A stretch of DNA of 32,078 nucleotides, taken from assembly GCA_024279865.1 (NCBI GenBank), contig JAJRRC010000033.1:1-32078 (forward strand), written 5' to 3'. Positions within the stretch are counted from its first letter, which is position 1. Each line of letters begins with the position of its first letter. The position numbers were made by a program, and so were the translations under genes. A model generated the notes under the pieces. The model was not told the DNA's origin, ran no database searches, and worked only from the letters and a program-made list of their open reading frames with translations. This document shows positions 1-32,078 of the stretch, piece by piece. Origin of the DNA: Planctomycetota bacterium. Its GTDB lineage: Bacteria > Planctomycetota > Phycisphaerae > Phycisphaerales > Phycisphaeraceae.

Positions 1-338
1 GTATTAACCCAGATTTAATAAAAGGGCGATATTTTTGAGAATTGTAAAAGGAGACCGTTTTGAGCCAGTGAAAGTGGTGTTTTTGATTGCGGGGGAAATG
101 TGGTACAGAAGCATGGTTTGAGTGGGTGTTGGAGCCTTGGAGACAAAAACCATTTTGCATCGCATTGGTTTTGAAGCCACTTGGCGCGTAAAATTAACCA
201 CGAGGTGGTGATGGTTGAAAAACACAAGGGAAAATAACAGCAAAAAATCCTCAGCAAGCCCCCCTCAAAATGACGATAGAGAATAAAAACATGCTGACTT
301 TGAATTGATCCTCAATACCCGCAAGAGAGACCTACTTT
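1..338. other. Intergenic region upstream of clpC
   Basis: No convincing gene is visible in this stretch. Two overlapping minus-strand reading frames of about 80 codons exist, but they have no recognisable family features and no clear ribosome binding site. The last 60 bases are presumably the clpC leader, with a purine-rich GAGAG shortly before the clpC ATG. I did not find a CIRCE or CtsR-type operator by eye. Confidence 0.5.
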
Positions 339-2867
339 ATGTTTGAAAGATTTACAGATCGCGCTCGCAAAGTGATGGCCTTGGCCAATCAAGAAGCCCA
401 ACGCTTCAACCACGAATACATCGGTACCGAGCATGTTCTGCTCGGACTGGTGAAAGAAGGGTCTGGTGTGGGTGCCAATGTCCTGAAAAATTTAGACGTT
501 GATCTTCGCAAAGTGCGATTGGAAGTGGAGAAGCTCGTCAAGAGTGGCCCCGACATGGTCACCATGGGCAAGCTGCCTCAAACACCCCGCGCGAAAAAAG
601 TCATCGAATACGCGATTGAAGAAGCTCGCGACCTAAATCACAACTACGTCGGGACCGAGCATCTATTGCTAGGCCTTCTTCGTGAACACGAAGGCGTGGC
701 CGCTCAGGTTTTGATGAACCTTGGGCTCAAGCTCGAAGAGGTGCGTGAGGAAGTGCTGAACCTATTGGGGGCGGGTGTCGATACCGAAGGGCAAACACAA
801 GACACGCCCAAGAGCGGTTTATCCTCCAAAAGCAAGAAAAATTCCAAGACCCCCGCACTGGACAGCTTTGGTCGGGATTTGACGGTTTTGGCCAAGGAAA
901 ATCAGCTTGACCCGGTGATCGGTCGTGCTGATGAAATTGAACGACTCATTCAAATTTTGTGTCGTCGTACCAAGAACAATCCTGTGTTGCTCGGTGAAGC
1001 AGGTGTGGGCAAGACTGCCATTGTCGAAGGCTTGGCTCAGAAGATTATTGGCAACGATGTGCCTGAAATTTTGTCCGAGCGACGTATTGTCGTGTTGGAC
1101 CTGGCGATGATGGTCGCGGGGACCAAGTATCGAGGCCAGTTTGAAGAGCGAATCAAAGCGGTGATGAACGAAGTTCGTCGCGCTAAAAATGTTCTGTTGT
1201 TCATTGATGAATTGCACACGCTTGTCGGTGCAGGCGGGGCGGAGGGCGCGATTGATGCTGCCAATGTGTTAAAACCAGCTTTGTCGCGTGGCGAGATTCA
1301 GTGTATTGGTGCCACCACGTTAGATGAGTACCGCAAGTACATTGAAAAAGACAGTGCGTTGGAGCGTCGTTTCCAGACGATTCTTGTTGAGCCACCAAAC
1401 GCAAAAGAGACCGTTGAGATTCTCAAGGGTCTGCGAGATCGTTATGAAGCTCACCATCGCGTTCAGATTACCGATGATGCGGTTCTCAGTGCGGTGGAGC
1501 TTTCGACGCGTTATATCACCGGTCGGGTCCAGCCCGACAAGTCCATTGATGTGATTGATGAAGCGGGCGCTCGCATTCGCCTTAAGAGCATGAGCAAGCC
1601 GCCGAACCTTGCCGAAATTGAAGAGCAGATCGAACATCTCAGCGTTGAGAAGGATGAAGCCGTCAAAGCTGCCGACTACGAGCGAGCTGCCGAGCTACGT
1701 GACAAGGCAGAAACCCTGCGTCGCAACAAAGAAGAGATTCTTTCAGAGTGGCGATCCAAGAGCAAGGAAGTCGACGGCGTGGTGGATGAAGAAACCATTG
1801 CTGAAGTCGTTTCTAAGATGACCGGTATTCCGCTGACCCGTTTGGATACCGCAGAAAGCGAACGCTTGCTCAGACTTGAAGACGAACTGCACAAACGCGT
1901 CGTCAGCCAGGACGAAGGCATCAAGATTATCGCCAAGGCGCTGCGTCGCGCCCGGTCAGGCCTCAAAGATCCACGTCGACCAATGGGGTCCTTCATCTTC
2001 GTCGGGCCATCGGGTGTGGGCAAGACCTTGCTCTCCAAAGCCCTCGCAGAATTCATGTTCGGCGATGAAGAATCGCTCATCCGTATCGACATGTCCGAAT
2101 ACATGGAGAAACACAATATCAGCCGCCTCATCGGCGCGCCTCCCGGATACGTCGGCTACGAAGAAGGTGGCCAACTGACCGAACAAATCCGTCGGCGGCC
2201 TTACTCGGTGGTGCTGCTTGATGAAATCGAAAAAGGACACCCCGACGTCTTCAACATGCTCCTGCAGATCATGGAAGAAGGTCAACTCACCGATTCGTTC
2301 GGCCGTCATGTGGACTTCCGCAACACCGTCTTAATTATGACCAGCAACATCGGTTCAGATCTGATCAAAACCGGCGGCGGGTTCGGCTTCGCCAAGCCCA
2401 ATGAAGAAACCGACTATGACAAAATGAAGCAAACGCTCACCAGTGAAATCGAGCGATACTTCCGACCTGAATTCATCAACCGCCTAGACGACATCATCGT
2501 CTTCCGCGCTCTAAACAGAACCAACCTTGAGCAAATCGTTCATTATGAACTACGCAAAGTCAGTGAACGTCTCAGTGCTCGAAACCTGTCGCTAGAGCTT
2601 GATGAAAAAGCTCGCGATTACCTCATTGAAAAGGGCTACAACCCCGATTACGGTGCGCGTCCTTTGCGTCGTGCGATTGAACACCATGTGGAAGATGCTT
2701 TGTCCGAAGCGATTCTGCGAGGCCAGTTCAAGGCTGGCCAGTTGATCAAAGCGACCAAGAAAGATGGCGTTGATGCGTTGGAATTTGAAACCGTTGATAT
2801 GCCTCCAGAAGACAAAGATGCTGACAAAACCAGCGGCCTAGCTCAGGCGGGAGCCGAGTCAACCTAA
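339..2867 (+). CDS. clpC: ATP-dependent Clp protease ATPase subunit ClpC
   Basis: This is a Hsp100/Clp AAA+ unfoldase that feeds substrates to the ClpP peptidase in the cytoplasm. At 842 residues it has the usual ClpC length. Two Clp N repeats occupy about residues 3-75 and 80-145. The first AAA+ module has Walker A GEAGVGKT at 219-226 and Walker B ending in D290-E291. A UVR-type coiled linker (AADYERAAELRDKAE) lies near 425-460 and is diagnostic of ClpC rather than ClpA or ClpB. The second module has Walker A GPSGVGKT at 556-563, followed by the conserved PPGYVGYEEGG pore loop and a complete C-terminal D2 small domain (NPDYGARPLRRAIE). The ATG follows a GAGAG-type ribosome binding site. The gene stands alone, and neither mcsA/mcsB nor ctsR is next to it. 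The last 30 residues are an acidic, poorly conserved tail. Confidence 0.97.
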   Translation: MFERFTDRARKVMALANQEAQRFNHEYIGTEHVLLGLVKEGSGVGANVLKNLDVDLRKVRLEVEKLVKSGPDMVTMGKLPQTPRAKKVIEYAIEEARDLNHNYVGTEHLLLGLLREHEGVAAQVLMNLGLKLEEVREEVLNLLGAGVDTEGQTQDTPKSGLSSKSKKNSKTPALDSFGRDLTVLAKENQLDPVIGRADEIERLIQILCRRTKNNPVLLGEAGVGKTAIVEGLAQKIIGNDVPEILSERRIVVLDLAMMVAGTKYRGQFEERIKAVMNEVRRAKNVLLFIDELHTLVGAGGAEGAIDAANVLKPALSRGEIQCIGATTLDEYRKYIEKDSALERRFQTILVEPPNAKETVEILKGLRDRYEAHHRVQITDDAVLSAVELSTRYITGRVQPDKSIDVIDEAGARIRLKSMSKPPNLAEIEEQIEHLSVEKDEAVKAADYERAAELRDKAETLRRNKEEILSEWRSKSKEVDGVVDEETIAEVVSKMTGIPLTRLDTAESERLLRLEDELHKRVVSQDEGIKIIAKALRRARSGLKDPRRPMGSFIFVGPSGVGKTLLSKALAEFMFGDEESLIRIDMSEYMEKHNISRLIGAPPGYVGYEEGGQLTEQIRRRPYSVVLLDEIEKGHPDVFNMLLQIMEEGQLTDSFGRHVDFRNTVLIMTSNIGSDLIKTGGGFGFAKPNEETDYDKMKQTLTSEIERYFRPEFINRLDDIIVFRALNRTNLEQIVHYELRKVSERLSARNLSLELDEKARDYLIEKGYNPDYGARPLRRAIEHHVEDALSEAILRGQFKAGQLIKATKKDGVDALEFETVDMPPEDKDADKTSGLAQAGAEST

Positions 2868-2916
2868 AGGCACACAGATCACGATTACTGCCAATTTGCA
2901 GTCAAATACAAAAGCC

Positions 2917-3030
2917 AGAAGGGTATACCAATCTCAGTTGAGTTTTCCCGTTTTCCTTTGGACGTGGCGCTTTGTTTTGAGCGTTTAAATCGTTTCCATC
3001 GCGGACATTCTCATACCCGATGGGTATATG
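2917..3030 (+). repeat. Dispersed intergenic repeat, copy A
   Basis: Two blocks match the reverse complement of 7149-7372. TTGAGTTTTCCCG at 2938-2950 is identical to the complement of 7337-7349. The 32 bases at 2997-3028 match the complement of 7155-7186 at 28 of 32 positions. The second block contains the hairpin ATACCC-GAT-GGGTAT (3013-3027), and GGGTATA recurs near both ends (2921-2927 and 3022-3028). The central part differs in length between copies. No transposase is present, so it could be a MITE-like remnant or another non-coding repeat family. Confidence 0.65.
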
Positions 3031-3168
3031 CTTCGAAAGAACTGTACGTTTCTGGCTTTTTTTGTGGACTTGTCGTGAACGCCTTGATCGCGTTTTGCAT
3101 CACCGTGTTTTTGCCTTGGACTTGAGCGTGACGAATTTGGAATCCGACTCTTCGGCAGACCTTAGAAT

Positions 3169-3211
3169 GCGGCTTTGTCAAAGCCGCAAGCTTACAGCTT
3201 GCGCGTCCGGG
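3169..3211. repeat. REP-like tandem hairpins, copy 1
   Basis: A near-perfect palindrome GCGGCTTTGTCAAAGCCGC (3169-3187) abuts a second hairpin GCAAGC-TTACA-GCTTGC (3186-3202), followed by GCGTCCGGG. The 29 bases at 3183-3211 match 18875-18903 at 26 positions. Two of the three differences form a compensatory base-pair change in the stem (A-T here, C-G there), which supports a selected or replicated hairpin. The site lies between convergent genes and may act as a terminator. Confidence 0.75.
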
Positions 3212-3246
3212 AGCATGGGGGTTTACTTGGAGAAGTGTCTGACGGA

Positions 3247-4095
3247 TTACGACTTGATCTCTGCGATGTCTTGCCTTAGAGACAGGCGATAGGCCCGTGG
3301 GGTTTGTCCTGCGATTTCTTTGAATGCTTTGTAAAATCGGCTGAGGCTGTTGAATCCGCTGGCCAGGGCGACCTGTAGAATATCCATGTCATGGGTGATT
3401 AATAAGCGTTGTGCGTAGCTGATACGTTGGCGGGTGACGTATTGGTTGAGTGTGAGGCCGTAATGTTTTCGAAACAGCGTCATGGCATAATTGGGGTGCA
3501 GCCCGACCGACTTTGCGATCTGGTCTATGGGCAGGTCTTCGGTAAAATGCTCAGCAATATAACGTGTGAGACGAATGATTTTGGGGTGACAGGCGATGGG
3601 ATCGATTTTGCCTGTTTTTACTTTTTGATGGTTGAGGCCGAATCGTTTGAGGCGGGCTTGAATTTCATCCAATGCGATTTTTTGAAATATGACCTTGCTC
3701 TGCTGGCAATCTTGAGCCCACTGTTGGATCAAGGCTCCATCGAGTTGGGGCTGGCTGGGGTCTGTGAGCATGTGGCCGTTCAGCAAATTTTTGACAAACG
3801 ATTTGGGCAACGGCCATTGAAGAACCCAGTTCATGGGAAGCACCGCACATCCGAGTCGGGTATTGGGTTCGATATGAATAACCTGGTGAGGCACGGTCGC
3901 CCAGAAAGCAGTCAACGCGCCCGGTGAAAGCGTGACAAGTTGTCCGCCCAGCAGATAGGTCATGCGTCCGGAAAAGACATAATTCAATTCCATGTCCGAA
4001 TGTTGATGTGCCTCGGGCATGACATGGACGCTGAGGGTTCGAACACCAAAAGGAATTTGCGTGGCCCAATTTTTGATGGGATCGGTCCGCTTCAT
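3247..4095 (-). CDS. AraC/MelR-like transcriptional regulator
   Basis: This is a 282-residue AraC/XylS-family activator. The N-terminal part (about 20-85) looks like a cupin sugar-sensing domain and carries the MelR-like pattern DMELNYVFSGRMTYLLGG, followed by an FWATVPHQ motif. The C-terminal part has the two AraC helix-turn-helices: DQIAKSVGLHPNYAMTLFRK at about 191-210, and the second at about 238-261 containing ASGFNSLSRFYKAFK. I chose the ATG at 4095 because the codon before it is TTG and adds only one residue. No strong ribosome binding site is visible. It is transcribed divergently from the URO-D-like gene with under 100 bases between them, so that gene is the likely target. The MelR resemblance suggests a carbohydrate or glycoside ligand, but this is inference. 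Confidence 0.9.
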   Translation of the reverse strand: MKRTDPIKNWATQIPFGVRTLSVHVMPEAHQHSDMELNYVFSGRMTYLLGGQLVTLSPGALTAFWATVPHQVIHIEPNTRLGCAVLPMNWVLQWPLPKSFVKNLLNGHMLTDPSQPQLDGALIQQWAQDCQQSKVIFQKIALDEIQARLKRFGLNHQKVKTGKIDPIACHPKIIRLTRYIAEHFTEDLPIDQIAKSVGLHPNYAMTLFRKHYGLTLNQYVTRQRISYAQRLLITHDMDILQVALASGFNSLSRFYKAFKEIAGQTPRAYRLSLRQDIAEIKS

Positions 4096-4192
4096 CAATA
4101 TTATGATACAGGAAAATAAATGTTTTATGACGGAAGAAATATAACTAAATATTGTTATTCTTGTATTTTTCGTGACAGCGAAAGGGGATTTA
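4096..4192. promoter_or_regulatory. Divergent control region of the AraC and URO-D-like genes
   Basis: This 97-base gap is strikingly AT-rich compared with its neighbours and must hold the 5' signals of both divergent genes. The purine run AAAGGGGAT ends about six bases before the ATG at 4193 and is a strong ribosome binding site for the plus-strand gene. Several short AT-rich inverted arms (for example ATAAC and GTTAT near 4141-4159) could be regulator sites. No -35/-10 pair stands out enough to assign. Confidence 0.5.
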
Positions 4193-5281
4193 ATGGAAAT
4201 TTTACAAAAACCTGATTTTCAAAAAACGCTTGAACGTTTTGAAGCATGGTGGCATGGGGAGGTGCTTGATCGGCCGGTGGTGACGGCGTATGTGTTGCCT
4301 CATTGTGCTCCGGTGCTTGGGTCCAAGACGCATGTGTCGATGTTGGATCGTTGGCTGGACGTAGAATTTCAAGTGGAACGGGCGGTGGAGGAAATGGAAT
4401 GTCGGTCGTATGTGGCAGATGGTTTTCCCGCTTATTGTCCCAATGTCGGGCCTGAGGTGACGGCAACTTTGTTGGGTTGTGTAGTTGATTTTTTAGATGA
4501 GAGAACCGGCTGGGCCAAGCCCGTGGTGCAGCAGCCGGAGGATTGGGCGAAGGTGACGATTGAGAGTCTGGATTTTACGGGCCGATTTTGGCAAACGATG
4601 ACGCAGATGACGAATTTGGCTTTGGAAATGAGCCAGGGGCGCTATCTGGTGGGCATGACGGACCTGCATGGCAATTATGACATTTTGGCAGCATTACGCG
4701 ATCCTCAGTATTTGTGCATGGACTTGCTGGATTGCCCCGGGGCCGTGAGGCAGGCCTCGAAGGTGGCTCGTCAGGCGATGTCGGAGGCTTTTGAGCGGAA
4801 CTACGCCTTGATTGCCAAAGCGGGGATGCCTTCAACCTGCTGGGCGGGATTTTTGCATCAGGGGCCTGCCTATATTCCCAGTTGTGATTTTTGGTGCATG
4901 CTCGGGACCGCCATGGCTCGTGATGAGGTGCTCGCTGATATTGCGTTTGAAATGCAGGCCATGAAGCGTTCAATTTTTCATCTCGATGGTCCTGATGCGC
5001 TGAAGCACTTGGATATGTTGCTTGAATTAGACGATTTGGATGCCGTTCAATGGGTCTATGGAACGGGCCACGGCATGGCCAGTGATTGGTTAGAGGTATA
5101 CCAGCGAATTCAGGCTTCAGGCAAAAGTATTCAGGTCATTGCTCAAGACCCCGTTGATGCGATGAATTGTCTGGAGGCCTTGAATCCGCAGGGCTTGTGG
5201 TTAACCCTTGTGGAGCCGTTTGAGTCCGTGGATCAGGCTCAGGTGTTTATAAAAGAAGTAGAGCGAACTATCTGTCAATAG
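4193..5281 (+). CDS. Uroporphyrinogen decarboxylase-like (URO-D superfamily) protein
   Basis: This 362-residue protein resembles the COG0407/URO-D-like branch frequent in Planctomycetota and Lentisphaerota, not the haem enzyme HemE. Visible signatures are ERFEAWWHGEVLDRPVV near the N-terminus, a central DLHGNYDILAALRDPQ, and the C-terminal HLDGPDALKHLDMLLEL followed by QWVYGTGHG. URO-D superfamily members decarboxylate porphyrinogens or transfer methyl groups to corrinoid or thiol acceptors; the reaction here is unknown. The reading frame opens with a GTG at 4172, but the strong site AAAGGGGAT lies between that GTG and the ATG at 4193, so 4193 is preferred. It lies divergent from a MelR-like AraC regulator, which suggests an inducible role in sugar or C1-related catabolism. 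Confidence 0.8.
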   Translation: MEILQKPDFQKTLERFEAWWHGEVLDRPVVTAYVLPHCAPVLGSKTHVSMLDRWLDVEFQVERAVEEMECRSYVADGFPAYCPNVGPEVTATLLGCVVDFLDERTGWAKPVVQQPEDWAKVTIESLDFTGRFWQTMTQMTNLALEMSQGRYLVGMTDLHGNYDILAALRDPQYLCMDLLDCPGAVRQASKVARQAMSEAFERNYALIAKAGMPSTCWAGFLHQGPAYIPSCDFWCMLGTAMARDEVLADIAFEMQAMKRSIFHLDGPDALKHLDMLLELDDLDAVQWVYGTGHGMASDWLEVYQRIQASGKSIQVIAQDPVDAMNCLEALNPQGLWLTLVEPFESVDQAQVFIKEVERTICQ

Positions 5282-5507
5282 TGGACTTGAGTCGTGTAAT
5301 GATTGCCTGAATACTTTACAACAATAGAAGAATAGGCATGACGATTGCGATGGGTTTACCATATCTTGAGGATAAAAAGGTCCTTATATTCAAATTTCTT
5401 GCTTATCATAGGCTGGCAGACATCAAGTGCGAGTTCTCACAGGCCGATGAATTGTATAGTTATCTTGCTTTATGGTGTTCCGTTTTTGGGGTGGGTAATA
5501 GATACGC

Positions 5508-7022
5508 ATGAATCAATCGCTACTTGATAAAATTCTTAGTTCACCTCGGTTGCCGAGTTTGCCTGCAATTGCCATTGAGGTGATTGATCTGGTGCAGCAG
5601 CGTGATGTCAATATCAAGCAGATTGCTCAGACGATTCAGCATGATCCTGCGTTGTCCAGTAAAATTTTAAAGACAGTCAACTCCAGCTTTTATGGCCAAG
5701 CTCATTCGGTGGGAACCATCAGCCACGCCTTGGTGGTGTTGGGGTTGAACAGCGTAAAAACCCTTGCCTTGGGTTTTAGCTTGGTGGGCAATTTAACTCA
5801 AACCAATGAAGATGGATTTAATCATCTGAACTTTTGGAAACGAAGCCTTTACGGCGCGGTTGCCGCGAGGTCTTTGGCCAAACAGGTCGGGCTCGTTCAG
5901 CAGGAAGAATCTTTTCTCGGCGGCCTACTGCAAGACTTGGGCCTTTTGGCAATGCTTGAAACCATTGGCGATGATTACAAGGAACTCCTTCAGGAAATAG
6001 GCACGGATCACGCTCAGTTGCACATGCTCGAACGTGAAAAATTTGACCTGACCCATGCCCAGATCGGCGGTATCTTGGCGGATAACTGGAAATTGCCTCC
6101 ACTGTTGGCCAATTCCATTCGATTCCACGAAACACCCGAACTGGCGCCCGAGGAGGTCTTGCCTTCGGTTCGATGTGTCAGTTTGGGGTCCATGGCAGCA
6201 GATATTTTTGTCAATGAACAGTCGCCCGGAGAAATGCTTGATCGCTATTACCGTCATGCCTCTGAATGGTTCGGCATGAGCCAGGAACAAGCAGAACCTC
6301 TGCTGAATAGCATTCACGACGGTTCCACAGAAATGAAGCGTCTGTTCGATCTGCCCACCAGTGATTTTGACAATTCCGATGATATTTTAGCTCGCGCCAA
6401 TGAGGCCTTGCTCAACTTGAGTATGCAACAACAGCAGCAGGCTGCGGCACTCGAAGCAAAAAACAGAGAACTCATCGCTCAAGCGGAATGTGACCCATTG
6501 ACAGGCGTGGCCAATCGTCGCAAGTTCAGTGACTATATCAATGAACATTTTATGTTAACGACCCAGACGGGTGATCCTGTTTCCGTTTTGTTTATGGATG
6601 TGGATCACTTTAAAAACGTGAATGATACGTATGGTCATCAGACAGGCGATCATGTTCTTGTTGAAATCGCCAGCACGCTCAATCAAGCAGTTCAGGCTCC
6701 TGGGCTGGTTGCTCGTTATGGCGGAGAAGAGTTTGCCATTATCTTGCCTGGCACAGACCGCGTCTCGGCCGCTCGCATTGCGGATGATTTGAGGCTCGCC
6801 ATTGCTGAAACGCCCTTGAAATCCGATGAAAATGAACCTTTGAGCATTACCGCCAGTATTGGCGTGGCTTGTTACGACGGCACTTTTTTCACGAGTCCCA
6901 ATCAACTCATCAAAGCTGCGGACCAAGGGGTTTATGCCGCGAAAAATGCCGGCCGCAACCTCGTTCGCGTGTTTGCTCCCAAAGTCAAACCCAAAGTCTC
7001 CGCACCTGTGACAGCGGCTTAA
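5508..7022 (+). CDS. HDOD domain - GGDEF diguanylate cyclase fusion
   Basis: This is a 504-residue cytoplasmic signalling protein. The N-terminal HDOD domain (about 10-210) has the typical LPSLPAIAIEVIDL opening and DPALSSKILKTVNSSFYG. A Gln-rich helical linker (about 300-322) leads to a GGDEF domain starting at AECDPLTGVANRRKF (about 325-490). The catalytic loop is intact as RYGGEEF, with GGEEF at 405-409, so cyclic-di-GMP synthesis is likely. The inhibitory I-site RxxD five residues upstream is missing (QAPG occupies the position), so feedback inhibition by c-di-GMP is probably absent. There are no membrane segments. The ATG at 5508 has a GGGGTGGG stretch about 16 bases upstream as a poor ribosome binding site. 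No operon partner is visible. Confidence 0.93.
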   Translation: MNQSLLDKILSSPRLPSLPAIAIEVIDLVQQRDVNIKQIAQTIQHDPALSSKILKTVNSSFYGQAHSVGTISHALVVLGLNSVKTLALGFSLVGNLTQTNEDGFNHLNFWKRSLYGAVAARSLAKQVGLVQQEESFLGGLLQDLGLLAMLETIGDDYKELLQEIGTDHAQLHMLEREKFDLTHAQIGGILADNWKLPPLLANSIRFHETPELAPEEVLPSVRCVSLGSMAADIFVNEQSPGEMLDRYYRHASEWFGMSQEQAEPLLNSIHDGSTEMKRLFDLPTSDFDNSDDILARANEALLNLSMQQQQQAAALEAKNRELIAQAECDPLTGVANRRKFSDYINEHFMLTTQTGDPVSVLFMDVDHFKNVNDTYGHQTGDHVLVEIASTLNQAVQAPGLVARYGGEEFAIILPGTDRVSAARIADDLRLAIAETPLKSDENEPLSITASIGVACYDGTFFTSPNQLIKAADQGVYAAKNAGRNLVRVFAPKVKPKVSAPVTAA

Positions 7023-7376
7023 GATTTATCCTTTGAAATGGTATTCTGTGACACGCTCGATCTGTGAGAGATTCGAGACGCTGTTTGATTCAAGGCAGAC
7101 ATGCCCTTAATGCGGTGATTGCATTGCGGGGTCATTTCCCATCACGACGATAGGTATCCCCATCGGGTATGAGAGTTCCCGCGATGAAAGTTTTTAAAGC
7201 GAACAGTTGCTAGTAAGAGAAGATAATCGGACACTGTTTTCCCGTTTTTTCCAAATTCTCCATCTCTTTTCTGCTCCTATTTTTACGGATAGCTGATCAC
7301 TAAAACAAAATGCCGCATACGCAAGCAAACCGGGGGCGGGAAAACTCAATCATGAGGGGTATAGATTGGGAATGTT
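7023..7376. other. Repeat-bearing convergent gap after the GGDEF gene
   Basis: These 354 bases lie between the 3' ends of the GGDEF gene (plus) and the EIIA gene (minus). No gene is seen. Most of the right two thirds is the second copy of the dispersed repeat. An imperfect inverted repeat (CTCGATCT and AGATTCGAG near 7052-7078) follows the GGDEF stop but lacks a T-run. Confidence 0.55.
7149..7372 (-). repeat. Dispersed intergenic repeat, copy B
   Basis: This is the inverted, longer counterpart of 2917-3030. Conserved blocks are 7155-7186 (28 of 32 positions matching the complement of 2997-3028) and 7337-7349 (13 of 13 matching the complement of 2938-2950). On the minus strand a stretch resembling the GGCGCTTTGTTTTGA of copy A is also recognisable (GGCATTTTGTTTTAG). 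About 100 extra bases separate the blocks here. The two copies flank the araC/URO-D/GGDEF segment in opposite orientations. Confidence 0.6.
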
Positions 7377-7847
7377 TTAGCTTTTAACAGTTTCTGCTTG
7401 ATTCTTTTCGATTAAATCAAAGACCGTTTGAGCATCGGTTGCTTGCGAGATGTTTTCGCGGGTTTCGTCATTGACAAGCATTTGGCTCACCGCTGCGAGT
7501 GCTTGAATGTGTAAGCTGGTTTGATCGGTGGGGGAGACCAGTAGCAAAATGAGGTTGACTGGTTTTTGATCCAGTGAGTCGAACTCCATGGGGGAGGCTG
7601 GTTTGCCGACAGCCATGAGCAGTTGGTCGTTGCTGCTGGTCTTGCCGTGGGGAATAGCAATGCCGTTGCCGATGCCTGTGGTGCGTGTGGTTTCTCGTTC
7701 CCAGACTACTTTTTTGAGTTCATCGACGTTGGCAATAGCGTGTTGTTGGGCTAGCAGATCGACTAATTCATAGATAGCTGCCTGCTTGTCGGTGGCAGTC
7801 AGTGGGACTTTGATACATTGGGGATGAAGAATATCTGTCAGCCGCAT
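7377..7847 (-). CDS. PTS EIIA protein, fructose/nitrogen (PtsN) type
   Basis: This 156-residue protein is a single phosphotransfer domain of the PTS EIIA-2 (fructose/mannitol/PtsN) family. The active-site loop GIGNGIAIPHGKT places the phospho-accepting histidine at residue 67. The domain opens with LTDILHPQCIKV and ends with a typical helical region. No EIIB/EIIC domain or Hpr gene is adjacent, so a regulatory PtsN-like role is more likely than sugar transport. The frame extends 66 codons upstream, but that part is not family-like. The ATG at 7847 has an AAAGGAT site about six bases upstream, so it was chosen. It is divergent from recQ across 196 bases. Confidence 0.92.
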   Translation of the reverse strand: MRLTDILHPQCIKVPLTATDKQAAIYELVDLLAQQHAIANVDELKKVVWERETTRTTGIGNGIAIPHGKTSSNDQLLMAVGKPASPMEFDSLDQKPVNLILLLVSPTDQTSLHIQALAAVSQMLVNDETRENISQATDAQTVFDLIEKNQAETVKS

Positions 7848-8043
7848 GGTCGATCCTTTGTTGGTCGGAGCAAGACGAAAGAAGAATACCGTCCTACCGC
7901 GGTGTCGGCAAATGAGGCCTCGGATATAGATCGTATCTCCAAAGGGCTTCAAATGGGTGAGACAGCGGTCGAACCCGGTCATGTTCGGGGTAAAAACGTG
8001 CTGTAATTGGTATGGCCCGTCAAATCGGATACGCTTAAGCCTC

Positions 8044-9891
8044 ATGACTCAAACGGCGGCACAACCTGGGCAGGGCGAATTGGACCGCACACTCAAAGAA
8101 CGCTTTGGGCATGACCAATTTAGACCGTTGCAGCAATCCATTGTGGAGGAAGTACTTGCAGGGCGTGATGTCTTAACCATCATGCCCACCGGCGGCGGTA
8201 AGTCCTTGTGCTATCAGTTGCCTGCGGTCCTGACTGAGGGATTGACGCTGGTTGTATCGCCTTTGATTGCCTTGATGATCGATCAGGTCAAAGCCATGCA
8301 ATCCAACGGCATTCGGGCAGCTTATCTCAACTCCAGCCTCGATTTTGACCAAGTGATCCAAACCGAACGTGAGGCCATGACTGGGCAGCTCGATCTGCTT
8401 TACATGGCCCCTGAACGCTTAATGGGAACCCATGGCCAGCGATTGCTCCGTCAACTTCACATCAGCCTGCTGGCAGTAGACGAAGCACACTGCATCAGTG
8501 AATGGGGGCACGATTTTCGACCGGAATACCGAATGATCGGCCAATTGAGACAAGACCCCCAATTGCAGCTCGCCCAAGTCCCGATGATCGCGTTGACCGC
8601 CACGGCCACGCCTCGGGTCGCTGAAGATATTGCCGCCCAACTCCAGTTACGCGAGCCTGAAATCTACCGACGTAGTTTTGAGCGGCAAAATTTATACTAC
8701 GAAGTACGTCCCAAACAACGGGTCGCCGACCAAATTGTCGCCTATGTCAACGAACATCCCCAAGACGAAGGGATTGTCTATTGCCATAGCCGAGCTGCCA
8801 CCGAACGGCTCGCAGACAAACTGCAAAAAGCGGGCATCAATGCCAAGCCTTACCACGCGGGCTTGCCTCATGAAGAACGGCAGGCCAATCAGCATGATTT
8901 TGTGTATGGCCAAACCCAGGTCATGACCGCTACGATTGCTTTTGGGATGGGGATTGATAAGCCCGACGTGCGTTTTGTGATTCACGCAGATATGCCTCGC
9001 CATTTGGAGGGGTATTATCAGGAAACCGGACGAGCGGGTCGTGATGGTTTGGATGCGGATTGTTTGCTGTTTTTTTCAGCAGGTGATCGGGCCAAGATTG
9101 AGCATTTTTTTGATGAAAAAAGCGACGAAGAGCGCAAGCTCGCTCAGTGGCAGTTAAACCAGATGGTACAATTTTCGTATGCGACGAATTGCAGGTGTGT
9201 GCCGTTGTTGGGGTATTTTGGGGAGGCACATGCGGGAAATTGTGGGCATTGTGATAATTGTCGCATGCCTCCGGAGCAGGTCGATGCCACCGAAGACGCT
9301 CAAAAAACGCTCAGCGCCGTCGCTCGGGTCGAACAACGGTTTGGCATTGGCTATGTCATTGATCTGTTGCGTGGCAAGGCCAATGAACGGTCCGAACGCT
9401 ATGGCCACGAGTCATTGCGTATTTTTGGAATTGGCAAATCAGCCCCCGCAGCCTATTGGCGTCGGCTCATCGATGCGTTGCTTTGTGATGGCTATCTGGT
9501 CCAATCATCCGATGAGTATCCGGTTTTGTGTTTGACCGAAAGTAGCTTGTCACTTTTACGAGGTGAGCAGACGTATCAAATCGTCAAGCCTCGTGCGCTC
9601 AAACAAATTAAAAGCACCAAGGCTTCAAGAGGGGGGCGTACATCTGCTAGCGAAATTGAAGGGATGGACGTGGACGAAGCCATGTTCCACGAATTGCGGA
9701 CCTTGCGACGAGAATTGGCTGAAAAACAGGGCATCGCAGCCTATATGGTTTTTAGTGATGTCTCTTTGCGTCACATGGCTTCGGTGAAGCCCTCCACGTT
9801 GGACGAATTTTCCCAGATCAACGGCGTGGGCGCGAAAAAACGTGAACAGTACGGCCCCACGTTTATCGAAAAAATAACAGAACTAATGTAA
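8044..9891 (+). CDS. recQ: ATP-dependent DNA helicase RecQ
   Basis: This is a complete 615-residue 3'-5' superfamily 2 helicase acting in recombinational repair, close to the usual bacterial RecQ length. The order is: motif 0 FGHDQFRPLQQ, Walker A TGGGKS (K53), DEAH box D146-H149 followed by the aromatic-rich loop CISEWGHDFRPEY, helicase C with QETGRAGRDG, a zinc site (cysteines in CRC and CGHCDNC), RQC winged helix, and a C-terminal HRDC domain ending in INGVGAKKREQYG. The frame is open to 7957, but the 29 upstream codons do not look like RecQ. The ATG at 8044 gives the normal N-terminus, although its ribosome binding site is weak. The 289 bases after it contain no recognisable gene. Confidence 0.97.
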   Translation: MTQTAAQPGQGELDRTLKERFGHDQFRPLQQSIVEEVLAGRDVLTIMPTGGGKSLCYQLPAVLTEGLTLVVSPLIALMIDQVKAMQSNGIRAAYLNSSLDFDQVIQTEREAMTGQLDLLYMAPERLMGTHGQRLLRQLHISLLAVDEAHCISEWGHDFRPEYRMIGQLRQDPQLQLAQVPMIALTATATPRVAEDIAAQLQLREPEIYRRSFERQNLYYEVRPKQRVADQIVAYVNEHPQDEGIVYCHSRAATERLADKLQKAGINAKPYHAGLPHEERQANQHDFVYGQTQVMTATIAFGMGIDKPDVRFVIHADMPRHLEGYYQETGRAGRDGLDADCLLFFSAGDRAKIEHFFDEKSDEERKLAQWQLNQMVQFSYATNCRCVPLLGYFGEAHAGNCGHCDNCRMPPEQVDATEDAQKTLSAVARVEQRFGIGYVIDLLRGKANERSERYGHESLRIFGIGKSAPAAYWRRLIDALLCDGYLVQSSDEYPVLCLTESSLSLLRGEQTYQIVKPRALKQIKSTKASRGGRTSASEIEGMDVDEAMFHELRTLRRELAEKQGIAAYMVFSDVSLRHMASVKPSTLDEFSQINGVGAKKREQYGPTFIEKITELM

Positions 9892-10180
9892 GTCTGTCAT
9901 CTTGAGCCAACGGTTCAATTCTGGAAGATTTTCACCATAGAAGGACAGAAAAGAAAATGTTTAGTTTTTAACTGGTTGAACGTCATCACCTTGAACCCCG
10001 TCAGTGGTTGCGTTGCATCAAGGCTTATAAAATCCCACCCTTCATGGTAAAAAACAAAAACGTATTTAGTGATTTAAACCCTTTTATCCCTGCAACGTAT
10101 TGCTTTGTGAATGGTATCCATCTTGACGAAACCGTTGGGCTGCGGTACACCATTTGCCCACACAAAGAGGAAAATGGCGA

Positions 10181-11146
10181 ATGATCCAAGTAAAAAATCT
10201 TGTGAAATGGTACGGCCCCAACCGGGCGGTGGACGATATCTCCTTTGAAGTCCCCCAAGGTCAAATTGTGGGCTTTCTCGGACCCAATGGTGCAGGTAAG
10301 TCCACCACACTCCGTATATTGACAGGCTATTTGCCGCCCACCGGCGGAAGTGCCTCCATTGCGGGCTGTGATGTGTTGACCCAGTCCATCGAAGCTCGCA
10401 GACAAATCGGCTACTTGCCTGAAAGTACCCCGCTATACCCTGAAATGCGCGTCGAAGAGTTTCTGCACTTTCGCGGCAAACTGATGAACATGACCCGTGC
10501 CGACCGCAACAAAGCCATCGACTATGTCGCGGATAGGTGCGGCCTGGTTCAAATCCGCAGGCGAATCATCGGCCAACTCTCCAAAGGCAACCGTCAACGC
10601 GTTGGCATTGCCCAAGCGTTGCTGCACGATCCCAAAGTTTTAATTCTCGATGAACCCACAGCGGGCCTAGACCCTGTTCAGATCGGTGCTGTGCGGAATT
10701 TGATTACTGAACTCAAGGGTAAACATACCATTTTGCTTTCATCGCATATCTTGCCTGAAATTGAAAAAACCGCAGACCGCGTTTTGATTATCGCAGGCGG
10801 AAAAATCAAGGCAGACGGCTCACCTGCGGAGCTTCGAACGCAAGTTGCCCAGGGGGCTCGCATTTTGATTGAACTCAAAGCAGAACCAGCGGCCGTCCGC
10901 AAAGCTTTTACAGGACTCGATCATGTTGTCAGCGTCGAAGTTCAAGCACGCGAGGGCGGATGTCGAGCGATTGTCTCCCCGCAAGATGATTGTGATTTGC
11001 GTGAAACGCTTGGCCAGACAGCTTTGACCAACGGTTGGCTGATTCGAGAAATGAGAAACGAAACAGCGAGCCTCGAACAATTCTTTATTCAAATTACTGC
11101 CGACCAAGAGCATGCAACGCCTTCAGAAGCATCCTTGGCCTCTTGA
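10181..11146 (+). CDS. ABC transporter ATP-binding protein (GldA-like)
   Basis: This 321-residue cytoplasmic ATPase energises the ABC-2 type permease encoded next. Walker A GPNGAGKST is at 34-42, the signature LSKGNRQR at 133-140, Walker B VLILDEPTAGLDP at 153-165 and the switch histidine in LLSSHILPE near residue 189. The Q-loop position reads GYLPES, with Glu in place of Gln, which is common in GldA/COG1131-type exporters. The C-terminal 100 residues form the extension typical of this class. The ATG at 10181 follows AAAGAGGAAAA at about 10 bases; the longer TTG-started frame begins upstream of that site. This is the first gene of a four-gene operon, with 12 bases to the permease. Confidence 0.95.
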   Translation: MIQVKNLVKWYGPNRAVDDISFEVPQGQIVGFLGPNGAGKSTTLRILTGYLPPTGGSASIAGCDVLTQSIEARRQIGYLPESTPLYPEMRVEEFLHFRGKLMNMTRADRNKAIDYVADRCGLVQIRRRIIGQLSKGNRQRVGIAQALLHDPKVLILDEPTAGLDPVQIGAVRNLITELKGKHTILLSSHILPEIEKTADRVLIIAGGKIKADGSPAELRTQVAQGARILIELKAEPAAVRKAFTGLDHVVSVEVQAREGGCRAIVSPQDDCDLRETLGQTALTNGWLIREMRNETASLEQFFIQITADQEHATPSEASLAS

Positions 11147-11158
11147 GAATTTTTGATT

Positions 11159-11878
11159 ATGAACCAAACGTTAACCATTGCTAGACGTGAGCTGACGAGC
11201 CTGTTTTTTTCTCCCATTGCCTATGTGGTCTTGGGGATCTTTTCAGCAGGCACGGCCATGCTCTTTTTCCTCCAATTTGGACCCAACAATCCAGCCTCCC
11301 TTAAGACCACCATGGAAGGCGTGATCTGGCTGATGATCTTCCTGGTTCCTGCGATCAGCATGCGATTGCTCAGTGAAGAATTCCGCAACGGCACCATTGA
11401 AATGCTCATGACCTCGCCACTGACCGATACCCAGATCGTCTGTGGAAAATGGCTCGGTGCGATGGGGTTCTTTGTGACGCTGTTGCTGCCTTTGCTCGTG
11501 CTGACGGTGGTGCTCGAATGTTTTAGCGATCCAGACTACGGCCCAATTGTCACAGGCTTACTGGGACTGATCCTTGTCGGCGGATTTTATCTGGCCATCG
11601 GAACCTTTGCCTCGGCACTATCAGAAAATCAGATTATCACGTTCCTACTCACCGTCTTTATTATCTGCTTGTTCACACTGGTCTTGTTCTTCTTGCCCGC
11701 AGCGTCTTTTATTACGCCTGGCATCCGAAAAACGCTCTTTTACCTGCATGTGAACTCCCAGTTTGCAGACTTCAGCAAGGGCTTGCTGGACTTGACGAAA
11801 TTTATCTACTTCATCAGCGGCACTGCTCTGTTCTTGTTCATGGCAGTCAAACTGCTCGAAAGTAAACGGTGGCGATAA
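11159..11878 (+). CDS. ABC-2 type permease (GldF-like)
   Basis: This 239-residue inner-membrane protein has about six hydrophobic segments. It starts with the classical ABC-2 opening IARRELTSLFFSPIAYVVLG. The conserved cytoplasmic stretch MRLLSEEFRNGTIEMLMTSPLTD, which contacts the ATPase, is intact. It is the channel subunit for the ATPase just upstream; the cargo is not evident from sequence. Members of this family occur in Gld gliding-associated and auxiliary transport systems. The ATG at 11159 is preferred over a TTG six bases before it. Only three bases separate its stop from the next gene. Confidence 0.93.
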   Translation: MNQTLTIARRELTSLFFSPIAYVVLGIFSAGTAMLFFLQFGPNNPASLKTTMEGVIWLMIFLVPAISMRLLSEEFRNGTIEMLMTSPLTDTQIVCGKWLGAMGFFVTLLLPLLVLTVVLECFSDPDYGPIVTGLLGLILVGGFYLAIGTFASALSENQIITFLLTVFIICLFTLVLFFLPAASFITPGIRKTLFYLHVNSQFADFSKGLLDLTKFIYFISGTALFLFMAVKLLESKRWR

Positions 11879-11881
11879 CTC

Positions 11882-13957
11882 ATGGCTAAAAATAAAACAA
11901 ACCAAACGCAACGTCGTTTCAAATACGGCATCAACGTCACGCTTAGCATTGTCATCGCCTTGGCGATTGTGGTGGTCATCAACGTGATCGCTTATCGCAG
12001 GCTCGCACATCTTCGCAAAGATCTAACCGCGACCCGGTTGTATAGCTTGTCAGATCAAACCCGCAAAGTACTCCAGTCTTTGGACAAAGATTACCGCATC
12101 GTTACGCTCATTTCGCGTTCGAATGAGGCGATTGGCAAGGCCAAAGATTTGATCGCAGAATATGACCATTATTCATCCCACGTGGCGGTGGAGCATATCA
12201 ATCCGACCTTGCAAATCGGTCGTGTGGCACAGTTTTATCAAACCTTGTTAAAACGTTATGACGATCAGATCGAGCCATTGCAAAAATCGGTCGAAAGTGG
12301 ACGTGCTGCACTGGATCAATTGCGTAATGATATTGATGCCCAGAAACATGTGCTGAGCCAGATTCTGCAAAACAAGCAGTTTACGGATGAAAAACTCAAG
12401 CAGTTTGTGCAGTCCATTGCCCAAGCGTTTTCACGGTTTGAATCCCAGTATGAACAGGCCACCACACAGATTGATCAGACGTTGGCCAGTTCGCTCCCTG
12501 ATTACAGTGGTGCGATAGGGATTGTTCAATCTGTGTTGACGGCTTATGACGAAAAAGTTTTTGCGGTGGCGATTGAGCATCTCAAAACGACCGCAACCAG
12601 CACGACCATTCACAGCACGGTCCAAAATCAATTGTTGCAATTAACCGATGAATTTGGGCAGGCTCGCCGCAATTTGGCGGGGGCATTGGGTCAATTGCAA
12701 TCATCGCCTATGAGTGAGGAATATAGCAAGCTGCGGGAGCAGCTTAATGTTTCGGACACGGTGGTGTTGGTGGGGGATGATCAGATTCGGGTGGTCCCGT
12801 TGGAGAAAATGTTCCGCTTGCCTCAGAATGCTCAGCAACAACAGATGGCTGGGGGACCTCAGCCTGAATTTCAATTTTTGGGTGAGGAAAAAATCACCGG
12901 TGCTCTGATTGCCATGTCTCTGGAACATCAACCCCTGGTGGTTTTTGTGCAAGGTGGACGTCAGCCTGTTCTGGGCTATCAAGGTCAATACGAACAAGTT
13001 GCCAATCGTCTTCGCAACATGAACTTTGAGGTGAAGGATTGGTCACTGGGTGGCAAACGCAATCCCATGACCGGCCAACCCGGGCCTCCATCACCACCAC
13101 CAACGCCCGCACCGGGCCAAAAGGTTGTTTGGATTGCCACGCCGATTGAAGCCAGCCCCATGATGATGCAGCAAGGCGGCGGGCCAAGCCAAAAGATCAC
13201 GGCTCATATTGCCCAGCGGCTCGAACAGGGAGATTCAGTCATGGTCATGCTCGCTCCGAACCCCATGGCCGCGATGGGGATGCCTGACCCGATGGCGAAA
13301 TTGATATCGTCCTGGGGAATCAATGTACAAAATGACCGGGTGGTGATGAATGAAGTCATGCTTCGCAATCGCAAGACGGCCGGCGACCCCACGATGCGTA
13401 TCAATCAGTGGCCTCAAGATTTATCCATTACCCAAGCGATGGCAGGGACAGCAGGCGTGTTTGTCAGTGCCTGCCCGGTGGACTGGAAAGCTGCCGAGGG
13501 CGTGACGATTTACCCCTTGGCACAAGCCACAGGCCAACGCATGTGGGCGCATACCAACATGCGTGATCAGAATCCCACCTATCAAGAAGCAACGGCCGCG
13601 GATGTCTTTACCTTGGCAGTGGCGGCACAAAAAACCGATGGCCAGCGGATCGCGGTCTTTGCAGACCCTGTTTGGGCGACGGATCAAATCGTCAACTACG
13701 GCCTACTGGGCGCAGGAACCGCATCGATGGTCGGCGCGATGTTCCCCGCCAATGCAGAACTTTTTGTAAATAGCGTCTTTTGGCTGTCAGACCTCGATCA
13801 ACTCATTGCCGCCAGCGCCCGCACACAAGACATTCGCCGTATCAAAGCGATTTCTGCCGGCCAACTCACCGCATTGCGATGGGGATTGATCCTGGGCATG
13901 CCGTTGGTCGTGCTGCTTGGCGGCGTGGGGGTCTGGATGACCCGTCGAGGCAATTAA
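11882..13957 (+). CDS. GldG-like ABC auxiliary membrane protein
   Basis: This 691-residue protein has one transmembrane segment near each end (about 17-37 and 666-686), with the bulk expected outside the cytoplasmic membrane. The start of the outer part, with DLTATRLYSLSDQTRKVL, is the GldG/ABC-type uncharacterised transport signature. Residues about 120-300 are helical, Gln-rich and probably coiled coil, a long insertion for the family. A Pro-rich stretch (near 400-420) and Met/Gly-rich stretches (QQQQMAGGP near 320, PMMMQQGGGP near 425, NPMAAMGMPDPMA near 460) sit in the second half. GldG-type proteins are thought to bind or present the cargo of the GldA/GldF exporter. It lies in the middle of the operon, three bases after the permease gene. 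Confidence 0.88.
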   Translation: MAKNKTNQTQRRFKYGINVTLSIVIALAIVVVINVIAYRRLAHLRKDLTATRLYSLSDQTRKVLQSLDKDYRIVTLISRSNEAIGKAKDLIAEYDHYSSHVAVEHINPTLQIGRVAQFYQTLLKRYDDQIEPLQKSVESGRAALDQLRNDIDAQKHVLSQILQNKQFTDEKLKQFVQSIAQAFSRFESQYEQATTQIDQTLASSLPDYSGAIGIVQSVLTAYDEKVFAVAIEHLKTTATSTTIHSTVQNQLLQLTDEFGQARRNLAGALGQLQSSPMSEEYSKLREQLNVSDTVVLVGDDQIRVVPLEKMFRLPQNAQQQQMAGGPQPEFQFLGEEKITGALIAMSLEHQPLVVFVQGGRQPVLGYQGQYEQVANRLRNMNFEVKDWSLGGKRNPMTGQPGPPSPPPTPAPGQKVVWIATPIEASPMMMQQGGGPSQKITAHIAQRLEQGDSVMVMLAPNPMAAMGMPDPMAKLISSWGINVQNDRVVMNEVMLRNRKTAGDPTMRINQWPQDLSITQAMAGTAGVFVSACPVDWKAAEGVTIYPLAQATGQRMWAHTNMRDQNPTYQEATAADVFTLAVAAQKTDGQRIAVFADPVWATDQIVNYGLLGAGTASMVGAMFPANAELFVNSVFWLSDLDQLIAASARTQDIRRIKAISAGQLTALRWGLILGMPLVVLLGGVGVWMTRRGN

Positions 13958-13979
13958 CATTTATTCGGAATCAGAATCT

Positions 13980-16070
13980 ATGAATTTTAAGACTACTTTT
14001 TTTCTGTTACTGCTCTTGGTTTTTGTCGGCGGATTTTTGATCTGGGACAAAGACCATCCCGAAGTCTCCCTTGATGACCTGACCCGTGACAGCGGACCGC
14101 GAACACTGTTGAAGACCGAAGAATTTCCTGTGGACAAAGTCGCCTCGGTCACCATCGCCAAAGCAACCGAAACCATCACCATCACCAAAGAAGGTGACAA
14201 CTGGTTCCAAACCCAGCCGGTGCGGTTTAAGCTCAACAACTGGTCCGCCAAGCGAGTCGGGGACGAGGTTGCTGCTTTAGAGTATGCCGAAACGATCACG
14301 CCCAACGCGGAATTGTCTTTGTCAGATGCTCAATTAGATGAGCCGTTGGCCACGGTGACGGTGACCTTTACAGGCGAGCAAGCTCCCGTGAAGCTCTTGC
14401 TCGGTGGCAAAGTTGTCGGCGGACGTGGGTATCTCATGGTGGACGATGACCCCAAAGTGTATGTGGTCAATGACAGCCTGCACAAGATGGTGTTGGACGA
14501 TCACGTTCGCCAATGGCGAAATAAATCGTTGATTGCACCGACTGAAGGTCAAGCTCAGTCTCTTGTAAAAACGGATGAGCAAGGTCAAATAACTTTGATC
14601 AAAGCTGAGGGTCGTTGGGTTTTTGGAGGGTCTGATGCCGGCCGTGTTTCGCGCGAGGCCGTGTCGAACTTGCTTGGTGGGATCAATGGTATTTACATCG
14701 AAGAATTTATTGAGGACAACCCCAAGAACCTCGCGGTGTTTGGTTTGAATCAACCGGCGGTGAGAGTCACGGTGACGGAGCTTGGTGCTGATGATCAAGT
14801 TCGCACGCAGAGCTTACTGATTGGATCACCTGTGGATCTCAAACAAGAAACGTTCTTCGCCATGTGGGTCAATGGCGGGGGCATTTCCGGGAGTGATTCC
14901 GGGGGGGCGGTTTTTACGATTAAGAAATCGGACCGTGATAAGTTTGGCAAGGCCGTGGATGACTTGCGTGATCCCAAGTTGACGTTGCTTGATGCGGGTG
15001 ATGTGACGGCAATTACGATTGAGCGATTGGATGGAGATTCACAAAAGCAGGTTTTAAATTTAGAACGTGGTCCTGAGGGTTGGTCTTTTTCGGAACCGAA
15101 GCCGGCGTTTGACATTGACCAAGAGCAGGCTCAGAGCTTATTGAGTGTGATTTTAGATGCCAAGGCTCAAAGCTATGTTCCTTTGACCAAAGGCGATGAG
15201 TGGGTGGCCACGATTACGCTGACCGCCACGGGGCGGCCGCAGCCGGACGTCTTGAACTTGTTTGCCGATACACAGGGCTATCTTGTGCGATCCAATCAGG
15301 AGACGACCGGTTATCGCGTGGCAGGTGAAGCCTTGGCTCGTGTGTTTGAGCCGGTGTTGGCATTACGCAATCGTCAGGTGAATGAGATGGCCGTCGATCA
15401 GATTCAAAAACTGACGGTGACTTTACCTGACAAGACGGTGTTGGCTTTTACCCGCAAGGATGAGGCTTGGGCGCTTGGGGGACATGATGGGTTTGAGGCT
15501 GGCGCGTTTGATGATTTGCTTTATGCGGTTTCTTCATTGAAGGCTGACAAGTGGGTTGAATCTCCCCCAGTGAAGGTGACTCAAAGCCCGTATCAGGTTT
15601 TGCTTGAAGCGGATGGGCGTTCCTTCTCTTTTTCGGTGGATGTACCGTCACGGATTGCCACGGTTTCTGAGGGCCTGTTTGTGATTGCTGAAGATGTGAT
15701 ACGAAAATTAACTGCCGAATTGCGTGCTCGCACGGTGCTTGATGTGGCAAGAACGGACGTAAAATCTGTCACGTGGCAAAGCAGCGGCAAAAAAGTCACA
15801 CTCAGCTTGCAAGCCGGCCAGTACGTTGACAGTGAGGGCCGTGCTGTGGACGAAGCTGCGGTGGGCGCTTTGGTTGATACCCTTGCGGGCTTGCGGGTGG
15901 AGCGTTTTGTGAAGCCTAAAAAGATGAAGATTCTCACAACGCTGAAGGTTGTCACTGCCAGCGGGGCATATTTGTTGGAGTTGGGGACTCAATACGCTCG
16001 TCTTGGCGAAACATATTTTGTGTTATCGTCTGAGGACTTGGGTAAATTAACCGCCCCTGTTTTGAAGTAG
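13980..16070 (+). CDS. DUF4340-containing envelope protein
   Basis: This 696-residue protein has an N-terminal membrane anchor or uncleaved signal (residues about 5-23), followed by an extracytoplasmic region. It belongs with the DUF4340 proteins commonly found downstream of GldG-like genes. By eye the soluble part contains five similar units starting near residues 51, 192, 341, 472 and 591. Each has two or three beta-rich stretches of the V-x-x-I/V-T-I type, a Trp or Tyr after a charged turn, then a helix with LL or VA-x-L. Function is unknown; its operon position suggests an accessory role for the same exporter. It ends 18 bases before the convergent Hpt gene. Confidence 0.85.
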   Translation: MNFKTTFFLLLLLVFVGGFLIWDKDHPEVSLDDLTRDSGPRTLLKTEEFPVDKVASVTIAKATETITITKEGDNWFQTQPVRFKLNNWSAKRVGDEVAALEYAETITPNAELSLSDAQLDEPLATVTVTFTGEQAPVKLLLGGKVVGGRGYLMVDDDPKVYVVNDSLHKMVLDDHVRQWRNKSLIAPTEGQAQSLVKTDEQGQITLIKAEGRWVFGGSDAGRVSREAVSNLLGGINGIYIEEFIEDNPKNLAVFGLNQPAVRVTVTELGADDQVRTQSLLIGSPVDLKQETFFAMWVNGGGISGSDSGGAVFTIKKSDRDKFGKAVDDLRDPKLTLLDAGDVTAITIERLDGDSQKQVLNLERGPEGWSFSEPKPAFDIDQEQAQSLLSVILDAKAQSYVPLTKGDEWVATITLTATGRPQPDVLNLFADTQGYLVRSNQETTGYRVAGEALARVFEPVLALRNRQVNEMAVDQIQKLTVTLPDKTVLAFTRKDEAWALGGHDGFEAGAFDDLLYAVSSLKADKWVESPPVKVTQSPYQVLLEADGRSFSFSVDVPSRIATVSEGLFVIAEDVIRKLTAELRARTVLDVARTDVKSVTWQSSGKKVTLSLQAGQYVDSEGRAVDEAAVGALVDTLAGLRVERFVKPKKMKILTTLKVVTASGAYLLELGTQYARLGETYFVLSSEDLGKLTAPVLK

Positions 16071-16088
16071 CCTACGATTTGTTTGAAT

Positions 16089-16451
16089 TTACTCAGCAAG
16101 CGAGTCTAGCTCTTGCTTGAGTGCTGTTTCGACGCGTGAAAATTCATCTCGCAGTTTTTCAAGCAGGCTATCAGCACCATCGAGGTGATTTTCGTATCCC
16201 ATGTTTTGTAAGTCTTCAGCGATCTCGGCAAGTTGCAAGGCTCCGATATTGCCGCTGGCCCCTTTGAGGGTATGCGCGAGTGTGCCGAATTCATGGGCAT
16301 TGTGTTCGCTGAGGGTGGTTTTGAGCGACGCGAGTTTTAGCCGAGCATCGTCTAGATAGGTCAGGAAAAGGTCCTGTAAAAACTCTGGATCGCCGATTTC
16401 TCGTAGGTCACAGAGTGTAGCTTCGCTGAGGGTATTGCCTGTATCGGGCAT
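16089..16451 (-). CDS. Histidine phosphotransfer (Hpt) domain protein
   Basis: This 120-residue, all-helical single-domain protein carries the Hpt motif AHTLKGASGNIGA, with the phospho-accepting histidine at residue 60. Such proteins relay phosphate between hybrid histidine kinases and response regulators in the cytoplasm. No kinase or receiver gene is adjacent, so its partners are elsewhere. The start has an AAGGGAGA site about 8 bases upstream. The 3' end converges with the DUF4340 gene. Confidence 0.92.
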   Translation of the reverse strand: MPDTGNTLSEATLCDLREIGDPEFLQDLFLTYLDDARLKLASLKTTLSEHNAHEFGTLAHTLKGASGNIGALQLAEIAEDLQNMGYENHLDGADSLLEKLRDEFSRVETALKQELDSLAE

Positions 16452-16619
16452 ACTTCAATCTCCCTTGTGATGGACCCTTATTTGTATCTATCGTGTGATT
16501 GTGGAGTTCGATTAACGGCTGGGGTGGAGGAAATGCGGGATTGGGAAGATCGTGATCGTTATAACTAGACTTTTCCTTTAGGGATGGTTGGGAAATTCTG
16601 CGGGGGAGATTCGGGTGGA

Positions 16620-16650
16620 TTGTCGCAGGCGGGGGGGGAAACGCTATACT
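16620..16650 (+). promoter_or_regulatory. Candidate promoter of the PpiD-like gene
   Basis: TTGTCG (16620-16625) and TATACT (16645-16650) are spaced by 19 bases, slightly long for sigma70. A run of eight G lies inside the spacer at 16631-16638. Transcription would begin near 16657, downstream of the first possible start codon in the frame at 16652, which supports translation from 16694. Confidence 0.45.
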
Positions 16651-16693
16651 GTTGCGTTCTGATCATAACTCTCATGTTGGAGCGGTTTTTACC

Positions 16694-18718
16694 ATGTTGA
16701 AATGGTTTCGTTTATATAACAAAATTATTCTGGTTGTCGGTGGTTGCCTGTTGATGGTGGCTTTTTTGATTCAGCCGGTCTTGAGCATGTTCATGCCCAG
16801 CCCGAAGGGCCAGATTTTAGGCACGCTAGGCGACCGTGAGATTACGCTGGGGGATCAGCAGATTGCCGGTCGTGACCTAGGTGTGATTCGTCAGGCCAGT
16901 CCGATACTTGGGATGTTTACGCCTGAAGAGCCGCTGCAATGGATATTGATGCAGCACGAAGCTTCCCAGCTCGGCATTGAGGCCAGTGATTACGAACTCA
17001 CCGAATTGATTCACAATTTGGGTTTGACTAACACGATATTGAGTCAGGTCGCCAAGAGCTTTTTAATGACCGGGCCCCAAGTCCGTCAGACGCTTAAGCG
17101 TTGGTTGGTGGTTCAGCATTACAAAGAGTTGATCCAGGGTGCTTCCCATGAACCGGTGGTCCAAAAGCTACGTGCGTTGGGTGATCTGCAATTGCAATTG
17201 TCCCAGATATTGCCCCAGGCGCAAGGTTTTATGCGTCAGTATTACATGGGCATGTTTTACCAGCGTTTGGCTCAGGCCATGGCAGGGCAGCCTCGTTTGA
17301 GCCGTCCGTTGTTGGAGCATTTTGTCAGCGATCAGCAAATGTCGGTCAAAGTTGCCTTGGTTCCGATCAGTTCAGATCGTTATTTGGATCAAGTCAGTGA
17401 GCCAACAGAGGAACAGCTTGTCGATCTTTTTCAGAAGTACAAACAGGACCTTCCTGGCAGCACGAAGCCTTATGGTTTTGGTTATCGCATGGCAGACCGT
17501 GTTCAGATTGAATACCTGAGTTTGCCTGCTGACCGTATTGATTCCTTGGTGTCCGCGTCCGAAGCCGATGCGATCAATTACTACGATGCTCATCAAGACG
17601 AGTTTACCGAACAACTTCCCCCGCAAGCCCCTGCTCCTGAGGGCGAAGCTGCTGCCAAGCCCGCCACAGTCGTCAAAGCGTACGCTGATGTCCGGGACCA
17701 GATTCTCGATAGGCTCAAAAAAGAGGCTGTTCGTAAGCATGGCGATCAAATAATCAAGACCGCCCAGAATTTATTGTTGGCAGATGCCCGACGTTTGGCA
17801 ACCCGCAAGGGCTATCGGGTCTTGCCTAAGAATTTCAAACCCACCTCATTGGAAACCGTGGCTGTGGCGATCCAGAAGCAATTTGGCGTTTTGCCAAGTG
17901 TGGTGGTGGACGACCAGCATTGGCTGACGTTGGAGCAGTTGCGTGCGGTGCCTGGTTTGGGGACTGCGGGCGTGCTGGGTAAATCCCGTGTGCAGTTTGC
18001 GGATTATGCGATCAGTGTTCGAGAGATTGAGCGGAAAACGCCTCATCCTCAGGCTGCATTGCGTTTGCAGACAGGGTTGGTGAGCTTGCCGTTGGGTTCT
18101 TTTGATGGCAGTCGTTATTTGTTCCGCATTCGCAAAGCCCAGGGGACAAGGGTTCCAAAATCAATTTCTGAGGTTCGTGATCAAGTGGTCGCTGATGCTC
18201 GTAGGCTCAGTGCGTTTGATTTGGCATTGCAAGATCGTGACGCTTGGGTTAAACGTTTGGGAACCGATTCATTGCAGGTGATTGCCAAGGAACTGGGTGT
18301 GACGATTCATTCACCCGCTCCCTTTCAGCGACGGCGATTCATGTTCGGCGGCGCTGAAGTGCCTACCATCGAACCGGTGGGACAAGATGAACAATTTGTC
18401 GATGGTGTGTTTGAACTCGCTGACAAAGTCAGTGGTGATGACGCTTCGAAATTAGCAATCCTGCCAGTGGACAAACGTTCAGGCGTGGTTAGCTCCCCCT
18501 CGAATCTAACGACATACCTTGTGCGAGTGGATGATGTTCGCCCATTAACCCAAGCCCAGTTCACGAACATGGCCAGCCAGCCTGGTATCGGTGCTTCTCT
18601 GATGCCTCAAGGTTCTAATGCCTCAGATGACGGTTTAGCCAATGCTTTTTCAATGGAAGCATTAAGTCGTCGGCTAGGCTACAAGAGCGCTTTTGATGAC
18701 GATGACAAAACCAACTGA
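16694..18718 (+). CDS. PpiD/SurA-like membrane-anchored periplasmic chaperone
   Basis: This 674-residue protein starts with a short basic segment and one transmembrane helix (about 9-29) and is otherwise predicted to be periplasmic. The helical N-terminal part (about 60-200) and the stretch SASEADAINYYDAHQDEFTE (near 290) resemble the SurA/PpiD chaperone domain and its linker. A KAYADVRDQILDRLKKEA helix follows. I cannot see the catalytic motifs of a parvulin rotamase domain, so it may be a chaperone only. A Pro/Ala-rich insert separates the halves. The first possible start at 16652 precedes the likely transcription start; the ATG at 16694 with GGAG about 11 bases upstream is preferred. PpiD-like proteins assist folding of exported proteins. 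Confidence 0.75.
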   Translation: MLKWFRLYNKIILVVGGCLLMVAFLIQPVLSMFMPSPKGQILGTLGDREITLGDQQIAGRDLGVIRQASPILGMFTPEEPLQWILMQHEASQLGIEASDYELTELIHNLGLTNTILSQVAKSFLMTGPQVRQTLKRWLVVQHYKELIQGASHEPVVQKLRALGDLQLQLSQILPQAQGFMRQYYMGMFYQRLAQAMAGQPRLSRPLLEHFVSDQQMSVKVALVPISSDRYLDQVSEPTEEQLVDLFQKYKQDLPGSTKPYGFGYRMADRVQIEYLSLPADRIDSLVSASEADAINYYDAHQDEFTEQLPPQAPAPEGEAAAKPATVVKAYADVRDQILDRLKKEAVRKHGDQIIKTAQNLLLADARRLATRKGYRVLPKNFKPTSLETVAVAIQKQFGVLPSVVVDDQHWLTLEQLRAVPGLGTAGVLGKSRVQFADYAISVREIERKTPHPQAALRLQTGLVSLPLGSFDGSRYLFRIRKAQGTRVPKSISEVRDQVVADARRLSAFDLALQDRDAWVKRLGTDSLQVIAKELGVTIHSPAPFQRRRFMFGGAEVPTIEPVGQDEQFVDGVFELADKVSGDDASKLAILPVDKRSGVVSSPSNLTTYLVRVDDVRPLTQAQFTNMASQPGIGASLMPQGSNASDDGLANAFSMEALSRRLGYKSAFDDDDKTN

Positions 18719-19065
18719 GTTGCTTTCTAATTTTGAATGACCGCCAGCTAGACACTGCTTGGCATCTCCGCGCACGTGATTGGTGTATTGTTACTTGGAT
18801 GTATTTGTTCAAAGTCCTAAAGTTCTTTGCATAAATACTTACCGCTTTTGTTTGAATGATTCGTTTGAAAAACAGCCGCACGCTAACAGCGTGCGCGTCC
18901 GGGGTGGGGCGGCAAATAATGGCGCAAAAATCCCCATGAGACGCACAAAAAAAACCGTACGCTCGAATTGAGATGATTCACAAGGCTGATCCCAATGAAC
19001 CCCTCTGATGGGGTAAGGGCCAGATTCTGCTTCTTAGCAGAGAGGGGAGGTGAATGCCGCGAGCG
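18719..19065. other. Convergent gap with REP-like hairpin and inverted repeat
   Basis: These 347 bases separate the PpiD-like gene (plus) from the MetRS beta-like gene (minus). No gene is seen. It contains the second REP-like element (18875-18903) and, nearer the minus gene, an inverted repeat CCCCTCT (19000-19006) / AGAGGGG (19041-19047). The latter encloses smaller hairpins and could end minus-strand transcription although it lacks a T-run. Confidence 0.55.
18875..18903. repeat. REP-like hairpin, copy 2
   Basis: The hairpin GCACGC-TAACA-GCGTGC (18878-18894) is followed by GCGTCCGGGG. The 29-base unit matches 3183-3211 at 26 positions, with one compensated stem pair. Like copy 1 it lies between convergent genes. 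No RAYT-type transposase gene is present in the window. Confidence 0.75.
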
Positions 19066-19416
19066 TTAACCGACCGATGAGCCTGCTGGCACGGTTTTGC
19101 TCAGCCCCAGTGGAACGACATCCAAGACATTTTCGCCTTCGAGATGGCTTGCCGCCAGCAGCATGCCGTTGGATTCTTCACCGCGGATTTTGCGTGGTGC
19201 AAGGTTGACGACGACCACAATCTGTTTGCCGACAAGGTCTTGGGGTTGGCAATAGGCTTTGATCCCCGCACAGATTTGGCGGGTTTCTTCGCCTAGATCG
19301 ACTTGTAAAACCAGCAAGCGGTCGGCATTGGGATGGGTGATTGCTTCGACAATGGTGGCAATTCGCAGGTCGAGTTTCACGAAGTCATCGTAGGTAATTT
19401 CAGGTTTTGTTTGCAT
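19066..19416 (-). CDS. Free-standing tRNA-binding domain, MetRS beta-like
   Basis: This 116-residue protein is a single OB-fold tRNA-binding domain of the type found at the C-terminus of bacterial methionyl-tRNA synthetase (EMAP II/Trbp111 family). Recognisable parts are DFVKLDLRIATIVEAITHPNADRLLVLQVDLG, the ICAGIKAYC centre, and NLAPRKIRGEESNGMLLAA. In the fused form this domain dimerises the synthetase and helps bind tRNA. Here it is encoded alone, so it is either a separate MetRS subunit or an independent tRNA-binding protein of the CsaA/Trbp111 kind. The ATG at 19416 follows GGAGCTGAAG, a good ribosome binding site. Confidence 0.9.
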   Translation of the reverse strand: MQTKPEITYDDFVKLDLRIATIVEAITHPNADRLLVLQVDLGEETRQICAGIKAYCQPQDLVGKQIVVVVNLAPRKIRGEESNGMLLAASHLEGENVLDVVPLGLSKTVPAGSSVG

Positions 19417-19602
19417 CTTCAGCTCCAGTCATGGTGTAATGTGGGAAGAGTGTATCGAAGTTTGCCCTAGAGGCAAAGCATTGACATGGAAAAGATATAG
19501 CCACGAGAAACATAAAAAGGCACAAAAGCAGTGTGGAAAGGGTTCATCGGTTGCTTGGCCATCTTTTTTTAAAAGCAAGCGACTCTCAGCGAACAGATAA
19601 AT

Positions 19603-19627
19603 AAAAGGATTGAAAAGAAATCCTTTT
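19603..19627 (+). terminator. Terminator-like hairpin in the AsmA-like leader
   Basis: The perfect 9-base arms AAAAGGATT (19603-19611) and AATCCTTTT (19619-19627) enclose a seven-base loop, and the second arm runs into six T. It has the form of a weak intrinsic terminator on the plus strand. No plus-strand gene lies directly upstream, so if functional it would attenuate a transcript entering the AsmA-like gene. Confidence 0.4.
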
Positions 19628-19665
19628 TTGTGATTTGGAGTATTTTTGGCAGCGATTCTCCTTTT

Positions 19666-19690
19666 CCCCCCCCCCGGTCCCCCGGTCCCC
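19666..19690. repeat. C-rich tract with a run of ten C
   Basis: Ten consecutive C (19666-19675) are followed by two GGTCCCC-type units. The tract lies about 100 bases before the AsmA-like start. Such homopolymer runs are prone to length change and could alter promoter spacing; there is no direct sign that this happens. Confidence 0.6.
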
Positions 19691-19791
19691 GAGCTTCTCC
19701 CCTCGGCCTCTCCCTGGCAGCTTGGTGAATCGCTGCGGAATGGATTTTGCGTTTGTCTCAGTGTCCTCGACATCATGCCTTGACCGGGAAA

Positions 19792-22700
19792 ATGCCCCAC
19801 AGACGCGGTCTGCGCCAAGCGGGGTTGGTCCTGTTGATTTTGGTGATGGTGTTTGTCTGCTTGGCAGCCTATTTCACCAGACCCCGCCGTCTGGCTTCTT
19901 TGGCGGGAACTTTGCTTCATAGTCTGACGGGTGCTCAAGTGGAAATCAGTGAAGCTCGTATTCGCTGGGATGGCAGCATTGAACTGACCCACGTTCAAAT
20001 GATGCTAGACGAAGGGCCTGCTGCGTCTCGTCAATTGTTTGAAGTGGAGCGAATGGTAATTCACCATGACGTGCCTGAATTATTACGGGGGCGTTTTGTG
20101 GCTCGGTCGTTGACGTTTGTTCGACCGACCTTTTTCCTGACGGAAGACTTACAGACCAATCTTTTTAATTATCAATACCTTCCAAGGCCTCAACGTTTGA
20201 AAGACCCAGACCAAGTTGCTGAAAGGGGCAATCCAAATTTACCCAAGAATCTGCCTAATATTTTTATTCGTGACGGCGTGCTGGAACTAGCGGAGACGAA
20301 TCATGGCAGCATCTCGGTGGTGGGGACTTCCGTTTTCAACGGCAGCTTCTCGGCTGACCGTGGGAACTCGCATCTTTACTATTTTGCTTTGCGACAAACT
20401 CCTGATGATGCTGGCCATTTGCCGCAGTTTAAGGGTTTTGTGGACATGGATACGCTGGCGGTGGAGGCGACACTGACAGGGTTTTCGTTTGATGATCCCA
20501 AACGCAACTTGCTGCCTCGCCAATTACGCGACTGGTGGGATCGCTTGGCTCCCTCAGGCGAACTGCCCACGGTCCAAGTGGGCTATGATCCGGACCCGGA
20601 CGTGGGGTTCTTTGGTGTGCTGGAAGTAAGCGGCGCATCGTTGACGTTGCCTTACACAGAATCCAAAGCCCGTATGACCGTTCGGTCCGGTCACTTCAAA
20701 CTCACCGGCCGGGATATTCGTATTACCAATCTCGTTGGTCGCATTGAAGGCTTTGACTATACAATCAACGGTCAGGTCCATGGCTTTGGAGCTGATGCGC
20801 CCTTTGCATTGACCACACACATTGTTGGAGAAATACCCCAGAAACCTCGCTATACCCCTTGGTTCCCCCAAAAAGTTTCCAAAGCCTTTGAAGAACTCGC
20901 TCCCACAGGCTTGTTTGGAGCCAACGTGTTGGTTCAGCGAAAAGTAGCGGGTGGCCCGTTTACTTATGAAGGCTCAGTGGATATCAGTCAGGCCAGTGTT
21001 TGCTATGCTCGTTTCCCATACCCATTGACGCGTGTGCGTGGTGCTTTGCGGTTTAACGAGCAACAGCTTCGGATGATTAATCTTCGAGGCGACGGTCCCA
21101 CAGGTGGGCGATTGGTTCTCAATGCAACGTTGGAAGACCCGGTCCATTTTGGACCTGCGACGATTTCGATCACAGGCCGTCACTTGCCCATTGATAAATA
21201 TTTATTAGATGCCATGGCACCGAAGCATCGTCGGATGCTCGAAGGATTGTTCGATCCCACACATTACGCCAAGCTCACGGACCCGTCCACAAATATTCTC
21301 GCAACCCCCGAACAACACAAAAATTGGCAGCAAACCTATCAAGCCAACCAGCGGAAACTAGAGGCCAAGCCTGATGAGGCAGAGGTTAAAACGCTTCAAG
21401 CCCAACAGGCTGTGTTGGCGTTGCGGCTTCAACAGCCCGTGTTTAAATTGGGCGGGGTGACCAATATGCAGATGCGTTTGGAGAAGCCTGCCGGTAAAAA
21501 TTCCAAAGCGGTGGTGCATTCAGAATATGATTTGGCGGGTGTGAATTTACTGTTGAAGCATTGGGCGTTCCCGTTGCCGTTTGTAGCAGGGAAGTTTTAT
21601 CTGGGACCTGGGGGAGGCGGTTTGGTCGGCGGCAAGATCCGAGGCCTCACCGGCGGCACGGCCGTGGTGGAAGGGAAGATGTATTGGAAGTATTTCGGGG
21701 ATCGCAAACGCTTGATCCCCGATCTGAAATTCACAGGCTCTGATTTTCCTGTGGACCAATTGGCCTTGGCTTCGTTAAAACCCAAAACCCGCAAAATTCT
21801 TTCGCAGTTGCATGTGCAGGGGACGATTGATGCAGCGGGTTTGATTCAAGGCAACGATCAGGGCAACCCCCATATTACTTGTCAGGGCCATTTTCGAGAG
21901 GGTTCGGTTCGTCCGTTTGGCGGGGAATATGTGATTGATGGGATTGATGGCTATATCACAATTGCGGGTTCTCAGGTGTCTCTTTCAGACATGAAAGGTT
22001 CCCACGAGCAGGCTCGGTTTAAATTTTCAGGACCGGTGAGTGGTCCTGATGGGATGCAGTTAAAACTTTCGGGGCAATCATTGAAAGTTGAGCCGAAGGT
22101 TTTGGATCTGATTCCGCCGCACATGCCGTATCGGGCTTGGCTTGAGGAACAGATGAAACGGCTTGCCGTGCAGGGGGTCTTTGATGTGTATTGGACGCAA
22201 AGTTCCAATGAAGCGTCCACGGTGATCATCGAGCCCCGAACCGCGTCCTGTATTTGGCGAGGCAATCCCATTGAGTTGACCGACATGGGAGGCAGTATTC
22301 AAGTCCATGATCGCATGGTCCGCATTCGCCAGTGTCATGGACAGTACGGCAGCGGGAAGATGATCAGTGAAGGATACATCAACCTTGACGAGAAAACCCC
22401 CACGCTACACTTGTCCTTTGATGCGCAAAATCAAAAGTTTTGCAAAATGACCCGTGCCATGCTCCCCGTAGCAGTACTGACGGCGATTGATGCGTTGAAG
22501 CTCGAAGGGGGATACAAAGTCCGTAACGCTAAGTTTAGCTGGTCTCCCAATGCCACCCAAGGCGAACGGCTGGCCTTGCAAAGTAAGATTCATCTGGATC
22601 AGGCCACTGCCGTGGTGGGAGTGGATATCACCGAACTTGATGGCGAACTGATGGTGGACGTCAAACACATCGTTGGATCGCAATGGCCTCAGATGAAAAT

Positions 22701-23439
22701 GTCGCTCAAGGCCGATCGGTTGCGGGCGGGAGGTCGAATGATTTCACCTTTGTCCATGGTCATTGCCAATCATTCAAAGTACCCCGATCAACTTCAGATC
22801 GAACAGTTGTCGGGAATTTGTTATGAAGGTTTGCTCGAAGGGGCAGGCCAAATTGACATGGCTGACGGCGGCTTTGAATTTCGTTTGACGCTGGAAAATG
22901 CCAAATTCGAGCCTATTACAGATCCCCTAGGGGCAGAGGAATCGACCGCATCCCAAGCGGTTTTGTCTGCGGACCTGACCGTGGCGGGGAACCCCCATTC
23001 TTCAGAAGGTCGTCATGGCCGCGGCCGCATCGTGATTCAAAATGCTCGGATGTACGAACTACCACTGACAATGACCATGCTTCAAATTTTAAACCTGTCT
23101 GCGCCAACGGCTCGGGCGTTTGATCAGGCGGACGTTCAATTTATTCTTGACAATGACATTGTGGTCTTTGAAAAAATTTCTTTCATGTCGCCCTCACTTA
23201 ATATCATTGGCACTGGGACCATGCGTTATTCCGATACCAAATTAGACTTGCAAATGTATACCCAGAACCGCAATGGACCCAACCTTGGGCCCGTTTCAGA
23301 ACTCTTCAAAGTTTTTAAAAATGAACTGGTGACCATCCATGTCGCAGGGACCCTGGAAGAACCTCAGGCCACCGTCAAAAGTTTGGCAGGGATCAAACGC
23401 TCCGTCCGCGAAATTATTGGTAAACCCATTAAGAAATAG
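19792..23439 (+). CDS. Large AsmA-like envelope protein
   Basis: This 1215-residue protein has a basic N-terminus, one transmembrane helix (about 9-28) and a very long beta-rich remainder, as in AsmA/TamB/YhdP-type proteins that bridge the envelope and are implicated in lipid transport. The N-terminal stretch after the helix (LTGAQVEISEARIRWDGSIELTHVQ) and the C-terminal block with SPSLNIIGTGTMRYSDTKLDLQM and VAGTLEEPQATV are characteristic. A charged, Gln-rich helical insert lies near 510-555. I prefer the ATG at 19792, with GGGAA just upstream, over a TTG at 19747 that would add 15 residues. The gene ends in AAG-AAA-TAG, forming half of an inverted repeat with the convergent bioD. Confidence 0.8.
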   Translation: MPHRRGLRQAGLVLLILVMVFVCLAAYFTRPRRLASLAGTLLHSLTGAQVEISEARIRWDGSIELTHVQMMLDEGPAASRQLFEVERMVIHHDVPELLRGRFVARSLTFVRPTFFLTEDLQTNLFNYQYLPRPQRLKDPDQVAERGNPNLPKNLPNIFIRDGVLELAETNHGSISVVGTSVFNGSFSADRGNSHLYYFALRQTPDDAGHLPQFKGFVDMDTLAVEATLTGFSFDDPKRNLLPRQLRDWWDRLAPSGELPTVQVGYDPDPDVGFFGVLEVSGASLTLPYTESKARMTVRSGHFKLTGRDIRITNLVGRIEGFDYTINGQVHGFGADAPFALTTHIVGEIPQKPRYTPWFPQKVSKAFEELAPTGLFGANVLVQRKVAGGPFTYEGSVDISQASVCYARFPYPLTRVRGALRFNEQQLRMINLRGDGPTGGRLVLNATLEDPVHFGPATISITGRHLPIDKYLLDAMAPKHRRMLEGLFDPTHYAKLTDPSTNILATPEQHKNWQQTYQANQRKLEAKPDEAEVKTLQAQQAVLALRLQQPVFKLGGVTNMQMRLEKPAGKNSKAVVHSEYDLAGVNLLLKHWAFPLPFVAGKFYLGPGGGGLVGGKIRGLTGGTAVVEGKMYWKYFGDRKRLIPDLKFTGSDFPVDQLALASLKPKTRKILSQLHVQGTIDAAGLIQGNDQGNPHITCQGHFREGSVRPFGGEYVIDGIDGYITIAGSQVSLSDMKGSHEQARFKFSGPVSGPDGMQLKLSGQSLKVEPKVLDLIPPHMPYRAWLEEQMKRLAVQGVFDVYWTQSSNEASTVIIEPRTASCIWRGNPIELTDMGGSIQVHDRMVRIRQCHGQYGSGKMISEGYINLDEKTPTLHLSFDAQNQKFCKMTRAMLPVAVLTAIDALKLEGGYKVRNAKFSWSPNATQGERLALQSKIHLDQATAVVGVDITELDGELMVDVKHIVGSQWPQMKMSLKADRLRAGGRMISPLSMVIANHSKYPDQLQIEQLSGICYEGLLEGAGQIDMADGGFEFRLTLENAKFEPITDPLGAEESTASQAVLSADLTVAGNPHSSEGRHGRGRIVIQNARMYELPLTMTMLQILNLSAPTARAFDQADVQFILDNDIVVFEKISFMSPSLNIIGTGTMRYSDTKLDLQMYTQNRNGPNLGPVSELFKVFKNELVTIHVAGTLEEPQATVKSLAGIKRSVREIIGKPIKK

Positions 23440-23462
23440 TTTTTTTAAAGGCTCTATTTCTT
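23431..23462. terminator. Bidirectional inverted repeat built from two stop regions
   Basis: AAGAAATAG (23431-23439) and CTATTTCTT (23454-23462) are perfect 9-base arms around a 14-base loop containing seven T. The left arm is the end of the AsmA-like gene and the right arm is the end of bioD on the other strand, because both genes end with Lys-Lys-stop in the same codons. The stem is AT-rich, so it may be only a weak terminator. Confidence 0.45.
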
Positions 23463-24230
23463 CTTCCCTTTGAAGCGAGACTGTTTGAGCAGGTCCGGCC
23501 AATGCACCATGGCCAGGGCTTCAAAAATATCCTCAGGAATTTGACCCTTGGCAGGCCTCACGTCTTGGCATTGCGGGGCGACCGCCAAGACTTCGGTTTT
23601 GCACATTTTTCCCAGCCAACGTCGATTGGCTTCCATTGACGGGTCTGCGCGGTTCACGTCTGGCTCATGGCGATTCAACACAATGCCCGCAACGCGGCAA
23701 CCTGCGTTTTTCAAAAGCGCCACCGTCATGCCCGTATGATTCAATGTCCCCAGCCCTGCATCCGCCACGATTAAAACCGGATAGCCGACCGCTTTGATCA
23801 GGTCCAGCACTGTCCATTGAGGACGCTCAGAATCAAGGGGAACCCACAATCCGCCGACACCTTCGACGAGGAGGCAGTCATTTGTTTTTTCCAATTTCGC
23901 GAAGCTATCTGCGATGAGATTCATGTCCAGCCGTGGTTCTTCGGTTTCCCCTGCGACGGCTGGGGCCACGGGTTGGCGATAGCGAATGGGATTGATAATT
24001 TCAAGCGGTTGGCGACAGTCTGCAAAATGCGCGAGTGCTTCAGCATCAGGGCAGACCAGTCCTTCACGTTCTTTGCGACAGCCCGAGGCAATGGGTTTGC
24101 TCACGCCGACACCAAGCCCGGATTGTTTTAACAAAGAGGCAATGCCGCAGGCAATGGTGGTCTTGCCGACGTCTGTTCCAGTGGCGGTAATAAAAAGGCC
24201 AGGCTTGGTGAGGTTAAATGTTTTGGTCAT
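23454..24230 (-). CDS. bioD: ATP-dependent dethiobiotin synthetase BioD
   Basis: This 258-residue enzyme carboxylates and closes the ring of 7,8-diaminopelargonic acid to dethiobiotin, the penultimate step of biotin synthesis. The P-loop GTDVGKTT is at 18-25, the substrate region reads SKPIASGC, and the second conserved motif VEGVGGLWVPL is intact, as is the guanine/adenine-side NRHEP. The frame extends 21 codons upstream, but the ATG at 24230 gives the normal N-terminus; its ribosome binding site is poor. It is the last gene of the minus-strand set queG-kinase-bioD, 17 bases after the kinase. No other bio gene is nearby. Confidence 0.95.
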   Translation of the reverse strand: MTKTFNLTKPGLFITATGTDVGKTTIACGIASLLKQSGLGVGVSKPIASGCRKEREGLVCPDAEALAHFADCRQPLEIINPIRYRQPVAPAVAGETEEPRLDMNLIADSFAKLEKTNDCLLVEGVGGLWVPLDSERPQWTVLDLIKAVGYPVLIVADAGLGTLNHTGMTVALLKNAGCRVAGIVLNRHEPDVNRADPSMEANRRWLGKMCKTEVLAVAPQCQDVRPAKGQIPEDIFEALAMVHWPDLLKQSRFKGKKK

Positions 24231-24247
24231 AGTGGATCGCTTAAAAT

Positions 24248-25291
24248 TTATTGCAATGCCCAAAGTATAAAGAGGATTAAAACCATAGCCCAACCGATGA
24301 CCGCTGGCCAGAACATGCGTTCTTGTATCAAGCGTTGTTCGTGGTAATAGGGTTTGGTATCAGCATCAGTCTCGGTCTTTGTTGGCGTGGTGGTGGTGGG
24401 GGGGGTGGGGATTTTCCAGTTGAGTTTAAGTTGTGCTTTGAGGGGTGATTCGCCGTGGGACAGAGCTTTGAGGTCGTCCACCAAGTCGGCTGTATGGTCA
24501 TAGCGATGCTCACGATCCTTGGCCATGCACACTTCAATGATTTGACAGATTTCATAGCTCAGTCGCCCGTTGAGCGATTGAGCTGAGGGCAAGGGTTGTT
24601 TGAGGTGCATGGTCAAAACTTCTTGAGGCGTGGGTGCGTCAAAGGGAACTTTGCCTGTGAGCATGAAAAATATCGTTGCGCCAAAGCTATAAATATCAGC
24701 CCGAAAATCCACGTCATGGCCCGCGAGAATCTGATCAGGCGAAATATAATAAGGCGACCCAAGCACCTGTTTCACCCGTCCGGCCTGGGCTTGTTCGGGT
24801 TCATCAGCAATGTCCTTGGCGAGTCCCATGTCCGCGAGCTTGGCGGAGCCGTTACCGGTGAGCATGATATTTTGTGGTTTCACATCCCGATGGACCAAGC
24901 CTGCTTCGTGGGCATGATTGAGGCCTTGGGCGGTTTGTAAGAGGATGCTTAGAGCTTCTTCTTCATCGAATCGGATGATTTGCATGAGCCGTTCGTAGAC
25001 TGATTCGCCTTGGACGTATTCCATGACAAAGTAGTGAAAGTCTCCCGCCTGTCCTACGTCTAACGCGGAGACGATATGCGGGTGATTGAGTTTGGCTGCG
25101 GCTTTACCTTCTTTGTAGAACTGTTCGACGAAGCCTGGGCGTTGGGTCCATTGCTTGCCGAGTATTTTGATGGCGACGATTCGGTCGAGGCTCAATTGAC
25201 GAGCTTTGTAGACGGTGGCCATACCGCCTTCTCCAAGCTTGTTGAGAAGCTCGTAGCCGGGAATCTGTGGTGGGGGGGCTGTGTCAGTCAT
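24248..25291 (-). CDS. Membrane-anchored Ser/Thr protein kinase (PknB type)
   Basis: This 347-residue protein has a Hanks-type kinase domain (about 12-285), a Pro/Thr-rich linker and one C-terminal transmembrane helix (about 328-346) with no extracellular sensor. The glycine loop GEGGMATVYKA is at 20-30. Lys42 (AIK) and Glu61 are the ATP-anchoring pair, and the catalytic loop HRDVKPQN is at 134-141. The metal-binding motif reads DMG (154-156) instead of DFG, and the APE motif reads SPDQ (184-187). All catalytic residues are present, so it should be active. It sits between queG and bioD on the minus strand, 45 and 17 bases away, which suggests co-transcription. Confidence 0.94.
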   Translation of the reverse strand: MTDTAPPPQIPGYELLNKLGEGGMATVYKARQLSLDRIVAIKILGKQWTQRPGFVEQFYKEGKAAAKLNHPHIVSALDVGQAGDFHYFVMEYVQGESVYERLMQIIRFDEEEALSILLQTAQGLNHAHEAGLVHRDVKPQNIMLTGNGSAKLADMGLAKDIADEPEQAQAGRVKQVLGSPYYISPDQILAGHDVDFRADIYSFGATIFFMLTGKVPFDAPTPQEVLTMHLKQPLPSAQSLNGRLSYEICQIIEVCMAKDREHRYDHTADLVDDLKALSHGESPLKAQLKLNWKIPTPPTTTTPTKTETDADTKPYYHEQRLIQERMFWPAVIGWAMVLILFILWALQ

Positions 25292-25336
25292 AGGGGAATG
25301 CGATATGTTTTATTTTAGCATGGAGAAATAGAAGGT

Positions 25337-26494
25337 TCATCTTTGAGGGGGTGATAGGGCAGGAGCATTGAGGCGTTGAAGGACCGTTTGGGCGGTTTGG
25401 CGTACTAGGTCAGGCTCCTCTGTTTCCACCGCCAATGCGTGGAGTCGAGCCAGCAGCGCAGGGTGATCATGCTTGGCGAGATGGTTCCCCGCAGCAATGA
25501 TTGCATTGCGTTTGACCATGTCCAGCTTCATGCGTTTGAGGGCGGACCCGATGAATGCTTGTTGGCGAGATTCGGTTGTCCAGTTGAGCACTTCCAGTAG
25601 ATTTAGTCCCGGTGCTGGTGTGCGTGGGGTGTATCTCGGATGTACTGGTGTGTTCGCTGCAAGCAAACTTGCTTGGGTGTCTGTTGGGTTTCCCGATGGC
25701 GAGGCTGTTTTTAAGGGCATTTTCGGGGTGGGTGGGTTGTGTGGGCAAACTTCCTGACAGATGTCACAACCCGCGAGCCAGTCGCCCATGGGTTCAAACA
25801 GGGCCGGGTCGATGGCGTTTCGGTGTTCGAGGGTCAGATAGCTAATGCATTTGCGGGCATCAATCTGGTAGGGGGTCAAGCAATCCGTGGGACAGGCATC
25901 AAGGCATCGGGTACAGGTGCCACAGTGGTCTGCCATGGGTTGATTGGCTGTTTGGTTTGTGGTGGCAAGGTCCAGCGTGGTAAAAATTTCGCCCAAGAGG
26001 AACCACGACCCGATTTTGGGATGGATTAAGAGGGTGTTTTTGCCGATCCATCCGAGTCCTGCCCTAGCAGCATGGAGACGTTCAGGGACCGGGGCCGTAT
26101 CGACTGCTGCACGGAACTGGGCATCTGGCCAATGTTCCTTCATGGCATCGGTGAGTTTGAATAATCGTTTTTTCAAGACTTTGTGGTAGTCATCGCCCCA
26201 AGCGTATCGCGCGATGCGGCCGATGGGGGGAGTGGTTTCCAAGGATGAGGTGCAAGCGTACCGGTCGGCCAGACAGATGACAGTTTTGGCTCCGGGCAGC
26301 AATTTTTGAGGATCGTTTCGAATTTCGACATGTTCAGCGAGATATCCCATTTCACCTTGTTTGCCATCGGCAAGCCATTGGTGCAGATAGGCGGTATCGG
26401 TGGGGAGTTCTGCAGGGGTGATTCCCAACAATGCAAAGCCCAATTGACTGCCAATTTGTTCCAGCAAAGCATGGATGTCAGGGGGGGTGAACAT
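25337..26494 (-). CDS. queG: Epoxyqueuosine reductase QueG
   Basis: This 385-residue cobalamin- and iron-sulfur-dependent enzyme reduces epoxyqueuosine to queuosine in the tRNA anticodon wobble position. Ferredoxin-like cysteines are at 191, 194, 197 and 201 (CGTCTRCLDACP) and at 243, 246 and 250 (CDICQEVCP), with further cysteines at 205 and 216. The conserved VDTAPVPER contains the catalytic Asp132, and GLGWIGKNTLLIHP follows. A C-terminal helical HEAT-like tail is present after a Pro/Thr-rich linker. It is the first gene of the minus-strand operon and is divergent from nuoD across 85 bases. Confidence 0.95.
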   Translation of the reverse strand: MFTPPDIHALLEQIGSQLGFALLGITPAELPTDTAYLHQWLADGKQGEMGYLAEHVEIRNDPQKLLPGAKTVICLADRYACTSSLETTPPIGRIARYAWGDDYHKVLKKRLFKLTDAMKEHWPDAQFRAAVDTAPVPERLHAARAGLGWIGKNTLLIHPKIGSWFLLGEIFTTLDLATTNQTANQPMADHCGTCTRCLDACPTDCLTPYQIDARKCISYLTLEHRNAIDPALFEPMGDWLAGCDICQEVCPHNPPTPKMPLKTASPSGNPTDTQASLLAANTPVHPRYTPRTPAPGLNLLEVLNWTTESRQQAFIGSALKRMKLDMVKRNAIIAAGNHLAKHDHPALLARLHALAVETEEPDLVRQTAQTVLQRLNAPALSPPQR

Positions 26495-26514
26495 AACGGA
26501 CCATTTTAGGTGAT

Positions 26515-26543
26515 TTGTGGGTAAACTTCTGGGGGACTACAAT
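26515..26543 (+). promoter_or_regulatory. Sigma70-type promoter of the nuoDEF genes
   Basis: TTGTGG (26515-26520) and TACAAT (26538-26543) are separated by exactly 17 bases and lie 36 bases before the nuoD ATG. The match to the -35/-10 consensus and the spacing make this one of the clearest promoters in the window. A TAGGAG ribosome binding site follows at 26571-26576. Confidence 0.65.
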
Positions 26544-26579
26544 CTTGGTTTCTGTTTGATTGAGAGATGGTAGGAGATT

Positions 26580-27887
26580 ATGCCATACGACCTACAGCCG
26601 TTTGATGTGGATATTGAGACAACGCCCTACCTCCAGCCTCCGTCGGTGGAGGGTGATAGCGATCATACTGCCACTTCCACTGGCCGATGGACGCTGAACT
26701 TTGGGCCTCAGCATCCTGCGACGCACACCACCTTGCGCATTGTGATGGAACTTGATGGCGAGCGAATCGTTCGCGCAGTCCCTCACATTGGCTACCTGCA
26801 TTCAGGTTTTGAAAAGCTCGGCGAAGTGCTCGACTACAACCAATACGTCACCATTGCTTCTCGGATGAACTATGTATCACCCATTGCCAACGATATTTGT
26901 TGGCATCATGCGGTGGAGAAGCTTTTTGATATTGATCTGACCCCGCGATGTAAAGTCGTTCGCACGATCCTTGCTGAACTGGCTCGCATTCAAGACCATC
27001 TGTTGTCCATCGGGGCGACGGCCTTGGACCTTGGCGCGTTTACCGCATTTCTGTATGGGTTTAATGAACGCGAAGGCATTTGCGACATTATTGAATATGT
27101 CAGTGGCCAGCGATTCCATCCAGACTATACCCGTGTGGGTGGAACGATGGCAGATCTTCCCGACGAGGAAGTGTTCAAGCGGATGATTAAAAAGTTCATC
27201 CGTGAGCAATTGCCCCCAGCCGTGGCGGATATTGAAAACCTGCTCAATAAAAACCGTATTTTCCGTGACCGCACCGAAGACATCGGCATCATCACCCATG
27301 ACGAAGCAATCGCCTGGTCACTCACCGGTCCAATCGCTCGAGCGTCTGGTGTGAGACGGGACTTACGCAAAGATGAACCCTACCTCTGCTATGCAGACAA
27401 CTGGGACGGCCAAGGGGCCCAGGCGGTGCAGTTCAGCGTGCCTTTGGCAACCACCGGCGACTGCTACGCCCGATACCTCGTGCGACTCGAAGAAGTCAAA
27501 CAATCCATTCGTATCATCGAACAGTTGATCGACAACATCCCCGCGGGGCCGATGAATGTGGGTGACGACACCGGCATCGTCAAGCCCTCCAAAGATGCGG
27601 TCTACGGCTCAATCGAAGGATTGATCCAACACTTCGAACTCACCATGACCAATCGCGGCTGGAAAGCACCCGTCGCGCAAGTTTATGGCTGCCAGGAAAC
27701 CGCCAATGGTGAACTGGGTTATTACATTGTCAGTGACGGCGGTCCTCGACCGTGGCGTGTGAAAACGCGGCCGCCTAGCTTTATTAATTATTCGGTGTTC
27801 TCGAAAATGATCGAAGGACATCTGATCTCCGATACCGTGGCAATTTTGGGTAGCCTCAATATTATTGCTGCGGAATTGGATCGATAA
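26580..27887 (+). CDS. nuoD: NADH-quinone oxidoreductase subunit D
   Basis: This 435-residue peripheral subunit of respiratory complex I (49 kDa homologue) forms the quinone-reducing site with NuoB. The quinone loop FGPQHPATH lies at 41-49, and HIGYLHSGFEKL follows. The stretch RMNYVSPIANDI contains the conserved quinone-site tyrosine. The C-terminal VFSKMIEGHLISDTVAILGS closure is complete. It is not fused to NuoC. The N-terminal 35 residues are a poorly conserved extension. TAGGAG precedes the ATG by a few bases. NuoA, B and C are absent upstream, where queG runs in the opposite direction. Confidence 0.97.
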   Translation: MPYDLQPFDVDIETTPYLQPPSVEGDSDHTATSTGRWTLNFGPQHPATHTTLRIVMELDGERIVRAVPHIGYLHSGFEKLGEVLDYNQYVTIASRMNYVSPIANDICWHHAVEKLFDIDLTPRCKVVRTILAELARIQDHLLSIGATALDLGAFTAFLYGFNEREGICDIIEYVSGQRFHPDYTRVGGTMADLPDEEVFKRMIKKFIREQLPPAVADIENLLNKNRIFRDRTEDIGIITHDEAIAWSLTGPIARASGVRRDLRKDEPYLCYADNWDGQGAQAVQFSVPLATTGDCYARYLVRLEEVKQSIRIIEQLIDNIPAGPMNVGDDTGIVKPSKDAVYGSIEGLIQHFELTMTNRGWKAPVAQVYGCQETANGELGYYIVSDGGPRPWRVKTRPPSFINYSVFSKMIEGHLISDTVAILGSLNIIAAELDR

Positions 27888-27906
27888 GATTTGGGAGTCA
27901 TTATTC

Positions 27907-28431
27907 ATGGCCTGGTTAACCAAAAACAGCGGCACCATGCAAATTGAGCGTCGCGAAGAACCCTATCTCGACGATGCACTCAAAGCAAAGCTCGAAGCAG
28001 AAGTCATCATCCGCTATCCAGACCGTCGTGCAGCCATGTTGCCGACGCTGCATGCGGTGCAACATCAAGTCGGCTGGCTGCCCCTGCAAGCGCTCGCGGA
28101 AATCGGCGCGTTTCTGGGCGTGGCCCCTTCAGAAGTCATGGACACAGCCTCTTTTTACGAAGAATACTGGCTCGAGCCCAAAGGCAAATATGTGATTTGG
28201 CTTTGCCAATCAATCACGTGTGAATTGCTCAACCGTGAAAGCTTAATGCAAAAGCTTCAAGCCAAACTCAGTATCAAGCCAGGCCAAACCACCGAGGACG
28301 GCAAGTTCACCCTCATGAACGTGGAATGCTTGGGTTCTTGTGGCACCGCACCTTGTGCGTTGGTCAATGAAACACTGCACGAAGATTTAACCGCTGAAAA
28401 TCTAGATCAAATTCTAGACGCGTTAGAGTAG
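27907..28431 (+). CDS. nuoE: NADH-quinone oxidoreductase subunit E
   Basis: This 174-residue protein is the 24 kDa [2Fe-2S] subunit of the complex I NADH-oxidising module. The cluster ligands are Cys100, Cys105 (CQSITC), Cys141 and Cys145 (CLGSC), all present. The helical N-terminal half contains LPTLHAVQHQVGWLP and ASFYEEY as in family members. The open frame begins inside nuoD at 27865, but the ATG at 27907 with GGGAG about 10 bases upstream gives the usual N-terminus. It follows nuoD by 19 bases. Confidence 0.95.
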   Translation: MAWLTKNSGTMQIERREEPYLDDALKAKLEAEVIIRYPDRRAAMLPTLHAVQHQVGWLPLQALAEIGAFLGVAPSEVMDTASFYEEYWLEPKGKYVIWLCQSITCELLNRESLMQKLQAKLSIKPGQTTEDGKFTLMNVECLGSCGTAPCALVNETLHEDLTAENLDQILDALE

Positions 28432-28481
28432 ATGAAAAGTCCCAGACGCTGCCGCGATAAGGCTATATGGATGGGTAGAAC

Positions 28482-28664
28482 ATGATAGACCGCTGGTTTT
28501 CAAAAATGTGTCGCAATGCGGGGTTGGCCATTCATCACGTTGCCAATCCCACAGAAAAGAAAACGGTCCGTCACACGACAGAAGAAAAACAAATTAGCCC
28601 GACCGTGACGCTCAGGCGAACCACGATCGAAGAGATAGAGGTCAAAAAAAATGGCATTCAATGA
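28482..28664 (+). CDS. Small unknown protein between nuoE and nuoF
   Basis: This 60-codon frame starts at ATG 28482, behind GGATGGG, and overlaps the start of nuoF by 14 bases. That arrangement suggests translational coupling. The product is basic, with no membrane segment or cysteine pair motif. It has a Lys/Glu-rich middle and a beta-prone stretch TVTLRRTTIEEIEV near the end. I do not recognise the family. If real, it could be an accessory factor of the NuoEF module; alternatively the frame is fortuitous. Confidence 0.5.
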   Translation: MIDRWFSKMCRNAGLAIHHVANPTEKKTVRHTTEEKQISPTVTLRRTTIEEIEVKKNGIQ

Positions 28665-30012
28665 ACCAGTTTTAACCAAACGTATCCCAACGCCACCCTT
28701 TGGCTCGTTCGCGGATCGCAAACTCAATACCTATGAAGATTTTGTTCGCACCGGCGGCTATGAATCGCTCAAAAAAGCGGTCGCAATGGAACCTTCAGAC
28801 ATTGTCGAAGTCGTCAAGGCCAGCGAACTACGCGGCCGCGGCGGTGCAGGATTCCCCGCAGGGATGAAGTGGAGTTTCCTTCCACCTCAAGATGGCGAAC
28901 CTCGCTACCTTGCGGTCAATAGCGATGAATCCGAGCCAGGCACGTTCAAGGATCGCATGTTGCTGGATTTCGATCCACATCTCCTGCTTGAAGGCATTGC
29001 CATCTGCATGAAGGCTTGCCAGCTCGACACAACTTATATTTACATTCGTGGTGAATACCACGCACAAACCAAAATCCTGGAAAACGCCATCAACGAAGCC
29101 TACGCCAACGGTATCTTCGGCGACCAATCCATCATGGGCAAAGTCAATGACCGCTTCCCCAACTGTTATGTCCATCGCGGGGCAGGAGCCTATATCTGTG
29201 GCGAAGAAACCGCACTGCTCAACTCGCTCGAAGGCAAACGCGGTTGGCCTCGTATCAAGCCTCCATTCCCAGCCGTCGCGGGTGCGTTTGGCAGACCCAC
29301 GATTATCAACAACGTTGAATCGCTGGCTATGGTCGGCCCGATCCTGCTCAATGGACCTCAGTGGTTCAAAAGCATGGGCGTGGGACGACCTGAAGGAGCC
29401 CCGCCTCAAGTGCCCGCAAGCTACGGCCCAAAACTGTTCGGCATCTCAGGCCATATCAATCGGCCCGGTGTCTATGAAGAAAATCTTGGTATCACCGTCA
29501 AAGACCTCATTGAAACCTACGGCGGAGGGATGCGCCACGGCAAAAAATTCAAAGCTGCCATCCCAGGCGGTATTGCCATGGGCGTGCTGGGGACCGATCA
29601 ATACGATGCGCCTTTGGATTTTGATATCGGCAAAAAATTCGCTTGCCTCGGTCTGGGAACCGCCGGCGTGATTGTCATGGACGAAGACACCGACATGGTC
29701 GCAGCTTTGCGAAATATCGTCCGGTTTTTCTCACATGAATCTTGTGGCCAATGTACCCCTTGTCGTGAGGGCGGAAACTGGATGTACAAAACGCTTTGCC
29801 GTATTGAGCAAGGTGATGGGACCACCAAAGACCTTGATTTGCTTTTGGAAATCGCGGCTTCGATGGGAGCCATGCCCGGAACCACGATTTGTGGCCTGGC
29901 TGATGGCGCGAATTGGGCGGTACGCACCTTCATCAATAAATTTTGGGATGAATTCGAATCACGCGTCAAGCCGAGCGTCGAACGGGTGATTCCTTTAGCG
30001 GTGGTGCAGTAG
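28651..30012 (+). CDS. nuoF: NADH-quinone oxidoreductase subunit F
   Basis: This 453-residue protein is the 51 kDa subunit that binds NADH, FMN and one [4Fe-4S] cluster. The NADH-binding glycine loop GRGGAGFPAGMKW and the FMN stretch NSDESEPGTFKDR are present, as is GAGAYICGEETALLNSLEG. The cluster ligands are Cys365, Cys368, Cys371 (SCGQCTPCREG) and Cys414 (TTICGLADG). Ribosome binding site AGAGG lies 10 bases before the ATG. No nuoG follows; instead a minus-strand frame overlaps the 3' end. Confidence 0.97.
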   Translation: MAFNEPVLTKRIPTPPFGSFADRKLNTYEDFVRTGGYESLKKAVAMEPSDIVEVVKASELRGRGGAGFPAGMKWSFLPPQDGEPRYLAVNSDESEPGTFKDRMLLDFDPHLLLEGIAICMKACQLDTTYIYIRGEYHAQTKILENAINEAYANGIFGDQSIMGKVNDRFPNCYVHRGAGAYICGEETALLNSLEGKRGWPRIKPPFPAVAGAFGRPTIINNVESLAMVGPILLNGPQWFKSMGVGRPEGAPPQVPASYGPKLFGISGHINRPGVYEENLGITVKDLIETYGGGMRHGKKFKAAIPGGIAMGVLGTDQYDAPLDFDIGKKFACLGLGTAGVIVMDEDTDMVAALRNIVRFFSHESCGQCTPCREGGNWMYKTLCRIEQGDGTTKDLDLLLEIAASMGAMPGTTICGLADGANWAVRTFINKFWDEFESRVKPSVERVIPLAVVQ

Positions 30013-30190
30013 TTTTTTGAATCAGTTGACGTAGTAATTGGACACCAACACTCATCAGTTGTTGCTCGTTAGCTTGGTGTAGAAACGCTTGGGACTGGTC
30101 GTCTAACGGCGGGTTATGCCATTCACGGTAGACAGGAATCTGGGCTAGTAATTTCAGAACTTCAGTGTCAACCTGTTCGTTGCTCTGCAT
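29966..30190 (-). CDS. Small hypothetical protein overlapping the 3' end of nuoF
   Basis: This 74-codon minus-strand frame ends 47 bases inside nuoF. The start has AAGGCAGC about 9 bases upstream. The product is amphipathic and mostly helical (EVLKLLAQIPVYREWHNPP, then QLMSVGVQLLRQLIQ), with no membrane segment and no recognised motif. Its regular hydrophobic pattern and ordinary amino-acid composition argue for a real gene, but only the outer three quarters avoids the nuoF constraint. Confidence 0.45.
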   Translation of the reverse strand: MQSNEQVDTEVLKLLAQIPVYREWHNPPLDDQSQAFLHQANEQQLMSVGVQLLRQLIQKTTAPPLKESPVRRSA

Positions 30191-30326
30191 TGAGCTGCCT
30201 TGCTCCGGACCCCAGAAGTTATTCGAGAATTCTTTCGGAAAATCTCTGTACAGAAATTCTCATCGGCCATATTGAGACCTGTCTTCACATGTTGATACCG
30301 ATCTTGTTAAGATGCCTTTTTTACAA

Positions 30327-30355
30327 GTTGTCAGTTGTCAGTGAACAGTTGTCAG
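30327..30355. repeat. Short TTGTCAG tandem-like repeat
   Basis: Three GTTGTCAG units (30327, 30334 and 30348 starts approximately) lie in this 29-base stretch, the second and third separated by TGAACA. It is in the non-coding region before the rhodanese-like lipoprotein gene. No regulatory role is evident. Confidence 0.5.
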
Positions 30356-30450
30356 CAAGAGGGGAGAATCTGGAAACGGGTTGTCGTTTTTTTTCATCCC
30401 CCTTCTTTTTTGCTGGCGGATCACTTGATTTGTTTTATTTGGAGTGAATG

Positions 30451-30864
30451 ATGAAATATCGCTTTTTGTTGGCTGTTTTGGTTTTGGTTGGCATGATCGG
30501 GTGTAAGGGTAGCCCCAAGGTCAGTGACCAGGATTTACAGCAGATTGAATACCCCAAGCTCTTGGAATTGCGAGAATCTCCCAAGTTGACCGTGGTGATT
30601 GTGGATGTGCGATCCGCTGCTCAGTACGCTCAGGGTCATTTGCCCAATGCGATCCATATCCCTCTTGCAGAGCTGGATTACCGAGACGCTCGTCTGGGCA
30701 ATGCCGATGCGGTGGTGGTCTATGCCGGCGGATGGACGGAGTTTTTATCACCCGCAGCCGCCAAAAAACTATTGGCCATGGGCTACAAAAATATCTACGA
30801 TTTCCGAGGCGGAATCGAAATATGGAAAGCCTACGGCGGAAAATTGACCACCCCCCAGAAGTAA
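30451..30864 (+). CDS. Rhodanese-fold lipoprotein lacking the catalytic cysteine
   Basis: This 137-residue protein starts with a signal sequence ending in MIGC, where Cys18 would be lipid-modified. The rhodanese-like domain follows: VVIVDVRSAAQYAQGHLPNAIHIP (about 48-71) and YDFRGGIEIWKAYGG at the end. The active-site loop, normally C-x-x-G-x-R, reads YAGGWTEF, with Ala92 where Cys is expected, so sulfur transfer is unlikely and a binding role is more plausible. Two ATG codons are adjacent; the second (30451) is at the better distance from GGAG. A hairpin follows the gene. Confidence 0.85.
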   Translation: MKYRFLLAVLVLVGMIGCKGSPKVSDQDLQQIEYPKLLELRESPKLTVVIVDVRSAAQYAQGHLPNAIHIPLAELDYRDARLGNADAVVVYAGGWTEFLSPAAAKKLLAMGYKNIYDFRGGIEIWKAYGGKLTTPQK

Positions 30865-30913
30865 CCCCCGCTTCCGGTTACCACTTATCGTGAAACATGG
30901 CTTTTATCAAAAA

Positions 30914-30956
30914 CCGAAAAAGTGGATTCAAAAACGGTCCTCTGCCACTTTTTCAG
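30914..30956. terminator. Terminator-like inverted repeat after the lipoprotein gene
   Basis: GAAAAAGTGG (30916-30925) and CCACTTTTTC (30945-30954) are perfect 10-base arms around a 19-base loop, extendable with one mismatch. The A/T runs lie in the stem on both strands, so it could stop transcription in either direction. It separates the lipoprotein gene from the AT-rich gene downstream. Confidence 0.55.
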
Positions 30957-31014
30957 TCTTCGGTGTGACACCTGATATTTCTATTGAGTATTCACAAATA
31001 AGGGATAAGTTTCG

Positions 31015-31923
31015 ATGGGCAAGATCAAGGTGATAAAATTGCCACTTACAGCAGCATATAAATTTGGCAAATCTCACAATTTGGCATCTGAAATTGAAGC
31101 GATACGTCAGATGAAAATTGTGTGGGATAAAACATACAAATCGTCTTTGCGGTCTGCTTACATTATAGAATTGTTTGAAAAGCATAATATTTATCAGGCA
31201 TTCAAAGATACATGTTGGCCTGATGGTAATAGTGGCTCAGGTAATTTGAAACGCCTTTGGTATTTCAAGCTCCAAAGTCAGCAGAGAAATTATGCTAGGA
31301 GTCATATATGTGAGGTGAATCTTGGTGGAAAACTCAATAAAAACAATCAAGAGTTGGGCCAATCGGAGACTTTGGACCAATCAATGAGTCCATGCCCCGT
31401 TCTTTTCTTCAAAAGTCACAATATTCTACTCAAAAAACGCATAGCTAATTTTCTTGAATTGGCGTTAACTAATAGCTCGGACGCTTTTTTGCTTGGAATA
31501 TTATTAGATAGGTTTCTATGGACAGCTACAGAAGATAACGATAAAAATGAACGCGTGAAATATATCGGCCAACCATATTGGTCAAAAGAAGCAATACTAC
31601 AGTATCAGCGTCAGAATCAAGGTCGAAAAAACAAATATATAAAAAATCTCAGGCATGAGCATATTGTTCCTCGAAATATAATCAAGAAACGTATTTTGGG
31701 TCTTCCAATCAAGAGTGCCGAGAATATATTTAAAATTCTTGAATCATGTTCTCATGCGGTAATTGTTACGAAAAAAGAAGACCAACGATTAAAGGACGTT
31801 GGGTTGAATAAAGACATGCCGGAGTCTTTCCATAAAGACGGAAATATTAAAGCAAGATATCAAGCGGCTGGTATTGAAATAAGAGAGGTTACAGGGCAGA
31901 ACCTTAAAAAAATTATGTTGTGA
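31015..31923 (+). CDS. AT-rich unknown protein with HNH-like motif
   Basis: This 302-residue protein is markedly richer in A/T, Lys, Asn and Ile than its neighbours, which suggests horizontal acquisition. No signal peptide or membrane segment is seen. The N-terminal part (AAYKFGKSHNLASEIEAIRQ) is helical and basic. RHEHIVPR at 213-220 resembles the first strand of an HNH nuclease fold, and a conserved-looking AVIVTKKEDQRL followed by DMPESFHKDG and ARYQAAGIEI closes the protein. This could be a DNA-modification or defence-related nuclease, but the second metal-binding half is not certain. The start has AAGGGATAAG about 10 bases upstream. I do not recognise a named family. Confidence 0.6.
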   Translation: MGKIKVIKLPLTAAYKFGKSHNLASEIEAIRQMKIVWDKTYKSSLRSAYIIELFEKHNIYQAFKDTCWPDGNSGSGNLKRLWYFKLQSQQRNYARSHICEVNLGGKLNKNNQELGQSETLDQSMSPCPVLFFKSHNILLKKRIANFLELALTNSSDAFLLGILLDRFLWTATEDNDKNERVKYIGQPYWSKEAILQYQRQNQGRKNKYIKNLRHEHIVPRNIIKKRILGLPIKSAENIFKILESCSHAVIVTKKEDQRLKDVGLNKDMPESFHKDGNIKARYQAAGIEIREVTGQNLKKIML

Positions 31924-32025
31924 GGGGCTGGGGCTTACAGGGCCATCGCATCTAAAATTCGCTCGAATACCGAATAGTAGGGTTTTGATAGGCATTGCGC
32001 CCTTACGCCTTGTTTGTTAGATTAG

Positions 32026-32074
32026 GGTCATGACCTGACGTGTGAGGCCTCACGTTTAATAAAATCCTTTGACA
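32026..32074 (+). promoter_or_regulatory. Palindromes and -35 element at the window edge
   Basis: Two perfect palindromes are close together: GGTCATGACC (32026-32035) and GTGAGGCCTCAC (32042-32053). A consensus TTGACA (32069-32074) follows, with AAGGA as the last bases. This may be the operator and promoter of a gene beyond the window; the -10 element is not visible, so the assignment is tentative. Confidence 0.35.
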
Positions 32075-32078
32075 AGGA

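Follow-up and report, generated by a model that had tools for sequence, protein, structure and literature searches.

A solitary, probably acquired gene for two unnamed domains in a Phycisphaeraceae genome: a candidate restriction-type endonuclease

In design, the winged-helix fusion endonucleases, which are N6-methyladenine-dependent type IV enzymes, are among the closest described systems. Winged-helix modules are described as sensors shared by nucleases of different superfamilies among the type IV enzymes, and purified winged-helix fusion enzymes are reported to prefer methylated adenine (PMC11037411). A small module that is combined with various nucleases is, on this analogy, the design of modification-dependent restriction enzymes. 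A second reference is GmrSD (DUF262 + DUF1524), whose GmrD is described as a predicted His-Me nuclease with wide spacing of its key residues D113, H114, N169 and N178 (PMC4619093). Endonuclease NucS (PF01939) and the HNH/His-Me finger nucleases were included in the comparison as well. The first motif of HNH/His-Me nucleases has the form [D/E/H]-H-x-x-P, and in HNH proteins this motif usually has an EHxVP core.

Here, these systems are compared with a gene near the end of a 32,078-nucleotide stretch of DNA from a Planctomycetota bacterium (the window), which is the whole contig C51 of a 3.42-Mb genome in 122 contigs. With about even confidence, the gene is proposed to encode a solitary, acquired two-domain restriction-type endonuclease, composed of an unnamed N-terminal module and an unnamed HNH-like domain. 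The gene and its parts are as follows:

31015..31923, plus strand: two-domain open reading frame including the stop codon, 302 aa, ATG start (ORF call, GC, shuffles, relatives, leave-one-out profiles)
31033..31296, plus strand: unnamed N-terminal domain, residues 7-94 (leave-one-out HMM i-E 4.3e-18, Z=20000)
31429..31911, plus strand: unnamed C-terminal domain, residues ~139-299 (leave-one-out HMM i-E 1.7e-21, Z=20000, alignment A16)
31651..31674, plus strand: RHEHIVPR, residues 213-220, with H216 as candidate catalytic His
31765..31782, plus strand: VTKKED, residues 251-256, with D256 as candidate metal ligand
31816..31881, plus strand: MP...RYxxAGI tail motif, residues 268-289
30913..30957, no strand: hairpin-forming stretch, a possible (weak) terminator between a rhodanese-like gene and the 302-aa gene

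An earlier note on this DNA had placed a gene with RHEHIVPR at residues 213-220 at 31015-31923, and the motifs were indeed found there (RHEHIVPR at 213-220, MPESFH at 268-273, ARYQAAGIEI at 280-289). Stop-free runs on the gene's strand reached at most 152 codons when 30865-31937 was shuffled 500 times (mononucleotide shuffles); therefore, the 302-codon frame is not due to chance. Relatives in other genomes also back it as a real gene. The sharp difference in composition from the neighbours, noticed earlier, was borne out by a GC content of 36.2% (GC3 33.7%), as compared to a mean of 50.9% (sd 2.1%, minimum 44.9%) in 603 stretches of 909 bp before the gene. Nine loci were compared in this way: at seven, the GC content of the gene was lower than that of the surrounding DNA by 6 to 11 points, and at two it was the same, the stretch used at one locus (L029) being approximate.

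In the order sample, own genome included, the C-terminal domain occurred in 5 of 301 genomes and the N-module in 2 of 301. The phylum samples yielded 4 of 392 genomes for either domain, and a broader C-domain profile found 2 of 231 genomes in a phylum sample; these genome samples overlap. The distribution of both domains is rare and patchy. Foreign composition and sporadic presence support the view of an acquired accessory gene put forward in the earlier note, and the low-GC gene was probably acquired horizontally. Integration at a tRNA gene was set aside, since the window holds none. No Rfam family matched 29900-32078 at the gathering score, and an RNA element was set aside on that account. 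Likewise, att-like repeats were set aside, as no exact direct repeat of at least 10 bp was found between 30401-31020 and about 300 bp past the gene, read across to contig C54. Only one promoter-like site was found in 30400-32078, and it lies within the gene (shuffles average 4.4). The stretch 30901-30975 folded at -15.9 kcal/mol, calculated for a single sequence without shuffle control, and the hairpin at 30913-30957 was not among the predictions of a terminator scan.

The protein consists, as judged from profile comparisons, of two separable homologous domains. In whole-genome searches with the 302-aa protein, relatives matched one half or the other and never both, the gene itself excepted. 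Profiles built without the window protein (Z=20000) recovered both domains with the i-E values listed above, the C-domain profile having an envelope of 139-299 and an aligned core of 178-289. This agrees with the earlier suggestion, drawn from the sequence, of a separate N-terminus ahead of a C-terminal domain that bears an HNH-like motif. The leave-one-out test is not fully independent because most relatives originally came from searches that used the window protein itself or a profile containing it. The best pairwise matches in a control with shuffled relatives had E values of 648 and 5.2. Pairwise, the C-domain of the window protein matched seven of the nine other rows of alignment A16 (E 5e-14 to 0.42), the weakest being L020b at E 0.42; no match to L020a or L022 was obtained at E <= 10. 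In sequence comparison, L020a, L020b and L022 join the C-domain family through intermediates.

Besides the window protein, the N-module is carried by L010/L024, L004, L003 and, as a fragment, L016. The closest relative, L010/L024, is a 273-codon frame in which the module is followed by a C-terminal NucS_C domain (PF01939, 36.5 bits against a cutoff of 24). The L010 genome belongs to the same family as the window genome, and L024 is a Phycisphaeraceae MAG record with an N-module identical to that of L010. The nuclease half of L024 matched the PADLOC candidate PDC-S02 (7.9e-21). In L004, a 317-codon frame, the module is joined to an HSDR_N_2 region that scored 24.4 bits, just below the cutoff of 25, and this HSDR-like fusion had no PADLOC match. 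L003 carries the module without a recognised partner. The piece at L016 (512-688), on a 3.5-kb contig, contains a stop and was counted as a fragment only; a RelE/ParE-like ORF, read by eye, adjoins it. At L029, a minus-strand frame downstream of 8151 reads by eye like a STAND-type NTPase; it comes after an N-module for which no partner domain was recognised.

One module was thus seen with different nuclease or nuclease-like domains (HEHxVP, NucS_C and, below the cutoff, HSDR_N_2); NucS_C is of PD-(D/E)XK type, and the HSDR_N_2 region is PD-(D/E)XK-like. The winged-helix fusion endonucleases resemble the window protein and its relatives in this respect, since they too combine a small module with nucleases of different superfamilies in solitary genes. 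In contrast to them, the N-module of the window protein matches no family, neither a winged helix nor methylation sensing is assumed for it, and the C-domain matches no HNH family. Compared with NucS, the window protein lacks the NucS_C catalytic domain and carries the HEHxVP domain in the place where its N-module relative L010/L024 has NucS_C.

The other members of the C-domain family are ten stand-alone proteins of about 157-218 aa (L002, L064, L011, L065, L012, two L020 copies, L022, L023 and L070). L022 lies on a Polaromonas conjugative plasmid, and L023 (5716-6270) lies on a 235-kb viral contig. Alignment A16 comprises ten rows including the window protein; L070 was found afterwards and is left out of it. 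In A16, H214 is conserved in 8 of 10 rows, position 215 is E in nine and D in one, H216 is present in 9 of 10 and P219 in all ten. At the second site, T252 is invariant (10/10), position 255 is E in eight rows and Q in two, and position 256 is D in six, H in three and A in one, the Ala being that of the viral-contig member. In the tail, M268 is found in eight rows (gaps in two), P269 in all ten as aligned, R281 in all ten and Y282 in nine, with F in the other. Both RHEHIVPR and the C-terminal pattern, singled out in the earlier note, are therefore conserved within the relatives of this domain. Exceptions to the first motif among the members are one HES, one RDH and one FEH, and an eleventh sequence, L070, which is outside the alignment, reads HEH...EEH by eye. 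At L020, two C-domain genes (482-1135 and 1315-1947) are arranged in tandem; they are 57% identical, one with HEH and the other with HES, and the HES copy may be inactive.

With [E/D]-H at 215-216 followed by the proline, 9 of 10 rows of the C-domain share the first motif of HNH/His-Me finger nucleases, including the candidate catalytic His. A D or H at position 256, the candidate second site, is likewise present in 9 of 10. It differs from them in that no profile matched and no classical HNH Asn was identifiable. The exchange of D and H at position 256 is what a metal ligand would allow. The spacing of 40 residues between H216 and D256 in the window protein is long; given the wide spacing in GmrD, it is not disqualifying. 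Conservation of H216 and of D/H at 256 plausibly fits the prediction of an HNH-like site, and the nuclease reading of the C-domain is plausible but unproven. By itself, the RHEHIVPR string is weak evidence, because an ORF at L008 (943-2052), which we take by eye to be LpxK, also holds HEHIVPR. This ORF was among the matches in five of nine genomes (G016, G017, G032, G047 and G122; L005-L009) that were dropped as chance: L005 and L009 had frames with stops, L006 and L007 had no shared motifs, and L008 otherwise reads as LpxK.

Searches against family and structure libraries did not name the protein. It had zero matches in Pfam, NCBIfam and PADLOC; in PHROGs, one match (E 0.076) to a family without assigned function was set aside. 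The best PDB match of the protein (E 0.73) and those of profiles of the two domains (E 0.27 and 0.3) were read as chance. The HNH profile search suggested in the earlier note gave no HNH family for the window protein or for the ten C-domain members, and in Pfam none of the ten rows of the C-domain alignment matched an HNH profile. Across the ten members, Pfam returned three weak families (best E 0.077), none of HNH type and each in one member, all of them in L012, and PHROGs returned phrog_28238 (E 0.0055) and phrog_2171 (E 0.023) in one member each, neither with a function. Two AlphaFold models, the second with an alignment of only the window protein and its viral relative, reached a mean pLDDT of 33.1 and 40.2, too low for a fold search. 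Scans of genome contigs, viral contigs, plasmids and phages with the window protein gave no relatives, and queries A7, A12, A14 and A15 had no matches among viral contigs. Query A11 returned only a contig already known, and query A9 found only the L024 record among genome contigs. N-modules were not found among plasmids, nor C-domain relatives among phages; the scans for related loci were seeded by short peptide patterns and may miss distant relatives. A literature search by the C-domain motif strings returned nothing on such an HEHxVP family.

Profiles were also run on the neighbours at L024, L067 and L022, where they revealed defence-type genes, and on three genes around the window gene, namely the rhodanese-like gene and two genes of C54. 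At L024 (602-3579), an AriAB-like (PARIS-type) ATPase gene (PADLOC 1.9e-52, AAA_21 above the Pfam cutoff) directly precedes the N-module/NucS_C gene, and the two possibly form a two-gene defence unit. At L067 (8507-11192), three genes lie in a row on one strand: a stand-alone C-domain gene without PADLOC match, about 150 bp further a GmrSD_N/NsnA gene (2.5e-70) in the same direction, and a gene with a HEPN match at E 0.014, under the cutoff and without PADLOC match. The order of the first two recalls the GmrS-GmrD pairing. Unlike GmrSD, the window protein has no DUF1524 match, as it has no Pfam match at all, and no GmrSD_N neighbour was noted beside its gene. Near the plasmid copy at L022, SIR2 (1.8e-71) and HerA (1.3e-175) were found about 1.3 kb and 2.3 kb away. 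Read by eye, the neighbours at L029 include a possible STAND-type frame, those at L023 on the viral contig include an ATP-dependent DNA ligase and a GIY-YIG protein, and those at L025-L028, L030 and L068 include no clear defence gene.

Since the window is a whole contig, its edge is a contig end, and it falls within an ISAs1-type element:

31928..31937, no strand: 10-bp target duplication CTGGGGCTTA, matching the sequence that flanks the right end of the element on C54
31938..32078, plus strand: left end of an ISAs1-type element, truncated after its first 141 bp where the contig stops (genome copies, terminal repeat, transposase tail)

The left end starts 14 bp past the stop codon of the gene. 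Bases 31938-32078 have 11 further copies in the genome with at least 96% identity across 127 bp or more, all of them lying directly at a contig end or within 40 bp of it. When up to one mismatch was allowed, the terminal 19-mer of the element was found 26 times, as against 0 for the reversed control. At the right end, a 40-aa transposase tail matched six plasmid records, five of them labelled ISAs1; it had no match in Pfam or NCBIfam. Many contigs of the genome (G000), among them C3, C7, C21, C24, C32 and C36, end where this element interrupts the assembly. For seven of 12 left ends, the 10 bp next to the element recur exactly beside a right end, 10 of which were compared, and the CTGGGGCTTA of the window pairs with contig C54 alone. 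The target duplications of this element are a way of ordering the contigs of this genome.

The genes beyond 32078, which the earlier note had proposed to inspect as a possible defence island continuing to the right, were reached through this link. Past the element, moving away from the gene, C54 first holds a TadA-like deaminase, which matched MafB19-deam and dCMP_cyt_deam_1 in Pfam; next come a Na/Pi-type transporter and then microcompartment genes. The GC content there is 48-56%, and the names TadA, transporter and most of the microcompartment names were assigned by eye. The microcompartment cluster (L060, about 255-9819) includes a phosphate propanoyltransferase (PTAC, 6e-70), and acetate kinase-, aldehyde dehydrogenase- and aldolase-like genes were read there by eye. 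To the left of the gene lies the rhodanese-like gene (PF00581), preceded by nuo-type genes (by eye). No defence genes were seen beside the window gene by Pfam and by eye, either on the left or on the right across the element, where the assignment rests on the 10-bp duplication. With ordinary genes at normal GC on C54, the island was set aside; the low-GC cargo is therefore one gene, if the duplication pairs the right contigs.

For the 302-aa protein, we infer fold, catalysis, target and a defence role, perhaps against phages, along the following lines. The N-module (residues ~7-94) would be a sensor that detects or binds the target, and the nuclease would be the C-terminal HEHxVP domain, cutting nucleic acid through an HNH/His-Me-like site. 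H216 would serve as general base that activates water, and D256, perhaps together with E215, would hold the metal.

Other explanations were weighed against this one. It is somewhat unlikely that the C-domain is no nuclease at all. In that case, HEHxVP would bind metal or play a structural part in a different kind of enzyme or in a binding protein, and the nucleases joined to relatives of the N-module would be misleading. Such a reading would account for the lack of a credible family or PDB match, for the poor structure models, for the imperfect conservation of the candidate site and for the motif string in the LpxK-like ORF. However, the EHxVP core is that of the first HNH motif, the second site swaps D and H as a metal ligand would, and elsewhere the N-module comes fused to a domain recognised as a nuclease.

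It is unlikely that the C-domain is an HNH-like nuclease of a mobile-element, homing-type or general DNA-processing enzyme with no part in defence. The viral-contig relative near DNA ligase-like and GIY-YIG-like genes, the relative on the conjugative plasmid and the six loci without evident defence neighbours are consistent with it; yet the element next to the gene begins past the stop codon and is an insertion sequence in its own right, present in many copies, and no exact direct repeats of 10 bp or more flank the gene in the stretches compared. A decaying relic, that is, an acquired gene no longer expressed beside which insertion elements are settling, would explain a lone low-GC gene with an insertion element 14 bp past its stop and a single promoter-like site located inside it. 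This is very improbable, as the ORF is intact and has its start codon, both domains are matched by profiles and the motifs are conserved.

Within the preferred reading of a two-domain restriction-type endonuclease, a broader idea is offered tentatively and appears possible rather than probable. Residues 7-94 may be an undescribed targeting module that is traded between PD-(D/E)XK nucleases of two kinds, one of them below the cutoff, and a new HNH-like HEHxVP family, giving single-gene restriction enzymes that would recognise some mark or structure of foreign DNA. The GmrSD_N, SIR2-HerA and AriAB-like neighbours of the relatives provide a short list of systems in which the role of the two domains may be sought. 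If the idea is true, two blocks unnamed in the libraries searched, a targeting module and an HNH-like family, would be added to the modular restriction enzymes.
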